Of a stretch of DNA of 64,000 bases, positions 1 through 64,000 are shown in pieces (positions within the stretch are counted from its first letter, which is position 1; each line of letters begins with the position of its first letter). This stretch comes from Streptomyces sp. NBC_00820 (GTDB taxonomy: Bacteria > Actinomycetota > Actinomycetes > Streptomycetales > Streptomycetaceae). The stretch lies in NCBI RefSeq assembly GCF_036347055.1, contig NZ_CP108882.1:7800001-7864000 (forward strand), read 5' to 3'. Position numbers and translations under genes: made by a program. The notes beneath the pieces are model-generated. The model saw only the letters and a program-made list of their open reading frames with translations. It was not told the origin of the DNA and searched no databases.

Positions 1-31
1 GTCTCGGGCCGGACCGGGGGCCGTGTTTATT

Positions 32-44
32 GTTTCGCCGAAAC
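32..44. promoter_or_regulatory. Candidate operator of the adjacent ArsR-type gene
   Basis: A perfect 13-bp palindrome, GTTTCG-C-CGAAAC, ends 16 bp before the ATG at 61, and a second overlapping TTTCG/CGAAA pair follows. Its position suggests autoregulation by the ArsR-type protein encoded next to it. That is an inference from position and symmetry only. Confidence 0.5.
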
Positions 45-60
45 GCGAAAGGTCGTACGC

Positions 61-1041
61 ATGGGCCTGTGGCAGATCGACACCGACACCCTCGCCCGCA
101 GCCGGTTCGTGCTCTCGCCGTTCGCCGAGACCTTCGCGAGCCTGAAGCTGCTGCACTCGGGGACCGGTGCCCATCCGGGGGAGGAGGCCTGGCTGCGCGC
201 GCACCTGCCCGGGTACCACGCACACCTCGCGGCCGACCCGGTGGCCGCGCCGCTCGTGCGCGCGGGACTCGGCAAGGCCTGGATCGCCGACTTCCTCTGT
301 CCCACCTCGTGCGAAGGGGAGAGCTTCGAGGCGACCGTCGCCCGGGTGCGGGCCGCCGGGGCAGGGGAGGCGCGCGCCGACCTCCGTGTGTCCCTCCGGG
401 GCCCGCTCCCCGCCGCCCTGGAGCGGGACGACCTGCCCGAGCGCGCGACCGCGCTCCTGACGTACGTCTGGGAGGAGACCGTACGGCCGTACTGGGAACG
501 GCGGCGACGCGCCCTGGAGGCCGACGTGGTCGCGCGGACCGCGCGGGTGAGCCAGGGCGGCTGGGCGGCCGTGCTGGACTCGCTGCGGCCGGGGACGCGG
601 TGGCTCGGGGGAAGCCGGATCCAGGTCAACCTGAACGCGTATCCGCCGCGGGAGGTGGCCGCCGGCGCCGACCTGCTGTTCATGCCGGTGACACCGAGGA
701 CCGGGTGGGTGTCGTGGGAGGGTCGGGAGCGGTACGCCGTCGTCTACCCGTGTCTCGGGGCGCTGGCCGAGGACCACGACCGGCGGCCCGTCCCGGCCGG
801 GCTCGGCAGGCTCATCGGGACCAAGCGGGCCGCGTTGCTGGTGCTGCTGGGAACTCCCATGACCACGACTCAGCTGGTCGCCGTGACCGGACAGGGGCTG
901 GGGTCGGTGGGCCGCCACCTGCGGGTGCTGCTGGACGCGGGGCTGGTGGAACGGCGGCGGGCCGGACGGTCGGTGTTGTACGTGCGGACGGCGCCCGGGG
1001 AGGTGCTCATGGAGGCGTCCGGGGGAGCGAGGGGGGCTTGA
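61..1041 (+). CDS. ArsR-type winged-helix transcriptional regulator (DUF5937-like N-terminal domain)
   Basis: The 326-residue protein has an N-terminal domain of about 230 residues resembling the DUF5937 region of actinobacterial regulators (ARSRFVLSPFAETFASL near the start). It ends in an ArsR-like winged helix at about residues 255-320 (LIGTKRAALLVLLG, then VGRHLRVLLDAGLVERRRAG). It should bind DNA as a cytoplasmic repressor with an unknown ligand, since no CXC metal-binding motif is seen. The ATG at 61 was chosen because it follows the palindrome at 32-44 and the reading frame matches the family N-terminus. A paralogue with the same architecture lies on the opposite strand at 37466-38452. 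The regulated partner, if adjacent, is outside the window or is the convergent VOC gene. Confidence 0.85.
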   Translation: MGLWQIDTDTLARSRFVLSPFAETFASLKLLHSGTGAHPGEEAWLRAHLPGYHAHLAADPVAAPLVRAGLGKAWIADFLCPTSCEGESFEATVARVRAAGAGEARADLRVSLRGPLPAALERDDLPERATALLTYVWEETVRPYWERRRRALEADVVARTARVSQGGWAAVLDSLRPGTRWLGGSRIQVNLNAYPPREVAAGADLLFMPVTPRTGWVSWEGRERYAVVYPCLGALAEDHDRRPVPAGLGRLIGTKRAALLVLLGTPMTTTQLVAVTGQGLGSVGRHLRVLLDAGLVERRRAGRSVLYVRTAPGEVLMEASGGARGA

Positions 1042-1185
1042 GATGGAGGCCTGCCGGCGTGACGTGGGCCGGACGGGTCGGTGAAGAAGCGGTCAGGCGA
1101 CCCGGTCAGGCGGACGGGTCGGTGAAGACGCGGCCAGCCGGGCCGGTCAGCCTGCTCGGTCAGGCAGCTTGCTCCGGCAGCCTGC

Positions 1186-1539
1186 TCAGGCGGGCTGCCA
1201 GAGCTCGACCCGGTTGCCCTCGGGATCGGTGACCCAGCCGAACCGGCCGATGCCCTCCATGTCCTGAGTCTCCTTGTCCACGTCCGCTCCCTTGGCGCGC
1301 AGTTGCGCGAGCATCGCGTCCAGGTCGCGGACCCGGAAGTCGAGCATGGTCCCCTGGGTGCGGGAGCCGAAGTAGTCGGTTCCGGACTCGAACGTCGCGA
1401 ACACCGTCGGCCCGGGTTCCTGCCGCCACAGGCCGTGCTCGTCGGCGTCGAGGCCCAGACAGTCGCGGTACCACGCGCTCAGGGCCGCCGGGTCCGCGGC
1501 CCGCATGAAGTATCCACCGATTCCAAGTACGCGTTCCAT
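1186..1539 (-). CDS. VOC (glyoxalase/bleomycin-resistance superfamily) protein
   Basis: A 117-residue single-domain vicinal-oxygen-chelate protein. The N-terminal half has GGYFMRAADPAALSAWYRDCLGL, typical of the first beta-alpha-beta unit, and the end has GWVTDPEGNRVELWQP, the usual metal-ligand Glu strand of the second unit. The ATG at 1539 starts the fold; upstream in-frame codons are not protein-like. The family includes dioxygenases, isomerases and drug-sequestering proteins, so substrate cannot be assigned. It converges on the ArsR-type gene and diverges from the glycosyltransferase across about 250 bp with no other gene. Confidence 0.85.
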   Translation of the reverse strand: MERVLGIGGYFMRAADPAALSAWYRDCLGLDADEHGLWRQEPGPTVFATFESGTDYFGSRTQGTMLDFRVRDLDAMLAQLRAKGADVDKETQDMEGIGRFGWVTDPEGNRVELWQPA

Positions 1540-1793
1540 GCCGCCATCCTGCCAGGCCGCTGACCGGGGGCGGCCCGGCACCACACCAGCGCCAAATTCC
1601 CGCGCCTCGACCGCCACGGAACTTGTAATGTCGCGGGCATGCTTCTTCTTCAGTTCTACGGCTGACAGGGACCGGGGCGACGCCCCGACCGCCCCGTCCC
1701 GCATGCCCCCGTGCGCCCCGCCCCCTACGACCGGCCTTTCCCGGAGGGGCGGCGCACCGGCCTGCCGTGTCCTTTCCCGTAGACCTGAGATGA

Positions 1794-2987
1794 GTGAGCT
1801 TCATGCCTTCGCTGTTCCCTCGCCGTGCCCACATCGCGATGGTCGGCATCCCCGCCGTCAGCCACGTCCTGCCGAGCCTCGAGATCATCCGTGAACTGGT
1901 CGCCCGCGGCCACCGGGTGACCTACGCCAACGACCCCGCGGTCTCCGACCTGATCACGGCCACCGGCGCCGAACTCGTGCCCTGTACCTCCGTGTTGCCC
2001 GTCGCCGACAACAACTGGCCCGACGATCCCATCGCCGCGATGGGCCTCTTCCTCGACGACGCCGTCCAGTCACTTCCCCAGTTGCGTGCCGCGTACGACC
2101 ACGACCCGGCGGACCTGTACCTGTACGACATCGGCGCCTACGCCGCACGCGCCCTCGCCGAGTCGCAGGAACGGCCCGTCATGCAGCTGTCTCCGACGTT
2201 CGTGGCGTGGGACGGCTACGACCAGGACGTCGCGGCACAACTGCGCCAACTGCCCGGCGCCGACGCGTACCGGGCCAGGTTCGCCCGGTGGCTCGCCGGC
2301 TGTGGGGCGTCCACCACCGACGTGGACGCCTTCTCCGGTCCTCCCGCGCGGGCCCTCGCGCTGATCACCAGGGCGATGCAGCCGCACGCCGACCGGGTCG
2401 ACACCGACAGGGTGACCTTCGTCGGGCCCTGCTTCGACGCGCGTGCCGGCGCGGGCGGCTGGACCCGGCCGGCGGACGCGGAGAACGTGCTGCTGGTCTC
2501 TCTCGGCTCGGCGTTCACCCGTCGACCGGAGTTCTACCGCCAGTGCCTCGCGGCCTACGGCGACCTGCCCGGCTGGCACGTCGTCTTCCAGATCGGCAAG
2601 TACACCGACCCGCGGGAACTGGGCGACATCCCGCCCAACGTGGAGGTGCACCCCTGGGTCCCTCAGCGGGCGATCCTGGAACAGGCGGATGCCTTTGTCA
2701 CCCACGCCGGAATGGGCGGCTGCGGTGAAGGACTGCTGGCGGGTGTCCCGATGATCGCCGTGCCCCAGGCCGCTGACCAGTTCATGAACGCCGACCGGCT
2801 CGTGGAACTGGGCGTCGCCCGCCGGGTCGACACCGCTGAGGCCACCGCCGAGACCCTGCGTGCCGCGCTGAACGACCTGGTCACCGGCGCGGAGGTCGCC
2901 CGCCGTTCGGCACTGCTGCGCGCCGGCGCCCGCGCCGAGGGCGGCACCCCGCGCGCCGCCGACCTCATCGAGAACATGCTGGGCTGA
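1794..2987 (+). CDS. Macrolide-type glycosyltransferase (MGT, GT1 family), catalytic His replaced
   Basis: A 397-residue GT-B enzyme close to the OleD/OleI/MgtA macrolide-inactivating glycosyltransferases, which transfer glucose from UDP-glucose to a drug hydroxyl. The N-terminal acceptor domain has HIAMVGIPAVSHVLPSLEII and LVARGHRVTYA. The C-terminal nucleotide-sugar motif runs WVPQRAILEQADAFVTHAGM to PQAADQFMNADR (about residues 288-335). In OleD/OleI the stretch reads AAHGHVNPS or PGHGHVNPS, and its first His is the general base. Here the same place reads PAVSHVLPS, so Val22 replaces that His while the second His is kept. The protein may be slow, use another base, or have a different role. 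Start is GTG 1794 or ATG 1803. A hairpin follows the stop. Confidence 0.85.
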   Translation: MSFMPSLFPRRAHIAMVGIPAVSHVLPSLEIIRELVARGHRVTYANDPAVSDLITATGAELVPCTSVLPVADNNWPDDPIAAMGLFLDDAVQSLPQLRAAYDHDPADLYLYDIGAYAARALAESQERPVMQLSPTFVAWDGYDQDVAAQLRQLPGADAYRARFARWLAGCGASTTDVDAFSGPPARALALITRAMQPHADRVDTDRVTFVGPCFDARAGAGGWTRPADAENVLLVSLGSAFTRRPEFYRQCLAAYGDLPGWHVVFQIGKYTDPRELGDIPPNVEVHPWVPQRAILEQADAFVTHAGMGGCGEGLLAGVPMIAVPQAADQFMNADRLVELGVARRVDTAEATAETLRAALNDLVTGAEVARRSALLRAGARAEGGTPRAADLIENMLG

Positions 2988-3001
2988 GCCACGGCCGAAG
3001 T

Positions 3002-3050
3002 GCCCTGGGTACAGGGGCCTGGGCCCAGCGTCCAGGCCCAGGTCCAGGGC
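3002..3050 (+). terminator. Nested hairpin terminator after the glycosyltransferase gene
   Basis: Two nested inverted repeats are present: an inner CCTGGGCC/GGCCCAGG pair and an outer GCCCTGG/CCAGGGC pair. They start about 15 bp after the stop codon. No U-tract follows, as is common for Streptomyces terminators. Confidence 0.6.
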
Positions 3051-3078
3051 ACAAGGCCCAGTACCCGACGACCCCGAT

Positions 3079-3969
3079 GTGACGACGGCCGCGGCGGTCG
3101 CCCTGGACGCGCGCGGGGGAGCGGTGCGTTATCTGCTGGCGCCATGGGTGGCCGAGACGTCCACCCGTGACCTGGCGCGTCCCGACTCTCCCGCGCACCC
3201 GCTCACGGTGTCCCGGGACGGGGTGACCGATCCGGTCCCCCTGTTCGGAGGCGGTACGGGCGGCGGAGGCGGCGGGGGCTGCGGTACGCACCCGGTCCTC
3301 CAGTTCCGGTCGGCCTCCGCGATCGTCGAGCACCACGCCTTCCTGCTGGCCGGCCTCGGCGGCATGACGCCCGTACACCTGACGTACTCGCCCTTGCCGG
3401 GGCACGGGTCGCCGCCGGCGCGGCAGCCGCGTGAGGCGACCGGGCCCGCGGCACTGCTGGCGTGGGCCCGGGTGGGCTGCGGTCCCGGCGCGCTCGGCGA
3501 CGGCGGGACGAAGGCGGTCAACGCCTGGGACTTCGCCGAACAGGATCTGCCGGACGGCGCGGGCCACGCCGTGTGGACGTGCACGCGCGCCGACACCTGG
3601 CGGGGGCCCGGGGGCGTGACCGTGACCCTGCGCCTGACCGGGACCGGGTCACACTCGGGAGAACCCGCGCGGGTGGTGGCGCGGGTGCGCTCGACGGCCG
3701 CGTGCAGCAGGTTCGGGCAGAACGTGCTGGCCCAGGCGCGCTGGCGGTCGCCGCAGGGACGGTGGTACGTGCTGGCGGCGGGCAGCCGGGCCGTCACCCG
3801 ACTCACCCTCACCCCCACCGGTAGCGGCACCGGCAGCGGCGGCGTCGACGAGGCATCGCGGAGCGGACACACCCTCGCGGTCCGGGTGCCGGAGGGAGCC
3901 ACGACGCGTGTCCGGGGCCGACTGGCCTCCGGTGAGGAACTGCCCGAGGTGACGGAGCGTCAGGACTGA
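3079..3969 (+). CDS. Hypothetical protein, possibly 5'-truncated
   Basis: An unrecognised 296-residue protein with clear coding bias. It is rich in Gly, Ala and Thr and has a Gly-rich loop at about residues 57-69 followed by a cysteine. The C-terminal half has alternating beta-strand character (VTVTLRLTGTG, VVARVRSTAACS, YVLAAGSRAVTRLTLTP) as in exported beta-sandwich proteins. No signal peptide or membrane segment is present at the GTG start, so the N-terminus of an originally exported protein may be lost, or the start may be wrong. It follows the glycosyltransferase terminator and is probably expressed separately. No function is proposed. Confidence 0.5.
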   Translation: MTTAAAVALDARGGAVRYLLAPWVAETSTRDLARPDSPAHPLTVSRDGVTDPVPLFGGGTGGGGGGGCGTHPVLQFRSASAIVEHHAFLLAGLGGMTPVHLTYSPLPGHGSPPARQPREATGPAALLAWARVGCGPGALGDGGTKAVNAWDFAEQDLPDGAGHAVWTCTRADTWRGPGGVTVTLRLTGTGSHSGEPARVVARVRSTAACSRFGQNVLAQARWRSPQGRWYVLAAGSRAVTRLTLTPTGSGTGSGGVDEASRSGHTLAVRVPEGATTRVRGRLASGEELPEVTERQD

Positions 3970-4021
3970 GTCGCGGGCGCCCCTCGTACGTGGGTCAGCC
4001 ACGTGGAGCAGTCGTACCAGG

Positions 4022-4071
4022 GTCAGCCGTACCTGGGTCAGCCCTAACCGAGTCAGCCGTACCTGGGTCAG
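4022..4071. repeat. 20-bp exact direct repeat
   Basis: The 20-mer at 4022-4041 recurs exactly at 4052-4071, a 30-bp period. The second copy contains the stop codon of the small minus-strand gene. A related partial copy lies near 4012. Confidence 0.75.
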
Positions 4072-4235
4072 TCGTCGTCCCGGTCGCTGACCACGACGAG
4101 GAAGGCGTCGGAGCGCAGGTCCATCACCACGGTGGCGGCCACGCCCTGCGCGCGACGGGCGGCCGCGTACTCCTCCGCCGGCCACGACCCTCGGGGAGAG
4201 CCTGCGGGAAAACGCTCCAGCACCTTGGTATTCAT
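4068..4235 (-). CDS. Small conserved hypothetical protein (55 aa)
   Basis: The short protein has the pattern VLERFPAGSPRGSWPAEEY, an ARRAQGV turn, then VVMDLRSDAFLVVV and an acidic tail. I recognise this as a recurrent small Streptomyces protein without a known function. The ATG at 4235 is preferred over an upstream in-frame ATG at 4319 because the extension is low-complexity. It has no signal peptide or membrane segment, so a cytosolic location is likely. Confidence 0.6.
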   Translation of the reverse strand: MNTKVLERFPAGSPRGSWPAEEYAAARRAQGVAATVVMDLRSDAFLVVVSDRDDD

Positions 4236-4473
4236 GGCGGCGGACACCTCCGGCATCTCGGTCGCGGACCCTGCGTCCCGCCCTGTTCCGTCTGCCCCCG
4301 ATCCGCGCGGACATGTCACCGCACGCGTTTCCTTCCGATCGGACGACCTCGGAGCGCCGAACCCGATGGGCAGGCCGTCACTTTCCTATGGTGGTGGTCA
4401 TGGCGGAGGATGCGAGACCTCTTGAGCGCATCGCGACCCGACGGCTCCGTCCCTACGCACCGGAGAGCAGCCC

Positions 4474-4860
4474 ATGAAGATCCACCTGTCCAGTGTCTTC
4501 GTCGACGACCAGGACAAGGCCCTGCGGTTCTACACCGACGTGCTCGGCTTCGTGAAGAAGCACGACGTCCCGCTGGGCGTGGACCGGTGGCTGACCGTGG
4601 TCTCGCCGGAAGACCCCGACGGGACCGAGCTGCTGCTCGAACCCTCCGGTCATCCCGCGGTGCGGCCGTACCGGACGGCGCTGGTCCAGGACGGCATCCC
4701 CGCCACCTCCTTCGCCGTGGACGACGTACAGGCGGAGTTCGACCGGCTGCGTGGGCTCGGGGTGCGCTTCACCCAGGAACCGGTGGAGTCGGGCCCGGTC
4801 ACCACCGCGGTGCTGGACGACACCTGCGGCAACCTGATCCAGATCGTGCACAGCAAGTAG
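4474..4860 (+). CDS. VOC (glyoxalase superfamily) protein
   Basis: A 128-residue vicinal-oxygen-chelate protein. The first unit has VDDQDKALRFYTDVLGF and VVSPEDPDGTELLLEP; the second has TSFAVDDVQAEFDRLRGLGV and AVLDDTCGNLIQIVH, with acidic metal-ligand positions near the strand ends. This arrangement is common in small glyoxalase-like enzymes and antibiotic-binding proteins. A GGAGAG ribosome site lies a few bases before the ATG. It stands alone between the minus-strand small gene and the PhoX gene. Substrate is unknown. Confidence 0.85.
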   Translation: MKIHLSSVFVDDQDKALRFYTDVLGFVKKHDVPLGVDRWLTVVSPEDPDGTELLLEPSGHPAVRPYRTALVQDGIPATSFAVDDVQAEFDRLRGLGVRFTQEPVESGPVTTAVLDDTCGNLIQIVHSK

Positions 4861-5006
4861 GGCGCCGCCCCCGGTGTCCGTCGTGGACAAGCCATCATGC
4901 GGGCGAGACGTGACACGTGGTGCGGGCGTGGTTCCCGTGGGCTACGCCAGATGGTAGACACAGCGGGATCACAGCTCCTGTCCGCCAGCAGGAAGGTTGT
5001 CGCCGC

Positions 5007-6374
5007 ATGTCCGCAACACGACGTCAGATCCTGGCCCGAGCGAGCGCGCTGGGAGCGGGCATCGCCTTCACCGGGGCGCTGTCCGAACTCTTCGAGGGCA
5101 CCGCGGCCGCGCGGAACCTGGGCCACACCGGCTACGGTCCTCTGGTCCCCGACCCGGGCGGCCTGCTCGATCTGCCACAGGGGTTCCGCTACAGCGTGCT
5201 CTCCCGCGAGGGCGACGAACTGCGCTCGGGCGAGGGCCTCGTGCCGTCCAACCACGACGGCATGGCCGCCTTCGCCGGCGCGGGCGGCCGTACCCACCTC
5301 GTCCGCAACCACGAGAACCGCAACACCGCGAAGATCTCGGTGCCCACCGTGCCGGGCCTCACCTACGACCCGGGCGGCCACGGCGGCTGCACCGCCCTGA
5401 CGCTGGACTCCCGCAACCGCGTCCTGTCCGAGCGGGTCGCCATCGCCGGCACGGCCGTCAACTGCGCGGGCGGCCGCACCCCTTGGGGCACCTGGCTGAC
5501 CTGCGAGGAGACCGAGGACAGTGCGGGTACCAACGGCTACACCAAGGACCACGGCTTCATCTTCGAGGTCCATCCCACCGACCCGCACCGCACCGGCGCC
5601 GTCCCGCTGACCGCGATGGGCCGCTTCCAGCACGAGGCGATCGCGATCGACCCGGAGCGCGGTGTCGTCTACGAGACCGAGGACGCCTTCCTCAAGCCGT
5701 TCGGCCTGTTCTACCGCTTCCTGCCGCACAAGCCGCTGGGCGGGGTCGGTTCGCTGCGCGCGGGCGGCCGGCTGCAGGCGATGCGGGTACCCGGCGTACC
5801 GGACCTGTCGACGATCCAGGAGACCGGCGCGACCTTCGACGGGATCGAGTGGGTGGACGTCCCCGACCCGCTGGCCGCCTCCACCCCCACCCGGCTGCAG
5901 GACTACGGGCCGAAGGGGATCACGCACGCGCAGAAGCTGGAGGGCTGCTACTGGGGCGGGAACCGTGTGTACTTCGTGTCGTCGTTCGCCCGCGGCGCGG
6001 ACGGCTCCGGAGCCGACCACTACGGCCAGATCTGGCGCTACGACCCCCAGCGGCGCCGCCTGACCCTGGTGATCGTCTTCGGCCCGGACACCGATGTGCA
6101 GTTGCCCGGCGAGTCCCCGGACAACATCTGCCTCGCCCCCAGCGGCGGCCTGATGGTCTGCGAGGACGGCAACGGCGCCCAGCACGTCTTCGGCGTCACC
6201 CGCGGGGGCGAGGTGTACGCGATGGCCCGCGGCCGGCAGAACCTCGGCACCCCGGAGGAACCCGAGTGGGGCGAGTTCGCCGGAGTCACCTTCTCTCCCG
6301 ACGGCGACACGATGTACGTCAACTGCTACACACCCGGTACGACCTTCGCGGTGACCGGGCCGTGGCGTAGATAA
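5007..6374 (+). CDS. PhoX-family (DUF839) phosphatase, Tat-exported
   Basis: A 455-residue protein of the PhoX/DUF839 beta-propeller family, which contains calcium- and iron-dependent alkaline phosphatases that release phosphate outside the cell. The N-terminus has a twin-arginine signal (TRRQILARASALGAG), indicating Tat export. Family landmarks include LVPSNHDGM, VRNHEN, GGCTALTL, TPWGTWLTCEET, MGRFQHEAIAIDPERG, VYETEDA and VCEDGNG. The ATG at 5007 is preceded by AGGAAGG and places the RR pair at residues 5-6. An upstream in-frame start would bury the signal. Phosphate control is known in Streptomyces for some phosphatases, but no PHO box was identified here. Confidence 0.9.
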   Translation: MSATRRQILARASALGAGIAFTGALSELFEGTAAARNLGHTGYGPLVPDPGGLLDLPQGFRYSVLSREGDELRSGEGLVPSNHDGMAAFAGAGGRTHLVRNHENRNTAKISVPTVPGLTYDPGGHGGCTALTLDSRNRVLSERVAIAGTAVNCAGGRTPWGTWLTCEETEDSAGTNGYTKDHGFIFEVHPTDPHRTGAVPLTAMGRFQHEAIAIDPERGVVYETEDAFLKPFGLFYRFLPHKPLGGVGSLRAGGRLQAMRVPGVPDLSTIQETGATFDGIEWVDVPDPLAASTPTRLQDYGPKGITHAQKLEGCYWGGNRVYFVSSFARGADGSGADHYGQIWRYDPQRRRLTLVIVFGPDTDVQLPGESPDNICLAPSGGLMVCEDGNGAQHVFGVTRGGEVYAMARGRQNLGTPEEPEWGEFAGVTFSPDGDTMYVNCYTPGTTFAVTGPWRR

Positions 6375-6613
6375 CCGGCTACCGGCGCCCCCTTCCCCTG
6401 AGAGGACGCGTCGAAGCCCGCCGTCCCGGCGTGGGCGTGCGACGGATTCCAGCGCCACGCCCACGCCGCAACGCGCCCCCACCGCCGACGCACGGGGCGG
6501 CGATCACCGGGTACCACACCAGAGCCCGCGACCGGCGGATCACACCGGATCCCGGCCCGCCCGCGGGGATGCGCGAAGCGGTGGGCGGCGAAGTGTGACG
6601 GAGGGATGCGCTC

Positions 6614-7987
6614 ATGAAGAACAGGGCTGTTCAGCACGGTGGCCGATGGGGAAGAGCCGTCGTCGTCGGCGGAGGGTACGCGGGCCTCGTGACGGCCCGG
6701 GTCCTGGCCGACCACTTCTCCGAAGTGGTCATCCTGGAACAGAGCTCGGTGGACGAGCGCACCGGTACCCATCCGCATGCGCCGCAGGGGTACCACGCGC
6801 ACGCTCTGCTGGCCAAGGGCGGAGAGGTGCTGGAGAGACTCTTCCCCGGGCTCCGCGCGGAACTGCGGGCGATCGGGGCCCCGGTCTTCGACTACGGCGA
6901 GGGCATCAGTTTCCTCCTGCCCGCCGGGTTCGCACCCCGCAGGCGGACAGGCGTGGAGATCCAGACGTTCACCCGGGACGAACTGGAGCGGCGTCTGCGC
7001 GGCAAGGTGCTCGCGCTGCCCGAGGTGACGCTCCTTTCCTCCACCCGGTGCGAGGGCCTGGGAACGACCCGCCCCGGCGCGGTGAACCGGGTCCGCTACA
7101 GGACGGAGGACTCCGAACAGCCGTCGGAGATGGAAGCGGACCTGGTCGTCAACACCTCGGGGCGGTCCAGCGCTCTGGACGGCTGGCTCGCGGACCTGGG
7201 CCTGTCCGTGCCCGCGAAGCGCGTCGTCAAGGCGAAGATCACGTACACGTCGATGGACTTCGACCGGCCGGAGAGCCAACCGGACTTCAACCTGGCCTAC
7301 CAGATGACGTTCGCGCCCCACATCCCCCGGGGCGGTGTCATCCTGGCCGTGGAGCGCGATCGCTGGATGTGCTCGTTGATCGGGTTCGAGGACCAGAAGC
7401 CGCCGACCGAGGACAGCGCCTATCTCGATTTCGCGAAAAGCCTGAAGAACGGCCGTCTTGCCGAGCGGATCGAGTCCCGCACCAACCAGGGACGGACCCA
7501 CCGCTACACCAACGTCAACAACCAGTGGCGCCTCTACCACAAGATGAAGGACTGGCCCGAGCGCCTCGTCGCCCTCGGTGACGCGGTCTGCGTCTTCAAC
7601 CCCGTGTACGGGCAGGGCCTGACCGTCGCCGCGCTGGAAGCCGAACTCCTGCATCGCACCCTGGCGGAGCACGCGGCACGAGGGAACGGCCTCGACGGTC
7701 TCAGCAGGGGGTACCAGCGCGCGCTGGCCCGGATCGTGCTGTCTCCCTGGATCCTGTCGAGCAATTCGGACCTCATGTGGAACCCGCGCCGTCAGCCGCT
7801 CACGGCGAAGATCGCCCACTGGTACAACAAGCACCTCTTCGAGGTGTCCGTTCGCGACGCACGGGTGTGGTCCCGGTTCGTGCGGGTGGCCAACATGGTG
7901 GCCGATCCGGCCGTGCTGTTCCACCCCACCGTGGTCGCGAAAGTCGTCCGCCAGGCCCTGTTCCGCGGCCCCCGGAACTCCGTCTAG
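6614..7987 (+). CDS. FAD-dependent monooxygenase of the polyether-epoxidase-like class
   Basis: A 457-residue flavoprotein. GGGYAGLVTARVLADHFSE near residue 19 is the Rossmann FAD motif, PQGYHAHALLAKGGEVLERL follows, and GDAVCVFNPVYGQGL near residue 323 is the second FAD (GD) motif. This order and spacing resemble the MonCI/Lsd18/LasC-type epoxidases and related flavin monooxygenases that act on bulky lipophilic substrates. No polyketide synthase, halogenase or epoxide-opening cyclase is nearby, so it may be a stand-alone detoxifying or tailoring enzyme. The 240-bp upstream gap contains no gene, and the downstream neighbour is the convergent ABC exporter. Confidence 0.82.
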   Translation: MKNRAVQHGGRWGRAVVVGGGYAGLVTARVLADHFSEVVILEQSSVDERTGTHPHAPQGYHAHALLAKGGEVLERLFPGLRAELRAIGAPVFDYGEGISFLLPAGFAPRRRTGVEIQTFTRDELERRLRGKVLALPEVTLLSSTRCEGLGTTRPGAVNRVRYRTEDSEQPSEMEADLVVNTSGRSSALDGWLADLGLSVPAKRVVKAKITYTSMDFDRPESQPDFNLAYQMTFAPHIPRGGVILAVERDRWMCSLIGFEDQKPPTEDSAYLDFAKSLKNGRLAERIESRTNQGRTHRYTNVNNQWRLYHKMKDWPERLVALGDAVCVFNPVYGQGLTVAALEAELLHRTLAEHAARGNGLDGLSRGYQRALARIVLSPWILSSNSDLMWNPRRQPLTAKIAHWYNKHLFEVSVRDARVWSRFVRVANMVADPAVLFHPTVVAKVVRQALFRGPRNSV

Positions 7988-8286
7988 TCGGGCCGCGGTC
8001 CAGCAGGCGGTGAGCGACCTGCCGTTCCTGCTGTACGCGCCGTTCCTTCCGTACGCGCCGTACTGCCGTGCCTGCCGTCTCCGCCGGCCTCGGCGGCCAG
8101 GTCGAGCCGGGTGACGCCGATGCCCGCGTCACCCGGTGCGCGTCCGGGCCGGGAACCGGGCGAGGCGTCCCCGCGGACGGCCGGCTCGGTCGCACACGAA
8201 AGGGGCGGCGCACTCCGGCATGGTGCCGGTGTACGCCGCCCTCGGGTGGGACGAGCCGCGGCAGGCGGCCCGCGTCGTCATGGCGG

Positions 8287-9075
8287 TTACCTCGGGTCGT
8301 TGTCGAACTTCGAGGTCGACCAGAAGTAGCCGAGCACCGCGAGGCCCAGGCACCAGCCGACGGCGAGCCAGCCGTTGTTGCCGATCTCGGTGCCGAGCAG
8401 CAGGCCGCGCAGGGTCTCGATGGCGGGCGTGAAGGGCTGGTACTCGGCGATCGGCTGGAACCAGCCCGGCATCGCGTCGATGGGGACGAAGGTGCTGGAC
8501 AGGAGCGGCAGCAGGATCAGGGGCATCGCGTTGTTGCCGGCGGCCTCGGCGTTGGGGCTGAACAGGCCCATGCCGACCGCGATCCAGGTGAGCGCCGTGG
8601 CGAAGAGCACGAGCAGTCCGAACGCCGCGAGCCACTCCAGGACGGTGGCATCGGTGGAGCGGAAGCCGATGGCCACGGCGACCGCGCCGACGAGGACCAC
8701 GCTGGTGACCGACTGCAGCACGCTGCCGATGACGTGCCCGACGCGCACCGAGCCGCGGTGGATCGCCATCGTGCGGAAGCGGGCGATGATGCCCTCGGTC
8801 ATGTCGTTGGAGACGGACACCGCCGTGCCGATCACGGTGCTGCCGACGGTCATCAGCAGCAGACCCGGCACGATGTGGGCGATGTACTCGCCGCGGTCCG
8901 CGGCGCCGCCGCCGATGCCCGTGCTCATGGTGTCGCCGAAGATGTAGACGAAGAGCAGCAGCATGATCGGGGTGAGCAGCAGGTTCAGCGTGAGGGACGG
9001 ATAGCGCCGGGCGTGCAGGAGGTTGCGGCGCAGCATCGTGGAGGAGTCTCGCACGGCGAGGGAGAAGGAGCTCAA
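8287..9075 (-). CDS. DrrB-type ABC-2 exporter permease
   Basis: A 262-residue integral membrane protein with about six hydrophobic segments, beginning SSFSLAVRDSSTMLRRNLLH as in DrrB-like daunorubicin-resistance permeases. It would form the membrane half of a drug or lipid exporter with the preceding ATPase. The chosen start is TTG at 9075, which overlaps the ATPase stop codon by four bases (TTGA), a translational-coupling arrangement. The match to the family N-terminus supports this. The C-terminus FWSTSKFDND is cytosolic. It converges on the flavin monooxygenase across 299 bp without a gene. Confidence 0.88.
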   Translation of the reverse strand: MSSFSLAVRDSSTMLRRNLLHARRYPSLTLNLLLTPIMLLLFVYIFGDTMSTGIGGGAADRGEYIAHIVPGLLLMTVGSTVIGTAVSVSNDMTEGIIARFRTMAIHRGSVRVGHVIGSVLQSVTSVVLVGAVAVAIGFRSTDATVLEWLAAFGLLVLFATALTWIAVGMGLFSPNAEAAGNNAMPLILLPLLSSTFVPIDAMPGWFQPIAEYQPFTPAIETLRGLLLGTEIGNNGWLAVGWCLGLAVLGYFWSTSKFDNDPR

Positions 9076-10034
9076 CGGACAGCCTCCTTGGGCTGGTCGG
9101 GGACGCCGGCGCCACTGGTCAGGGCGAAGAAGACGTCGTCGAGGTCGGGGGTGTGCACGGTCAGCTCGTCGGCCTCGATGCCGGCCGAGTCCAGCCGGTC
9201 GAGGAGGGAGCGCAGATCGCGCTGGCTGCCGTCGCTCGGAAGCTGCAGCGCGAGGGCTTCGTCGTCCCGGAAGCACTCGCGCAGGGCGGAGGCCGCGCTC
9301 TGGTACGCCGCCGGGTCGGTGAAGCGGAGCCGGACGTGCCCGCCCGGGATGAGCCGCTTCAGTTCCTCGGCGGTGCCCTGGGCGACGACCTTGCCGTCGT
9401 CGAGCACCGCGATGCGGTCGGCGAGTTCGTCGGCCTCCTCCAGGTACTGGGTGGTGAGGAAGACGGTGACGCCGTCGGGGACCAGCTCGCGGACGATCTG
9501 CCACATGTCGTGCCGGGAGCGAGGGTCGAGACCGGTGGCCGGCTCGTCGAGGAAGATGATCCGCGGGCTGCCGACCAGGGTCATGGCGATGTCGAGGCGG
9601 CGCTTCACGCCGCCGGAGTAGGTGGAGGCGGGCTTCTTCGCGGCCTCGGTGAGGCCGAAGCGCTCCGGCAGTTCGGCGGCGACCTGCCGTCCCTCGCGCT
9701 TGGAGAGGTGGTGCAGGTCCGCCATGAGGAGCATGTTCTCCTCGCCGGTGATCAGGCCGTCGACGGCGGAGAACTGACCGGTGACGCCGATCGCGGCACG
9801 CACCGACTGCGCGTCGGTGGCGAGGTCGTGGCCGCCGACGCGGATCGGGCCACTGGCGGGGGCGGGGGAGACGAGGGTCGAGAGGATCTTGACGGCGGTG
9901 GTCTTCCCGGCGCCGTTCGGGCCGAGCAGCGAGAAGACCGTGCCTTGCGGGACGGCCAGGTCGATGCCGTCGAGGACGGTCTTGTCGCCGTAGGACTTGC
10001 GCAGCCCGTTCGCCGCGATGGCCAAGTCGGTCAT
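9072..10034 (-). CDS. DrrA-type ABC exporter ATP-binding protein
   Basis: A 320-residue ATPase with Walker A GPNGAGKTT (about residues 38-46), the family Q-loop GVTGQFSAVDGLITGEENM, signature YSGGVKRRLDIAM, Walker B IIFLDEPATGLD and the H-loop replaced by Gln in LTTQYLEEAD, as is usual in DrrA proteins. The roughly 100-residue C-terminal extension (HTPDLDDVFFALTSG) is the DrrA regulatory tail that contacts DrrB. It is the first gene of a coupled two-gene unit, 102 bp downstream of the GNAT gene on the same strand. No dedicated regulator is adjacent. The substrate is likely hydrophobic but unknown. Confidence 0.93.
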   Translation of the reverse strand: MTDLAIAANGLRKSYGDKTVLDGIDLAVPQGTVFSLLGPNGAGKTTAVKILSTLVSPAPASGPIRVGGHDLATDAQSVRAAIGVTGQFSAVDGLITGEENMLLMADLHHLSKREGRQVAAELPERFGLTEAAKKPASTYSGGVKRRLDIAMTLVGSPRIIFLDEPATGLDPRSRHDMWQIVRELVPDGVTVFLTTQYLEEADELADRIAVLDDGKVVAQGTAEELKRLIPGGHVRLRFTDPAAYQSAASALRECFRDDEALALQLPSDGSQRDLRSLLDRLDSAGIEADELTVHTPDLDDVFFALTSGAGVPDQPKEAVR

Positions 10035-10136
10035 GAGGGACGCTTCTTCTTGTTTTCAGGCTGCGGGCGGTGAATGGACGGCGCGGACGGAACGGAGGGC
10101 GCGGACGAGCCGCGCGGGTGACTGAGTGACGCTGCG

Positions 10137-11051
10137 TCAGGCGGCTGAACGGGGAAGGCCGACGGAGCGGAACTCCTCCATCACTCGATAGCCGGCGCTC
10201 GTGTACAGGTTCATCGCCACCTCGTTGCCGCCCCACACGGTGAACATCAGCGCCGAGTCGCCGGCCGCGAGCGTCGCCCGCTCTCCGGCCGCCATCGCGG
10301 CCCGCCCGTACCCCTTGCCGCGGTGCCGCTCCAGGACGTGCAGAGAGTAGCCGTAGGTGACCCCCGGGAGATGTCCGTGCCGCAGCCAGCCGGTGCCGAT
10401 CCGCTCGCCCGCCGCCTCGAGCACCAGGAAGGTGTTGTCGGGCGTCGCCAGGCCCTCGGGGATCAGCTTCGCGAAGTCGCGGTCGGACTTGCGTTCAGCC
10501 TCCTCGGGGCTCAGCGCTCCCGCCCGGACGATGTCGCCGACGTACGCGGTCTTCTCGGACGCGAGCCACTCGGGATACTCGGCCCCTGTCATCGGCCGTG
10601 CGGTGACGGCGTCGGCCGACTCCGGCGGGGAACCCACATGCCGCATCCTGAGCTGGCCGCGGACACGGTAACCGTCGAACAGTTCGCCGGCGGACTCGGT
10701 GAGCCGTACGTTCAGCCGGCGCGCGCCGCGCTGCGCGCACCATTCCTCGGCCCACTCCCGGGCGGCCCGCTCGTGTCCCCGGCCGGCGTGCGGCGCGTCG
10801 ACATGGAGGTCACAGATCCGGCCCGCGAGGGCGCCGTTGTCCTCGGCCACGACCACGGCCACATGCCCCACCCGGGTCCCGGCGTCCGTGATCTCGGCGA
10901 CGGTCCAGTCGCCGACGCCGCCGCGTGCCTCCTCCAGCATGCGCTCCGCCGCGTCCGCACCGAGCCCGGCCGCCGTGTACGAGGCGTGCAGCCGCCGCTC
11001 GAAGTCCTTCTGCCATGCCGTGTCGTCACCAAGGACGCTGAATTCCGTCAT
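10137..11051 (-). CDS. Double-domain GNAT N-acetyltransferase
   Basis: A 304-residue protein with two GNAT folds. The N-terminal half (to about residue 130) has VGHVAVVV, LHVDAPHAGRGHERAAREWA and a degenerate acetyl-CoA loop. The C-terminal half has YGYSLHVLERHRGKGYGRAA, whose RGKGYG is a good pyrophosphate-binding motif A, and NEVAMNLYTSAGYRVMEEF as motif B. The second domain is therefore the likely catalytic unit. MshD-like and aminoglycoside acetyltransferases share such tandem layouts, but substrate cannot be set. It may be co-transcribed with the DrrAB-type genes 102 bp downstream. Confidence 0.88.
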   Translation of the reverse strand: MTEFSVLGDDTAWQKDFERRLHASYTAAGLGADAAERMLEEARGGVGDWTVAEITDAGTRVGHVAVVVAEDNGALAGRICDLHVDAPHAGRGHERAAREWAEEWCAQRGARRLNVRLTESAGELFDGYRVRGQLRMRHVGSPPESADAVTARPMTGAEYPEWLASEKTAYVGDIVRAGALSPEEAERKSDRDFAKLIPEGLATPDNTFLVLEAAGERIGTGWLRHGHLPGVTYGYSLHVLERHRGKGYGRAAMAAGERATLAAGDSALMFTVWGGNEVAMNLYTSAGYRVMEEFRSVGLPRSAA

Positions 11052-11166
11052 CCGATCACCCTAGCCAGGTTGTCATGGACCTGAGCGGGTGATTTCGGAG
11101 CGGCCCACGACCGGCGGGTCGCGGCCCGCCCGGGGAGGGCCCCGTCCCGGGGCGACCACCGAGCGG

Positions 11167-11655
11167 CTACGCGCCCGCCCGCTGCCACCTCTTGGCGACA
11201 TGCGGCCGGTCGTGAGGGGCGGGCCAGATCTGCAGCCGGACCCGCTCGGTGGTCTCGGGGCGGTCGCCCGAATCGACGTCGGCGCGGGCGGCAGCGGCCA
11301 GATTGCGCCGGCACGCGCGGACCCGGGTCCAGCCGGCAGGAACCTTGAAACGCCGTGCCTCGGGAAGGTAGTCGGAGCAGCCCATCACGACCAGCTGCCC
11401 GGAAGGCACCCGCAGACTCGCTTCGACGACGTGGTCGAAGCCTGCGCTGTCGTCGTCCGGCTCGCCGTCGAGGACATCCACACGCACGGCGACGTGGACG
11501 TTCACGGTCGTGCCGATCGCCAGGACGTCCTCGGCCGCGGCGAGGCCGTCCCGTACGGCCTGTTCGGTCCACGCGTCCCCGAGATCGGATTCGGAGTTCT
11601 CGTCCATGACATGGATCTGGTGGTAGTCCGCGAAGAGCCGCAGTTCGGTCGTCAT
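11167..11655 (-). CDS. Conserved hypothetical protein (162 aa)
   Basis: The sequence begins TTELRLFADYHQIHVMDENS and has short beta-strands (VNVHVAVRVDVLDGEPDDD, ASLRVPSGQLVVMGCSDYLP) ending RVRLQIWPAP. This is a soluble, mostly beta protein of a type found in many actinobacteria, with no function that I can name. It lacks a signal peptide. It is divergent from the TPR-like gene at 11788; the 130-bp space between them carries a G-rich repeat. Confidence 0.65.
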   Translation of the reverse strand: MTTELRLFADYHQIHVMDENSESDLGDAWTEQAVRDGLAAAEDVLAIGTTVNVHVAVRVDVLDGEPDDDSAGFDHVVEASLRVPSGQLVVMGCSDYLPEARRFKVPAGWTRVRACRRNLAAAARADVDSGDRPETTERVRLQIWPAPHDRPHVAKRWQRAGA

Positions 11656-11690
11656 ACCGGCATCATCGCCTTCGCCGCCGTGCGCTCACC

Positions 11691-11737
11691 GGGCGGGGGC
11701 GGGGGCGGGGGCGGGGGCGTGGGCGTGGGGCGTGGGT
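11691..11737. repeat. G-rich GGGGGC tandem tract
   Basis: Five or more runs of three to five guanines separated by single C or T bases occupy 47 bp between two divergent genes. The pattern could form a G-quadruplex on the plus strand. Any regulatory effect is a guess. Confidence 0.8.
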
Positions 11738-11787
11738 TGCGGTTCGCGGCCTGAGGGGCGCAGGAGCACCGCGGGTATCCTCGGACG

Positions 11788-12771
11788 ATGTCGAACAAGG
11801 TAGCAACGGCCGGAGTGGCTCTCGCGCGGGTGATGGCGCACTGCGGGGGCAGCCCCGTCGCGGCCGTGGACCATCTGGTGGGTGCGATCGCCGCCGCGCC
11901 CGATGACCCCGAGCCCTATACCGTCCTTGCCGAGTTGTGGAGGGACAAGCCGGCGGAACTCGCCGAACTCGTCCAGGGCGGCGACTCCTTGAGGGCGGTA
12001 CTGGCCCAGTCGTACGTCAGCTTCCTCGAAGGCGACATGGACGGTGCCGCGCTGGCGATCGGATCGGTGACGGGCGCGCGACCCGACATCGCATGGGCCG
12101 AAGCACCCTGGTTCGGCGATGAACGATTTCTCGGTGCGGTGAGTGCCGACGCGCTGGCCGAAGCCGCGATGCGCACCATGGACTACGGCCGCGACCTGGA
12201 CACCGACAGCATGCGGGAACGGTTCCGGCCCTGGTTCGATGCCATCGACGTGGTCTCCGCCCGCCGGCCGTCTCCGGAGGCGTTGGCCAGGATGGCGATC
12301 CTGCTGCGGGCGTGCGGCCGTACCGACGCGTCGTTCGCCCTCTGCGACCGTGCGGACGCCGTCGCACGGAGCATGCTGACGGAGGTCGTACGGGCGGGCA
12401 CATGGCGGAAGCTGGGCGATCCCGAACAGACCGCGGCGGCGTTCGAGCGCGCCCTCGACCTGGACCCGGACAACTGGTCACTCCATCTCGACCTGGCCGA
12501 CGTGCGAGCCGAACAGGGCGACTTCGCCACCGCGGTCCGGCTGATCGACCAGGGGTTGCGGCGGGAGCCGGCCGAGCTCACGCTCCGCGCGGCCGGGGCC
12601 GCCTACCGGGCGCGGCTCACCGGCTCGCCGGACGCCCTGCGTGAACTCGTCGAACTGGCACCGGACTTGCCCAACGACGCGTACCGGAACCTTCTGATCG
12701 ACCACGCGTGTGCCGGCCCCGCCCTGCCTCCCGGGCTTGTGGCCGAGGCCCGCGGAATCCAGAACGGCTGA
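11788..12771 (+). CDS. TPR-like repeat protein
   Basis: A 327-residue helical protein. TPR-like helical pairs are visible at the start (AVDHLVGAIAAAPDDPEPYT) and in the C-terminal half (AAAFERALDLDPDNWSLHL, ADVRAEQGDFATAVRLIDQG). There is no signal peptide or membrane segment, so a cytosolic scaffold or chaperone-like role is plausible. The middle third (DFGRDLD-like region, about residues 90-180) shows no recognised motif. It is divergent from the hypothetical gene at 11167 and stands alone. The specific partner is unknown. Confidence 0.7.
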   Translation: MSNKVATAGVALARVMAHCGGSPVAAVDHLVGAIAAAPDDPEPYTVLAELWRDKPAELAELVQGGDSLRAVLAQSYVSFLEGDMDGAALAIGSVTGARPDIAWAEAPWFGDERFLGAVSADALAEAAMRTMDYGRDLDTDSMRERFRPWFDAIDVVSARRPSPEALARMAILLRACGRTDASFALCDRADAVARSMLTEVVRAGTWRKLGDPEQTAAAFERALDLDPDNWSLHLDLADVRAEQGDFATAVRLIDQGLRREPAELTLRAAGAAYRARLTGSPDALRELVELAPDLPNDAYRNLLIDHACAGPALPPGLVAEARGIQNG

Positions 12772-12810
12772 GGTGCCACTCCGCTACGAACGGCCCTGAG
12801 GGCAGCGCGG

Positions 12811-13362
12811 TCAGCCGACGTCGACCGTGAAGGTCCTCGTGTCGCCGTCGGGGGTGGTCAGCGTGACGGGTCCGAAGGTGATCACCGTGTACGAGCTTGC
12901 GCCGGGCCCCCGGTAGAAGCCCGTCGTCTCGCTGACGCGCACGGCGAGAGCGATCAGCGTGGCCGCGGCCTGCTCATCGGCTTCGAACGTGGCGCGCGTG
13001 AAGGCATCGTGCTGGTGGGCGTCGCCCCACGCGCGGAGGTTCTGGGCGTCACGGGCCATTCCCGGCAGGATGCTCGGGTTCGCCCAGGCCCACATCCACG
13101 AGCCGGACCGGGAACTGTAGCTGCCGAGGATCTGGGCCGGCGCCGTGGCGGTCTTGTCCGGAAAGGTCCAGGTGATGAGTCCGGTCGTCTGGTCCAGATC
13201 CCAGCGGTCGGCTGTGCCGAGCCCCCAGGTCCGGTGGGCCTCGGCGAGCTGCGCGATCATTTCCTCGCCCTGCAGGAGCAGGAGGCCCAGTCCGTCCTGT
13301 TCGGAGCTTTGACCAGGCATTTGTGTCTTCTTGTCCTTGTCAGCCCGCTTGAACAGTCCCAT
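12811..13362 (-). CDS. DUF6882-like cytosolic protein
   Basis: A 183-residue protein with the motif series ADRWDLDQTTGLITWTFPD, AQILGSYSSRSGSWMWAWAN, PSILPGMARDAQNLRAWGD and a C-terminal beta hairpin. I associate this layout with the DUF6882 family of bacterial proteins of unknown function, some of which occur near toxin immunity genes. The ATG at 13362 (MGLFKRADKDKK) is preferred over an upstream ATG at 13398. No neighbour suggests a toxin here, so no function is assigned. Confidence 0.65.
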   Translation of the reverse strand: MGLFKRADKDKKTQMPGQSSEQDGLGLLLLQGEEMIAQLAEAHRTWGLGTADRWDLDQTTGLITWTFPDKTATAPAQILGSYSSRSGSWMWAWANPSILPGMARDAQNLRAWGDAHQHDAFTRATFEADEQAAATLIALAVRVSETTGFYRGPGASSYTVITFGPVTLTTPDGDTRTFTVDVG

Positions 13363-13515
13363 GCCGCAGAAGTCTGCCAGAGGCCCTCCTGACCCCATCC
13401 ATGGGCCCCTCTCCCACTTAGAGGCTTACCCCAGCCGCCGCTCCGGGCCGCGAACTTCTCACGCGTGAGTATCCGTACTCAGGCCCCTGAACAGCGTATG
13501 AGGAAGCCTGTTGAC

Positions 13516-13968
13516 ATGAGCACCCCGCACACTGCCCCTCGTGCAGTCGCACCCCGCGCCGCAGCGGCTGCCGCGACCGGCGCCGTACTGGCCTACGGCG
13601 CCGTCCAGTTCCTCGCCTGGACCACCCACAACCGCGAACGGGCGTGCAGGGATTCAGACACCATGTGCTTCACGGGCTGGGACGTGGCCTTCCTCCCGAT
13701 CGCCTTCGCCACAGCCCTGCTGGTCCTGCTCCCCGTCTACAAGCGGCTGGAGATCGGCCCCCGGATCGTCGCCATACCACTCACGATCCTGCTGGCGCCG
13801 TTCCCTCTCCAAGCCGCGTACACCACGGGTGGCCCGTGGCTCAGTGCGCTGTCGGGCGGAGTGCTGTCATGCTCCATCGCACTGTCGTCATGGAACCGCT
13901 CCCGGAGCCTGGGGGTCACGGCCGCCATCGTCCTTCTCGCCGCCTCGTTCGGCGTGCTCTATCACTGA
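13516..13968 (+). CDS. Small four-helix membrane protein
   Basis: A 150-residue protein with about four hydrophobic segments: AAAAATGAVLAYGAVQFLAW, a segment around FLPIAFATALLVLLPVY, one around IVAIPLTILLAPFPLQA, and a C-terminal SLGVTAAIVLLAASFGVLY. A short extracytoplasmic loop holds two cysteines (RACRDSDTMCF) that could pair. The ATG at 13516 follows AGGAAG; a GTG at 13465 would add 17 residues. It has no recognised family and is alone on its strand. Confidence 0.65.
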   Translation: MSTPHTAPRAVAPRAAAAAATGAVLAYGAVQFLAWTTHNRERACRDSDTMCFTGWDVAFLPIAFATALLVLLPVYKRLEIGPRIVAIPLTILLAPFPLQAAYTTGGPWLSALSGGVLSCSIALSSWNRSRSLGVTAAIVLLAASFGVLYH

Positions 13969-14133
13969 GGTGCAGACAGGGCTGGACTGATGCGAGGATC
14001 GTTGGAGTGGGCGAACCGACCGTGATCGGCGGCACCTTGTGTCTGATATGCCTTTCGCCACTGTTGGACGTGCTCGAATCGCCGGTACGGCAGCCGGTCG
14101 ACAACCGTGCCGGACCGTGCCGGACCGTGCGGG

Positions 14134-14860
14134 TCACAGGTCGGGCGGGAGAGCGGTGAGCTCGGCGCGGGAGCTGACGCCCAGCTTGGAGTAGCAGTTC
14201 CGCAAGTGAAAGTCGATGGTGCGTGGACTGACGAACAGCTGCGCGGCCACGTCCCGGTTCGACATACCTTGCCGGACCAGGGCGGCGACCTGGCGTTCCT
14301 GCGGCGTCAGTTCGGCGGCGGTGGCAGTGCTGGTGCCGCGGCGGCGGGCGGTCTCCCCGGAGGCGCGCAGTTCCTGCGCGGCTCGCTCGGCCCACGGGCG
14401 GCGCCGAGGTCCTCGAACAGGGCCAGCGCGGTGCGCAGGTGTTCGCGGGCGGCGACCCGGCGGCGTGCTCGGCGCAGGTACTCGCCGAAGGCCAGATGCG
14501 TACGGGCCCGGTCGGGCCGCCGAGGAGAGTCGGCGTGCGCGGCGAGTGCCCGCTGGAAGTGGACCTCCGCGGTGCCGTCGCCGGCGAGCAGGGCGCGACC
14601 GTGCTCGACGACCGCGATCGCCGCCGGTAGACCGGTGTCCGCGGCGAACCGCTCCAGCTCGGCCAGCCGGGTGCGGGCGAGTTCGGGACGGCCGTCGCGG
14701 ACCGGGGCGTCGAACAGGTCGAGAGCGGCGAGACGGCGCCAGGCCGGACCCTCGATCCGTTGGAGGTGGTGCAGCGCGGTCGCCGGGTGCGCGGCCGCGC
14801 GCAGCCCTCGGGCCCAGCGCGTCAGGTCGGCGACGAGGCCGTCGGTGATGCCGACCCCAA
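14134..14860 (-). pseudogene. LuxR-family (LAL-type) regulator, 5'-truncated and frameshifted
   Basis: The C-terminal end keeps an intact LuxR helix-turn-helix (LTPQERQVAALVRQGMSNRD, TIDFHLRNCYSKLGVSSRAEL). Upstream, in a different frame, is the helical TPR-like region of large LAL regulators (HLQRIEGPAWRRLAALDLF, PAAIAVVEHGRALLAGDGTA). The two frames meet near 14398, where one base appears to be missing between LGAA and PWAERAAQELRA. The ATPase domain is absent because the frame runs into an IS481 relic at about 14860. The gene is therefore dead on two counts. Confidence 0.8.
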
Positions 14861-15636
14861 GCAGCGCGCGAGCGAAGGAATCGGCTCGGTAGCAACCTCC
14901 GTTGTCGGTGACGATCCGCTCGATGGTGGTGATGCCTGCGCTGCGAACCGGACGCGAGCGCGGCACATGAACGTAATGGCGGGGGTGGCCATCTCGTTCG
15001 GCAGTGCCTCGGTGCAGGCCAGGTGCGAGAAGCCGTCGATGGCAGAGCGCAGGTAGATGTAGCCGCGACGGCCGGTTCGGCGTTTCTGCCGTTCTGCAGA
15101 TCTGGCCTGCGTACTTCCGCGGTCGTGGACTCGCCGGCCTCCGCCATCGGGGATGCGGCCGGCCTTCTTGACGTCGATGTGCACCATGTGACCTGGGCGG
15201 TGGGCGATGATGTGCCGCGCTGTGCGGTTGGACTCCCCGTATGGATCGATGAACCGACGGCGACTCAGTCCGAGCTGTTCCAGATGTCGCGTGATGGTCC
15301 GGCGACTGATCTGGACGCCCTGGACTGAGAGGTCGCAGGTGATGCGCGTTGCGGACCACTTGTATTCCCGGCGTACCCGCTCGATTTGCTCCACTACCTC
15401 GCCCGGCGTGGCCGGCGGTTGGTGGCGAGGTGCGGAGGACCGGTCGTGGAGGCCAAGTTTCACCGTAGCGGCGGAACCGGTCTACCCACTTCGACGCGCA
15501 CGCTCTTGAGATCCCCATCTCCGCGGCCACGTGGGCGATCGGGCGGGACTTGCAGCGTTCGCCGAGGCGGCGTCGGCCTTCGGCCTTCGGCAGACAGTGG
15601 GGCGTTGCGGTGCAGCGACGGTCTCTTCACGGTCAT
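14860..15636 (-). pseudogene. IS481-family transposase relic
   Basis: Reading from ATG 15636, the frames together give HRNAPLSAEGRR, HVAAEMGISRACASKWVDRF, GLHDRSSAPRH, RRTITRHLEQLGL, PGHMVHIDVKKAGRIPDGGG, YIYLRSAIDGFSHLACTEAL and IERIVTDNGGCYRADSFARA. These are ordered IS481 motifs including the DDE-type core. At least three frameshifts break it, and it ends abruptly before the last acidic residue, fused to LuxR sequence near 14860. The overlap with the yczE stop codon at 15633 shows the insertion lies immediately beside that gene. Confidence 0.85.
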
Positions 15637-16343
15637 CGAGTGCGCCGTGTCGGTGCAGCAACGGCAGGAAGACGAACCGCTACCAGCGGCAGGAAGCAGC
15701 CGACGAGGGGCCCCATGCACAGTGCGATCAGCACGGTTCCGACCCCGACGGTTCCACCCAGAAGCCAGCCGGCGCAGGCAACAGTGATTTCGATGCCGGT
15801 GCGCACAAGGGCGACGGGTAGGTGGGTGAGCCGAACCAGTCCGGTCATGATGCCGTCGCGTGGTCCCGACCCGAACTGCGCGCCGAGGTAGAGCGCGTCG
15901 AAGAATGCCAGGGTGACAAGGCCGACGGCCAGGTATCCGATCTCGGCGAGCGGCCCGTGTGGGTGGGGGAGCACCGTCGCGGTGGCATCGGCAGCGAACC
16001 CGACGATCGCCACGTTGAGGAGCGTGCCAAGCCCGGGTAGTTCTCGCAGAGGGATCCATGCGAGAAGCACAAGCAGCGAGATCAGGTTTGTTGCCCAACC
16101 GAAGGAGACACCAAGGGATTTGGCGGTGCCTTCTGTGAGCACGTTCCAGCTGGCCGCGCCAAGCCCGGACTGGACGAGCAGCATGACGGCGGCCCCGTAC
16201 CCCATCAAGCCGAACAGGAGCTGGGGGATCCGGCGTGCCTTCCGGGCCGCCCGGACCTGGGCGAATGCGTTCATCCGCGATATCACGGGCGGTTCGTGAC
16301 GAGCCGCGACGGAGGTGTGTGCCGTAGAAGCAGGGGGTGCCAT
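15633..16343 (-). CDS. yczE: YczE/YitT-like membrane protein
   Basis: A 236-residue polytopic protein with about five to six transmembrane segments, including LLFGLMGYGAAVMLLVQSGL, ASWNVLTEGTAKSLGVSFGW and SGPRDGIMTGLVRLT. These match the YczE/YitT family, whose transport role is not established. It is divergent from a MocR-type regulator, the well-known yczR-yczE gene pair of many bacteria, so it is probably the regulator's target. The far C-terminus (PTRRTR) abuts an IS481 relic and may have been altered. The roughly 24-residue segment before ISRMNAFAQVRAARK may be non-native. Confidence 0.82.
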   Translation of the reverse strand: MAPPASTAHTSVAARHEPPVISRMNAFAQVRAARKARRIPQLLFGLMGYGAAVMLLVQSGLGAASWNVLTEGTAKSLGVSFGWATNLISLLVLLAWIPLRELPGLGTLLNVAIVGFAADATATVLPHPHGPLAEIGYLAVGLVTLAFFDALYLGAQFGSGPRDGIMTGLVRLTHLPVALVRTGIEITVACAGWLLGGTVGVGTVLIALCMGPLVGCFLPLVAVRLPAVAAPTRRTR

Positions 16344-16361
16344 ACGGTGAGTCTCTGGGTG

Positions 16362-16388
16362 ATCTGGACCTGGATTCCATAGCCAGAT
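16362..16388. promoter_or_regulatory. Candidate YczR operator and overlapping promoter
   Basis: An inverted repeat, ATCTGG-N15-CCAGAT, sits between the divergent yczE and yczR starts, among several CTGG/CCAG copies. A TATGCT hexamer at 16394-16399 would place transcription of yczR at about its GTG start, suggesting a leaderless mRNA. These are sequence readings without experimental support. Confidence 0.5.
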
Positions 16389-16404
16389 TGCTTATGCTGG
16401 TTTG

Positions 16405-17796
16405 GTGAAAATCAGCTCGCATGCGGTAGCGCGGATGTTGGGGGCCTGGCAGGAGGGGCCCGGGCCGGCGCATCAACGCCTCTCCGACAGACTGCGCCTG
16501 CTGATCCTGGATGGCCGTCTCCCCCTTGGTGCGGCCCTGCCGAGCGAGCGTGACCTGGCTGTCGCGCTCGGCACCAGCAGAACCACCGTCGGTACCGCAT
16601 TCCGCACGCTGGTCGAGCAGGGATACCTCGCCACACAGGCGCGTACCAGGGCGACGGTACGGCTACCTGATGACACCACGCCCGAGCACACGGTCGGCAC
16701 GGACACAGAGACCATCGACCTGTCCTTTGCCGCGCCGGCTGCGCCGGTCGAAACCCTCCACGCTGCGTTCGCGACGGCTCTTGAACAGCTGCCACGACAT
16801 TTCGAGCGGCACGGTTACGACCGATACGGCACCGCGGAGCTGCGCGAAGCAGTCGCCCACTGGTATCAACGGCGAGGACTGCCCACCCGGCCCGATCACA
16901 TCCTGATCACCAACGGCGCACAGCACGCGCTCGCTCTTCTGACGCGCGTACTCCTGTCGCCACGCGACAAAGTCCTCATCGACCACCCGACCTATCCACA
17001 CGCGATCACGACATTCACTCAAGCGCGCGCCCGACTGCTGCCCGTCGCCGTGACATCTTCCGGCTGGGACACCGAACAACTCCAAGCAGCAGGGCAAGCC
17101 GCGAACCTGGCCTACCTGATACCTGACTTTCACAACCCGACCGGGATGTGCATGCCCACCAGCGTGCGCCAACAGCTCAGGCTCGCGTGTCCCACGGTCG
17201 TCGACGAGACCATGGCCGATCTGGCTCTGGACGTTCCACGCCCCGAACCCCTCGCGCTTCACATGCCGGCAGCCATCAGCATCGGCTCTGTGTCCAAGAG
17301 CGTCTGGGGCGGCCTACGCATAGGCTGGATACGCGCGCTGCCCTCTCTCCTGGAACGCGTCGAACAAGCCCGTCCCACCACAGACCTCGGCACCCCCGTC
17401 GTCGAACAGCTGGCCACAGCCGTCCTCCTGAACGAGCAACAAACCCAGCGGCCGGACACGCTCCAGCAACTCAGGTCGCAACGTGACGCCCTGCGGCAAG
17501 CACTCACCGAGCACCTGCCGGACGTCCATGCCCTGCAACCAGTCGGCGGTGTGACGCTATGGGCAACATTCTCCGGGCCCATCAGCTCACGGCTGGCAGC
17601 CATGGCGCCCGACCACGGAGTGACCATCGCGGCCGGACCACGATTCGGGATCGGGGGTGCGTTCGAACGCAACATCCGACTGCCGTACACGCTCCCGTCG
17701 AGTCAACTGATCCAGGCAATCCGCAGACTCGCGCAGGCAGAACAGGCACTCGCACAAGGCGCTACCGGGACTCACACCCCCGCGCCCATCGCATGA
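16405..17796 (+). CDS. yczR: MocR-type (GntR plus aminotransferase-fold) regulator YczR-like
   Basis: A 463-residue MocR/PdxR-type regulator. The N-terminal GntR winged helix (LSDRLRLLILDGRLPLGAAL, SERDLAVALGTSRTTVGTAF, LVEQGYLATQARTRATV) is joined to a fold-type I aminotransferase domain. PLP-binding landmarks include ITNGAQHALALLTRVL, PTYPHAI, FHNPTGMCMP and SIGSVSKSVWGGLRIGW, whose lysine would form the Schiff base. Such proteins sense PLP or an amino-group ligand and control a divergent gene. The gene is divergent from yczE across about 60 bp with an inverted repeat. GTG 16405 is chosen over TTG 16402. Confidence 0.87.
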   Translation: MKISSHAVARMLGAWQEGPGPAHQRLSDRLRLLILDGRLPLGAALPSERDLAVALGTSRTTVGTAFRTLVEQGYLATQARTRATVRLPDDTTPEHTVGTDTETIDLSFAAPAAPVETLHAAFATALEQLPRHFERHGYDRYGTAELREAVAHWYQRRGLPTRPDHILITNGAQHALALLTRVLLSPRDKVLIDHPTYPHAITTFTQARARLLPVAVTSSGWDTEQLQAAGQAANLAYLIPDFHNPTGMCMPTSVRQQLRLACPTVVDETMADLALDVPRPEPLALHMPAAISIGSVSKSVWGGLRIGWIRALPSLLERVEQARPTTDLGTPVVEQLATAVLLNEQQTQRPDTLQQLRSQRDALRQALTEHLPDVHALQPVGGVTLWATFSGPISSRLAAMAPDHGVTIAAGPRFGIGGAFERNIRLPYTLPSSQLIQAIRRLAQAEQALAQGATGTHTPAPIA

Positions 17797-17999
17797 GCGA
17801 CAGCAACGTCATGACCCGCAACAACCAACCAGCACCGCGGTGCACGTCGAGCCGACGCCATGAGTTCGGGTTCGAGCCGACGGTCCGGGCCACCCGCAGG
17901 GCCGTTCACCGGCGCTTGACCTCAACCAAACTCGAGCTTCTAGGTTCCTTCCGGAGCCGCAAGAACTGACCAGTCCGGCCCTGCCCAAGGAGGTTCGCC

Positions 18000-18485
18000 G
18001 TGCCCGAGCGTGCTGCCCATGCCGAGATCCCCGACCGCTACCGCTACGCCGTGATCCCGCACATCATGGTCGACGACGCCGCCGCGGCGATCGACTTCTA
18101 CCAGCGGGCGTTCGACGCCCGTGAGAACTTCAGGCTCGGCGCCCCGGGCGGCGGGATTCTCCACGCCGAGATCACCATCGGGAAGTCGGCCCTGATGCTG
18201 GGCGACGCCGGCTTGGACGAGGCGGAGAACGCCTCCTTCGCCGCGCCGACCGCGCTCGGCGGAGGCACGTCCGTCACGCTGCACGTCTTCGTACCGGACG
18301 TCGACGGCGTGGCCGAGCGCGCGGAAGCCGCCGGCGCCGAGATCCTGCAGCCGCCGAAGGACATGTTCCACGGCGACCGCACCGTCATCCTCAAGGACCC
18401 CTCGGGTCACATCTGGGTCTTTCTGACCCACGTGGAAGACGTCTCGCAGGAGGAGATCCGGCGCCGCCTGTCCGCTGCCGGGTGA
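18000..18485 (+). CDS. PhnB-like VOC protein
   Basis: A 161-residue glyoxalase-superfamily protein of the PhnB-like type. Landmarks are VIPHIMVDDAAAAIDFYQRA, ILHAEITIGKSALMLGDA, the VTLHVFVPDVDGVAERAEAA strand-helix and FHGDRTVILKDPSGHIWVFL. It probably binds or transforms a small molecule, but substrate is unknown. The GTG at 18000 has a strong AAGGAGG site five bases upstream. A 200-bp gap separates it from yczR, and a convergent lipase gene ends 158 bp downstream. Confidence 0.88.
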   Translation: MPERAAHAEIPDRYRYAVIPHIMVDDAAAAIDFYQRAFDARENFRLGAPGGGILHAEITIGKSALMLGDAGLDEAENASFAAPTALGGGTSVTLHVFVPDVDGVAERAEAAGAEILQPPKDMFHGDRTVILKDPSGHIWVFLTHVEDVSQEEIRRRLSAAG

Positions 18486-18642
18486 CCGGCGGCCGTACGC
18501 GGCTGCCGGCCCGCGTACTGGCCGCCGCACGCGATTGTCGGTCCGCGTACCGGGCGCCGTTGCGACAGGACCCCGCCGACCGAACCGCCCGTACGCGGCA
18601 GCTCCGACGAACCAAGGACGGCAGACCGCGACCCCCGTCTCC

Positions 18643-20142
18643 TCACACCCCCGCCGACCGGTCCTCCAGCCCCTCGGGTGCGGCCTGGCCGGGCGGCGTC
18701 ACCAGGACCATCTGGGACACCCGGTTCCTGTCCCTGCTGTGCACCGTGACCCGGTAGAGGCCCGGTTCGTCGACGCGGGCCGTCGCCGTGAGGCGGCGGT
18801 TGTGCAGCGAGAGCCGTGCGGGCGGCAGCGCCGTACCGTCGACGGCGTCGATGCGGCAGGTCACGCCGGACGGTGACGCCAGGCCGCTGATCGTCATGGT
18901 CCACGGCGTGCCGGCCTCGGCGAGGTCGGGCGTGCTCAGCCCGCAGCCCGCGCCGCCCATCGGAGGACCGAAGTGCCTGTCGCGGCGCACCAGTTCCTCG
19001 ACGGCGCGCAGGGCGAACCGGTCGGCGGCGACGGCGCCGTGCTGCAGGGGGAGGGGAGTGGTGACCGAGTCGAGGGAGGCGGACTCCGTGGACACCGTGC
19101 CGTCGCCCTCGCAGTCGAAGGTGGCGAGCTGCCCGTCACCGCGACGGATGAAGGAGCCGTCGCTGTGGCGACGTGCCGTGTGGCAGTGGGCGTGGACGGT
19201 CCCGTTGTCGATCGACAGGCTCTGCGTCGTCTCCTGACTGGTCCCGATGAAGGCGTGGTGGCCGGGCAGAGCGATGGCGATCCGTTTGGCGGCGTCGTCC
19301 GCGGCGAGGCGGGCGAGATCCGGGTCTCCTCCGATACCGGCGACGTCACCGGGCGTGAGACGACGGGCCTCACCCCTGTCGAGCAGACAGGCGTACTGCG
19401 GAAGCAGGTCGTGCAGGCCGGGCATCGTCGCGCACAGATCCCGCAGCTTGCCGTGGGGGAGCGGTACGGGAGCCCCGCGGCCGCTGTTGAGGATGGAGGC
19501 GGCCGCGACCGCCCCGTAGAAGGGGGTGCCCAGGGTGAGGACGGCCCGGGTGTCGGCGGCCAGATCCGAGTCGTGCAGAGGATCGAGAGCGGCCTGGGTC
19601 ACCAGCCCTCCCATCGAATGGGAGACGAACACCAGGCGCGCCGGAGCCGCGTCCCGACGGAGCCGGCGGGCGGCGTCATGGGCGGGATGACCGCGCCAGC
19701 TCATGAGATGTGCGCGAGCGGCCGCGGCGAGGCGCCGGCCGTTGACCGCGACCGGGAGACGCCAGTCGTAGGGGAACTCCAGTACGGAGGCGGGGTCGGG
19801 CACGCACCGGCGCATCGTGGCGGCCAGCTCGGTGTAGGGCTCGAAACCCCTCAGGTACGGCGTCCAGGCGGAGTGACGCAGGAGCTGGGTCGGGACGATG
19901 CGCCCGACGCGTCCCTCGAGTTCGTCGTCCGTCATGCGCAGTGCCGCCAGACCGTCACGGCTCGTCCAGGCCGAGACCAGCCAGCGCGTGCCGGACAGGC
20001 CCCAGACGAGCCGGCCGGTGGCCGTGTCGAGAAGCTCGCTGCCCATGATGCCGGGCACGACGACGACGGCGTCCTGCGTGACGTTCCCGCTCGCGGGTGA
20101 CGCGTCGTCGGGATTGGCCGATCGGCCGGTCGCGTAGTTCAT
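18643..20142 (-). CDS. LCAT-like lipase/acyltransferase, cytosolic
   Basis: A 499-residue alpha/beta hydrolase of the lecithin:cholesterol acyltransferase-like class. VVVVPGIMGSELLDTATGRL opens the fold, FPYDWRL follows, and LVFVSHSMGGLVTQAAL is the nucleophile elbow with serine in SHSMG. Catalytic Asp and His are probably in the region from CEGDGTVSTESASLDS to QHGAVAADR. After about residue 420 an Ig-like beta domain follows (LYRVTVHSRDRNRVSQMVL). It lacks a signal peptide, so it should act inside the cell, unlike secreted esterases. Its ATG at 20142 is only 20 bp from the divergent caspase/STAND gene, pointing to linked regulation and perhaps membrane-damaging effector function. Confidence 0.82.
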   Translation of the reverse strand: MNYATGRSANPDDASPASGNVTQDAVVVVPGIMGSELLDTATGRLVWGLSGTRWLVSAWTSRDGLAALRMTDDELEGRVGRIVPTQLLRHSAWTPYLRGFEPYTELAATMRRCVPDPASVLEFPYDWRLPVAVNGRRLAAAARAHLMSWRGHPAHDAARRLRRDAAPARLVFVSHSMGGLVTQAALDPLHDSDLAADTRAVLTLGTPFYGAVAAASILNSGRGAPVPLPHGKLRDLCATMPGLHDLLPQYACLLDRGEARRLTPGDVAGIGGDPDLARLAADDAAKRIAIALPGHHAFIGTSQETTQSLSIDNGTVHAHCHTARRHSDGSFIRRGDGQLATFDCEGDGTVSTESASLDSVTTPLPLQHGAVAADRFALRAVEELVRRDRHFGPPMGGAGCGLSTPDLAEAGTPWTMTISGLASPSGVTCRIDAVDGTALPPARLSLHNRRLTATARVDEPGLYRVTVHSRDRNRVSQMVLVTPPGQAAPEGLEDRSAGV

Positions 20143-20162
20143 GAGCGTGAACAATAGGGAGC
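20143..20162. promoter_or_regulatory. 20-bp divergent intergenic promoter region
   Basis: Only 20 bp separate the two start codons. On the minus strand, TATTGT (20156-20151) is a possible -10 box that would start the lipase mRNA within a few bases of its ATG. The promoter elements of each gene must extend into the other's coding sequence. A GGGAGC right before ATG 20163 is too close to be a normal ribosome site, so that mRNA may be leaderless. Confidence 0.4.
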
Positions 20163-23100
20163 ATGTATCCAGAGGAAGGGGATAATCCGGAAGATCGCCA
20201 TCAGGCTGGTACGCATGCGGTAATAGACGGTCCGCCGGCGGATGCGGGCGTCCTGGCGGTGATCGCCGTGGACGACCCGGACACCCGTGGTTTCGCCGAC
20301 GCCATCCGCCTGCAATTGCAGGTGGTACGGCAGTGGTGGGCGCCACCCTCCCCCGGAGGGTTCAGCGAGTGCCGCGTCGAGCCGCACGCCCGGCACGACG
20401 TCGAACGCTTCCTCCACGAGCAGCGGTTGCGGGAGACCCCCCAGCACGTGCCGCTCGTCCTCTTCATCTCCTCGCACGGCGTGCTGGGCCTGTCCCAGCG
20501 CCACTTCCTCCGGCTGCCCGCCACCGAGTTCGGCCGACTGCTCGCCACCGGCATGCCGACCAACGAAGCGGTCGTCGCCGCACTGGACTCCCATGCCCGT
20601 GACGTGCTGGTCATCCTCAACGCCTGCCACGCCGAGGGTATCGGCGCGGAACTGGAGCTGTGGAGACGTGACTTGGCGCTCGACAGAAGCCGTAGCCTCA
20701 ACGTCATCGCCACCACCGACACCGACTCCCAGGTCCGGGCACTGGAGTTCGCCACCATTCTGGGCAGGGCCTATGAACGGCTGCGTGACGTCAACGAGAT
20801 CACCCGTCCTCACCTCACGATCGACGAGTTCATCGAGGCGCTGGAGGACGCGACCGCGGATACCAACGCCGAACTGGGCCTCACCGACCCCGAGGAGATG
20901 CTGCCAGGTCCCCAGCCGGTACTGAAGTCGAGACCCGGCAGGCAGCCGCTGCCGACCCTGCCCAACCCCGGCTACAGAGCGCAGCGTTCACTCCTGCCAC
21001 CCGAACGCGCGGAACTCGCCGTACCCTTGGCCGAGTTGGACGCATGGCTCGCGCCGGAAAGCCACCGAGACCCCCTCTGGTACCTGAACGGACGTTCCTC
21101 ACTGACCCGGTCGATGACCGAGTTCCTGCACCGACGGGCCGGCGCCCTCATCGTCACGGGGGCAGCCGCGACCGGCAAATCCGCCCTCCTCGCCCGCACC
21201 GTCACCCTGAGCGAGCCCGCGACGCGCGACGACGCCACCTACCGACGGGCGATCGACTCCGCCGACGACGGCTGTGTGCCACCCGCCCAGGCCGTCGACG
21301 TCGCCGTGACGGCACGCAACCGCGGCTGCGTGAGCCTGCTCGAAGCCATCGCCACCCGCCTGCCCGGACCGCCTCCGCCTCCTCCCGCGACCGGCAGCGA
21401 CCCCATGCGCCACTGGCAGGACACCCTCGCGGCGGCGCTGCGCGTTCCCGACGAGCGGCCGCTGACCGTGGTGATCGACGCCTTCGACGAGGCCACCGAC
21501 CCCGCCGCCTGCCTCCGCGACGTCCTGCAGCCTCTCGTCACCGCCTCGCGCGGCCGCCACCGCAAGGACCCGCCGGACATCACCATCCCCGCACAGACCA
21601 CGTCCTCCCACTCCCCGACCGCGGCGGGTCGCCCGTTACGCCTCGTCCTCGCGGTACGCAGCAACACACCCCACCCCACGGAGGCGGACGGCAACACACC
21701 GGATTCCGGCCTCCTCGGGCAACTGCGGACCGCCCTGCCGGCCGCGACGCTCCTGCGCACCGACACCGCCGCCGTGACACAGGAGATCCCGGAATACGTC
21801 TTCGCCCTGCTCGGAACCGCCTCATGGGCCCGCACACAACACGAACGGCGCGCCGAGGCCTCCAAGGAGATCGCCTCACTGGTGGGCCGTTCCTTCCTCG
21901 ACGCGCGGCTCGCCGCACAGCAGCTCATCGAAGAGGGCCCCCGGCAACTGCGCGATCCCTTCTGGCGGACACGCGCACGCGCCGGCACCCTCGGCCTGTT
22001 CCAGGAAGACCTGAAGCAGATCGGCGAACTCGACCCGCACGGGGACGCCGTACTCGCCCTGCTGCGCGCCACGGCCTTCTCCCTGGGCCGGGGCCTGCCC
22101 TGGGCGGCGATCTGGCCCGCCACCGCCCAGGCCCTCACCGGTCGTCCGATCCCCGATGTCGATTCACATATTCAGCGACTTCTGAACGGCCGCCTCGCCG
22201 GGTATCTCACCCACGACATCGAGGACGACCGCAGGGTGTACCGGCCGGCTCACCACCAGCTCGCCTGGCTGCTGCGCCACTGGCCGACCGAGGGGGAAAC
22301 GGCTTTGAGCCAGCCGGAACAGGACGCCTCACCCGATCCCGCCATCCAGTTACCCGATCCCGCCATCCAGCGCGCGCACGAAGCCATCACCGACGCCCTG
22401 GCCCCGCTGGCCGGCCGCGACGCCGGCAAACAGCCACACCCCTATCTCGCCAGGTACCTGGCCCGGCACGCGGCGCTCGCAGGCGTCCTCGACGACGAGC
22501 ACCTTCCGCCCAGCCTGCTGCCCTGGGTCGCCGGCGACGCCGTACGAGGACTGCTGCGCCTTCCGCACCGCGGCCGCGGCAACCGCTGGTGGCTGCACGC
22601 GTGGGCCGCCATCGAGCCCTACATCCAGCACGCCGACCTCCCCTCGCGCTGCTCCAGCCTCCATCTCGCCCACACCGCCATGCGCTTCCCGGGCCTGCCC
22701 GCGGCGGCCATGCCGGCCGGCACCACCGCCCTGCACGGCTCACAACTACGGGTGCTCTGGTCGCGGTGGACGCCTCCCTCCAACGTCCTGGCCACCGTCA
22801 AAGGGCGCTTCCTCGCCATGACGGCACTGAGCGACGGCACACGCCAACTGATCGCGCTGGGCAGCGAAACGGGCGTCGTCGACCTGCTCGACGCCACCAC
22901 CGGCGCCGTACTCGGTGATCGCATCCGCGCCCACGACGGCGCGGTGCGCTGCCTCGCCCTGATCCCCGACGGCGTCCGCACCGTCCTCGTCTCCGGCAGC
23001 ACCGACGGAACCGTCCGCATCTGGGACGCCGCCGGACGCCTGCTCATCGACCAACTCGTCAACCGCCCCAACTGGACCGCCGCGCTGACCGGTTACCGAG

Positions 23101-24653
23101 CGGCGTCCGGCGAGATCACCGTCATCGCCATCGACGGCCAGGGCGAGGTCATGGGCTGGAACGACCGCGACGGCGCGTACGAGCTGACCAGCCTGCGCCC
23201 CCACCCCGCCGAACCCTCGGCCTTCGCCACCCTCGTCACCCGTACGCGCGACGGCCGCGACGTCCTCGTCTGCGCCGGCCACACCCTCACCGTCCGCACC
23301 ACCACGACCGGCGAACTCCTCGCCGAACACGCCCTGAGCGCCGCCGTGAGAACCCTGACCGGCACCTCCGTCCCGGGCCAGATCGTCGCGGGTCACCACG
23401 ACGGCACCCTCACCTTCTGGACCCTGCCCGACACCGCCGGCGACCACATCCCCGCAGGCGACCACGCGATCACGGCACTGGCCAGTCTGAGCTGCGACGG
23501 CGTACACCTCGTCGCCGTCGGCCGCGGCAACAGCATTGACCTGTGGAACCTCACCACGCGGACCAGGGCCGGATCCCTGACCGGCCACGCCGACACCGTC
23601 ACCGCCCTGCACCCCGCCACCGGCACCCACGACACCGTGCTCATCTCCTGCTCCCACGACAACACCGTCCGTACCTGGACCGCGGACGCCGTGCGCAACG
23701 CGCTCAAGGGAGCAGTCCCGGCCCCCGCCGCGCTCGCGGCCGCCTCCACCAGCACCGACGCGTCGAGCCTGCGTCTGGCCGTCAGCTACCCCGCCGTCAT
23801 CCAGGTCTGGAACTCGCGCACCGGCACGAGTGAGGCCAGCATGACGCTGCCCTCGGGACGGGCCGTCACAGCCCTCGCCTGGCACGAGCACAACGGCGTA
23901 CAGCAACTTCTCTGGGCGTCCGACGACTTCACCATCCGCACCTGGCAGCCCCTGGCCCCCGACACGGGTCTGCGCGTCCTCCCCGTCCTCGGCGGCCACC
24001 AGCAGAGGATCCACAGCCTCGCCCTGTGCACCGACGGAACACGCCGGCTCCTGGTCAGCGGCGGCGACGACTACACCGTCCGCCTCTGGGATCTGTCCGC
24101 CGGTCATCTGCTGAAGACCTGGCCCCACGAATACAGCGTCCGCGCCGTCACCGCGTGCACCGACCGCTCCGGCCACGTCTGGATCGCCTCCGGCAGCGCC
24201 GACGGCACCGTCCGCCTCTGGTCCCCCGACCACGACCTGCCCCGCCGCCGGCTCCGCTGCGACCAAGGCGTCATCAACGCGCTGGCCATCGACCCCCGCA
24301 ACGCCGACGGCCCGCACCTGGTCACCGCCGGCGACGACACCCTGCGCGTATGGAACCTGACCCACCCGGCCGGCGACAGCACCCACCTGCGCGGCCATAC
24401 CGACATCATCGAAGCCGTCACCGCCTGGACCAGTCCGCGCCCCCGGCCCCGCGCCTACCTCGCCAGCGCGTCCCGGGACGGTACCGTCCGCGTCTGGGAC
24501 GCGACGACCAGCCGATGCGTCCTCCAACTCGCCGTGGGAAACCGCGTCCACACCCTCACCGCGCATCCCGGCACGGAACCCGCTGTCACCACGCTCACGC
24601 TCACCGGGGACGCCGGGGTGGCCGTCGTGGAGGTCCACCTCGAAGGGTGGTGA
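20163..24653 (+). CDS. Caspase-like protease / STAND NTPase / WD40 conflict-system protein
   Basis: A 1496-residue multidomain protein. Residues about 30-240 form a caspase-like (C14) protease domain with the dyad His105 (LFISSHGVLGL) and Cys155 (VILNACHAEGIG). Residues about 300-650 form a STAND/NACHT-like P-loop NTPase: Walker A GAAATGKS at 333-340 and Walker B LTVVIDAFDEA around Asp439. A helical arm follows, then WD40 repeats from about 873 to the end, roughly fourteen blades (repeats ending VRIWD, VRTWT, IRTW, VRLWD, VRLWS, LRVWN, VRVWD), enough for two propellers. Known relatives are predicted sensors that oligomerise on an invader signal and activate the protease, causing cell death or proteolysis. 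It is divergent from a lipase and followed by a RES/Xre toxin-antitoxin pair. Confidence 0.9.
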   Translation: MYPEEGDNPEDRHQAGTHAVIDGPPADAGVLAVIAVDDPDTRGFADAIRLQLQVVRQWWAPPSPGGFSECRVEPHARHDVERFLHEQRLRETPQHVPLVLFISSHGVLGLSQRHFLRLPATEFGRLLATGMPTNEAVVAALDSHARDVLVILNACHAEGIGAELELWRRDLALDRSRSLNVIATTDTDSQVRALEFATILGRAYERLRDVNEITRPHLTIDEFIEALEDATADTNAELGLTDPEEMLPGPQPVLKSRPGRQPLPTLPNPGYRAQRSLLPPERAELAVPLAELDAWLAPESHRDPLWYLNGRSSLTRSMTEFLHRRAGALIVTGAAATGKSALLARTVTLSEPATRDDATYRRAIDSADDGCVPPAQAVDVAVTARNRGCVSLLEAIATRLPGPPPPPPATGSDPMRHWQDTLAAALRVPDERPLTVVIDAFDEATDPAACLRDVLQPLVTASRGRHRKDPPDITIPAQTTSSHSPTAAGRPLRLVLAVRSNTPHPTEADGNTPDSGLLGQLRTALPAATLLRTDTAAVTQEIPEYVFALLGTASWARTQHERRAEASKEIASLVGRSFLDARLAAQQLIEEGPRQLRDPFWRTRARAGTLGLFQEDLKQIGELDPHGDAVLALLRATAFSLGRGLPWAAIWPATAQALTGRPIPDVDSHIQRLLNGRLAGYLTHDIEDDRRVYRPAHHQLAWLLRHWPTEGETALSQPEQDASPDPAIQLPDPAIQRAHEAITDALAPLAGRDAGKQPHPYLARYLARHAALAGVLDDEHLPPSLLPWVAGDAVRGLLRLPHRGRGNRWWLHAWAAIEPYIQHADLPSRCSSLHLAHTAMRFPGLPAAAMPAGTTALHGSQLRVLWSRWTPPSNVLATVKGRFLAMTALSDGTRQLIALGSETGVVDLLDATTGAVLGDRIRAHDGAVRCLALIPDGVRTVLVSGSTDGTVRIWDAAGRLLIDQLVNRPNWTAALTGYRAASGEITVIAIDGQGEVMGWNDRDGAYELTSLRPHPAEPSAFATLVTRTRDGRDVLVCAGHTLTVRTTTTGELLAEHALSAAVRTLTGTSVPGQIVAGHHDGTLTFWTLPDTAGDHIPAGDHAITALASLSCDGVHLVAVGRGNSIDLWNLTTRTRAGSLTGHADTVTALHPATGTHDTVLISCSHDNTVRTWTADAVRNALKGAVPAPAALAAASTSTDASSLRLAVSYPAVIQVWNSRTGTSEASMTLPSGRAVTALAWHEHNGVQQLLWASDDFTIRTWQPLAPDTGLRVLPVLGGHQQRIHSLALCTDGTRRLLVSGGDDYTVRLWDLSAGHLLKTWPHEYSVRAVTACTDRSGHVWIASGSADGTVRLWSPDHDLPRRRLRCDQGVINALAIDPRNADGPHLVTAGDDTLRVWNLTHPAGDSTHLRGHTDIIEAVTAWTSPRPRPRAYLASASRDGTVRVWDATTSRCVLQLAVGNRVHTLTAHPGTEPAVTTLTLTGDAGVAVVEVHLEGW
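22330..22371. repeat. 21-bp tandem duplication in the STAND-protein linker
   Basis: Two near-identical 21-bp units encode SPDPAIQ then LPDPAIQ in the linker between the NTPase arm and the next helical region. The units differ only at their edges. This is a recent in-frame duplication or slippage product. Confidence 0.8.
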
Positions 24654-24915
24654 GCACACGAACGCGCGCCCCCCTGGATGCCCACACGCGCCCCACGCCC
24701 TGCGCCAAATCACGCCACATCGAACCGATCCATCCCCAAGAATGATCGTTCGGCATCGGCTCACCAGGGAAGAGCCCGCCGCGGCAGGCGCGCACCATCC
24801 CGAGGCCGACGCACCCACCAGTAGACCGACACAGCCCGGGCATGCCCCACGCCACGGTACGCGGCCCGGCCACACGGCGGGCGCGAACCACGCGCCCGTC
24901 CCTAAGGAGCGGCGC

Positions 24916-25602
24916 ATGTCCCAGGAGACGTACCCGGAGGTACGCCTTGTCCCGGCCCCCGAACGCGGAGTCTGGCACCTGGGCAAAGCGAAGGATCCTC
25001 TCAGGTACAACCAGATCGCGGCCGACGACGCCGACCGCTCCAGCGGCAACCGGTGGAGCCTGGTGAGCGACGGAACCCTCTACTGCGCCTCCGAGTTCGA
25101 GGGCTGCTTCGCCGAAGCGCTCGCCCCCTTCCGGGTCGCACACGAACTCCGCGACGTCATCAAGGACGACTGGCTCAAGCCCTCCTACATGCCACCAGGA
25201 CACCTGCCCCGCGACTGGCGCACCCGCCACACCCTGGTGCGGCTCATGCCCGACAAGGACGCCCGCTTCCTCGACGTCGACGACGAGGACACCCTCTGCG
25301 GCATCCAGCGCGCACTCGAACCCACGCTCGCCGAACTCGACATCGAAAAGCTCACCCACGAACACATCCAGGGCTCCGACCGTCGTATCACCCGCACCAT
25401 CGCCGCCTGGGCGGTCGCCCAGCAGAACCGCGAGCAGCGCCCCCTCATCAGCGGCATCGTCTACCGCTCGCGCTTCGCGGCACGCGAATGCTGGGCCGTC
25501 TTCCAGTCCACCGAACTGGCGGAAGTCGAGTCCCAGCCCATCTGGCCCGAGACGGAGGGCCTTCGGACTGTAGCCGAGGAGTATGGACTCACCATCCGCT
25601 GA
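24916..25602 (+). CDS. RES-domain toxin (predicted NAD+-degrading)
   Basis: A 228-residue protein with RES-domain features: an early Arg, YNQIAADDADRSSGNRWSLV, GTLYCASEFEGCFAEALAPF with Tyr and Glu, and LISGIVYRSRFAARECWAVF with the serine-bearing strand. Studied RES toxins degrade NAD+ and stop growth until neutralised by an Xre-type antitoxin. The ATG at 24916 follows AAGGAG and begins the conserved part; the upstream 174 bp of open frame is not protein-like. The likely antitoxin gene is 573 bp downstream, an unusual order and distance. The gene lies 262 bp after the caspase/STAND gene on the same strand and may belong to the same defence island. Confidence 0.82.
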   Translation: MSQETYPEVRLVPAPERGVWHLGKAKDPLRYNQIAADDADRSSGNRWSLVSDGTLYCASEFEGCFAEALAPFRVAHELRDVIKDDWLKPSYMPPGHLPRDWRTRHTLVRLMPDKDARFLDVDDEDTLCGIQRALEPTLAELDIEKLTHEHIQGSDRRITRTIAAWAVAQQNREQRPLISGIVYRSRFAARECWAVFQSTELAEVESQPIWPETEGLRTVAEEYGLTIR

Positions 25603-26175
25603 CCTCCCCTCTCTTCCCCCGCTGAACCCCCTCGGGTCAGCACCTGAATACGCATAGCCCAAACGAACGAACCGCACTACCGCAACAGAGCCCCAACCAC
25701 CCCGCCCAAACGGAAAACCCGCATGTCACGGTCCGAAGTACTGCACCGTGGACGGTGGTTAAGGCCGACGAGCGCAACGGCGCATTGAGGCGAATCGCTG
25801 GAGAAGCGGGTGGGATATGGCTACCGTGACGGTACGCGAAACAGGAAGGGACCACTATGGACCCCACCCTCAGCGGCTCACCGCCCGCATGCTCAGGCCC
25901 CCGGCACACAGCCCCTCACGGCCACCCACCGGCCGCGCGCCCGCCGCATCCCCAGGCGGCACACCCTCTCTGAGCCACCAGCGCCGCCCGCCGCACGCGC
26001 CCCCCAGCCGGCCAAGGGACGCAGCCGGCACAACCCCGGCACGCACCCGGCACAGCACCACTCGGCGCCCCCCACCACCACCACGAAGACGACCGATCCG
26101 CTCGCGACCACCCGCTGTCTGACCGACGACCGCGCAGCCCCGGCCGGCGTCCGTCACGACACAAGGGAGACACTC
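25603..26175. other. Gap between RES toxin and antitoxin, with a possible 38-codon leader ORF
   Basis: No clear gene is seen in 573 bp. The first 200 bp are comparatively AT-rich for this genome. At 25857-25973 a 38-codon frame (beginning MDPTLSGSPPACSGP) has a strong AGGAAGGGA site about six bases upstream. It is Pro/His/Ala-rich and could be a leader peptide or chance. The open frame that continues into the antitoxin from 25810 is low-complexity and judged untranslated. Confidence 0.4.
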
Positions 26176-26574
26176 ATGATGCCCACCGCCAAACCGACCG
26201 CCACCAGAAGCGACGAAGCCGCCGCCAAGGCGCACCTCACCACCGTGCGCATGTCCATCGCCGACATCGCCAGGTTCCTCCAGGACAACCTCGGCCAGCG
26301 GCTCACGGCACGCATCACCAACCTCAGTGATCATCGTCAGGTCGGCAAGTGGGCATCGGGGGAGAACACGCCAAGGCCCGAAGCGGAGGAGCGCCTGCGC
26401 GCGGCACTCCAGGTCTTTCAACTCATCCAGGACGCGGAAAGCCTCTACACCGCGCGCGCCTGGCTGATCGGCATGAACCCCCAACTCGACGACCAGGCCC
26501 CCCTCAGCGTCATCGCCGAGGGCCACTACCGCGACGTCATGGCAGCGGCACGCGCCTACGTCGACGGAGGCTGA
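26176..26574 (+). CDS. Xre/MbcA/ParS-like antitoxin
   Basis: A 132-residue protein. A helical N-terminal part (IADIARFLQDNLGQRLTARI, NLSDHRQVGKWASGENTPRP) resembles an Xre-like DNA-binding helix-turn-helix. The C-terminus has the toxin-binding pattern LYTARAWLIGMNPQLDDQAP followed by SVIAEGHYRDVMAAARAYV, as in MbcA/ParS/Xre antitoxins that block RES toxins. The ATG at 26176 follows AGGGAG; an adjacent ATG at 26179 is an alternative. It probably neutralises the RES protein upstream and represses their shared region. The reversed gene order and 573-bp gap are atypical, so pairing is inferred. Confidence 0.72.
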   Translation: MMPTAKPTATRSDEAAAKAHLTTVRMSIADIARFLQDNLGQRLTARITNLSDHRQVGKWASGENTPRPEAEERLRAALQVFQLIQDAESLYTARAWLIGMNPQLDDQAPLSVIAEGHYRDVMAAARAYVDGG

Positions 26575-26697
26575 GCGCACACCCGGCTTGAGGCCCCCTC
26601 GTCAGGGGACGCTCGTCAGGGGACGACAACTTCCCACCGCCGCTGTGAGAACGGAAAGACGCAAACAATCCGCAGCGCGCCGCTAAGCTTCCCCGTC

Positions 26698-27597
26698 ATG
26701 CCCACAACAGCGCGTAGATCCGCCCTCGGCACCGCCGCTCTCGCCCTGTTCCTCCTCGCCGGCACCGGCTGTTCCTCCGGCTCCGGCCAAGGCGACGGCG
26801 ATTCCGGAGTGCTGCGGGGGCTGAGCACTCTTGCCGAAAGCAACGGCTCGAACGGGGTGAGCTATCTCGACGCGGCCAAGGCACGCGAGTTGAGAAAGGG
26901 TGACGAGAAGCGGTTCGCTCTCGTCGCCCGGCCTGGCAGCGGTCTGCTGACCGAGTACGAGCCCGGGCCGCTGTCACAGCACGTGAAGGTCACACAGATC
27001 GACACCGCCGTCGACACGAAGAACGCGGGCCACTGGGAGGGCTCGTTCGACGCGGCCGCGATCACCGCCGCGCTGAAGTCGAACGGGTACCGGCAGAGCG
27101 GGGACGGCCGGACCTGGACGCGGACGGGCCGCACAGGCCCCTCCTTCCAGATCTCGGAGGATGAGATCTCGTACTCCTCACAGGGCCGAACGCCCATGGC
27201 GGCCGTCCACCCCGAGCAGGGCGCCTCGCTGGCCGACGAGAAGGAGTTCCGGCGCGCGGCCGAGTGCCTGGGAGACACCTACTGGGCCGACTTCAGTCCC
27301 CTCAGCTCCACGAAGCCGGTACGTCTGTCCGCCGTCGGCCAGCTGGCCGCCTCCTCCGCCAAGAACACCGAGGTGCTGTGCCTCGTGGTCAAGGACGCGG
27401 CGACCGCCAACCGTGCCGCGGCCAAGCTGCGTTCGGTGGTTCGGACCAGGTCGCCGAAGTTCGACGGCACGAAGGTGACCGTCGAGAAGGGCGACCAGCC
27501 GCTGGTACGTGCGGTCGTCCCGGACACGTCCGCCCAGCGGGCGGGCCGCCTGGTCGTCACCGATCTCGAGCTGTGGATGTCCACCACGGAACTGTAG
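26698..27597 (+). CDS. Secreted lipoprotein of unknown function
   Basis: A 299-residue protein with a type II signal peptide: basic MPTTARRSALG, hydrophobic core, and lipobox LAGTGC with Cys25 lipidated, then a Ser/Gly-rich linker. The mature part is about 270 residues, soluble and mixed alpha/beta, with two cysteines (ECLGDTYW and EVLCLVV) that could form a disulfide. No known domain is recognised. It should be anchored on the outer face of the membrane. It is separated from the antitoxin by 123 bp with its own likely promoter. Confidence 0.75.
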   Translation: MPTTARRSALGTAALALFLLAGTGCSSGSGQGDGDSGVLRGLSTLAESNGSNGVSYLDAAKARELRKGDEKRFALVARPGSGLLTEYEPGPLSQHVKVTQIDTAVDTKNAGHWEGSFDAAAITAALKSNGYRQSGDGRTWTRTGRTGPSFQISEDEISYSSQGRTPMAAVHPEQGASLADEKEFRRAAECLGDTYWADFSPLSSTKPVRLSAVGQLAASSAKNTEVLCLVVKDAATANRAAAKLRSVVRTRSPKFDGTKVTVEKGDQPLVRAVVPDTSAQRAGRLVVTDLELWMSTTEL

Positions 27598-27611
27598 GAC
27601 TCCGGCAGCAT

Positions 27612-27655
27612 CGCGTGTCCGCGTGTCCGCGTGTCCGCGTGTCCGCGTGTCCGCG
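27612..27655. repeat. 8-bp CGCGTGTC tandem repeat
   Basis: Five exact copies of CGCGTGTC followed by CGCG occupy 44 bp just after the lipoprotein stop. Simple slippage repeat. Confidence 0.9.
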
Positions 27656-27768
27656 CCTTCGCCAGGAGGCGGTGGCGGTGGCGGTGACTGAACTCGGCGA
27701 GGTCCTCCCCGCCGCGCCGACCACGTCAGTGCCCGAGCTCCAGGCAGCCCCGACACGGATCGTGAACC

Positions 27769-28233
27769 ATGCCCGCTCTAGCCGGCCCGATGACGGACGA
27801 CGAGACTCTCCGGGCCGGTGACGTGCTGTCGATCGCCTGTCCTTTCACAGCGGCCAGAGTCGAACGGGGTGTGACCTGGGACCATGTGTCGGTGCGCTGG
27901 CCGTGGTGTACGGGTTTCCCCCTCAACCCGGGTGACGGGATCCCGTTCTCCATCGAACTGCTGATGCGGCCGTACGCCTTCCTCGGACCGGGAGACGAGG
28001 TCGCCGACGCGGCGGGGCGGGCATGGCGATTCGACGGGCCCTGGGACTGGGCCCCGTTCGACGGAGAGGGGCCCGGCGCAGGCCCCGAGTGGCCGCTCGT
28101 CCTGCTGACCCGCTCAGGGACACCGTGCTCCGACTCGGACGCGGAGACAGTGGCCGCGGGCACGGCAACCGGCTCCCACCAGGAGACCGTCCGACGCTGG
28201 ATGTCCCTCACCGAGGCTTCCCCCACGCCCTGA
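27769..28233 (+). CDS. Hypothetical protein (154 aa)
   Basis: A small, acidic, soluble protein with conserved-looking ETLRAGDVLSIACPFTAARV, WDHVSVRWPWCTGFPL and AWRFDGPWDWAPFDGEG. The Trp-rich central part suggests a compact beta domain. No family is recognised. ATG 27769 gives the longest form; ATG 27790 (starting MTDDETLRAG) is equally likely because neither has a good ribosome site. It is 172 bp after the lipoprotein. Confidence 0.55.
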   Translation: MPALAGPMTDDETLRAGDVLSIACPFTAARVERGVTWDHVSVRWPWCTGFPLNPGDGIPFSIELLMRPYAFLGPGDEVADAAGRAWRFDGPWDWAPFDGEGPGAGPEWPLVLLTRSGTPCSDSDAETVAAGTATGSHQETVRRWMSLTEASPTP

Positions 28234-28299
28234 CAACAGGACCCTCGCTGACACGGAATCCGACCGTCACCGACGAAGCGCCTTCAATAGGCTCGGCCC

Positions 28300-28665
28300 A
28301 TGTGCACCTACGCCTTCGTCCACTACAAACTGCACTACGCGTGCGTGTCGTGCCGGATCAGCTTCAAACGGCATCCCAACGGCACCAGAGGGCACACGTG
28401 CCCGAACTGCGCCGGGCCGCTGCTGTGCGCCGGCCACGACTTCGCGGCGCCCCGCCGCGGCAACCGGAAGGCGTGGTCGGTCGTCGCGGCGGTCCTGAAC
28501 GCGGGACTGCGCTACGACGGCTTCGAGCCGTGCGGCTGCGGACGGGACCCGAAGTTCCGCCCTCGCACCCGCGCCCAGCTGCGCGCCCGCCTCATCGCCG
28601 CGGCCCGCACCGGCACCCCGCCGGCGCAAGTGCTCAGCCGCCCGGATCCACTGGAACCCCGGTGA
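28300..28665 (+). CDS. Small twin-CxxC zinc-ribbon-like protein (copy 1)
   Basis: A 121-residue protein with CVSC (near residue 15) and CPNC (near residue 35), the two knuckles of a probable zinc ribbon. Then come GHDFAAPRRGNRKAWSVVAA and a CGCGRDPKFRPRTRAQLRAR basic tail. The same layout occurs in the shorter protein at 46706-47032, so the window has two members of one actinobacterial family. Function is unknown; a nucleic-acid-binding role would fit the ribbon plus basic tail. The start is ATG 28300. Confidence 0.75.
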   Translation: MCTYAFVHYKLHYACVSCRISFKRHPNGTRGHTCPNCAGPLLCAGHDFAAPRRGNRKAWSVVAAVLNAGLRYDGFEPCGCGRDPKFRPRTRAQLRARLIAAARTGTPPAQVLSRPDPLEPR

Positions 28666-28773
28666 CACGGGCGGCACTCGGCACGGCGAACCGGTCCCAA
28701 CTCCCCGCCCCCCACACGCACACGACCGGCAGTACAGCCAGCATCAGTTGACGCCGGTCGGTACCGGCGGACG

Positions 28774-29652
28774 TCAGTCGGTGTCGGTGGCCGCCAACAC
28801 GGCCAAACGCCGGCGATCCGGAGCAAGGGCGGCCAGGCCGATGTCCCAGGCCACTTGCTCGAACCACTTCGTGTCGGCATCGAAACCGTGCCAGACGCAG
28901 TCCCGTACCTGTGGTTCCACCTCGTCGGGGGTGGCGCCCTCCGGGCATCCGGCCAGCGCGGCCAGAGACCGCCAGGCCGCCAGACGGCCATAGGCACCGA
29001 AGGAACCGCGGCTGTACGCCCCTCCCGAGGACGCGGCACCGAAGACGACTCGCCATGCCTGGGCCGGCGGGAGGACAGTGACCGAAAGCGCGGCTTTCTT
29101 CCCCGCTCCGCGCAGACAGTCCAGCCCCGGCGTTAGCAGCGCGGCCGGGACCGACGCGGGGTCCAGAGGCTTCGCGAGATCGAAGCCCCGTGCCTCGATA
29201 CGCCCGTTGGACTCCTCGGCCCAGTTCGCCACGGCCGTGGCGATGACCGTGGCGTCGGCTTCCGTCGTCGTCTCCTGCGCCGAGGAGCTACGGACGCCGG
29301 TGAGCACAGCCGGTTCGCGGCTCTCCGACGGCCCGAACGGCATCGAGTGACTACTGCCGCGGCTGCTGTACCTCGGCAGGTCGGACCGGCTCTCGATGTC
29401 CGACCGCGTCAGGGGAAGCCCGCCCAGCGGATGACGACGCCAATGCGACGACGTCGCCCAACGGGCGATCCCCGGTATCTCTGCGACGGCGATGCCCCTG
29501 AGGACCAACTCGTGAACCAGGCAGCCCCGAAGCTCCTCCGAAGCGTGCCCGGTGAACGCCACAGCCAGATTCGCGGCGTCCTGGCCGGAGGCGAGCAGTG
29601 AGGCCGCGTAGCGATCCAGCGTCCGGCCGTTCGCCTCCGCCGAGGAGATCAA
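28774..29652 (-). CDS. DUF6183-like protein, start uncertain
   Basis: The frame encodes about 293 residues with helices EELRGCLVHELVLRGIAVAE and YAASLLASGQDAANLAVAFTG, and a C-terminal section VFGAASSGGAYSRGSFGAYG, AWRSLAALAGCPEGATPDEV. I associate these with DUF6183-type Streptomyces proteins of unknown function. No ATG or GTG starts the conserved part; TTG 29652 is a candidate and the longer frame to 29823 is poor in protein character. The 5' end may be lost, so this could be a truncated gene. It diverges from the gene at 29753. Confidence 0.5.
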   Translation of the reverse strand: MISSAEANGRTLDRYAASLLASGQDAANLAVAFTGHASEELRGCLVHELVLRGIAVAEIPGIARWATSSHWRRHPLGGLPLTRSDIESRSDLPRYSSRGSSHSMPFGPSESREPAVLTGVRSSSAQETTTEADATVIATAVANWAEESNGRIEARGFDLAKPLDPASVPAALLTPGLDCLRGAGKKAALSVTVLPPAQAWRVVFGAASSGGAYSRGSFGAYGRLAAWRSLAALAGCPEGATPDEVEPQVRDCVWHGFDADTKWFEQVAWDIGLAALAPDRRRLAVLAATDTD

Positions 29653-29752
29653 TGGACATACAGACGCTTGACTCCTACGAACCTCGATCGGCGACCACGC
29701 CGACCGGGCTGCGGGGCTGCGGGGCTGCACGGCACTACGTGATACTTGCCCT

Positions 29753-30175
29753 GTGCAGTGGTACGAGCGGGCGCAGGAGGCGGAACGGGACCAGAATTGG
29801 GATGTGGCCATCGCGTTGGTCACCGCCCACGCCGAATGCGTCTCCGTCGATCCCTACAGGCACAACAACCACCTGTGGCACATGGACCTGCTCGCCCGCG
29901 CGGAGCGCCTCCCCGAACTCGCGGAGCTCGCTCTCACGGATGCCCATGCCCGCCGGAGACTCAACAGGGCGTTTCGTCGACGGGGGATGGTTCCGGAACT
30001 GCGCAGCCGAGCCCGGAAAGGCGACCGTGACGCTCTGTACGTCCTCGTCCGACTGCTGTGCGAGACAGACCGAGCCCAGGAGGCATCCCAGGCCGTCCAG
30101 GACTACGGCCCGGAGGACCAGTACGCCCGCGAGATCGTCGCCGGCCTTCGAACGCCATCAAGCGCTGCGGAGTAA
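29753..30175 (+). CDS. Small TPR-like helical protein
   Basis: A 140-residue helical protein starting at GTG 29753 (MQWYERAQEAERDQNWDVAI) with repeated helix pairs, including RNAFRRRGMVPELRSRA-like and DALYVLVRLLCETDRAQEAS segments, compatible with two to three TPR-like units. No enzymatic motif is seen. It resembles common small Streptomyces proteins without known function. The preceding sequence has a GCTGCGGG triplet repeat. Confidence 0.65.
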   Translation: MQWYERAQEAERDQNWDVAIALVTAHAECVSVDPYRHNNHLWHMDLLARAERLPELAELALTDAHARRRLNRAFRRRGMVPELRSRARKGDRDALYVLVRLLCETDRAQEASQAVQDYGPEDQYAREIVAGLRTPSSAAE

Positions 30176-30338
30176 CGCCCGGACCGGGCGGCGGTCGAGC
30201 AGCCGGTTCCGCCGGTTCCGCCGGCTGCGCCGGTGTGCTGTTCCGGCCAGGAGTTGGATGCGCCGATTGCAGACCGACGTCGACGGCTCCGTCCGCGCCG
30301 CGGCCGCGGGTGACCGGGTGGCGTAGTGGTACGGAAGG

Positions 30339-30494
30339 TCAGCCCAGGCTCTTGTGCAGAGCCTCCAGGCCCTCGCTGTAGATCCCGGTGAAGAGAGCGA
30401 CGACGTCGGCGTCCGGGACGTCTCGGGGCGTGAATCGTCCCGACCACTGAATCTCGCTGGCCGCTTCGTCCTCGACGACGAAGACGCCAGACAT
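30339..30494 (-). pseudogene. C-terminal fragment of an SRPBCC (polyketide-cyclase-like) protein
   Basis: A 51-codon frame reads SGVFVVEDEAASEIQWSGRF, TPRDVPDADVVALFTGIYSE and GLEALHKSLG before its stop. This closely matches the last beta strand and C-terminal helix of SRPBCC proteins, which bind lipid-like ligands in a deep cavity. The first 90 or so residues expected of the family are missing, and upstream sequence shows no continuation in any frame. The ATG at 30494 is probably coincidental. Confidence 0.65.
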
Positions 30495-30745
30495 GCTGGT
30501 CTCCATGCCTCAGTCCCCATGCCCCATGCTCCATGTCCGCGGGGTCGACGCCGTCCGTATAGGTGTCCGTCCTCGTGACGTCCGGGCCGACCAGGCCGCC
30601 CCCACGCGCCGCCGTGCGGCCCCGGGCCGGTGGCCGCGAAGCCAGGACCAGCCCCCGTCCGGCCTTCTCCTGACCTGCCCTCTCACGAGAACAATGCCCG
30701 TGAGACAGTCGGGCAGCCCCACCGACCGCCCGAGGAGAAGGATCC

Positions 30746-31233
30746 ATGACCGCATTGCCAACTGTTACTGGCCGCGACGAGTTCGACGCCCTGGTCGTCA
30801 GGACGGACTACCAGGACGATCAGGCATGGCAGGACGTGGTGGCGGTGCTGAGGAAACCCTGGGGAGACGGACAGTACGAGGCGCACGTCCACGTCATCGA
30901 CGATCCGGTCTGGGCAGGGGCGACCCCCGACGAGGTGGTGACGGCGGTCCGCGCGGACGAGGACTTGAGCGTTGTGTTCCTCGCCGACCGGATGACCATG
31001 CAGGCCGACGGCCACGCACTGCCTCACACGTTGCTGGCGGTCACCACGCTGACGCGGGAGGAGTGCGTGGACGACGAGGACTACGAGCAGCTGACCGAAT
31101 TCGGTCTGAGTTCCGCACCACCCCCGCAGGGGTCCACGACATCCACGCGAACCTCAGCATCGGCAACATGGGCTTCGAGGAGTACGCCGGATGGGCCCAC
31201 GATGATCCCGAGGGCATCCATCGTTCCGCCTGA
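30746..31233 (+). pseudogene. DUF6924-like protein, frameshifted near its end
   Basis: From ATG 30746 the frame gives TALPTVTGRDEFDALVVRTD, WQDVVAVLRKPWGDGQ and LTREECVDDEDYEQLTEFG. Near 31107 it leaves the good frame. The neighbouring frame continues SEFRTTPAGVHDIHANLSIG, NMGFEEYAGWAHDDPEGIHR, typical of DUF6924 ends, to a stop at 31233. One missing base would explain this. DUF6924 has no known function. Sequencing error would restore a normal gene. Confidence 0.7.
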
Positions 31234-31270
31234 ACAGCTGAACAGTCTGCTGATCCGTGTCCGTGCTTGA

Positions 31271-31794
31271 AGTTGTTGTTCAACCCCTTCCGTGCAGCGA
31301 TGAAGCTTGATCTTCGCCTACGCAAGCGATGCCGCTGATGGAGGTACAGAGGGCGGCATCGTCGTCATCGACTGACTCGGCTCCGCCTGAGCTTGTTTTC
31401 AACGGCCCATCACGCAAGGGCAGTTGAGTGCCTGTCGGCTGTTGAGGACGGGTGCGACAGCGATGCGGCCCTGGTGCGACCAGTGCGTTGTCGAGACACC
31501 GTTGATCCTGCCAAGGCCGCGAGGGTGAGGCTGCTGTACGACGCTGTACGCGTCGAGTCCCTGACGCGGGTTCCGGCCTGTGCACGAGAACCGGATCGCC
31601 GGCCGGTGCACCGAAACCCGCCGGCCCTGGCCCCGGACGCTCGCCCGGCTCGAAGAACAGCCGTCCCGTCACCCGTCACCCGTCATGACGCGGGACGAAC
31701 CCTCACCATCGACGAGACATGCCGGCGACCGACCCACCACCGGAACGGGCTCCCCTCATCAGGCCCCTTGGAGCCGACCTTCTACGCTGGTGCT
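31271..31794. other. 524-bp non-coding stretch
   Basis: No gene is supported. It contains short repeats (GTCACCC near 31668) and a TTGTTCAAC-like element near 31275 also seen, in altered form, near 33174. The last 15 bases (TACGCT at 31783-31788) may be the -10 box of the methyltransferase gene. Confidence 0.5.
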
Positions 31795-32643
31795 GTGACT
31801 GATGAGCAGGAGCAGGTGCAGCCGTCGGGAGTGTGGGCCACGGCTGTGGGAGTGGCCAGGGTGCGGGCGCTGGAGAACGAGCGGGAGAACGCGCTGTTCC
31901 GCGACCCACTGGCACAGGCCTTCGCCGCCGCCGGCGGCCTGTGGCCCTCCTCGCCGCCGCCCGATGACGAGGCCGGGCGACGCCGTCGGCTGGCCGTGTC
32001 GTTCTCCATTGTCATCAGGACGAAGTTCCTCGACGACCTGTTGCGGCAGGCTTCCGCGTCCGGGGTCCGGCAGGTCGTGCTGCTCGGCGCCGGCATGGAC
32101 AGCCGGGCCTTCCGGATGGACTGGCCCGAGGGCACCCGGCTGTTCGAGGTCGACACCGCCGCGCCACTGGACTTCAAGGCTTCGGTGCTGCGCCAGGAGC
32201 GGGCCGTCGCACGCTGCGAGCGGATCACCGTCGCGGTGGATCTGCGTGAGGACTGGCCAGGTGCGCTGGCCGCCGCAGGGCACGACCCGACGGTGCCGAC
32301 CGTGTGGATCGCCGAAGGACTGCTGATCTATCTGCCCGAGGACGCGGTGGAGTTGCTGCTGGCCCGGATCAGCGCGCAGTCGGCGGCAGGAAGTCGGATG
32401 GGGCTGACGCTGGGCTCGCGCGGCGTGATCGAGCGCTTCGGCGCGGACACCGCGCCGGGATCGGCGGCGTCCATGTGGGTCTCGGAGATGCCCGACGACC
32501 CGGTGGGCTGGCTGGCCGGGCACGGCTGGGAGGCCGGCAGCCACACCCTGCGCGAGCGCGCTGCCGCCTACGGCCGCCCGATCAGCACCCCGCCGCAGCG
32601 CGAGGAACGGCCCGGCGGACTGATCTCGGCGGTCCGCCGGTAG
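31795..32643 (+). CDS. Class I SAM-dependent methyltransferase (PF04072-like)
   Basis: A 282-residue methyltransferase of the leucine-carboxyl-methyltransferase-like/TIGR00027 group. RQVVLLGAGMDSRAFRMDWP is motif I (glycine-rich SAM loop), FEVDTAAPLDFKASVL the acidic ribose-binding strand, ITVAVDLREDWPGAL motif II, and WIAEGLLIYLPEDAVELLL the catalytic-face loop. Known members methylate small metabolites, often in natural-product or resistance pathways. GTG 31795 starts the conserved part; a TACGCT element seven bases before it suggests a leaderless mRNA. It is followed by transposase debris, so no operon is present. Confidence 0.87.
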   Translation: MTDEQEQVQPSGVWATAVGVARVRALENERENALFRDPLAQAFAAAGGLWPSSPPPDDEAGRRRRLAVSFSIVIRTKFLDDLLRQASASGVRQVVLLGAGMDSRAFRMDWPEGTRLFEVDTAAPLDFKASVLRQERAVARCERITVAVDLREDWPGALAAAGHDPTVPTVWIAEGLLIYLPEDAVELLLARISAQSAAGSRMGLTLGSRGVIERFGADTAPGSAASMWVSEMPDDPVGWLAGHGWEAGSHTLRERAAAYGRPISTPPQREERPGGLISAVRR

Positions 32644-32650
32644 CGCGCCT

Positions 32651-32800
32651 CCTGGTCACCGACCGCGACGCGGCCCGCGAACTCCTCTGGCGCCTGCGGG
32701 TCATGTAGCCGCAGATCGCGCAGATCTGCGCCGACTACGCCTACGCCGACCAACTCACCAACTGGTCCGGCGACTTCCTCAACATGACCCTGAAACCTGA
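32651..32800 (+). pseudogene. IS5-family transposase fragment
   Basis: The frame reads LVTDRDAARELLWRLRVM, a stop codon, then PQIAQICADYAYADQLTNWS and GDFLNMTLKP. This is a degenerate form of the IS5-type block HPxIxxxWADSAYxGxL. Both ends are missing. It lies immediately after the methyltransferase gene. Confidence 0.6.
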
Positions 32801-32917
32801 CCTGGGCACTCATCACCCTCATGACCCGCAGCCCCAGTCGCGGCGGCCCCAGGTCAAGTGGTCGAGAGTGCGAACCTCACTGCGCGACGGACCTGCAGGC
32901 GGGTCATCTCGGCAGGT

Positions 32918-33091
32918 CTACATGGCCCCGAGCATGCAATACGTCATGACTTTGTCCTGGGCTTGCCCGTCCGCGGCTTCCACTGCGGCTTGCTCTCCGG
33001 CTGCGCGGTCCGCAGCCGTCTCGATCTCAGCGGCTTGTGATTCGACATGGCGCTGCTCAGACTCGGCGCGCGTGTTCTCCCCGTGATTCAT
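32918..33091 (-). CDS. Possible small acidic protein (57 aa)
   Basis: From ATG 33091 the frame gives NHGENTRAESEQRHVESQAA, a Glu/Ala-rich helix, and a short C-terminal KVMTYCMLGAM. It has heptad-like spacing that could form a coiled coil. No homologue is recognised, no ribosome site is convincing, and chance is possible. Confidence 0.25.
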   Translation of the reverse strand: MNHGENTRAESEQRHVESQAAEIETAADRAAGEQAAVEAADGQAQDKVMTYCMLGAM

Positions 33092-33194
33092 GGTCAGAAT
33101 CTGCGTAATCACGGGCCTCGCCACCAGGGCGCTGCCGACAGACTTCTTGAGTGCTCAAACAGGCACTCAGCTTGTTCTTCAACCTCTGGCCCGG

Positions 33195-34019
33195 TCAGTC
33201 CAGCAAAGTGGTCGTGAACTTCTCGTGGTGGGCCACGAGCCACTCCTGGATGCGGTCCCACCGTTGCCAACCTCCGCGCTCGGACAGCACCTGTGTGTAG
33301 ACAGGGTCGCCAGCGGTCACGCGGTCGGCGACGAAGGCCCGGCAGGACGCTGTGGCCTGTTCGATGATGCCGGGTAGTTCGGCGCGTTCCTGCGGAGAGA
33401 GGCCGTAGCTGTCGGCGAGGATTCGCAGTCGCGTCGGGGCGTCCAGCCCGGCGGGGTGGAGGGCTGCCGCGGACGTGGGATCGAGCATGGGGACCCAGTA
33501 GCGGGCGGTCATGGCGATGTCCCACAGCGGTCGTCCGGGCGCTGCCAGGTCGAAATCGATCAGGGCCGTGGCATAGCCGTCGCGGAAGACGACGTTTTCC
33601 GGGCACACGTCGTTGTGGCACAGCATCGTTCCTCCCTCCGGGTCGGCCAGAGCCTGGGGCCATGCGGCGCGGGTGTCCACGGGGATGGCCGCGCCGGCGT
33701 CGTGCAGGCGTCGCAGCAGGCTTCCCACCGAACGCAGAGCGGTCTCCGTCATCGCCCAGCGGGGATACGGCGGCAGGGCAACGTCACCGGGGATGTAGGT
33801 CAGATGCTCGCGGCCGTCCGTGGTGAGCTGGAGCGGAGTCGGAGCCGCGTCGAAGCCGTGTTCTTCGAGTGCGCGGAGGTGGGCGTGGAGGGCGCGCGCA
33901 GTGGGCGGCGCGGGGCGTTCCACCAGGGAACCGCGGCGGACGACCGCGCCCGCGTTCATCATGCCGCCGTCGAGTGCTTCGCCCTGTGCCGCCCCGTCCT
34001 CAGCTGTCACGTCGATCAC
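33195..34019 (-). CDS. Aminoglycoside-phosphotransferase-fold (APH) protein
   Basis: A 274-residue kinase-like protein. The catalytic loop LCHNDVCPENVVFRDG has the APH HxDxxxxN pattern, and LIDFDLAAPGRPLWDIAMTA contains the Mg-binding acid where DFG/DFD is expected. The N-terminal lobe is short (HLRALEEHGFDAAPTPLQLT, EHLTYIPGDVALPPY). Relatives phosphorylate aminoglycosides, macrolides, choline or sugars, so the substrate is not defined. GTG 34019 is preferred; the ATG at 34136 would add 39 residues that are low-quality. Confidence 0.85.
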   Translation of the reverse strand: MIDVTAEDGAAQGEALDGGMMNAGAVVRRGSLVERPAPPTARALHAHLRALEEHGFDAAPTPLQLTTDGREHLTYIPGDVALPPYPRWAMTETALRSVGSLLRRLHDAGAAIPVDTRAAWPQALADPEGGTMLCHNDVCPENVVFRDGYATALIDFDLAAPGRPLWDIAMTARYWVPMLDPTSAAALHPAGLDAPTRLRILADSYGLSPQERAELPGIIEQATASCRAFVADRVTAGDPVYTQVLSERGGWQRWDRIQEWLVAHHEKFTTTLLD

Positions 34020-34199
34020 GCTACCGGGAGGGCGGCGGTGGTTGGGCCGGCTCCGAAAGGCGCTTCGAACTCGGTGGTCAGCTGAGTATTCACCTGACGC
34101 TGAGGCGGCCTTCGTCTGATCATGCGCTCCGACCAAGGCACGTGACCAAGGCGATGGCTGTGAGGGTGAGTCTGCTGCCTGACGCAGCTGTGGGGGGGG

Positions 34200-34640
34200 G
34201 AAGCGTTCTCGGAAGCGTCACGCTTCCGGGATGAGTTGTACGCGTGTCTGACCGGACGCGGCGATGAGCTGTTCGAGCTGACGGATGCGGTGCTCTGCGC
34301 GCCGGGCGCGGTGCACTCGGCAGTCGAGCCGACGCTCCTGCCCGAGCACCGGCGGGGGCACGGCGCGATGTACGACGGCCTCAACCTGGGGCGGACCGAC
34401 ACCGATCGCCTGCGGTCACTCCTGGCCGGAATTCCGCTTCGCCAGGCCAGAGACGTGGCCCGATCCAGCTGTCACCACCAGCACGGCCACCGCGAGTTAC
34501 GGCAAGGCCCTCACCCAGGCATGGGACCGGGTCCACCCGTAGCTGCCCCACCGGGCCGCCTGGCTGGACCACGAGGGCGAGCGTCCGCTGATCGGTCGAT
34601 CGATCGACGGACCGGACACCGACGCCCTGACGGCATGCCC
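34200..34640 (+). pseudogene. NF041680-type putative transposase relic, internally deleted
   Basis: The first part reads FRDELYACLTGRGDELFELT, DAVLCAPGAVHSAVEPTLLP, EHRRGHGAMYDGLNLGRTDT. The last part, in another frame, reads VTTSTATASYGKALTQAWDR, VHP, stop, LPHRAAWLDHEGERPLI. These are the N- and C-terminal blocks of the same transposase-like family; the middle is missing. A G9 tract precedes it. A relic with the same N-terminal block and related flanks lies at 50330-50570. Confidence 0.7.
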
Positions 34641-34710
34641 CTCACCACCATCAGAAGCATTCGCGCTGCGATCGGGGAACCGTGGCCGGCCGTCTTGCGT
34701 GATCACGGCA

Positions 34711-35640
34711 ATGGAGCCGAGGAAGCATGCCAGGCGCGTAATGGCTCACTTGGCGATTGTCTGGTTGGCCGGCTGCGCCCTGACGGGCTTGCAGGGGTGG
34801 GCGGTGCTCTTCGCTCTCTTCGTCGGCGGGGCACTGTCCCTCATTGCTGCTGTTGTCGGCGTGGTACTGCTGGCGGTCACGGTACTCGCGGGACTCGGGT
34901 CCGCTGCTCGCACCATGCTGCCGCTCGTGTACCGGCCGCGGGGGCTGTGGGCCTGGACAGCCGGCGTGTACGTGCTGGGTACGGCAGGCGCGTCCGGGAC
35001 TGCTGTGCTGAACTTCAAGGCCAATCACCTGGAGAGCATCCCTCTGCTCTACCTGGCCGGAGGGGCCTGTTACGCGCTGGCAGCCGCGCTCTTCCTTCCA
35101 AGCATTCGCATCAGGCTGACCGCTGTCGGCGCAGCGGCTGTTCTCGCTGTCAGCGGCGCGTATGTCACCTGGGTGGCCGTGCAGCCCCCCACTCTCGACG
35201 AATGGATCACCGCCAACGGTGTGGACCGCACCCTCCTGCGGGTCGGTGACCCACCGCCGGGCTACGCGCCGCACGTGCTGGGCGCGAGCGAGACCGGCTC
35301 CGGCACGGAATACGAGCGGCCCGACTCCGCATCACTGCACCTCGGCGTGACCCGCGAGCGACATGACAACCGTCGCGTCGACGCGCGCGGCTGCCCAGTT
35401 CCCTTCGGCGATCCGATCCACTGCACGGACGACGGTGGCGGCCGCCAACTGATCACCTACGAAGGCGACTACGAGCATCAGGAGATGCGCCTGCACCTGC
35501 GCAGCGACGGCCTGGTCTGCACCGTGACCGGATCGGGCTCTACCATCGACCTGCCCGCGGCCCGGCACATTCTGTCGACGCTCAGGCCGGCGACAGACAC
35601 CGAACTCGCCGGCCTGGTGGAGCTGCCGGTGAGGCGATGA
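34711..35640 (+). CDS. Membrane protein with extracytoplasmic C-terminal domain
   Basis: A 309-residue protein. Five hydrophobic segments occupy about residues 14-155 (starting MAHLAIVWLAGCALTGLQGW, then LSLIAAVVGVVLLAVTVLAG, and others). The remaining 150 residues (VQPPTLDEWITANGVDRTLL onward) are soluble, with two cysteines at CPVPFGDPIHC and one at GLVCTVTG. This suggests a sensor or surface domain outside the membrane. No family is recognised. ATG 34711 is chosen; 34699 is possible. Confidence 0.7.
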   Translation: MEPRKHARRVMAHLAIVWLAGCALTGLQGWAVLFALFVGGALSLIAAVVGVVLLAVTVLAGLGSAARTMLPLVYRPRGLWAWTAGVYVLGTAGASGTAVLNFKANHLESIPLLYLAGGACYALAAALFLPSIRIRLTAVGAAAVLAVSGAYVTWVAVQPPTLDEWITANGVDRTLLRVGDPPPGYAPHVLGASETGSGTEYERPDSASLHLGVTRERHDNRRVDARGCPVPFGDPIHCTDDGGGRQLITYEGDYEHQEMRLHLRSDGLVCTVTGSGSTIDLPAARHILSTLRPATDTELAGLVELPVRR

Positions 35641-35739
35641 GCGCCCCGGAAGCAGTGTCGGCGTGGGTATGGGCGGGGTCGCGGATTCCTCGCTGCCGCC
35701 CTGTCAGCGGGTGGCGAGGATGCCTTCCACCACGGCGCG

Positions 35740-36092
35740 GAGCCCATGCAGATACGTGTCCTGCGCCGTAAGAGGTGCCCAGCGGTCCGCGAGCTGCGCC
35801 ATTTCCCCCGGAGATCCCGGGACACCTCCCCATCGGCACTCCGGACCCGTCTTCGGCTACGTGCTGGAGGGCGAGATGCTCTTCGAAGTGGAAGGAGGGC
35901 CAGCGCGGGTAATCCGGGCAGGCGAGGCCTTCTGGGAGCCGGGAGGCGACCTGATCCACTACCAGGACTCCAACCAAGCCCCTCCGCTTCCTGGTCACTT
36001 TGGTCTGCCGGCCCGGCGAGCCCTTGCTGGAACTCGTCGACGCACGGGAATTGGAGGAGTGGAAGGACCGGCGCGCGCCGTGTGCCTCCTGA
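35740..36092 (+). pseudogene. Cupin-domain protein remnant
   Basis: The centre reads ISPGDPGTPPHRHSGPVFGY, VLEGEMLFEVEGGPARVIRA and GEAFWEPGGDLIHYQDSNQA, a clear cupin fold with its His-rich metal motif. The N-terminus is absent or in another frame. Near 35985 the frame shifts and continues KPLRFLVTLVCRPGEPLLEL, VDARELEEWKDRRAP to a stop at 36092, matching the family's C-terminal tail. Two frame breaks make it nonfunctional unless they are sequencing errors. Confidence 0.7.
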
Positions 36093-36186
36093 CGGACCCG
36101 GCGGAAAGACGGTGCCCCGCCGCGTGCGCGGCGGTTGTTTCCGGGTAGGCGACTCGTGGACCTGTTGTCGGGACGAAGGAGGAGTG

Positions 36187-36642
36187 ATGGCGGCCGATTC
36201 GTCCATGAGGGCAGTGGGGTGGGCGCGTTCTCTGCCGATCAGCAGCGGGGTGAAGGCGGCCAGGGACTGGACGCGTGAGCACCTGAACACTCTGGGATGG
36301 GACCGGACCGCTCCGGAGACGGTGGACGCGGTCCTGCTCACCGTCTCGGAGCTGGTCACCAACGCCCATGTCCACGCCCGCAGCGCCGCACAGTTGGTCC
36401 TGGCCTGGGACAGTGAATGTCTGCACGTGACCGTGCACGACTCGTCGCCCGCTCTGCCCGAGCAGCGGCAGCCCTCCGACGAGGCACCCGGCGGCCGGGG
36501 GATGCTGCTGGTGGACGCGCTCGCCGACACCTGGCAGGCCCACCCGTGTCCGAACGGCAAGGACATCACTGCCTGCTTCCGGCCGTCGTCCGAAGGCGTT
36601 CAGCTGGCCGCCAGGGCTGCGCCCAGCAGCGTGTGCTCGTAG
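36187..36642 (+). CDS. HATPase (RsbW/SpoIIAB-like) anti-sigma-type protein
   Basis: A 151-residue GHKL-fold ATPase of the RsbW-like group that bind and phosphorylate anti-sigma-factor antagonists. The N box is VDAVLLTVSELVTNAHVHAR and the G1 box is GGRGMLLVDALADTWQ. ATG 36187 follows GAAGGAGGA. Proteins of this group are very common in Streptomyces, usually cytosolic and linked to sigma-factor or signalling control. The expected C-terminus is near FRPS; the final 14 or so residues run through an antisense ArsR relic, so the tail is probably not native. Confidence 0.82.
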   Translation: MAADSSMRAVGWARSLPISSGVKAARDWTREHLNTLGWDRTAPETVDAVLLTVSELVTNAHVHARSAAQLVLAWDSECLHVTVHDSSPALPEQRQPSDEAPGGRGMLLVDALADTWQAHPCPNGKDITACFRPSSEGVQLAARAAPSSVCS

Positions 36643-36707
36643 CGGACGGCCCGTCCGGCGCGAGTGTGGGGGACCAGACCGGCATCGCGCAGCACCGTGA
36701 GCGGGTC
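36600..36707 (-). pseudogene. ArsR C-terminal fragment
   Basis: About 35 codons read DPLTVLRDAGLVPHTRAGRA, VRYEHTLLGAALAAS to a stop at 36600, matching the wing and last strand of a small ArsR regulator. The preceding helices are absent. It overlaps the end of the convergent HATPase gene by 43 bp. Confidence 0.6.
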
Positions 36708-36904
36708 GCGGTCTGAGCAGCGATCTCCAGTTCGCCCTCCCCGAGGAATGCCTCGGCCTGGTAGGCGAGGAACACCGCGTGGGTCTTGGAACGGGTGGCC
36801 GGGAGGAGGTGGATGCCCTCGTTCATGAGGCGATCGGCTTGGCGTCTTTGGCCGAGGTCGGCGCGGCACCGGCCGCTGTCGGCGGCGAGGTCGGCATGTG
36901 ACAT
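36708..36904 (-). pseudogene. TPR-regulator C-terminal fragment
   Basis: In a different frame from its neighbours, about 60 codons read LGQRRQADRLMNEGIHLLPA, TRSKTHAVFLAYQAEAFLGE and GELEIAAQTATRS. This is typical of TPR-containing Streptomyces XRE-type regulators. Both ends are cut off; it continues directly into the ArsR fragment. Confidence 0.6.
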
Positions 36905-37460
36905 CGGCAGCCTTCAGCGCGCGGCGGCACGGTCCGTGCTTGTCGAGCACTGCGAGTCCCGGCACCGCCCGGCCGGCCGCGGCGACGAGCGCGTGGCAGG
37001 CGGTGACCAGGTCCAGGAACTCCACCGTCCGGTCGATATTCCGGACCGCCGGTGCGACCGGACTGGTGTCCTCAAACTGGTCGCGGGCTTGCCGACCGCG
37101 TTCAGCCTGGGCATGGGTGACCTGGAAGCGGGCGATGTCATCGCTCATCGCCTTGAACGCGACGTCCGGCCTGCGCAGCAAGTTCGTGGCAGCAGAGGTT
37201 GCCACCTGCTTGTCGCGGGTGAATTCATCCACCACCCGGGCCTTGTCCACCATGGTCGCCTTGGTCGTCACCTCGGGCCGTTTCAGGAAGTCGCTGGTCA
37301 CCGCCGCAGCGACCTGGTCGTCCTGGGCCACGGTGTGGATCGCGGTGATCTTCTCCTTCGGTGTCAGCAGTGTCTCGACGCGGTTGCCGACTCGCCGGCG
37401 GGCATCGTCCGGTGTCCACCGGGCTTTGCCGTCGGGCGGCGCGACACCAACCCGAGAGAT
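36905..37460 (-). pseudogene. DUF6192-like C-terminal fragment
   Basis: A continuous frame reads PPDGKARWTPDDARRRVG, LTPKEKITAIHTVAQDDQVA, RRPDVAFKAMSDDIARFQVT, SPVAPAVRNIDRTVEFLDLV, TACHALVAAAGRAVPGLAVL. I recognise this as the C-terminal half of DUF6192, a family of unknown function. The N-terminal half is missing: the 5' side is joined to the ArsR gene at 37466 and the 3' side to the TPR fragment. Confidence 0.65.
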
Positions 37461-37465
37461 CGCGG

Positions 37466-38452
37466 TTACTGCTCCTGTCCGGGGTGGAGGAGGCGTTCGG
37501 CGTGCGGGGTGCGGCGGTAGTAGACGCGGTGGCCGTGGCGGGTTCGTGTGAGGAGGCCGGCGCGGTGGAGGCGGGTGAGGTGGTAGGAGACGGTTGACGG
37601 GTCCAGGCGGTGGCGTTCGGCGAGTTCGGCTGTGGTGAGGGGTTGGTTCAGGGTGAGCAGCAGGGCGTGCCGGGTTGCCCCCAGGACATCGGCGGCCGGG
37701 TGGTTGTCCGGTGTGGTGTGGCGGGCAGCGGGGGTGCGGGGGATCGGATAGCACAGCACCGTCTCGTGATGGAACAGTGGGTCGAGGCCTGGCGTCAGGT
37801 GGCTGGCGGTGACGGTGGGGATCATGATGACCGTCGGCGCGTGGGGGACCGTGGCGCGGAATGGGCTGCGGATGGTCAGTGTGGTGTCGTGCCAGCTGAT
37901 GTCCGGGTGGAGGGAGTTCAGGACCGCCCCTGTCCCCAGCCGGGCCATGAGCTGGGAGCGTGCGTTGATTTCGGCCTCGAGGCGGCTGCGGATGGCCGGC
38001 CAGCGCGGTGCGAGCGTGCGGTGCCACAAGGCATGCAGTTCCTGAGCGGCCTTTTCGGCGAATGCGGTTTCCCCTCGCTCAAGTTGGCCGCGGATCGACG
38101 CGGACAGTTCGGTGCCGGGAAAGCCCTGTCCGGTGATGCCTGTGGTGAACACGGTGATCTCCTGGACCAGCCGGTCCGGCGCAAGGGTGGCTATCTGATG
38201 GAGTTCGTCATCAAGGGTGGGAGCGAACTGCGTGGGTGTGGGGTTGATGAAGTCCGGCAGCCATGTGTCCCCCTGGAGGAATCCTGCGAGCAGGGGCATC
38301 TGCTTGTCGTCCAGTAGCCGATGCACGCCATACCGTTTCGTGCCGCGGGACGATCTGATCACGGTGGACAGGACGCCGAACAGCTCGACCATCGGTGACA
38401 TGGCGAACCGGGTCCTGGCCAGCTCGGCGGGGTCCAGCGACAGACGCAGCAT
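37466..38452 (-). CDS. ArsR-type regulator with DUF5937-like domain (paralogue of 61-1041)
   Basis: A 328-residue protein beginning LRLSLDPAELARTRFAMSPM, followed by a long sensor domain and ending in a winged helix (LLLTLNQPLTTAELAERHRL, YHLTRLHRAGLLTRTRHGHR). The match to the regulator at 61-1041 is clear, including the start pattern and the winged-helix location. Metal-binding cysteines are absent. ATG 38452 is chosen because the upstream frame is not conserved. A palindrome upstream at 38499-38516 is a likely operator. The gene is flanked downstream by a mosaic of broken genes, so its native partner may be lost. Confidence 0.82.
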   Translation of the reverse strand: MLRLSLDPAELARTRFAMSPMVELFGVLSTVIRSSRGTKRYGVHRLLDDKQMPLLAGFLQGDTWLPDFINPTPTQFAPTLDDELHQIATLAPDRLVQEITVFTTGITGQGFPGTELSASIRGQLERGETAFAEKAAQELHALWHRTLAPRWPAIRSRLEAEINARSQLMARLGTGAVLNSLHPDISWHDTTLTIRSPFRATVPHAPTVIMIPTVTASHLTPGLDPLFHHETVLCYPIPRTPAARHTTPDNHPAADVLGATRHALLLTLNQPLTTAELAERHRLDPSTVSYHLTRLHRAGLLTRTRHGHRVYYRRTPHAERLLHPGQEQ

Positions 38453-38498
38453 GTTGCCCCCCGGGCAAGGCAGGCGGGCTCTGGCCTGCCAGCCAAAC

Positions 38499-38516
38499 AT
38501 TGGAGTCTGATCCAAT
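38499..38516. promoter_or_regulatory. Candidate operator of the second ArsR-type gene
   Basis: The 18-bp palindrome ATTGGA-GTCTGA-TCCAAT has perfect 6-bp arms and lies 47 bp upstream of the start at 38452. The parallel palindrome before the first ArsR gene supports the idea of autoregulation. Confidence 0.5.
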
Positions 38517-38814
38517 CAATGGCGTTCTCAGTCAACGTCGGCGTCTACTTGTGGCCGCACGGAAGTTTGGTACTCGCATCCACCCCATAGCCGCTAACCG
38601 GTGGGCAAGAGAGGTACTGCTCCGGCTACGGTCCGGGAAAGGAATCCTCGTTGAGGAATCAGCGGAGTCAACGGGTGGACGGCACTAAAACCGTACGACC
38701 CGAGGTGCAGCGGTCGGTCTGATGGTTGCTCTCGCGCCCTGTCGCTTCTGCGGGGCGCTCGCCCGGAGAAATCCACAATTCGGCCAATTCTGGCTGTCAA
38801 GGAGGTCCTTGATC

Positions 38815-39198
38815 ATGCGTATCGGAAAACACACGGTCACCCTCGCGGCAAGCGGCGCGCTGCTCGCCGCCACGATGGGCTTCGCAGCCGCATCGCCCGC
38901 CCAGGCGGCGTCCTGCGACATCCCCCCGGCGGGCAGCATGTGCGTGCATATCCACAACACGGATGCTGACTCGTGGTACTGGCTCGGCCCGTGGAGCGCC
39001 TGCACGATCCACAACATCCCCGGGTACGACCAGGTCACCTGGATCAACAACAACCAGGTCGGTGGAGTCCGGACGACCTTCTACTACGAACCCGACGGCA
39101 CGAACGCCATTGGCAGCGTCGCCCAGGACTACTCCGGACGCCCGCCCGGCTACGTCAGCAGCGACCTCTCCTGGGCCCGGTCCATCCGCGTCTGCTGA
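38815..39198 (+). CDS. Small secreted protein with disulfide potential
   Basis: A 127-residue protein with a Sec signal peptide (MRIGKHTVTLAASGALLAAT, cleavage after SPAQA). The mature part is about 95 residues with four cysteines at CDIPPAGSMC, WSACTIHN and the C-terminal RVC, and aromatic patches WYWLGPWS, TFYYEPDG, SGRPPGYV. This resembles secreted inhibitor-like proteins of the peptidase-inhibitor I36 type, but the match is weak. AAGGAGG precedes the ATG. A hairpin terminator follows at 39207. Confidence 0.72.
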   Translation: MRIGKHTVTLAASGALLAATMGFAAASPAQAASCDIPPAGSMCVHIHNTDADSWYWLGPWSACTIHNIPGYDQVTWINNNQVGGVRTTFYYEPDGTNAIGSVAQDYSGRPPGYVSSDLSWARSIRVC

Positions 39199-39206
39199 CC
39201 CGACCC

Positions 39207-39244
39207 CCGCAGGGCCGCCCAGCGAACTCCGCGCGGCCCTGCGG
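39207..39244 (+). terminator. Hairpin terminator after secreted-protein gene
   Basis: A perfect 12-bp stem, CCGCAGGGCCGC with GCGGCCCTGCGG, surrounds a 14-nt loop nine bases after the stop codon. No U-tract follows, as is usual in high-GC actinobacteria. Confidence 0.8.
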
Positions 39245-39252
39245 AAGGTCCC

Positions 39253-39906
39253 GTGCGGCCGCCGCGGCCGCCGTCCCTGTCGCAGGAGCGGCTCGGCCGC
39301 CCGGAGGCCGGGCCTGGGCACGTGGTGTCCGAGCTCGTGCCGAGCGGGTACGAGGTATACGTGCGGATCTTTCACCGCTTCGAGGCTACGGACGGGTCGG
39401 GCCGTAGCCGCACGTGGCAGGCGAGGGCCAAGGACTCGGCCGTCCCGTTCCACGCCGAGCTGTCCCACCGGTGGCTGCGGGACGAAGACCGCAGTACGGG
39501 ACGCTCGCTGTGGCAGGCCGAGGACGGGGCTCTCGACGACAGCAGTCGGCGGGCACTGACTCGCGTGCTTGCCGGGGTGTCCGGTGACCAGGCCGTCTAC
39601 TTCGCCTACGATCTCGCGGCCCTGCTCTGGGGCGAGGACGAACCGCTCATTCGTCGCGCTTCTCTGTCCGACCTGGAGCCCGTGAGGGAAGCGGTGAGGG
39701 ACGTGGTGGGGGACAGCGGCCCGGAGTTCTGGTGGCCGCAGGATCGCAGCTGGGCGGTCACCACCGACTTTGACCTTCTGTCGACCTACGTCGGCTGCTC
39801 GACGGAGACCGCTGAACTACTCCTGGGTGACGATGAGCTCGAAACCCTGCCGGTCACCCCTCAGACCCGCGTCGACTGGCAAACCCACCCGCCGCAACGC
39901 CCGTGA
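39253..39906 (+). CDS. Hypothetical protein (217 aa)
   Basis: An unrecognised soluble protein. Visible sections are YEVYVRIFHRFEATDGSGRS, FHAELSHRWLRDED, DQAVYFAYDLAALLWGEDEP, FWWPQDRSWAVTTDFDLLST and YVGCSTETAELLLGDDELE. The composition is acidic and the final residues TRVDWQTHPPQRP look like a conserved tail. It is the type of Streptomyces protein often annotated as hypothetical. It starts at GTG 39253, immediately after the terminator. Confidence 0.65.
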   Translation: MRPPRPPSLSQERLGRPEAGPGHVVSELVPSGYEVYVRIFHRFEATDGSGRSRTWQARAKDSAVPFHAELSHRWLRDEDRSTGRSLWQAEDGALDDSSRRALTRVLAGVSGDQAVYFAYDLAALLWGEDEPLIRRASLSDLEPVREAVRDVVGDSGPEFWWPQDRSWAVTTDFDLLSTYVGCSTETAELLLGDDELETLPVTPQTRVDWQTHPPQRP

Positions 39907-39922
39907 CCACGCCGATCAAGAT

Positions 39923-40090
39923 TCAGTGAGGTTGCGCAGCCTTCGAGGTGGCAGGGCAGTTGCGCTCTGATGTGGCCAGTGGTCGTCCGCCCCAGCGGAT
40001 GCCCTTCGCGCTGCGGATGCGCCAGTTCTTGTCGGCAGGCAGATTGCCCAGGATCACGTGGATCGGGGCGCCATCCGAACTCGGCCGCGC
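39923..40090 (-). pseudogene. IS630-family transposase fragment with internal deletion
   Basis: The frame reads PIHVILGNLPADKNWRIR then SAKGIRWGGRPLATSERN. In intact IS630 transposases PIHVVLDN-like and RIRSEKGIRWGGRPL-like motifs are about 60 residues apart; here they are fused at a shared RIR. A separate IS630 N-terminal piece lies at 62341-62412. Confidence 0.7.
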
Positions 40091-40273
40091 CGGGCGAGAA
40101 CTCAGGCCCGGCGTGCTGGCGTGCCGGCGTTCCTCGCGGCCGCCTGCTCGGCCTCCGACGACGAGATCAGCAACCAACCCGGCCCGGAGGCTCGGCGATC
40201 GGCGACGGCCCGTCCACGACCACGCCGTGTACGCCGAACCCGACGAGTGCGCCTGCGCCAGCACCCTGATGGG

Positions 40274-41296
40274 TCAGCAACCGCGTTTGTAGATGGCCCG
40301 CAGCCATGGTTCCTGGACGGCGGACATCCGTGCCAGCGTGTGCCGGAACGCACCGACGGACGGCTGGAACGGCATTCGCGGGTGCGGCGGCAGTGGATCG
40401 TCCCGCTCCACGCCCGCCGGCAGGCCGCCGCCCGCCGGCAGCCGGGTCCGGTGGGGTGGGAAGGCCAGTTCGGCCCAGAGCGCGGCCTCGACGGGCACGG
40501 CCACCGCGCCGCCTCTCGGCTGCCACACCTCTCCGGACTGCGGGTGGACTGGCACCAGCAGCAGCTCGGCGGCCGGCTCGCCGAGTCCTGGCCCCGCCAA
40601 ACCCAGCCGCTTCACGTCCTTTCCGGAGGGCAGCAGTGCGGCGAGTGCCCGTCCGAGGAGCTCGGCGACGGGACCGGATACTGCCTCGACCGGCCCGCCC
40701 TCGGCGGCCACCACCACGTGGGCGAGGGAAACGCCCGCCGGAATGTCCCGGTACTCGCTCAGTCCGTGCCACAGCGCGCCTTCGGCAGACAGGTCTGCCC
40801 AGTCCATGAGAGGCCGCTCCGGTGGGCCGGGCAGCCGTACGACCGCCTGCGGAAGCAGCCGGACCGCCTGCCACTGCCCGCAGTCGTCGATCCGTGATCC
40901 GACCGGTAGTCCGCAACCCAGGCAGGCGAGGTTCGGTCCGCCGCTCCCGTCGGTTCCCCTGCAATAGCCTTCGGTCCGCTCCGGGACCAGCCCGGTGCCG
41001 CGCATGTCCCCAGGCGCGAGCAGGACGCTGTCCGGCGCCCCCTCCGACAGCGCACCGACGGGCACGAAGAACCCCCGTGCCGCTGCCTCCTGCGCCCCGA
41101 CCTCCTCCCACAGCAGCCAAGGCGGCCCGTACGGCTCGGGGTCGACGGCGTAGGTCCCTGCCTCCAGGAGCGGCGGGTGAAGCGTCTCCCAGTAGGTGTC
41201 GCTCAGGTGGATCGGCAGTGCCACCTTCGACACCGCCGCCGTCAGTACCGCACCGCAGCCGGCACACCCGAACACCGCCAAGCCGTCCCCTCCCAC
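40274..41296 (-). CDS. Hypothetical protein with two CxxC motifs
   Basis: A 340-residue soluble protein with paired-cysteine motifs CAGC near residue 11 and CLGC near residue 125, plus a lone Cys near CGQW. They may bind one metal or be independent knuckles. Other segments are HLSDTYWETLHPPLLEAGTY, PPWLLWEEVGAQE, PSVGAFRHTLARMSAVQEPW. I recognise the layout as a Streptomyces protein family of unknown function. The ATG at 41296 gives the first CxxC at the right place. It is alone on its strand. Confidence 0.68.
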   Translation of the reverse strand: MGGDGLAVFGCAGCGAVLTAAVSKVALPIHLSDTYWETLHPPLLEAGTYAVDPEPYGPPWLLWEEVGAQEAAARGFFVPVGALSEGAPDSVLLAPGDMRGTGLVPERTEGYCRGTDGSGGPNLACLGCGLPVGSRIDDCGQWQAVRLLPQAVVRLPGPPERPLMDWADLSAEGALWHGLSEYRDIPAGVSLAHVVVAAEGGPVEAVSGPVAELLGRALAALLPSGKDVKRLGLAGPGLGEPAAELLLVPVHPQSGEVWQPRGGAVAVPVEAALWAELAFPPHRTRLPAGGGLPAGVERDDPLPPHPRMPFQPSVGAFRHTLARMSAVQEPWLRAIYKRGC

Positions 41297-41422
41297 CGTT
41301 GAAGTTTTTGCATCCCAGCAGGCCGGCGACCAGGAGGCAACGGTTTTTCAGGGTGCCTGCTCACCCTGGCGCGTGGTGTGTCTTCGGCGGTGCGGAGGCG
41401 CTGACGCGGGCATGACTGCCGG

Positions 41423-41462
41423 ACGGCTGACGGCTGACGGCTGACGGCTGACGGCTGACGGC
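41423..41462. repeat. 7-bp ACGGCTG tandem repeat
   Basis: Five exact ACGGCTG copies plus a partial one occupy 40 bp, followed by related ACGGGTGTC units. It lies in the gap upstream of the cold-shock gene. Confidence 0.9.
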
Positions 41463-41672
41463 GGACAGCTGACGGGTGTCGGCTGACGGGTGTCGGGTGT
41501 GATGGCCGGCCTGCTCCCAGGCGCCGTGGAACAGTGCGTACGCGTGCCGGTCGGGAGAGACGCCGGAGGGTCGGCCGTCCGCGCGCCTTCTTCCACGCCG
41601 TGTGGTGCTCAGGAAAGATGAGCGCACGGCCGGCGCGTTCATGCGTCCGGCCCCGGAACGGAAAGGCCTGGC

Positions 41673-41876
41673 ATGGCTCAGGGAACAGTGAAGTGGTTCA
41701 ACGCGGAGAAGGGGTTCGGCTTCATCGCGCCGGACGACGGTACCCCGGACGTGTTCGTTCACTTCTCGGCGATCGACTCCTCCGGCTACCGGTCGTTGGA
41801 AGAGAACCAGCGGGTGGAATACACCTCCGCACAGGGCCCCAAGGGCCCGCAGGCCGAACAGGTGCGTCTGCTCTGA
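41673..41876 (+). CDS. Cold-shock protein (CspA family)
   Basis: A 67-residue single cold-shock domain: [18 protein letters not shown] includes RNP1 (KGFGFI), and VFVHFSAI is RNP2. The protein binds single-stranded RNA/DNA and acts as an RNA chaperone in the cytoplasm. The length is that of the full family. Streptomyces carry many paralogues, and their control by temperature cannot be judged here. ATG 41673 follows GGAAAGG. Confidence 0.95.
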
Positions 41877-42228
41877 CTCCGCCCCGCGGCTGAGCGCTGC
41901 CGAGCCCCGTCGTCGTACGGGACGAGCGGATCCGCCCTTGCCGTCCATCCAGGCCTGGCCCGCGGGTTGGGCAACGGCCTGTTCGGGGGTGGAAGCGGGC
42001 GCGGGTGGCGATGACGCGCGGCCGTCGGCCGACGTCCGCCGACAGCCGGCTGCGCGTCCGCAGGCCGCCCCGTGCCCCCTGACGCTACTGCTGCCATGCG
42101 GTGTGACGGTGCGAGGCGCCTTGGCGCCGCGCCTCGCGCTCGAGCGCCCACTCCCGCACCAGGTGCCTGGTGCGGGTCGTAGGCTGTGACGACCGGCGCC
42201 CTTGCCGTGATCCGGCCTTCCCTGGAGG
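41877..42228. other. Non-coding stretch between cold-shock and esterase genes
   Basis: About 350 bp with no supported gene. It holds several short palindromes (for example GCCTGGTGC repeats near 42163-42178) but nothing I can assign. Confidence 0.5.
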
Positions 42229-43257
42229 TCAAGGCCGATCGGCGATGCGGTGCGCCAACCAGGCAAGAGCGGGCGGCATCCGGTACTCGACGGCGTGGTG
42301 GCCCCCCTCGAACAGCTCGAAGTGCACGATGTCGTCGGCCACTCCGACTTCGCTGAGCGCATCGCGGAAGGCCAGTGCGCCCAGGTCGAGGAACCACTCG
42401 TCGCGGGTGCCGGCGTCGATCCAGATGCCCCGCTGGGAGCGGAGGGCGTCTGCGTGCGTGGTGGCCATCCGTACCGGATCCCAGGCCAGCCAGCGCTGCC
42501 ACTCGTCCTCACGCAGGGCCCCGGTGCGGGGGTCGAAGGGAAGGGTGGGGGAGCCGTCGGGGCCTGGGGAGAAGCAGGCGGAGACGCCGAGGATCTCCAG
42601 GAGGTTCAGGTCCTCCTCCTTGGTGAAGGCGACCCGCGAGCGGAAATCGTCCCACCAGCGGAAGATGTCGCCGCCGTAGGGCCGCAGTTGGCGGGCCGCG
42701 GTGAGGAAGTGCGGGTGGTACTGGGCCTCGGACAGTGAGTCACCGGAGTGGGTGGCGAAAGCGCCGAACAGATCCGGGCGGAGCATCGAGGTGACCGCTG
42801 CGCCGAGTCCGCCGCTGGACTTGCCCGCGATGGCTCGGTGCTCGCGCGCGGGGAGCGTGCGGTAGCGGGCGTCGACGTACGGCACGACCTCCTCGCACAG
42901 GTAGGAGTGGTAGCGGCCGGTGCCGGGTGAGTCGATGTACTGGCTGCCGCCGTAGGTGGCCCAGGCGTCCACGAATACCAGCAGCATCCCGGGCGCCTGC
43001 CCGCGGGCGAAGATCTCGTCGGCGAGCTCGGGGACGGGCTTGCGAAAGGCCGTGCGGTTGCGCCAGACCGGGAGCGTTCCCGTGTAGCCGAGCAGCAGAT
43101 AGGTGACGGGGTAGCGGCGTTCTGGCGCATCGTCGTAACCGGGCGGGGTGTAGACCCACAGCGGTCGTTGCGACGGGTCGTTGAGGGGATTGCCGCGGAG
43201 CAGCGCGCTGTCGATGACGTGTTCGTCGATGCGGCCGGCGAGCGTGAAGGTCGACAT
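42229..43257 (-). CDS. Esterase-D/enterochelin-esterase-like hydrolase (PF00756-like)
   Basis: A 342-residue alpha/beta hydrolase. WVYTPPGYDDAPERRYPVTY opens the fold, MLLVFVDAWATYGGSQYIDS contains the oxyanion region, and AREHRAIAGKSSGGLGAAVT is the nucleophile elbow (GKSSGG). Asp in WIDAGTRDEWFLD and His in FELFEGGHHAVEYRMP complete a likely triad. Relatives hydrolyse siderophore or mycolyl esters. No signal peptide is visible at ATG 43257. It is divergent from a MarR gene over 66 bp, so that protein probably regulates it. Confidence 0.85.
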   Translation of the reverse strand: MSTFTLAGRIDEHVIDSALLRGNPLNDPSQRPLWVYTPPGYDDAPERRYPVTYLLLGYTGTLPVWRNRTAFRKPVPELADEIFARGQAPGMLLVFVDAWATYGGSQYIDSPGTGRYHSYLCEEVVPYVDARYRTLPAREHRAIAGKSSGGLGAAVTSMLRPDLFGAFATHSGDSLSEAQYHPHFLTAARQLRPYGGDIFRWWDDFRSRVAFTKEEDLNLLEILGVSACFSPGPDGSPTLPFDPRTGALREDEWQRWLAWDPVRMATTHADALRSQRGIWIDAGTRDEWFLDLGALAFRDALSEVGVADDIVHFELFEGGHHAVEYRMPPALAWLAHRIADRP

Positions 43258-43323
43258 GCCCCGGGACAGTACTACGATTTCAAAATATCTCAATGCGTAA
43301 TTTCTGGAGGGTAGAGTGACGCC
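43258..43323. promoter_or_regulatory. Divergent esterase/MarR control region
   Basis: The 66-bp spacer has an unusually AT-rich core (about 43274-43302) with TTTCAAAATATCTCAA, in which TTGAAAT and TTGAGAT-like half-sites are repeated on the minus strand. This is a plausible MarR binding site. The symmetry is imperfect. Confidence 0.4.
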
Positions 43324-43878
43324 GTGACATCACGGCATCCGGCGACGGAATCGGCGCAACGGCGGGACTCGATCGACCGGCACATCGCCCGCTGGGGGCG
43401 TGAAGTCCCCGGTCTGGTGCCGGAGTTGGAGGGCGCCGTCACCCGTATGCAGAAGCTCGTGCGGCACCTGCAGCAGAAGAAGGAGGAGGCACTGGCGCGG
43501 CACGGCCTGAAGCTGTGGGAGTACGAGATCCTGTGGCGCCTGCGCTCGGTTGGAGAGCCCTACCGCATGGCACCTACACGTCTGGCTCAGGGACTCGGCG
43601 TCCACCCCGCGACCCTCACCAACCGCCTCGACCGCCTGCAGTCGGCGGGCCTGATCACTCGCGAGCACGCACCTGAGGATCGCCGCAGCCTTCTCGTCGG
43701 CCTGACTCCCCAAGGGGCCGAGACGTGGGCAGCGGTGATCGACGACCAGCGGGAGGCCGAGGCCACACTGCTCGCGCCCCTGACCGAGAAGGAGTTGGGG
43801 GAGCTGTCCGCCCTCCTGCGGGTCGTGGCCCTGGCTGTCGAGGACGACGGCCCGCCCCTCATGCCGCACATCGACTGA
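43324..43878 (+). CDS. MarR-family regulator
   Basis: A 184-residue regulator. A central winged helix (GLKLWEYEILWRLRSVGEPY, LAQGLGVHPATLTNRLDRLQ, SAGLITREHAPEDRRSLLVG) is flanked by long helices for dimerisation. It starts at GTG 43324. The gene is divergent from the esterase over 66 bp, the usual layout for a repressor responding to a substrate or product. Phenolic or ester ligands are typical for the family, but none is shown here. Confidence 0.88.
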   Translation: MTSRHPATESAQRRDSIDRHIARWGREVPGLVPELEGAVTRMQKLVRHLQQKKEEALARHGLKLWEYEILWRLRSVGEPYRMAPTRLAQGLGVHPATLTNRLDRLQSAGLITREHAPEDRRSLLVGLTPQGAETWAAVIDDQREAEATLLAPLTEKELGELSALLRVVALAVEDDGPPLMPHID

Positions 43879-43989
43879 ATGTCCAGGGGGCCGACTTTCA
43901 AGCCTGCCTGACCCTGGCAGAACGCCCGCCACCGCTTTGCCCACTGCCCCGAACACCGCGCCACCATCGCGGTGTTACGGCCAGGAAGG

Positions 43990-44946
43990 TCATTCGGGCG
44001 CGCGGGTGGCCCGGAGGAAGCGGGTCCCCCACTCCTGGAGGTGCGCGGCGAACTCCGGGGGTCCCAGGACCTCGAACTCGGCGCCCATGTTGCCCAGTGC
44101 CTGGGTCGGCCAGTCGAGGGAGGTCGAGGTCATGGTGAGCCTGCAGCTGTCCTGGTCGAGTGCTTCGACCGTGCCCCACTGGCCGACCACCTGCCGCACC
44201 CGTGCGGTCGGCGCGTGGACGAGGACCTCGACCGTGTACGGAGCCGGGGCCCCGCTCGCCGCCTGGACGAAGGCCACGGCGTCCTCGGCCGGGAGCGTGC
44301 GCGGCCGGAATCGGGTGCCGGTCGCCGTAGGCCCGGTCAGCCGGTCGAGGCGGAAGCCGCGCCAGTCGTGGCGGTCCAGGTCGTAGGCGACGAGGTACCA
44401 GCGCCCGCCGAGGGCGACGACGCGGTGCGGTTCGACCTCGCGCTCGGTGGGCGAGGCGCCCCGCGCCGTGTAGCCGAACCGCAGCCGCTCCTCGTCCCGG
44501 CATGCCTGGGCGACCGCGGTGAGCACCCCCGCCGCGACGACCGGCCCGGACGCGGCGGCGGAGACGGTCATCGCGCGCAGGGCATCCACCCTGGCCCGCA
44601 GCCGGGGCGGCAGGACCCGCACCACCTTGGTGAGTGCGCGCAGGGACGCGTCCTCCATCCCTGCGATCCCGCTCTGTGCCGCGTCGCCGATGCCCACCGC
44701 GAGCGCCACCGCCTCCTCGTCGTCCAGGAGCAGCGGGGGCAGGACAGCGCCGGGGGCGAGCTGGTATCCGCCGTCCGTGCCCCTGGCCGCGCTGACCGGG
44801 TAGCCGAGCTCGCGCAGCCGGTCGACGTCGCGGCGCAGGGTCCGCTCGGACACCCCGAGCCGGCCGGCCAGTTCCAGGCCGGGCCAGTGGCGGTGGGTCT
44901 GTAGTAGGGCGAGCAGTCTGAGGGTCCGTGAGCTGGTGTTCGCCAT
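43990..44946 (-). CDS. WYL-domain transcriptional regulator (YafY/DeoR-like)
   Basis: A 318-residue regulator. An N-terminal HTH (LRLLALLQTHRHWPGLELAG, RLGVSERTLRRDVDRLRELG, GGYQLAPGAVLPPLLLDDEE) is followed by a WYL domain (RLRFGYTARGASPTEREVEP, GRWYLVAYDLDRHDWRGFRL, DRLTG) and a C-terminal WCX section (VEVLVHAPTARVRQVVGQWG). WYL proteins are ligand-sensing regulators, some controlling defence genes. It is alone and convergent with the MarR gene. A conserved partner is not visible. Confidence 0.9.
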   Translation of the reverse strand: MANTSSRTLRLLALLQTHRHWPGLELAGRLGVSERTLRRDVDRLRELGYPVSAARGTDGGYQLAPGAVLPPLLLDDEEAVALAVGIGDAAQSGIAGMEDASLRALTKVVRVLPPRLRARVDALRAMTVSAAASGPVVAAGVLTAVAQACRDEERLRFGYTARGASPTEREVEPHRVVALGGRWYLVAYDLDRHDWRGFRLDRLTGPTATGTRFRPRTLPAEDAVAFVQAASGAPAPYTVEVLVHAPTARVRQVVGQWGTVEALDQDSCRLTMTSTSLDWPTQALGNMGAEFEVLGPPEFAAHLQEWGTRFLRATRAPE

Positions 44947-45079
44947 GCCGGAATACTGCCCCGGCTTCCGGTCTGAAAGTGACCGGAAGCGTCCCTTGGA
45001 GGTCCCAGCAGAAGCCGGTTGTGGTGTGACTGTCGTCCTTGGACGCTCATCGGTCTGTCGTGGAGAGGAGGGATTCCCG

Positions 45080-45250
45080 TCCGTGGCTTGTTTTCGGACG
45101 AACCGTCCTCGCTGATCGAGCCGTTACTCCGCCTCGCCTTCCCTGTCCGCCATGGTGTGGGCGAGGGAGCCGTCTTCGTTGAACGCCCTGCCCTGCCGGA
45201 TGAGGGGGACCTCGAACTCGCCTCGCGGCAGCCCGAGCCGCTCGTCACGT
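45080..45250. pseudogene. Two short relics: IS5-like N-terminus (+) and multicopper-oxidase piece (-)
   Basis: Plus strand 45080-45130 reads SDEPSSLIEPLLRLAF, close to the IS5-type LSDEQWALIEPLLP start. Minus strand 45128-45250 reads ERLGLPRGEFEVPLIRQGRA, FNEDGSLAHT, very like the CotA-type multicopper-oxidase block LPSGEYEIPLIIQDRSFNxDGSL. Both lack any continuation. The rest of 44947-45371 is featureless. Confidence 0.45.
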
Positions 45251-45371
45251 CAGTGCGCTCGGGAAGGGCTGTACAGGCTTGAAGGGAGGTGGAGGGATCG
45301 GGGCGAGCTCGGTGTTTCCCGTGCGAATCTCGCCCCGTGGAACCGCTCTCACTCGGACGGCCGCCCGAGGG

Positions 45372-46331
45372 TCAGGAACAGTCCCTGAGGAAGTCGATGA
45401 GCGCGGCGTTCACCTCGGCCGGACGCTCCTGCTGTGTCCAGTGACCGCAGCCCTCCAGCTTGAGCGGAGCGCGTCGCAGATCGGGCATCAGGTCGGGGAG
45501 GCGGGCGATGAGTTCGGGTGTGCCGGGGAACGCGGGCACAGGGTCGCGGTCGCCGTAGATGTACAGGGCGGGCCGGGAGACGACGGCGTCCTGCCACGGG
45601 GCGGTCAGTTCCCAGTTGCGGTCGAGGTTGCGGTACCAGTTGAGAGCACCGGTGAACCCCTTGGCGAAGCTCTCGGTGAGCGCGTCGAGATCCTCCTCGG
45701 TGAACCAGGCCGGCAGTACCTCGGGGTCGGCCATGGTCGCGAGCCAGCCCCGCTCGGGGTCGACCAGGGCCTGCTTGCCCGCGCCGACGGGAGCGTCACC
45801 GGAGGCCGAGTAGAAGAACTTGCGCAACGCGGTGCGTGTGTCCTTGGCGAACTCGGCGTCCGCCACACCGGGACGGTTGAAGTAGTTCCAGTAGAAGCGG
45901 CCGCCGAACTCCCTGTCCATGGCCACCAGCGGAGGCTCGGCACCCCGGAAGGGAGGCGGCACGCTCAGGCCGGCCACGCCGAGCACCATGTCCGGCCGCA
46001 GCAGCGCGGTGTGCCAGGCGACCGGAGCACCCCAGTCGTGCCCGACGACGTACGCCTTCTCCTCGCCCAGTGCCCGGATCAGCCCGACGACGTCGCCCAC
46101 CAGGTGGAAGATGCTGTACGCGTCCACGTCGTCAGGGCGGTCGCTGCGCCCGTAGCCGCGCTGGTCGGGGGCGACCACCCGGAAGCCCGCCTCGGCCAGG
46201 GGGCCGAACTGGTGCTGCCAGGAGTGCCATGACTCGGGGAATCCGTGCAGGAGGACGACCAGGGGGCCTTCGCCTTCCTCGGCGACGTGCAGCCGAATCC
46301 CGTTCACCTCGACCATGCGATGCTCAACCAT
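45372..46331 (-). CDS. Epoxide-hydrolase-like alpha/beta hydrolase
   Basis: A 319-residue alpha/beta hydrolase. LVVLLHGFPESWHSWQHQFG carries the HGFPE oxyanion motif, VVAPDQRGYGRSDRPDD is typical of soluble epoxide hydrolases, and AYVVGHDWGAPVAWH has the nucleophilic Asp (HDWG). Late residues YIYGDRDPVPAF and LEGCGHWTQQERP supply the acid and His. It hydrolyses epoxides or related substrates via an alkyl-enzyme intermediate. It has no signal peptide. ATG 46331 starts the fold; upstream sequence is unrelated. Substrate unknown. Confidence 0.9.
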   Translation of the reverse strand: MVEHRMVEVNGIRLHVAEEGEGPLVVLLHGFPESWHSWQHQFGPLAEAGFRVVAPDQRGYGRSDRPDDVDAYSIFHLVGDVVGLIRALGEEKAYVVGHDWGAPVAWHTALLRPDMVLGVAGLSVPPPFRGAEPPLVAMDREFGGRFYWNYFNRPGVADAEFAKDTRTALRKFFYSASGDAPVGAGKQALVDPERGWLATMADPEVLPAWFTEEDLDALTESFAKGFTGALNWYRNLDRNWELTAPWQDAVVSRPALYIYGDRDPVPAFPGTPELIARLPDLMPDLRRAPLKLEGCGHWTQQERPAEVNAALIDFLRDCS

Positions 46332-46705
46332 GTGCACAAGCGTACGCGCTGATGATCTTCGACATGCGCATTGGGCCCGCACCTGCCCGGTAGCTCTGCG
46401 GGGCAGCGGTCAGAAGCCCTGCCGGTCAGCAAATTCGGCAACGGCCGGCACGGGTACCGTTCCCGCGATGCGAGTGGACGGCGTGGGTGCGTGCACCGAG
46501 TCCGTGAGGGGGTCTGACGGTCGTTCGGCGGGCGCTGCTCAGCGCGCGATGAGTGTCGATGGCCGGTTCGGCGGTGCGGGAGGCGCCGTTCCATCACCTC
46601 GAACGGCGGAGTGGATCCGTCGGTCGGCCGGGTGGCGCTCTCTGTCCGTTCACGGCCCTGGAATACCTGTCGAGTTCGGCACGGGAAGATGTCTAGGCTG
46701 CTGAC
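46332..46705. other. Non-coding stretch
   Basis: About 370 bp between divergent genes. No supported gene or clear repeat is seen. It presumably holds both promoters, but I could not identify convincing -35/-10 boxes. Confidence 0.45.
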
Positions 46706-47032
46706 ATGGCCCATGGGAAGACCTCATACATTTGCCTGCCTTGCCGGGCCTCGTACAAGCAGCCCTACGACAGCGAACGGCAGCGGATCTGCCCGCGCTG
46801 CTCCGAGCCGCTGAACCACGTGGGGTCGGCTTTCGCCACACCCCGGCGACGGGACACCGCGGCCTGGCGGACGCTCTCGGTCCTGGTGAACGCAGGCGTG
46901 GGTTTCCACAAGAGCTGCTGCGGCGGCCCTGGGTACCGGCCGCGCACGCTTCGCGAGATGCGGGAGCGGATGGCGTATGCGCGGCGTACCGGCGAGCCCG
47001 TGGCCAAGGCCCTCGTACGGCAGGTGCTGTGA
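46706..47032 (+). CDS. Small twin-CxxC zinc-ribbon-like protein (copy 2)
   Basis: A 108-residue relative of the protein at 28300-28665. It has CLPC near residue 10 and CPRC near residue 29, GSAFATPRRRDTAAWRTLSV, CCGGPGYRPRTLREMRERMA and ARRTGEPVAKALVRQ. The shared order (two knuckles, APRRR/TPRRR block, PRTR/PRTL block) shows a common family. The stop codon overlaps the GTG start of the next gene (GTGA), so the two are translationally coupled. A nucleic-acid role is possible but unproven. Confidence 0.78.
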   Translation: MAHGKTSYICLPCRASYKQPYDSERQRICPRCSEPLNHVGSAFATPRRRDTAAWRTLSVLVNAGVGFHKSCCGGPGYRPRTLREMRERMAYARRTGEPVAKALVRQVL

Positions 47033-47897
47033 CGGGGCACCACGGCCTGACGCACCTCGTCGCGCCGCCGGCCGAACCCATTGACGCCGACGGCGACTGG
47101 ACCGTCCCCGAGACCGCGCTCGGTGTCCGGTTGCCCGAGGACTACAAGTGGCTGGTCGAGATCTACGGGTGGGGGGGGAGTTCTGCGACTTCCTCTACCT
47201 GCGGACTCCCTTCGGCGTGAGTAAGCACAACGGCGTCGAATGGCAGAGCGGACGACTGTCGGGCGTGCCCGCGAAGGACCGCGGACGGTACCCGTACCCG
47301 CTGCAACCGTCGCCGGGAGGGCTGCTGATCTGGGGAACCACCATGGATGCCGACCGGTTGTGCTGGTTCACGGCCGGGGACTCGCAGGAGTGGCCGGTCG
47401 TGGTCTGGAGCCGGGACGGCCAGTACGAGACCTTCACCATGGGGGCGTCCGAGTTCATCGAAGGCTGGGCCGGCGGAGACGTCGGTTCCCGGCTGCTCGT
47501 GGACATGGAACCGGACCTTGCGCCATGGTTCAACGCCTTCCGGCCCCGCGTCCACCGGTGCCTGCGTCTGACCGAAGGCCACTCGGCCCATCCCGAGCGC
47601 CTGCGCGTGCTCCGGGAGGCGCTTGCTCCCACGGCGGACCGAGGCTCGTGGCGGTCGGACTGCGGCGCGAGCGGGCAGGACCACTTCGCGACTGTCGGCA
47701 CCGACTGGTTGCTCACCTACGACATGTCCCGCCCACACCAGATCCGTATCAGCTTCCCGCCCGAGGACAGCGTACGAGTCCAGCAGCGCCTCTTCGACGC
47801 CGTACGGCTCATGGACTGTGAGGTTCTTCTGCTGACGACGGCAGCTGGAAAGGCCCTGCCGAACTGGGAGGCGGCAACGGAAGAGGAGGGCTATTAG
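47029..47897 (+). pseudogene. SMI1/KNR4-like protein, frameshifted at a G8 tract
   Basis: The first frame, from GTG 47029, reads GHHGLTHLVAPPAEPIDADG, WTVPETALGVRLPEDYKWLV, EIYGWGG, characteristic of SMI1/KNR4 immunity-like proteins. At 47171-47178, eight G residues shift the frame. One base added restores EFCDFLYLRTPFGVSKHNGV and continues to TAAGKALPNWEAATEEEG at 47897. SMI1-like proteins often neutralise contact-dependent or polymorphic toxins. Homopolymer slippage could make the gene phase-variable; a sequencing artefact is the main alternative. Confidence 0.75.
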
Positions 47898-48092
47898 CCA
47901 GGGCGAGCCGTAGCGGAACCGGTGGGCAGAAGAACTTGCCCGAGGGGCAGTCGGCGGTAGCAGGAGGGCGGACGGTAGCGGGGGTTCGGGCCGGGTCGGT
48001 CGCCGACTCCGACCGCTGGCTCCGCCGCTGGCTGTCGTCGGTCGGCATAAGGATGCGTGGGCTTCGTGCGGTGACGGGGGCAGGGGAGGGGC

Positions 48093-48623
48093 CTATGCGG
48101 ACACCGATGTGCCGACGTGGGCCCGGGCGTCGGCGTCGCTCTCCGCGTCGGCGTTGCTCTCCGCGCTGATGGCGCTCCCCGTGTCAGCGCCTGCCCCCGT
48201 AACGGTCCCGCTTCCGAGATCGGCTCGCGAGGGCTCTGCCTCGGCGGCTTCCTGGGTGGTCCATCCAACGGTGGCGGCCCTGACGGATTCAGCCCCGCCT
48301 GTGCCGTGTGTACGGCCATGCCGCCCGGCGAGGCGGCACCCCAGGCAGTCGGGGTGTCCCGCACGGGCACCGGTGTCCCTGACCCGCCAGTCCCACTGCT
48401 CCGCCGGACGAGGTCCACTCGGCTTGCCCCAGCCCGCGAGATGCAGTGCCCATGTGATGAGGAGAGCCACGAGGAGCAAGCCGGCGCCGACGAGTGCGAG
48501 GGTCCCCGACGCGGTGATCACGCCGAGACCGCAGACGGCGGAGCCCAGTGTTCCCACGGCCATTCCGGTCCAGCCGGCGAGCGTGTGCCCCAGGTCGTAC
48601 GCGTCGTCTCCGTGGATGAACAT
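48093..48623 (-). CDS. Two-helix membrane protein with CLGCRLAGR motif
   Basis: A 176-residue protein: MFIHGDDAYDLGHTLAGWTG, two transmembrane segments (AVGTLGSAVCGLGVITASGT and LALVGAGLLLVALLITWALH), then GWGKPSGPRPAEQWDWRVRD and GHPDCLGCRLAGR, a pattern seen in short Streptomyces membrane proteins of unknown function. After residue 110 a low-complexity tail (DTGSAISAESNADAESDADA) follows, which may be a non-native extension. It is divergent from a MarR gene with a palindromic operator and could be its target. Confidence 0.7.
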   Translation of the reverse strand: MFIHGDDAYDLGHTLAGWTGMAVGTLGSAVCGLGVITASGTLALVGAGLLLVALLITWALHLAGWGKPSGPRPAEQWDWRVRDTGARAGHPDCLGCRLAGRHGRTHGTGGAESVRAATVGWTTQEAAEAEPSRADLGSGTVTGAGADTGSAISAESNADAESDADARAHVGTSVSA

Positions 48624-48706
48624 GATCGTGCTCCTTGCGAGCTGTGAGGATGAGAGCGAACGCCGGCGGTAGCGTGCCGCCGACCAGAGATGAATTATCT
48701 CGCGAA

Positions 48707-48719
48707 CTAAGTAACTTAG
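48707..48719. promoter_or_regulatory. Perfect 13-bp palindromic operator
   Basis: CTAAGT-A-ACTTAG is a perfect inverted repeat in the 112-bp gap between the divergent membrane-protein and MarR genes, 16 bp before the MarR GTG. A further CTAAG half-site follows at 48723. Binding by the adjacent MarR protein is inferred. Confidence 0.65.
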
Positions 48720-48735
48720 ATGCTAAGGGGAATTT

Positions 48736-49233
48736 GTGGGGCACCGCAAGGTCCGCCCGGCCGCGACGAGCGACCAGGCGCTCTACGCCATGGACCGGAT
48801 GATCGCCACGGCGCAGTTCGGGCAACAGGACATCGCACGCAGGCTCGGCCTCAATGTCACGGACCTCACCTGCCTGGGCTTCCTCATCGAGGCATCCATG
48901 GCGGGCGAGTCCCTCGTCGCCGGGGACCTGGCAGTGCGGGCCAGGCTGACCACAGGGGCGGTCACGGGCGTACTGAACCGCCTCGAGAAGGCCGGATACA
49001 TCCGCCGCGCCCCGGATCCGGGGGACCGCCGACGGGTGGTCGTGGTGATGGAGGAGACCGCCCAGGAGCGCATCCTCGCGGTGTACGGACCCGTCTATCA
49101 ACGCCTGGCCGTGCTCTTCGCCGACTACGGCCCCGAGGAGATCGCGGTGCTCACGGACTGGTTCTCCCGTGCCCGCGGCCTGTTCGAGGAGGCGCTGCGG
49201 GAGATCCGCGAGGAGCCGCCGCTAGCGCCGTGA
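48736..49233 (+). CDS. MarR-family regulator
   Basis: A 165-residue regulator with a central winged helix: LTCLGFLIEASMAGESLVAG, DLAVRARLTTGAVTGVLNRL, EKAGYIRRAPDPGDRRRVVV. N- and C-terminal helices would form the dimer interface. GTG 48736 follows AAGGGGAAT. The palindrome at 48707-48719 is a likely autoregulatory operator shared with the divergent membrane-protein gene. Ligand unknown. Confidence 0.88.
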   Translation: MGHRKVRPAATSDQALYAMDRMIATAQFGQQDIARRLGLNVTDLTCLGFLIEASMAGESLVAGDLAVRARLTTGAVTGVLNRLEKAGYIRRAPDPGDRRRVVVVMEETAQERILAVYGPVYQRLAVLFADYGPEEIAVLTDWFSRARGLFEEALREIREEPPLAP

Positions 49234-49741
49234 GCAGGTGACCGTGGGCGCCGCGCCGCAGCCCCTGCCCACGGTGCCGGCCGCTACGCGGTGGCTCGAT
49301 ACGTATGTGCCCCCGCCCGGCTGCGTCGCCGGGCGGTCAGGCTGCCTCCGACCGGATGGCAGCGCCCCCGGATGCAGCCCACCTGGCTTCCAGGGCACAG
49401 TCTCGATCTGGAAGTCGGCTGCCGCGGCTCGCCCAGGACTCGGCGTACGGCCCCCAGTCCGCACCGTCGACCGTTGAGCCCGTACCGGCCACCGTGGAGG
49501 CGAACTCATCCGGGCTTCAGGCCGGATGCCACTGTCGGTCGTCAGCTTCATCGAGCCGGCCTGCACGACCGGTGGTCTTCAGGCGCACATATATCCCGCC
49601 CGGCCCCCAGGCCGTAGCAGTCCGGCGAACCGCCCCAGTGCGTTCACCGCGCCCACGGCGTCGAGGTGAACGAGTGATGCGGAGGCCCAGACCCCATCGA
49701 GCATTCCGGCCGGGAACCGCGACCCGACCTCAGCTTGTCCT
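49234..49741. other. Non-coding stretch
   Basis: About 500 bp with open frames on both strands but no reading that resembles a protein family. I see no repeat or RNA structure in it that I could support. Confidence 0.45.
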
Positions 49742-50140
49742 TCATCTTCCGTCTGTGCCGTAGGGCGGGGACGGAAGGTTCCAGACGGCGTCTGACCGGC
49801 TGACGACCTTTCGAAGCTCGCGGGCGTTTCGTGGTGACATGGCCTGCATCACGGTGTCGAGGAGGGCTCGGGCTTCGAGAGGGTTGCCGCAGCAGTACCA
49901 GTGCACGTTGCCCCACTCGTAGTCGAGCCACAGATCACGCTCGGGCTGGTGGACGTAGTCCTTCCACAGGCCCACAGCCGCGCTGACGTCGCCTGGCTGC
50001 AGGTAGTTGCGGGTGTGTTCGAGGCGGATGATCTCGGACAGCGCACGCGAAGACAGGCCGTCGATGACTGGCCTTGCGCCCGTTGTTCCGTGGCTGGCGG
50101 GCGCGCCGACACGGATCTTTCCTGGCCGTCTACGCGGCAT
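49742..50140 (-). CDS. Conserved hypothetical protein (132 aa)
   Basis: The protein is soluble with conserved-looking LSSRALSEIIRLEHTRNYLQ, VGLWKDYVHQPERDLWLDYE, WGNVHWYCCGNPLEARALLD and KVVSRSDAVWNLPSPPY. Its Trp-rich, partly helical pattern recurs in Streptomyces proteins of unknown function. It starts at ATG 50140 (MPRRRPGKIRVG). A transposase relic lies just upstream on the other strand. Confidence 0.65.
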   Translation of the reverse strand: MPRRRPGKIRVGAPASHGTTGARPVIDGLSSRALSEIIRLEHTRNYLQPGDVSAAVGLWKDYVHQPERDLWLDYEWGNVHWYCCGNPLEARALLDTVMQAMSPRNARELRKVVSRSDAVWNLPSPPYGTDGR

Positions 50141-50329
50141 GGGCCTTTCGGTTCGTCGTCATGCGGTACATGGTGCCACCGTCTCGAATGGCGTCTCGAA
50201 CGGATGCGCTCGCATGAGGATTCGCCGGACGTGGGGACGGCCTTCGCCTGATCCTGTGCTCCGGCCAAGGGGCACGCGACCTGGAAGAAGGCCGTGAGGG
50301 GGAGCCAGCCGGCTGGTGCTGTCCGGAGG

Positions 50330-50570
50330 GAAGCGTTCGCGGAGGCGTCACGCTTCCGTGGCGAGTTGTACGAGTGCCTGACCGTGCGGCACGACCAATT
50401 GTCCGAGTTGGTGGACGCGGTGCTGTGTGCGGACGGTGCGGTGAAGTCCGTAGTCGATCTGACGCCGTTGCCCGAGCGCCGTCGTGGGCACGGATGGCTT
50501 CGTGGGCGACAACGGAGAGCGAATGTCGATGGGTCCTCGCATCGGTTCTTGATCGACTTGCTCAGAAGTG
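50330..50570 (+). pseudogene. Second NF041680-type transposase relic
   Basis: The frame reads ASRFRGELYECLTVRHDQLS, ELVDAVLCADGAVKSVVDLT and PLPERRRGHG. These are the same N-terminal blocks as the relic at 34200-34640. Upstream sequences of the two (near 34100-34250 and 50220-50380) are recognisably alike, including a GGAAGCGTT...GCGTCACGCTTCC stretch, so they are copies of one element. The rest is lost. Confidence 0.68.
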
Positions 50571-50638
50571 TTGATGAGACTGGCAGCACCCAGAGGCCTC
50601 GGCTCGGGCGTGTCGGTACCGACGGACATAATGCGGCT

Positions 50639-51094
50639 GTGGACCTGAGACCGGAGTTGTTGCCCCCGCCCGTGAGTCGGCAGCGGCTGGATGAGCTGTG
50701 CGTCGAGGTGAAGCGGATTGCTGATCTGATGGAAGCCGGCGCGGAGATGGCGGACGAGGCGATCGCGGCCTTCAACGCGATGACCGGTCACGACTATGTG
50801 GCGCTCGACTTCGCTGAGCACGACGGAAGCCGGAGCCTGGAAGAGTTCGCGCGGGAGGCGGCCAGGCCGGCTCGTCCCGTGGTTGCGGACATCACGCGTG
50901 ACGAGCTCGTTGAGATCGTTCGCAGACTCCTGATGGCCGCCTCGGAGAGCGACTACTATCTGCGGCTCCTGGAGGCGAACGTGTCACATCCCCGGGTAGG
51001 TGACCTGGTCTTCCATCCCTCGGACAACCTTCAGGGCGCGTCTGCGGAGCAGATGGTCGATGAGGCTCTGAAGTACCGACCGATCGTGCTTTGA
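50639..51094 (+). CDS. Hypothetical protein (151 aa)
   Basis: A mostly helical, acidic, cytosolic protein: DLRPELLPPPVSRQRLDELC, VEVKRIADLMEAGAEMADEA, FNAMTGHDYVALDFAEHDGS, DELVEIVRRLLMAASESDYY, LRLLEANVSHPRVGDLVFHP. The size and helical content resemble immunity-protein-like families, but no diagnostic motif is visible. GTG 50639 is chosen because the preceding open frame belongs to the transposase relic. No toxin partner is found. Confidence 0.6.
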   Translation: MDLRPELLPPPVSRQRLDELCVEVKRIADLMEAGAEMADEAIAAFNAMTGHDYVALDFAEHDGSRSLEEFAREAARPARPVVADITRDELVEIVRRLLMAASESDYYLRLLEANVSHPRVGDLVFHPSDNLQGASAEQMVDEALKYRPIVL

Positions 51095-51156
51095 GCTCTG
51101 CGGGAAGTCAGCCGGCCGTGGCCTGTTGGTCATCCTCTGGACCCGACGCCGACAGG

Positions 51157-51606
51157 TCAGATACGGCTCTCCGGGAGGTCGCCTCGGAACAGGACGTGCC
51201 AGTGCAGGTGCTTCGACTCCTGGTAGGCGCCTTCGTTCGTCACCACGCTGGCAGCCCCGTATTCCCTGCGTACCCGTGCGGCCACCGACCGGACGACGCG
51301 GAGCACCTCCAACAGCAGGTCCTCCCCTTCGGCGCCGAGATCGACCAGGGACGGAACGTGTCTCTTGGGCACTACCACCACGTGGACCGGGTAGCTGGGG
51401 CGGGTGTGGTTGAACGCCAAGACGTCGTCTGTCTCCTCCACCACGCTCACCGGTGTCCGCCCGGACAGAGCCTCGTCGCAATAGAAGTCCGAGACTCTGC
51501 AGTTGGCCGGGGCAACAGACGGGCTTCCTGCCTCACCGGGAGCTGGTGAGCTCGGCTGTCGGGGGCTACGGCCTTCTGCCGGCGAACGGGATTGCGAGGG
51601 ATTCAT
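51157..51606 (-). CDS. HIT-family protein
   Basis: A 149-residue HIT protein. SDFYCDEALSGRTPVSVVEE, VLAFNHTRPSYPVHVVVVPK and RHVPSLVDLG are the core, and YQESKHLHWHVLFRGDLP holds the HxHxH-type catalytic motif (HLHWH). HIT hydrolases act on nucleotide phosphates or adenylylated substrates. The N-terminal 25 residues are low-complexity. ATG 51606 follows GGAGAC. Exact substrate is unknown. Confidence 0.87.
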   Translation of the reverse strand: MNPSQSRSPAEGRSPRQPSSPAPGEAGSPSVAPANCRVSDFYCDEALSGRTPVSVVEETDDVLAFNHTRPSYPVHVVVVPKRHVPSLVDLGAEGEDLLLEVLRVVRSVAARVRREYGAASVVTNEGAYQESKHLHWHVLFRGDLPESRI

Positions 51607-51815
51607 CGCTGTCTCCTTCGAGCAACGAAGGTGTTCTGTCAGGGGAATTGGGTGGCGCGGTCGTGGGAATCGGCGCGCCTGGGGGTGGTTTACGGAGTCC
51701 CGGGCGACGATGCGTCGGGCTGGGCGGCGGCACTTTGACGACCGGTCGGGTTCGCTCCTCACGCTTGCGGAGGGCTGGGTAGTTGCTGGCGCAGGGGGTG
51801 AACTGCGAGCCATCG

Positions 51816-52265
51816 TCAAGAGTTGTGGATGGTGTCTTCCGGGTTTGACGCGGTGATCTCGACTGCGGCGAGGCGGGCTTCCTCGCGCACGTCCCGGTCG
51901 GGGTGGTTGAGGAAAGGCTCGATCATCGGTAGCGCCTGGGGGGCGTGCGTGGCACCGAGGATGTAGATCGTGTGGCCAAGGATCTCGGTCTCCATCGTCG
52001 GCATGGCAGCGGCCAGCGGTCTGACGAGGTCAAGGGGCACGTGGTGGTGGTTGAACGCTTCACTGACCGCGTTCAGAGCGGACTCCCGAACCCGGGTGAC
52101 GAGTTCGTCGACGGTCAGACTGACCAGACGCCCGACGACCAGGCGGGCCGTATCGCCGTCGAGTGCGGTGCCGCGTAGGAGATCCCCGAGCGAGGCGACG
52201 GCGACGTCCCGGCGGGCCGGATCGCGGTCAGTCAGAGCTTCGAGGGCAGCGGACATGTCCTTCAC
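51816..52265 (-). CDS. HEAT-repeat-like protein
   Basis: About 149 residues of HEAT-like helical pairs: DPARRDVAVASLGDLLRGTA, VTRVRESALNAVSEAFNHHH, METEILGHTIYILGATHAPQ, NHPDRDVREEARLAAVEITA. Such repeats mediate protein contacts. GTG 52265 overlaps by four bases (GTGA) the stop of an IS256 relic, while ATG 52256 is an internal option. The native 5' end may have been removed by the IS. Confidence 0.6.
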   Translation of the reverse strand: MKDMSAALEALTDRDPARRDVAVASLGDLLRGTALDGDTARLVVGRLVSLTVDELVTRVRESALNAVSEAFNHHHVPLDLVRPLAAAMPTMETEILGHTIYILGATHAPQALPMIEPFLNHPDRDVREEARLAAVEITASNPEDTIHNS

Positions 52266-52624
52266 GCGGCCACCTCGGGCCGCTCGACCAGGACGCCGCT
52301 CTCGAACCAGGCTCCCGCACGGACGAGCGGCACCGGGTGGGCGCCGGTGATCGCGCGCCATCGCGCCTGGGCGGACTCGACGAGCTTGAACACCATCGCC
52401 AGGGCCGCGGCCGCACTGATCGCCTTCTCGGCGTGCGCGCGGTCCTCGCCGTTGCAGATCTCCCGCATCGCCTTGACCGCGCATGGCTGCACGGACTTCG
52501 GTAGGCGGTTCGCGACATTCCGGGCTTTATGAACCCAGCAGTGCTGGTGCCGTGCGGCCGGGAGCACCTTGCCGAGGGCCTTCCACAGGCCCATCGCTCC
52601 CTCGTCGGTGACCATGCTGAGCAC
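52262..52624 (-). pseudogene. IS256-family transposase fragment, internally deleted
   Basis: The frame reads TDEGAMGLWKALGKVLPAAR, HQHCWVHKARNVANRLPKSV, then jumps to AAALAMVFKLVESAQARWRA and GAWFESGVLVERP. These are the middle and C-terminal motifs of IS256 transposases (C/HWxHK and the AMAFKLIESAQARWR tail) with the section between them missing. The upstream part of the gene is absent. Confidence 0.8.
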
Positions 52625-52904
52625 GGGTATGCCTTCCCGACCCGCGCTGCGAACGCGGGCCTACTCGGTGACCATCACAGGATCATTCGGGAAGGTACGC
52701 CCTCCGCGTCCCTCCCCGCACCCATCCACAAGTCCTGAGCCTTGCTCGTGAACACTGCGCGGGGGTGTGGTCGATGAGCAGGCCGGGCTGTCAGGCGGTG
52801 AGGATCTGGGCGCTGCATACGAAGAGGTTGCCGGGAAGCTGATCCAGGGAATGCCAGGCCCAGCAAGAGCCCTTGCCTGCTCAGCAGGATCGCTCCGACG
52901 GCGA
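52625..52904. other. Non-coding or degraded IS-adjacent DNA
   Basis: About 280 bp with no protein-like reading on either strand. It may contain the lost N-terminal part of the IS256 gene in a form that cannot be recognised. Confidence 0.35.
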
Positions 52905-53654
52905 CTACCGCGTGCGCCGTTGGCGGTCTGGTGCTGCGGGGTGGCTGGAGACCCGCGGCGGCTGTTCGGGCAGGCGGCGGGCGCGGATGAGCTGCTGGAT
53001 GACTGGGGTGCTTCCGTCGGGGTGGTGCAGCAGGTCGATGGTCTCGACGCGGAAGCCGTATTCGGTGAGAAGTTCTTCCCATAGTTGCGGGGACAGGACC
53101 CACATCTGGGTCGGCAGGGGCGGGTCGTCGCGCAGCAGGATCATCTGCTCGCGCGGTGTCACCTCCGTAGACGGGCCGCGGCCGTGAAGGTCGGTGTGCA
53201 GGAGCGAGAGGATCAGTGGCGCGCCGGGTCGCAGGCCGCGGCGCAGGGCGGGCAGCGCGCGGTGCGGGTCGATGAAGGCCATGGTGCCGATGGCGTATGC
53301 GGCGTCGAACGGCTCGGCCTCGGCAAGGTACTCGGTCACATCTGCGTGGGTGAACTCCACTCCCTGAATGCCCGCGTGGTTGGAGATGGCGCGTTCGTGC
53401 TGGGTCGGGGACAGTTCGATTCCGGTGACGCGGGCGCCATGGGTCTGTGCGAGATGGGCGGCGTGGTGGCCGGCCCCGGAGCCGATGTCCAGGACGCGGC
53501 GGCCGGTGATGTCGCCGAGGACTTCAGCACCTGGTCCGACTCCGTCCCAGGGCGCCCAGGACATCTGGTCGGGGAGGGGAGGCGTGTAGGCGCGGGCCAG
53601 TTGGCGCTGTCCGTAGACCTTCCAGGCGTGGGTGTTGATGTCTTCGACGGGCAC
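52905..53654 (-). CDS. SAM-dependent methyltransferase
   Basis: A 249-residue class I methyltransferase. RRVLDIGSGAGHHAAHLAQT is motif I, ARVTGIELSPTQHERAISNH motif II, VEFTHADVTEYLAEAEPFDA motif III and GTMAFIDPHRALPALRRGLR motif IV. The substrate is not apparent, but the ubiE/UbiG-type size suggests a small-molecule target. GTG 53654 follows GGAGG. The C-terminus (SSHPAAPDRQRRTR) is low-complexity. The upstream 495 bp to 54149 contains no supported gene. Confidence 0.87.
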   Translation of the reverse strand: MPVEDINTHAWKVYGQRQLARAYTPPLPDQMSWAPWDGVGPGAEVLGDITGRRVLDIGSGAGHHAAHLAQTHGARVTGIELSPTQHERAISNHAGIQGVEFTHADVTEYLAEAEPFDAAYAIGTMAFIDPHRALPALRRGLRPGAPLILSLLHTDLHGRGPSTEVTPREQMILLRDDPPLPTQMWVLSPQLWEELLTEYGFRVETIDLLHHPDGSTPVIQQLIRARRLPEQPPRVSSHPAAPDRQRRTR

Positions 53655-54149
53655 GGTGCCTCCTCGGTGGCCGTGATGTGGATCAGGTGTGTGTTGAGGT
53701 AGGCGGGGCCTTCGCCGCGCCGGGCTCGTTCGATGGCCTCCAGACGGGCGAAGGCCCGGGGAACCAGTGAGGGTGGTCCGAGCCGCGAACCGCTCTTCTC
53801 CGGTCATGGGTGCTGGAAGCAGGGGAACTGCAGCAGCGACCGTGCCTAGGTGTTCAATTGTCTGTACGAGTGGTACGCGGACAACAGCGGGCGTCAGCAA
53901 GCCTGTTCACCGGCTAAGGCACTCGAGCCCGGCGGCGGAAGCACCCAGCGTACGGCGGCCCGCCGCGACCCGCGACACCCGGCGAACGTCGTGGCGCAAC
54001 CACGTGGACGTAGACGTCATCGGCGAGACCGACACCGCCGAGAAGTCCGTGAACCAGGCTGAAGTGAACTGGCGGGTGTATTGAGGGACCACGCCGGCTG
54101 TCTCGGAGAGGCATGCCGTGGACGCCCCGGCAGAGCCATGGAGGACGAC

Positions 54150-55004
54150 GTGTCAGAGCAGGACGCCACCGCACAGCCAGGCATCGCGCCGACGGCTCGG
54201 CGCACGGCGGGCACCATGTTCGCCGCCCTCTACGGTGAGCTGATCCCGCACTCCTGGCACGATCCCGCATCCGAACACGACGCGTACCAGTTGTTCTTCC
54301 AGCGATCGCTTGCCATGGGCTGGCTCGACGACCGGGCGAGCACGGTGGAGGGGGATGATCCGAGGACGCGAGCGATTGTCGCGCCGGGGCTGTGGGCCAT
54401 GAACGACGCCGGATGGAGCCACCCCCTCGCCGCCTCCGAGTCGAACCTGATCTCCTGGTTCCAGGTCGAGGGCGGCGCGGTGGCGGATGACCGGCCGCTC
54501 CCCGTACAGCCGTTCCTGCGGTGCGCCTGGGACACCACAGCACGGATCGGTACGGTACGTCTGTCCGCGGTACAGGTCCTCTTGCCGGTGCAGGGGCTCG
54601 ACACCTCGGCACGCCCGCCGCAGGCGATCGTGCCGTCATTGCAGACGATCGACTGGTTCAGCGAGCACGCCCCGCGATCGCGGACATCGGTGACGATCCG
54701 CATCGACGGCGGGCAGGACCCGTCGATTTCCGATGTCGCGCCGCAGTTGGCGCGTCACCTCGACCACTTGGACCAGAGCCTCTTCGTGTGCAGAGCAGAC
54801 GAAGAGGAAGCCCCGGACGGCGCCCCGGCCCCGCCGTTCGACGCCGGTTTCTGGAACGGCCCGCCCCTGCACGGCATGACCCTGCACGGCGAACTTCCAG
54901 AGTGGTCGTGTGACGCGGTCGGATGGCTGGCCGAAACGGTCGCCGACGCTGCTGCCCACCTCGGCGTCCACGCGCCCTTGCTGCTCACCGTCACGCGGAC
55001 CTGA
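54150..55004 (+). CDS. Hypothetical protein (284 aa)
   Basis: Unrecognised soluble protein. Sections include AGTMFAALYGELIPHSWHDP, YQLFFQRSLAMGWLDDRAST, WFQVEGGAVADDRPLPVQPF, IGTVRLSAVQVLLPVQGLDT and NGPPLHGMTLHGELPEWSCD. It may be an enzyme of a small actinobacterial family. GTG 54150 is preferred because GGAGG lies five bases upstream; ATG 54138 is possible. No conserved catalytic motif can be pointed to. A 303-bp gene-free gap to 55307 follows. Confidence 0.6.
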   Translation: MSEQDATAQPGIAPTARRTAGTMFAALYGELIPHSWHDPASEHDAYQLFFQRSLAMGWLDDRASTVEGDDPRTRAIVAPGLWAMNDAGWSHPLAASESNLISWFQVEGGAVADDRPLPVQPFLRCAWDTTARIGTVRLSAVQVLLPVQGLDTSARPPQAIVPSLQTIDWFSEHAPRSRTSVTIRIDGGQDPSISDVAPQLARHLDHLDQSLFVCRADEEEAPDGAPAPPFDAGFWNGPPLHGMTLHGELPEWSCDAVGWLAETVADAAAHLGVHAPLLLTVTRT

Positions 55005-55307
55005 GCTGCTTCTCGACTGGTGATCGAGCGGTGGGTGCGGTGGGCCGCGCCTCTCGCGATCCGAGCGGCCGCGACTCGTACTCCCGCTCCTGTACAGCCG
55101 CCGGTGAACTGCCTGAAAGCCCGGCGCGATAACCCGTTTGGCTGACCACCGCGACCACTGCTACTTTTCTGGTGGCCGTGCGAGAGAACGAGGAGGTGGT
55201 ACCCGTGAACGCAGTATCGACATGGGTGCTCTCCTCCGGGGTCACGGTCGGGCGATAGACAGGTCGTCCGGGAGCGCCGTTCAAGTGCACTCCCGAAAGG
55301 CACGACC

Positions 55308-56045
55308 ATGCATTTCACTTCCGAGCAGCGCCTCGACGACGGCGTCCTCGAACGCGAATTCACCCTCGGTGAGATTCCCGGCATCCTGTGGACACCCGCA
55401 TCGGCATCCGCATCCGCACCGGCGCCGCTGATCCTGCTCGGCCACCCCGGCGGACTGCGCAAGATGTACCCCCGGCTGGTGGCCCGGGCCCGGCACTCCG
55501 CGGCGGAGGGCTTCGCCACGGCCACCATCGAGCTCCCCGGGAGCGGCGACCGGCCCCGCTGGCCCGCCGTCGAGCAGGCCCGCGCCGACCTGCGCCGGGT
55601 GCTGGAGGCCGGCGAGCCGGTCAGCAACGAGATCGTCGACGCCCTCGTCCTCCCGCTGGTCGACAAGGCGGTCCCGGAATGGCAGGCCGCCCTGGACGCC
55701 CTTCTTTCGCTGCCCGAGATCGGCGGCCCGGTCGGGTACTCTGGGGGAGTGATCTCCATCGGGACCCGGCTGGCGGTGGTCGAGCCGCGCATCTCGGCCG
55801 CCGTTCTGTTCGCCGGGAGTTTCGTGCCTCGCGCCATGTTCGAGGAGGCCCGCCAGGTCACCATTCCGCTGCACGTCCTGTTGCAGTGGGATGACGTGGG
55901 GAACGACCGGCAGGTGGCCCTGGACCTGTTCGACGCCTTCGGCTCCAAGGAGAAGACGCTGCACGCCAACATGGGCGGGCACACCGGCGTCCCGCAGTTC
56001 GCGGGGGAAGCAGCGGCCCGGTTCTTCACCCGGCATCTGAGCTAG
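55308..56045 (+). CDS. Small alpha/beta hydrolase
   Basis: A 245-residue dienelactone-hydrolase-like protein. ILLGHPGGLRKMYPRLVARA begins the fold, PEIGGPVGYSGGVISIGTRL holds the nucleophile elbow (GYSGG), LHVLLQWDDVGNDRQVALDL provides the acidic residue and ANMGGHTGVPQF the His. It has no signal peptide. The ATG at 55308 starts a compact N-terminal beta strand (FTSEQRLDDGVLEREFTLGE). Substrate unknown. Confidence 0.82.
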   Translation: MHFTSEQRLDDGVLEREFTLGEIPGILWTPASASASAPAPLILLGHPGGLRKMYPRLVARARHSAAEGFATATIELPGSGDRPRWPAVEQARADLRRVLEAGEPVSNEIVDALVLPLVDKAVPEWQAALDALLSLPEIGGPVGYSGGVISIGTRLAVVEPRISAAVLFAGSFVPRAMFEEARQVTIPLHVLLQWDDVGNDRQVALDLFDAFGSKEKTLHANMGGHTGVPQFAGEAAARFFTRHLS

Positions 56046-56081
56046 ACAGTTTCGCTGAGATCATCCGATCGCTGGTCCGGG

Positions 56082-56498
56082 TGTGCCGTTGACTGACGCG
56101 CAGTGGGCGCGGATGGAGCCGTTACTCCCGGACCGGACACCGAAGCGGGGTGGCCGGTGACGACACCTGGGAGCGGGTCTTCACCGCGCTGATGGCTCGG
56201 GCCGATGCCGACCAGGACCTCAACTGGGCGGTCTCGGTGGACTCCACGATCGTGCGCGCCCACCAGCACGCGGCCGGGGCCCGTGAAAGGGGCCCCGGCC
56301 GGCGGGCCGGCCGACCATGCCATCGGCCGGTCCCGCGGCGGGCTGACCACGAAGATCCACCTCGCTGCCGCTGCCGACGGCGGTCGCTGCCGACGCGTGA
56401 AGCAGCGGCGCGGCATGACCACCCGCTACGAGAAGACAGCCACGATCCACCTGGCCGGACTCCATATCGCGGGCATCTTCATCCGGCCCGCTCGCTGA
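56082..56498 (+). pseudogene. IS5-family transposase relic
   Basis: Pieces in two or more frames: LTDAQWARMEPLLPDRTPKR, DTWERVFTALMARADADQDL, NWAVSVDSTIVRAHQHAAGA and GRSRGGLTTKIHLAAAADGG, then VKQRRGMTTRYEKTATIHLA before a stop at 56498. These are ordered IS5-family blocks, with deletions between several. It is inactive. Confidence 0.8.
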
Positions 56499-56513
56499 TC
56501 CGAACGAAAGCCC

Positions 56514-57074
56514 CTAGATGTCGCCGACGGCGAACTGGTCGATCATCGCGGTGTAGTTGGTGACACCCCCGAGCACACAGCCCGCGCCGAGTTCGATCAG
56601 GTTGCTGGTGGTGCGGCCGTGTGCGCGTGCGGTGCCGCCGGCGAAGGAGCCGGTGGCGATGGAGCCGCCTTCCAGGGAGAAGGACGAGGCGTCGCCGCGG
56701 AACGTCGTCTGGTCGATGACGGTGCGGGTTCCGTCGTTCCAGTTGATCGTTGCCTTGGCGTAGCCAGGCCCGTAGGGACCGGGGCATTGGGCGGTGAGGG
56801 AGGCTTCGATCTGGACGGTGCCGCCGGTGATCCCCGTGTGGGTGGAGGAGGAGCAGATGCCCATGTCGCCGTTGGCGGACAGCCGCACGGTGTTCTTGCT
56901 GAAGGTGATGCCGGGGTTGAACTGGACGTTGAGGGCGCCACCGTGGCAGGTGATGTCGCCGATGTCGGCCAGGTCTGCGGCCGACGCCTGGCTGAGGGGG
57001 GAAAGAGCGATCACCGCGGTGGCGGCGACAGCCGCAGACAGGAGGGAGCTGCGCACGTGAGGGCCTCGTTTCAT
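56514..57074 (-). CDS. Secreted protein, Ig-like or adhesin-like beta domain
   Basis: A 186-residue protein with a Sec signal peptide (RGPHVRSSLLSAAVAATAVI, cleavage after SQASA). The mature 155 residues are beta-rich: DIGDITCHGGALNVQFNPGI, TFSKNTVRLSANGDMGICSS, SSTHTGITGGTVQIEASLTA, GYAKATINWNDGTRTVIDQT. Three to four cysteines could form disulfides. Similar secreted Streptomyces proteins have no known role. The start is ATG 57074. It is adjacent to the IS5 relic. Confidence 0.72.
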   Translation of the reverse strand: MKRGPHVRSSLLSAAVAATAVIALSPLSQASAADLADIGDITCHGGALNVQFNPGITFSKNTVRLSANGDMGICSSSTHTGITGGTVQIEASLTAQCPGPYGPGYAKATINWNDGTRTVIDQTTFRGDASSFSLEGGSIATGSFAGGTARAHGRTTSNLIELGAGCVLGGVTNYTAMIDQFAVGDI

Positions 57075-57499
57075 GGGCGGGGGAGGCGAACCCAGAAAGC
57101 GAACCGGTTTTCGTATGGGTCAGCCCGCGCCGCGCCCCCGGGTCGCTACAACGCCACTCGAACGGCTCACACGCCACCAAGCCCCGCAAGGCGTCCGCTG
57201 ACCGACCCGGTCGATCATCAGTGACAACAGTCAAGGCGTCACTGGACACATGGAACGCCATCGGCACTGCGGCGCGGGAGACGTTCCACGGACTTCCCTA
57301 CCGCAGGTCATGGCTGTGGAACGGTGGTTCTGTCCGCTGCCTCCGGGCGGGCGCGCGAGCCGGTTCCACAGCGGCACAGGTGGCGCTGCCGAGCGGCAAT
57401 CGCCCCGCGTCCGGCTTGGGTGGCCCAATCGTGGGTGAGTGACGCGTGACTGCGTCGCCCGCCCACGATGCGGACACGGCCGTACGGGTCCCGGATCGC
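57075..57499. other. Non-coding stretch
   Basis: About 425 bp with no supported gene. The upstream part should hold the promoter of the secreted-protein gene. Nothing else is recognised. Confidence 0.4.
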
Positions 57500-57720
57500 T
57501 CAGCCGAGGGGGAGTTCCACGCTCGTTTCGTCCCCGCCTGGCGAGCTGATGGTGGTGGGGCCGCCGTCCGGGCCAGCGAGGAGTACAGCTGGTCGCGGCT
57601 GTTGACGACCAGCGCGAGCCGGTGAGTGTCCGGCAGGTCGTAGGCGGCGGGCTGGAGTTGCCGGCTGATGGTGTGGTCCAGGTTGGGGCCAGACCGGATG
57701 TGGTGTACGGCGCGTGGGTG
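57500..57720 (-). pseudogene. CocE/NonD (S15-like) hydrolase C-terminal fragment
   Basis: The frame reads HTISRQLQPAAYDLPDTHRL, ALVVNSRDQLYSSLA, then shifts to GGPTTISSPGGDETSVELPL and a stop at 57500. This matches the C-terminal beta-sandwich of CocE/NonD/X-Pro dipeptidyl-peptidase-like hydrolases (LQPxxYxLPxGHRLALVV). The catalytic domain is absent. The following 367 bp to 58087 hold no supported gene. Confidence 0.62.
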
Positions 57721-58087
57721 ATGATCCGGGCTGTGCCGTCCGGGGCGCTCCCTGGTCTTCTTCTCACTGGCCCCCAACAGACCGAGTACCGACGCCACGA
57801 GCCCCACCTCCGCAAGCGACGTGAACAGACGCACCGCCGCATCTCTCGCGCTTTTAGGGGGAGTTCATGCCCACCACGGCCGAGCGAAGCGATCACGTTC
57901 TGAAAATGGATGGCGTCCGAGCGTTCCGCCTTCGTGATCTGCCGCTTACGTCACGGCTCGGCTGTTCCCGTGACACCACCGTCCAGCGCCCGCCCCCGAG
58001 CACTCGACCCACCCCGCCGTCATGTCGTATGCCCAACGAAGGAGGAATCCAGCACTGGGGGTCGGGCGTCAAGTCCCGCGTGGCTTC

Positions 58088-58375
58088 TCAGAGGCCGCGG
58101 TCCTTGTTCCACCGGCTGATGTACATCGCATAGAGAACGTTGCCGATGCCTCCGGTCAGGCAGAACAGCAGGACATGGACGCCCAGCGACTGCCGGCGAC
58201 GTCGAAATGCCCCACCCGCGAACGCTGCTGCGGAGGCCGAGGCCGCCGCGGAGACAGTGTTGTTGATGATGATCGGCGGCTGTGCGACGTACGGCTGTGC
58301 AGGCTGTGCGCCGTACGGCTGGGCAGGCTGCGCGGCGTACGGATGGGCAGGCTGCTGGCCCGGAGGAGTGGTCAT
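58088..58375 (-). CDS. Small membrane protein with QPAQPY repeats
   Basis: A 95-residue protein. Three near-identical 8-residue repeats (AQPAQPYG type) occupy residues 8-31, followed by PPIIINNTVSAAASASAAAF, a basic patch (RRRRQ) and a C-terminal transmembrane segment LGVHVLLFCLTGGIGNVLYA ending RWNKDRGL. The tail resembles small Streptomyces proteins of unknown function. The repeat DNA is a 24-bp tandem of three copies. Confidence 0.7.
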   Translation of the reverse strand: MTTPPGQQPAHPYAAQPAQPYGAQPAQPYVAQPPIIINNTVSAAASASAAAFAGGAFRRRRQSLGVHVLLFCLTGGIGNVLYAMYISRWNKDRGL

Positions 58376-58515
58376 GTCGTGCCTCTAGTGTGCGTGTTGT
58401 GTGAATACGGCACTGGATAGTAAGGCCTTCTGGTAGTTGGGGTGAAATTCTTCTTACCTGTCGGTTTGGTGGTCCTGTAGGGATTCAGGCTGCGCCATGC
58501 GTGGCGACGGGCTAG

Positions 58516-58632
58516 TTACTTGCCGCACTGGAGAGCTCCGCCCGAAGCCCCTGAGTTGACGTTCTGATCGGAGCAACTGCCCACATTGGTAAGTGAGGTT
58601 GAGGTATCGGCGTTCTGCCCGATGAGGTGTAC
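58516..58632 (-). pseudogene. C-terminal tail of a small secreted protein
   Basis: The frame ends IGQNADTSTSLTNVGSCSDQ, NVNSGASGGALQCGK. The pattern of spaced Cys with Asn/Ser/Gly runs and the final CGK resembles small secreted Streptomyces proteins. A signal peptide is missing, so only the end is present. Identity is uncertain. Confidence 0.4.
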
Positions 58633-58829
58633 CGCCTGAGGGCGGTGAAACCCCGGCTGTCGTCTCGGTTCGGCCGTCAGCGGGCATGGACCAGACGCAC
58701 GGTGAACCCACGCAGGCAAGGGGCAGCGGGAAACCGCCGTGTTGCCGGATCGGCGTCCCTCTCCAAAACCGGCAGGCGCCCCAGGGGTGGGTCATGAGAA
58801 GGTGCGGTTCGACCGGCATAGGGGGAAGA

Positions 58830-59429
58830 GTGGGACTGACCTACGGCTACGACATTTACCTGCGTCCCCGAAACGTCGCCAAGGCGCTGGCCAATCTGGC
58901 CGAGTTGGCGCCGCCGGCCTCTCGCGTGCCGCCGCTCGAGGTCACCTTGCCCGGCGGTGACCGGATCGTCCTCCCGTTCACGTCCAACTTCAAGAGCGAG
59001 CCGGTCGACTGCTCCACGAGCAGCAAACTCGAGCTCGACACGTCCATCATGTTCGACGTCGATGATGTACTGCGCGAGTACGCGGAGACGGGCGGCCCTG
59101 GACCCGAGGCGGACGGGCGCATCCGGATCGGGTACGTCTACGCGACGATCAGGTTCGAGTCCTCCCTGCACCCTGATTACGCGTCGGTGGAGTGCTGGGC
59201 AGCGACGTCGGGGATGAGCCGCTTGTTCGCGCGGTCGACCAACGTCAGGAAGCTGTTCACCGACCTCGCTGCCGCCAGTGGCGGAGTGTGCTGCCTGTTC
59301 GACACCGGCGACGGCGGCCCCGAGCAAGTGTGCTGGCTCAACGGTGAGACCACCCAGGAGATGGTCTCCGGTCCCCGCTTTCCGGATCAGCAAGCACTCG
59401 TGGCGACTTGGCCCGACCCCGGGAAGTGA
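58830..59429 (+). CDS. Hypothetical protein (199 aa)
   Basis: A soluble protein starting at GTG 58830 with GGGGGAAG upstream. Sequence sections LTYGYDIYLRPRNVAKALAN, LEVTLPGGDRIVLPFTSNFK, IMFDVDDVLREYAETGG, GRIRIGYVYATIRFESSLHP and RLFARSTNVRKLFTDLAAAS match a Streptomyces family of unknown function. Conserved late motifs CCLFDTGDGG and VCWLNGETT suggest a shared fold. No signal peptide or enzyme motif is seen. Confidence 0.68.
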   Translation: MGLTYGYDIYLRPRNVAKALANLAELAPPASRVPPLEVTLPGGDRIVLPFTSNFKSEPVDCSTSSKLELDTSIMFDVDDVLREYAETGGPGPEADGRIRIGYVYATIRFESSLHPDYASVECWAATSGMSRLFARSTNVRKLFTDLAAASGGVCCLFDTGDGGPEQVCWLNGETTQEMVSGPRFPDQQALVATWPDPGK

Positions 59430-59540
59430 GCACCGGCGCCCATGAGTTGGGCCGACTTCCGCGGCGACTGGATCCAGGAGGGTCGCTGTGTCCGAGCACT
59501 CGTAACGTGCGAGGGAAGTCGCGTTTGGCGCATGACATGC

Positions 59541-59576
59541 GACAGGGGCCCGGTCTCATGAGACCGGGCCCCTGTC
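59541..59576. terminator. Perfect 36-bp hairpin beside the tRNA
   Basis: The segment is an uninterrupted 36-bp perfect inverted repeat (18-bp arms with no loop), starting GACAGGGGCC and ending GGCCCCTGTC. It lies two bases after the 3' end of the tRNA on the minus strand, and is followed by TTT on the plus strand. It can terminate the tRNA and perhaps also the gene ending at 59429. Confidence 0.85.
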
Positions 59577-59578
59577 TT

Positions 59579-59655
59579 TGGTAGCGGGGACAGGATTTGA
59601 ACCTGCGACCTCTGGGTTATGAGCCCAGCGAGCTACCGAGCTGCTCCACCCCGCG
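59579..59655 (-). tRNA. Initiator tRNA-Met (CAU), CCA encoded
   Basis: The minus-strand sequence folds as a tRNA: acceptor CGCGGGG/CCCCGCU, anticodon loop CUCAUAA with CAU at 59621-59619, T-arm GUUCAAAUC and an encoded CCA end at 59581-59579. Three consecutive G:C pairs next to the anticodon loop (GGG/CCC), plus the unpaired C1 at the 5' end, are hallmarks of initiator tRNA. The 77-nt length is normal. Confidence 0.92.
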
Positions 59656-59805
59656 TCGGTAATCACCATCCTACCTTGCGATCAGAGGAGGGTGTCACCG
59701 AGGGGCGGCGTCCAGTGGGCGGGATGCGATCAGCGGCGAGAGCCGCGTGATGACTGGCGCGCGGCACGCGCAGAGGGCCCTATGGGAATGGGGTCGGCGC
59801 GGCAG

Positions 59806-60271
59806 GTGCCCTCCTGGACGAGCTCCGCCATCGCGCCGACGGTCTCCTCCAGGGGGACGGAGGGGTCGTGGCGGTGCGCGTAGTACAGGTCGATCGTGTC
59901 GATGCCGAGGCGCTTCAGGCTGGCGTCGACGCACTGGCGGACGTAGGTGCGGTCGCCGCGGACCTGGTTCCAGGTCCGTCGGCCCGGCTGCCGCACGATG
60001 CCGAACTTCGTGGCGAGGAAGACCCGTTCGCGGTGGGCGCGGACGAAGGGGCCGAGGAGCACCTCGTTCTCGCCGTTTCCGTACAGGTCGGCGGTGTCGA
60101 ACATGGTGACGCCCGCGTCGAGGGCGGCCCGCAGTGTTTCCTGCGCCTGGGCCGGTGCGCTGGGCCCGTAGAACTCGCTGAAGCCCATGCAGCCGAGGCC
60201 CTGGGCGCCTACTGACGGGCCGTTGGTGCCGAGGGCGACGACCGGGAGGTGGGGGCAGGCACGGCAGGCAT
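59806..60271 (-). pseudogene. Aldo/keto reductase, truncated
   Basis: The frame has GPSVGAQGLGCMGFSEFYGP, LDAGVTMFDTADLYGNGENE, RERVFLATKFGIV, SLKRLGIDTIDLYYAHRHDP, typical of AKR enzymes with catalytic Asp, Tyr and Lys all present. After AELVQEGT the sequence becomes unrelated, so roughly the last 170 residues are missing. The likely ATG at 60271 is in another frame, separated by a C5 tract. It follows the ScbR-like gene in the same direction. Confidence 0.75.
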
Positions 60272-60318
60272 GGGAAGGGCTCTCCTTGGGTGGCGGTGGG
60301 CGGCCGGGAGGGCGCGAG

Positions 60319-60381
60319 TGCCACGCGTGGCGGGTGTCACGCGTGGCGGGTGCCACGCGTCGCGGGTGTCACGCGTGGCGG
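60319..60381. repeat. 16-bp tandem repeat with ACGCGT cores
   Basis: Four 16-bp units (TGCCACGCGTGGCGGG and TGTCACGCGTGGCGGG variants, alternating) form a 32-bp higher-order pattern. Each unit has an ACGCGT palindrome. The last unit covers the stop codon of the ScbR-like gene. Confidence 0.85.
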
Positions 60382-61010
60382 AAGAGCACGACGTCGATGA
60401 TCTCCTGTACACGGTCGGTGAGATCCTCACGATCGTGCTGGATCCAGGAGACGTGCTGGCTGCCGAAGAACGCGGCGACGACGACCCGGGCCATGGAGCC
60501 GATGTCGGTGGTGGTCCGCAAAGTGCCCTCGTTGCGGGCCTGTGCCAGTAGCTCGGTGATGAGCTGGGTGAACTCGCTGAACGGCGTCGGCATGTCGGCG
60601 TCGACCAGGTTCCGCTCGATCTGCAGCCGGGCGCCGGCCTGCATCACCGGGTTGTCCCGCAGGGCGACCGCGGTCTGCAGGAGGAGCTGGGCGACCGTGT
60701 CGAGCGGCGGGAGCTGCCTGGCCGTGACCGATTCGGCGATGGCGGGCAGCTGTGAGTAGAACTCCTCGGTGACCGCGACGGCCACTGCCTCCTTGTTCGC
60801 GAAATGGAAGTAGACGGCTCCCTTGGTCACCTCGGCGCGGTCGGCGATGTCCTGGAGCGTGACGGCGGGGAACCCCTTTTCAGCGAAGGCAGTGGCGGCG
60901 GCGTTGAGGAGCTGCCTCCGGGTGCGGCTGGCCCGCTCCTGCTTGAGTTCCCGCTGCGGGGCGGCCTTGGTCGCGGCGGCTGCCCGTGGATCGCTGTTCA
61001 GGTTGCTCAT
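60369..61010 (-). CDS. TetR-family regulator resembling gamma-butyrolactone receptors (ScbR/ArpA)
   Basis: A 213-residue TetR protein. The HTH is RTRRQLLNAAATAFAEKGFP, AVTLQDIADRAEVTKGAVYF, HFANKEAVAVAVTEEFYSQL, close to ScbR/ArpA autoregulator receptors. The C-terminal domain has helices VAQLLLQTAVALRDNPVMQA and RLQIERNLVDADMPTPF, typical for receptors of butyrolactone or related signals. The ATG at 61010 starts it. A matching palindrome overlaps its promoter at 61081-61098 and another controls the MFS gene, so autoregulation plus control of export is proposed. Confidence 0.85.
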   Translation of the reverse strand: MSNLNSDPRAAAATKAAPQRELKQERASRTRRQLLNAAATAFAEKGFPAVTLQDIADRAEVTKGAVYFHFANKEAVAVAVTEEFYSQLPAIAESVTARQLPPLDTVAQLLLQTAVALRDNPVMQAGARLQIERNLVDADMPTPFSEFTQLITELLAQARNEGTLRTTTDIGSMARVVVAAFFGSQHVSWIQHDREDLTDRVQEIIDVVLFRHA

Positions 61011-61080
61011 GATTCCTCTTCCGTACGCTTCGACGGTCCCTGGTGCGAAGGTCTCGCACGAGATGGTCGACCCTTGTGAG

Positions 61081-61098
61081 ATACCTCTGCAAAGGTAT
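61081..61098. promoter_or_regulatory. 18-bp ScbR-like operator (copy A)
   Basis: ATACCTCTG/CAAAGGTAT is an inverted repeat with eight of nine positions matching, 71 bp upstream of the TetR-type ATG. On the minus strand it overlaps a candidate TATCTC -10 box. Resembles autoregulator-response elements. Confidence 0.75.
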
Positions 61099-61214
61099 AT
61101 TTTCACGGCGCACCACCACGGAACGTTCTCGTGGTCCGGCGGAATCCACGCGGTCACGGTCTTGATCCGCAGATCGTTTCCGAATTTCATTCAGGCCCTG
61201 TCGAACAGACTCGC

Positions 61215-61232
61215 ACACCGCTGCAGAGGTAT
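61215..61232. promoter_or_regulatory. 18-bp ScbR-like operator (copy B, degenerate)
   Basis: ACACCGCTG/CAGAGGTAT matches seven of nine arm positions. It shares the half-site CAGAGGTAT with copy A on the minus strand. No gene start lies next to it on the plus strand, so its target may be lost. Confidence 0.55.
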
Positions 61233-61709
61233 GTAGCTGCGGCGGAGTGCGGTGCCCGTGAGTCACCATCGGGTCGTGCCGGGCCCGCGGGCACTGCCCG
61301 CGTTGCCTGCGCCGTCTTGTGCCGCGGGCGCCGCAGGGGGGTGGCGACGGCCGTGTAAGTGAGGACTGTCATCACTTGCACAAGCGCGCCGACAAGCACC
61401 GGGGGAGCGGGGGTTGGCGGCCACCGGAGCCGTCCGCGGCACACCGGTGGACCCGCCGCCCACTGTTACTCACCGAACAGCGCAAACGCCCCAAAGCCTC
61501 TGCCGGGGCTTGAACCTCTACGAGGACCCGGACATCCTCCAGCGCCTCATCGCCACCTGGGTCGGAACCTGCCCTGCCCCATCTGCCGACAAGTCATCCC
61601 ATGGCAGTCCTGCGACACCACCTGAAAAGCACTACTGGTGCCGCATCGGGCAACGTTCGCCCCGTTGGGGCGATGGAGTTGCCTCGGTGGCCGTAGCGCG
61701 AGGGTGGTG
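61233..61709. other. Gene-free stretch
   Basis: About 480 bp between operator copy B and the convergent gene end. I see open frames but none with protein character. A lost gene downstream of copy B is possible. Confidence 0.4.
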
Positions 61710-62183
61710 TCAGGTGAGGTTGTCCTGGGCCCAACGGGAGATGCCGCCGAGCTTGGCAGCGGCCGCTTCGATGTCGCCGGTGGCCGTGGGCTGTTCGGTC
61801 TGACCGTCGAAGCTTTCGAGTCCGGTCACCTCCTCGACTATGCGTGCGAGGCGGTACGCCTCCGCGGCGATTGGCAATGCCGCCTTTCCGGGGTAGCGGT
61901 AGGGGATCTCGATGTCGGCCGATTCCCCGACGTAGTCCAGCTGGAGGTGGCCGGCGGGGCCGTTCCGCCACAAGGTCAGGCTGCAGAGGTACTCCTGCGA
62001 GGTGACCGGCCCGACCTCCGCGGTGACCCGCTGCAGGATCCGCTCCCACGCAGCTCGCTGGGCCGTGGTCAGGCGCATGGGTTCCGGTTCGGCGTCAGGG
62101 TCGTACTCTGCGGCGCGATCTTCCAATGTCTCCAGGAGGGTGCGGCCTGGGCGGCGACGGGCGAAGGTGATGTCATAGGTCAC
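61710..62183 (-). CDS. Hypothetical protein (157 aa)
   Basis: A soluble alpha/beta protein: MTYDITFARRRPGRTLLETL, EDRAAEYDPDAEPEPMRLTT, AQRAAWERILQRVTAEVGPV, QLDYVGESADIEIPYRYPGK, AAEAYRLARIVEEVTGLESF. The start and strand-helix pattern recur in actinobacterial proteins of unknown function. It is convergent with no partner here. ATG 62183 is used. Confidence 0.65.
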   Translation of the reverse strand: MTYDITFARRRPGRTLLETLEDRAAEYDPDAEPEPMRLTTAQRAAWERILQRVTAEVGPVTSQEYLCSLTLWRNGPAGHLQLDYVGESADIEIPYRYPGKAALPIAAEAYRLARIVEEVTGLESFDGQTEQPTATGDIEAAAAKLGGISRWAQDNLT

Positions 62184-62232
62184 CGCCCGCAGGGTAGAGC
62201 ACCAGAATCGATACCTTCCGGGCCGTGGCTGA

Positions 62233-62283
62233 GCGGGTGCGGGTGCGGGTGCGGGTGCGGGTGCGGGTGCCGGTGCCGGTGCC
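62233..62283. repeat. 6-bp GCGGGT/GCCGGT tandem repeat
   Basis: Six GCGGGT units and two GCCGGT units in a row form a 51-bp simple repeat. Confidence 0.9.
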
Positions 62284-62340
62284 AGAGGCCGATGACGATG
62301 AGGGCCGGCGGTTACTGCGGATCATCCGACGCGGTACGCC

Positions 62341-62412
62341 GGCCGTCCGAAAACGTTCACGCTGCCCGAGCGTTGCGAGATCAAGAAGATCGCCAAGTCA
62401 AAGCAGGCCGAG
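62341..62412 (+). pseudogene. IS630-family N-terminal fragment
   Basis: The frame reads GRPKTFTLPERCEIKKIAKS, KQAE, matching the IS630-type start of the HTH (FTLPERxEIKKIAKSRPAE). It breaks off at once. It could derive from the same IS as the 39923-40090 fragment. Confidence 0.6.
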
Positions 62413-62834
62413 CCCCGCACCCGGGGCAGGCGACCCGGACAGCATCCCCCGGTTCGAGTCGTGATCCGTGCCAGATCCGTGCCGGCCTCTACCCGAACCG
62501 CACGTACGACAAGCCTGCCGCCAGCAACCAGCCCCCGGGACCTATCAGTTGAAGCGATCGCCGGCTGCGGAAATCTTGGAAGAACGCCGATCCGGCAGTC
62601 CCCGTCCACCTGTGGACGCACCGCGTCCGACGCCCCCCGCCCCGCCCCATGTCGCGTCAGGGTGGCGGGGTAGGACGGCCGTCGCGGGACCCCGGCGCCG
62701 CTGCGCCTCGCGTACCTCGGCACAGTCCGCGTGATCGTCGAGGGGTGCCGGCTGCGTCGCACGCGGTCGCGGTGACGGAGCCTCAACTACCGGACTTCTA
62801 TGCGAAGTTGACGGACCCCGCTTCCGTCTCCGGA

Positions 62835-62863
62835 TTTACATACCTTCGCGAAGGGATTATTCT
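62835..62863 (+). promoter_or_regulatory. MFS promoter with operator inside the spacer (copy C)
   Basis: TTTACA (62835-62840) and TATTCT (62858-62863) are separated by exactly 17 bp, a good sigma-70-type arrangement. The spacer is occupied by ATACCTTCG/CGAAGGGAT (62840-62857), an operator with eight of nine arm matches, nearly the same as copy A. Binding of the ScbR-like protein would block RNA polymerase. Confidence 0.75.
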
Positions 62864-62925
62864 TCCCCGTGGAGCTCACCTCGGGCGGCTATCGCCCCGC
62901 TTACCCCGAAGGAAGAAGCCACACC

Positions 62926-64000
62926 ATGGCCACCTCAGACTCCCGATCACCACGGTGGGCCGGGTACACACTCGCCCTGCTGGCATTCACCCAATTCATC
63001 GTCACCATCGACTACGACATCGTCTATGTGGCGCTGCCGGACATCGGGAGCCGGCTCGGCTTCTCCGCACAGTCGCTGCAGTGGGTCGTCAGCGCCTATG
63101 CGGTCGCGCTCGGCGGGCTGCTGTTGTTCGGAGGCCGCGCGGCCGACCGGATCGGTCCGCGGCGCATGCTGGTCACCGGTCTGGCCATCTACGCGTTCTC
63201 CTCCCTCGCCGGCGGGCTCGCGACGAACGCCGGGCTCCTCGTGGCCGCTCGCGCGATCCAGGGCGTGGGCGGTGCGCTGCTGACGCCGGCGACGCTGATG
63301 CTCGTCTTCACCACGTTCGCCCCGGGCCCCGAGCGCAACCGGGCCACGTCCGTCTGGGGCGCCATGGGCAGCGCGGGCCTGGCCGCGGGCTCGCTGCTCG
63401 GCGGCGTGCTGACCAGTACCTTCGGCTGGAGCTGGGTCTTCTTCGTCAACGTCCCGCTCGCGCTGATCGCGGCGTTCGCCGCCACCCGGATCCTGCCGCC
63501 CGACCGTCCGCTCGGCACCGGCCGCAGCTTCGACGCCGTCGGGGCCGTGGTCGCCACCATCGGTTCGACGCTGCTGGTGTTCGGCCTGGTCAGCGGTCCG
63601 GCCAAGGGCTGGGGCTCGATCGAGGGCGTCGGCGCCCTGGCGGTCGGTGTGCTGCTGCTGGCAGTCTTCGTCCTGATCGAGAAGCGCTCCACCGACCCGC
63701 TGGTGCCGCTGAAGCTGTTCGGCCTGCGGGGCCTGACCGTCGCCATGCTGGCGATGATCGTCTTCCAGGCCTCCCTCGGCGGTACGTACTACCTGCTCAC
63801 CACCTACCTGCAGACGGCGCTCAACTACAGCCCGTTCGCCGCCGGCATCGCGTTCCTGCCGCCGACCGTGGTCTGCATGGCGGTGTCGATGAAGCTCAAC
63901 GCCCGGATGCTGGGTCGGCTCGGGGTCCGTACGACGCTCTTCCTCGGCACGGTCGGTACCGCCGTCGGGCTGGCCTCGATCATCGCCGGCATGTCCACGC
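62926..64000 (+). CDS. MFS (DHA2-type) efflux transporter, cut by window end
   Basis: At least 358 residues of a multi-helix transporter. The first segment GYTLALLAFTQFIVTIDYDI contains the family D and the VYVALPDIGSRLGF loop, and GGRAADRIGPRRM is motif A. Later motifs WVFFVNVPLALI and AIQGVGGALLTPATLMLVF are typical of DHA2/EmrB-QacA drug exporters (14 helices). The ATG at 62926 follows GAAGGAAG. The promoter carries an ScbR-like operator, so induction by a signalling butyrolactone or drug is likely. The C-terminal part is beyond the window. Confidence 0.88.
   Translation, partial: MATSDSRSPRWAGYTLALLAFTQFIVTIDYDIVYVALPDIGSRLGFSAQSLQWVVSAYAVALGGLLLFGGRAADRIGPRRMLVTGLAIYAFSSLAGGLATNAGLLVAARAIQGVGGALLTPATLMLVFTTFAPGPERNRATSVWGAMGSAGLAAGSLLGGVLTSTFGWSWVFFVNVPLALIAAFAATRILPPDRPLGTGRSFDAVGAVVATIGSTLLVFGLVSGPAKGWGSIEGVGALAVGVLLLAVFVLIEKRSTDPLVPLKLFGLRGLTVAMLAMIVFQASLGGTYYLLTTYLQTALNYSPFAAGIAFLPPTVVCMAVSMKLNARMLGRLGVRTTLFLGTVGTAVGLASIIAGMST

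Follow-up and report, generated by a model that had tools for sequence, protein, structure and literature searches.

Which genes does a bacterial caspase with an NLR-like sensor work with, and what might it cut? To our knowledge, few substrates of bacterial caspase-STAND proteins have been found. The question is raised by a gene of Streptomyces sp. NBC_00820 in a stretch of 64,000 nucleotides (contig NZ_CP108882.1, positions 7,800,001 to 7,864,000), which we call the window and whose numbering is used throughout. A single open reading frame (ORF) on its forward strand, 20163..24653, encodes a protein of 1496 amino acids that joins a caspase domain, a STAND-type NTPase, and a WD40 beta-propeller. 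The original prediction took this protein for a defense or cell-death sensor whose partners are poorly described. The first part was a fair and partly supported guess; the partners, however, proved to be identifiable and conserved, namely, a RES-domain toxin, an MbcA-like antitoxin, and an LCAT-like hydrolase.

The caspase domain spans about residues 28 to 275 (20244..20987). The modeled N terminus has a caspase fold, as seen in the AlphaFold model and its structural matches in the PDB, among which is the SAVED-CHAT filament 8tl0; the predicted fold around His105 and Cys155 thereby passed the structural test proposed for it. The profile check proposed along with it yielded nothing for the caspase domain, residues 1 to 300 having no match to Pfam Peptidase_C14 at an E value of ≤10, and Pfam alone was therefore set aside as a basis for the domain. 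The NCBIfam model NF047832 (caspase_w_EACC1) scored 31.4 bits (E = 1.2e-7), far under its curated cutoff of 140 bits, and neither the caspase domain nor the RES proteins had a true relative in sequence searches of the PDB. The catalytic residues His105 (20475..20477) and Cys155 (20625..20627) are both present in the ORF, as predicted, and are invariant in 120/120 proteins and likewise in 76/76 rows. Because the dyad is unchanged in all 120 proteins, the protease activity of the caspase-STAND protein seems to be under selection.

The middle of the protein (21060..22322) carries the expected Walker A (residue 333, 21159-21182) and Walker B (residue 436, 21468-21491) motifs, with their key residues kept in 120/120 proteins. 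Pfam matches to this region were all below threshold; what identifies it as a STAND NTPase is a P-loop NTPase with both motifs placed between an effector and a repeat sensor. That sensor, the WD40 region (22800..24650), is an ORF of its own in 27 of the 34 loci labeled as having RES and is fused to the caspase-STAND part in the other 7, window included. Of 28 split loci, L059 included, 20 have a start codon that overlaps the stop codon by 4 bp. Two loci of Streptomyces sp. ISL-10 (L049 near 10191 and L069 near 12064) have a caspase-STAND frame that stops at a TGA, and the WD40 sequence continues in the same frame right after it. PADLOC 2.0.0 reported only HEAT-ARM_XIII, via residues 1189-1403 in the WD40 part, and, with six pieces, only PDC-M16A at chance level (E = 0.081); none of its defense models matched the N terminus, the RES ORF, the hydrolase, or the antitoxin ORF.

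The architecture by itself is already known. Metacaspase-NACHT-WD40 proteins, which have the same domain order, are called widely distributed in the covered part of PMC3501461; no RES-Xre partner is described in that part, and the window protein has Asn at the S1 position. What is new is the cassette around the caspase gene, in which a divergent hydrolase gene, the caspase-STAND-WD40 gene, a RES gene, and an antitoxin gene follow in conserved order.

The RES gene (24916..25602, forward strand) encodes a protein of 228 amino acids with a Pfam RES match (E = 1.5e-10, 41.8 bits against a cutoff of 23.2). It is a predicted NAD+ phosphorylase; many of its relatives carry the NCBI name RES family NAD+ phosphorylase, and, judged by its family, the protein would phosphorolyze NAD+. 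Its putative R-E-S residues, R46, E67, and S185, were mapped by a weak profile alignment; across 40 rows, the Glu and the Ser are each kept in 40/40 and the Arg is kept in 32/40. RES is not always the next gene, since in L056 and L119 it lies at least 1.5 kb past the WD40 ORF.

The antitoxin gene (26176..26574, forward strand, 132 amino acids) follows after 573 bp. The idea that the 254-amino-acid ORF at 25810-26574 is an unknown protein was rejected, because conservation does not extend to its N-terminal part and the start of the gene lies near 26176. Single-sequence matches of the antitoxin are weak (PF09722, E = 0.042, below the cutoff; NF049845, E = 0.014). A profile of 34 sequences, window included, found one PDB sequence at an E value of ≤1, that of MbcA (6fkg_C) from the MbcT-MbcA complex (E = 2.7e-4). 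The structure model (pLDDT 92.2) is compact from residue 11 onward, and each of the ten top PDB matches is a chain from a RES-type toxin-antitoxin (TA) complex: MbcT-MbcA, NatRT, Xre-RES of P. putida, or VPA0770-0769. None of these structural matches has an E value below 0.001; the best is MbcA (2.3e-3, probability 1.00), and chain lengths suggest that the remaining matched chains are the antitoxins of their complexes. An Xre/MbcA/ParS-type antitoxin thus lies near a RES toxin, as in RES-Xre TA systems, and it would be expected from these families to bind RES. Farther on, none of the other loci compared has a relative of the gene at 26698-27597, and a DUF6183 protein (28774-29823, reverse strand, Pfam E = 7.1e-122) is encoded downstream of the cassette.

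On the other side, the reverse-strand gene at 18643..20142 diverges from the caspase gene, with a gap of 20 bp upstream of the caspase start. It encodes an LCAT/PGAP1-like alpha/beta hydrolase of 499 amino acids (Pfam LCAT, E = 7.5e-7, 29.1 bits against a cutoff of 21). The serine of its HSMGG motif is S176, and HSMGG is present in 42/42 aligned rows.

To what extent do these four genes stay together? The survey covered 199 Streptomyces genomes and then named genomes (the best 80 of 133 kept, with 77 loci). Matches to the caspase-STAND query, mostly weak and partial, occurred in 59/199 genomes. RES was found in 11/199, the same 11 genomes whose caspase-STAND matches rank highest. We defined a caspase clade as the 36 nonduplicate loci with a caspase-STAND score of at least 725 bits. 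RES lies downstream in 34/36 of them, and the two without it have less than 2.4 kb of contig left; the comparison is therefore 34/34 clade loci with enough contig versus 0/48 outside, where two of the 48 (L113 and L124) have less than 5.5 kb downstream. Among the other 55 rows, RES occurs in one, L059, which is a broken-contig piece of a clade member. The antitoxin is present in 33/36 clade loci and the contigs of the other three end, making it 33/33 where the sequence suffices. The hydrolase is present in 35/36; the exception, L082, has 32 bp of upstream sequence. In a FastTree tree of 84 rows (34 with RES, 48 without, and L066 and L078 unlabeled, their contigs ending), the RES label arose by one change with a local support of 99, in a run that gave a long-branch warning. 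The tree left out the duplicates L049, L051, L057, and L058 and the partial or short rows L059, L102, L118, L139, L128, L133, and L136. This constant linkage of single origin hands both families, RES TA systems and caspase-STAND proteins, a directly testable partner, and the cassette is almost certainly a functional unit.

Such constancy could also be read to mean that the caspase-STAND-WD40 protein is a keeper rather than a trigger, a co-antitoxin that binds RES or holds the TA complex and whose loss frees the toxin. WD40 propellers commonly bind proteins, and RES is constantly linked downstream, as this reading would have it. We nevertheless consider it improbable, given a dyad whose invariance points to selected protease activity and an antitoxin that is already there in every locus with enough sequence.

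The flanks of the loci are mostly different, with 21 of 528 locus pairs sharing any ORF (≥150 amino acids) at >50% identity and 13 of these 21 being among close strains; therefore, the cassette moves as a unit. One subgroup (L054, L080, L081, L083, and L094) has common flanks, and the start of a flanking ORF in L080 (3718-5283) looks by eye like what we take to be a contractile tail sheath protein. The caspase-STAND query matched 27 plasmid records, all from Streptomyces, and RES matched 36, of which 20 are from Streptomyces; the entire cassette is on a plasmid of NBC_01276. RES had no match among phage records. Herbiconiux and Dietzia plasmids carry relatives of the two TA genes with the antitoxin first and RES second, and the 12 kb shown has no annotated caspase in a gene table that describes itself as incomplete. 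In the Streptomyces cassettes, the toxin comes first and the antitoxin follows after 319 to 814 bp (34 gaps measured, gene starts being approximate), so the close, antitoxin-first order of the stand-alone relatives is absent from the cassette. The existence of such RES-antitoxin pairs on other actinobacterial plasmids, with no caspase annotated nearby, makes the cassette's pair look like a TA module that was captured. Those same pairs, together with the cassettes on Streptomyces plasmids, might speak for a plain addiction module of plasmids or islands to which the STAND gene is adjacent by chance, but 34/34 linkage, a single origin, and a conserved order make this very improbable.

RES-Xre TA systems (MbcTA, NatRT, Xre-RES of P. 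putida, and VPA0770-0769) likewise pair a RES-domain toxin with an antitoxin of the MbcA/NatR/Xre fold. The stand-alone relatives examined have the antitoxin and then the toxin, whereas the cassette has the toxin, a long gap with a leader ORF, and the antitoxin, and it adds a caspase-STAND-WD40 sensor and a hydrolase. As far as the covered part of PMC11535050 goes, none of the RES TA systems has been implicated in immunity.

Which partner, then, might the caspase serve? The S1-pocket position two before the catalytic cysteine, Asn153 (20619..20621), bears on this question. Position Cys-2 is presumably that of Asp462 in MALT1 and Asp211 in TbMCA2. Three regions set S1 specificity in clan CD, and one of them is loop L4, which contributes Gln184 in caspase-7 (Cys186), Asp462 in MALT1, and Asp211 in TbMCA2 (PMC4357240, covered in part). 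Asn is found in 38/38 RES-clade rows, a count that places L066, L078, L102, and L118 in the clade although their contigs end. Outside the clade, Asp is found in 36/38 rows and Asn in 2/38 (L095 and L130), both of which have the hydrolase and lack RES. A motif script, with 10 loci unreadable (L130 included), gave Asn in 39/39 readable hydrolase-linked loci and Asp in 40/41 readable others; the sole exception is L082, the RES-clade member without upstream sequence. In the 120-protein set, P0049, P0050, and P0065, which are possibly outside the clade, likewise have Asn.

We therefore rejected the view that the Asp-to-Asn change arrived with RES, as the change follows the hydrolase link. Hydrolase-linked loci that lack RES have Asn as well, so the residue does not mark RES or the antitoxin as a new substrate, and the case for an S1 pocket retuned toward the antitoxin is weakened. 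Outside the RES clade, the hydrolase lies beside the caspase-STAND genes of L095, L128, L130, and, more distantly, L141 and L142, so the hydrolase-caspase pair may predate the RES link; L128 has just 4.5 kb downstream, which makes the absence of RES there unsure. In L141 and L142, the hydrolase is on the same strand as the caspase-STAND gene. Taken together, the hydrolase and the caspase look like an older pair that the RES module probably joined, and the probable role of the hydrolase is that of an older, second effector directed at the membrane.

The same correlation allows a different arrangement, in which the caspase may really work with the hydrolase, as its own effector or substrate, and the RES-antitoxin pair would be a later parallel effector or the maker of a signal (NAD+ loss or ADP-ribose-1''-phosphate) read by the STAND protein. 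The Asn that tracks the hydrolase, and the hydrolases that adjoin the caspase family where RES is missing, would fit this arrangement. It is nonetheless rather unlikely in our view, because no locus of the RES clade with enough sequence lacks either partner and one of the supporting loci is the doubtful L128.

We prefer a caspase-triggered toxin circuit, which would run as follows. The WD40-STAND protein would stay inactive until it binds a trigger, such as phage or another stress; judged by other STAND proteins, it would then oligomerize on ATP and activate the N-terminal caspase. The caspase would inactivate the MbcA-like antitoxin or free RES from it in another way, the freed RES would destroy NAD+, and the cell would arrest or die. 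A role of the cassette in triggered arrest or death is probable, and the complete circuit, with RES freed from its antitoxin and NAD+ lost, is plausible, if a little short of an even chance. In the NatR-NatT system, the C-terminal helix of the antitoxin fills the active site of the toxin (PMC11535050, covered in part); thus, cutting the antitoxin could free the toxin. No cleavage site was found, and the compact antitoxin model speaks against one; that the antitoxin is the caspase's substrate is possible but somewhat doubtful. If it is, bacteria would have in the cassette a clear counterpart to caspase-triggered cell death.

Parts of such a circuit are familiar from other systems. The SAVED-CHAT protease acts as a switch. 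Conflict systems of multicellular prokaryotes reportedly include STAND-type NTPases and caspases. SAVED-CHAT and other caspase-like proteases of CRISPR defense share the caspase-fold protease with the cassette, but the cassette's sensor is STAND-WD40 and its linked partner is a TA pair. NTP-dependent conflict systems with EACC1-type caspases (NF047832) are the model that the window protein matches weakly, and conflict systems of multicellular prokaryotes are the subject of Kaur 2020 (PMC7159879, covered in part), in whose main text "RES domain," "Xre," "NADase," "LCAT," and "PGAP1" are all absent; the word "RES" is absent from the main text of PMC8195603. The LypABC or CARD-NLR-like system, which is toxic on overproduction, likewise combines peptidases with an NLR-like ATPase in a small system, but, unlike in the cassette, no RES-Xre module is mentioned in the covered part of PMC13236601. 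In the literature covered, largely other than subscription papers and in part only, we found no paper connecting RES-Xre with either a caspase or a STAND protein.

The gap between RES and the antitoxin (25603-26175 in the window) adds a possible layer of control. A promoter-like core, GAGT-N13..15-GGGTA, which we take to resemble Streptomyces stress-sigma promoters, is present in 33/34 gaps, the exception being the window, where a degenerate form lies at 25799..25827 (forward strand). In 31/33, the core precedes a start codon that has a purine-rich site, and in 22 this codon lies 54 nt after the core's first base. By a first-start rule, and with the core pattern and leader rule fixed after the alignments had been viewed, 26/31 of these leader ORFs have an in-frame TTA (bldA) codon within 15 codons, at 18 to 42 nt, and neither of the remaining frames has a TTA in any of the 31; chance would give about 1.2 loci, a figure that is a guide only, related strains being nonindependent. 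The leader ORF stops inside the gap in 28/31, after 18 to 102 codons. It is open to the gap end in L059, L080, and L083 and is in frame with the antitoxin in L080 and L083, so it could be an N-terminal extension there. A small conserved protein in this gap was considered and set aside, as the leader peptides do not look conserved. Farther down the gap, several relatives have by eye an inverted repeat, ACGCTTC..GAAGCGT, which could be an antitoxin operator. No Rfam family scored over threshold in 18000-29000.

TTA codons also occur in the cassette genes themselves, in 17/34 RES, 17/33 hydrolase, 14/34 caspase-STAND, and 1/33 antitoxin ORFs (with approximate gene starts), versus 15/243 flanking genes, a control of GC3-rich ORFs that are TTA-poor by choice. 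In the window, codons 492 and 730 of the caspase gene are TTA. These codons would couple expression to development in most relatives. They could also mean that the cassette serves developmental cell death rather than phage defense, with an internal trigger in ageing or differentiating hyphae and gating by the bldA tRNA, a reading to which the leader TTA, confined to one frame, and the excess of TTA over the flanks lend weight. TTA codons are, however, common in accessory genes anyway, the window's copy has none in its leader, and the patchy presence (11/199 genomes), differing flanks, and plasmid copies look like defense rather than core development, making developmental death unlikely, if not to be dismissed lightly.

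The caspase-triggered circuit can be extended to take in the leader and the hydrolase. The cassette would then be a bacterial "inflammasome" for a TA module, in which an NLR-like sensor proteolytically releases RES, a lipase-like protein is a second effector, the role is in immunity, and a bldA-reading leader before the antitoxin sets a hair trigger by developmental stage. This extended proposal is tentative and, in all its parts together, doubtful. If true, it would give RES-Xre systems an immune role, and the TTA leader would put a TA switch under the control of a developmental tRNA.

The window's own leader ORF (25857..25973, forward strand, 38 codons) has TCA at codon 8 and no TTA, downstream of the altered core. 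Its closest relative in the tree, that of S. cellostaticus, has TTA at codon 8, and its core differs by eye from the pattern. At position 21 of RES, the window has His, as in 2/35 loci, versus Arg in 33/35. This His21, the degenerate core, and a leader without TTA point to possible drift in the window's copy, although all four reading frames are open.

A second arrangement of caspase-clan proteases and RES is found in the same genome (5612193-5619457; L146, 7193-14457), where a C14 caspase gene faces an operon of a macro-like gene (E = 0.0015, under its cutoff), a gene for 219 amino acids, RES, and a CHAT caspase-like protease, the last 1 bp from the RES gene. Twenty neighborhoods were fetched from 40 places listed (33/199 genomes); RES reaches at least 54% identity in 14 other places, of which 12 are included. 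The 12 closer loci have the CHAT gene, the 219-amino-acid gene, and the C14 caspase in 12/12 and the macro-like gene in 11/12; the 8 more distant loci have CHAT-like ORFs in 6/8 and the C14 gene in 0/8. Caspase-clan proteases next to RES are therefore not confined to one layout, which suggests that they were joined to RES toxins more than once. The 219-amino-acid neighbor of this second RES gene is at most a candidate MbcA-type antitoxin: of three members, two have no Pfam family at an E value of ≤10 and the third matches Imm2 at 0.14, and the profile alignment is weak (E = 0.077).
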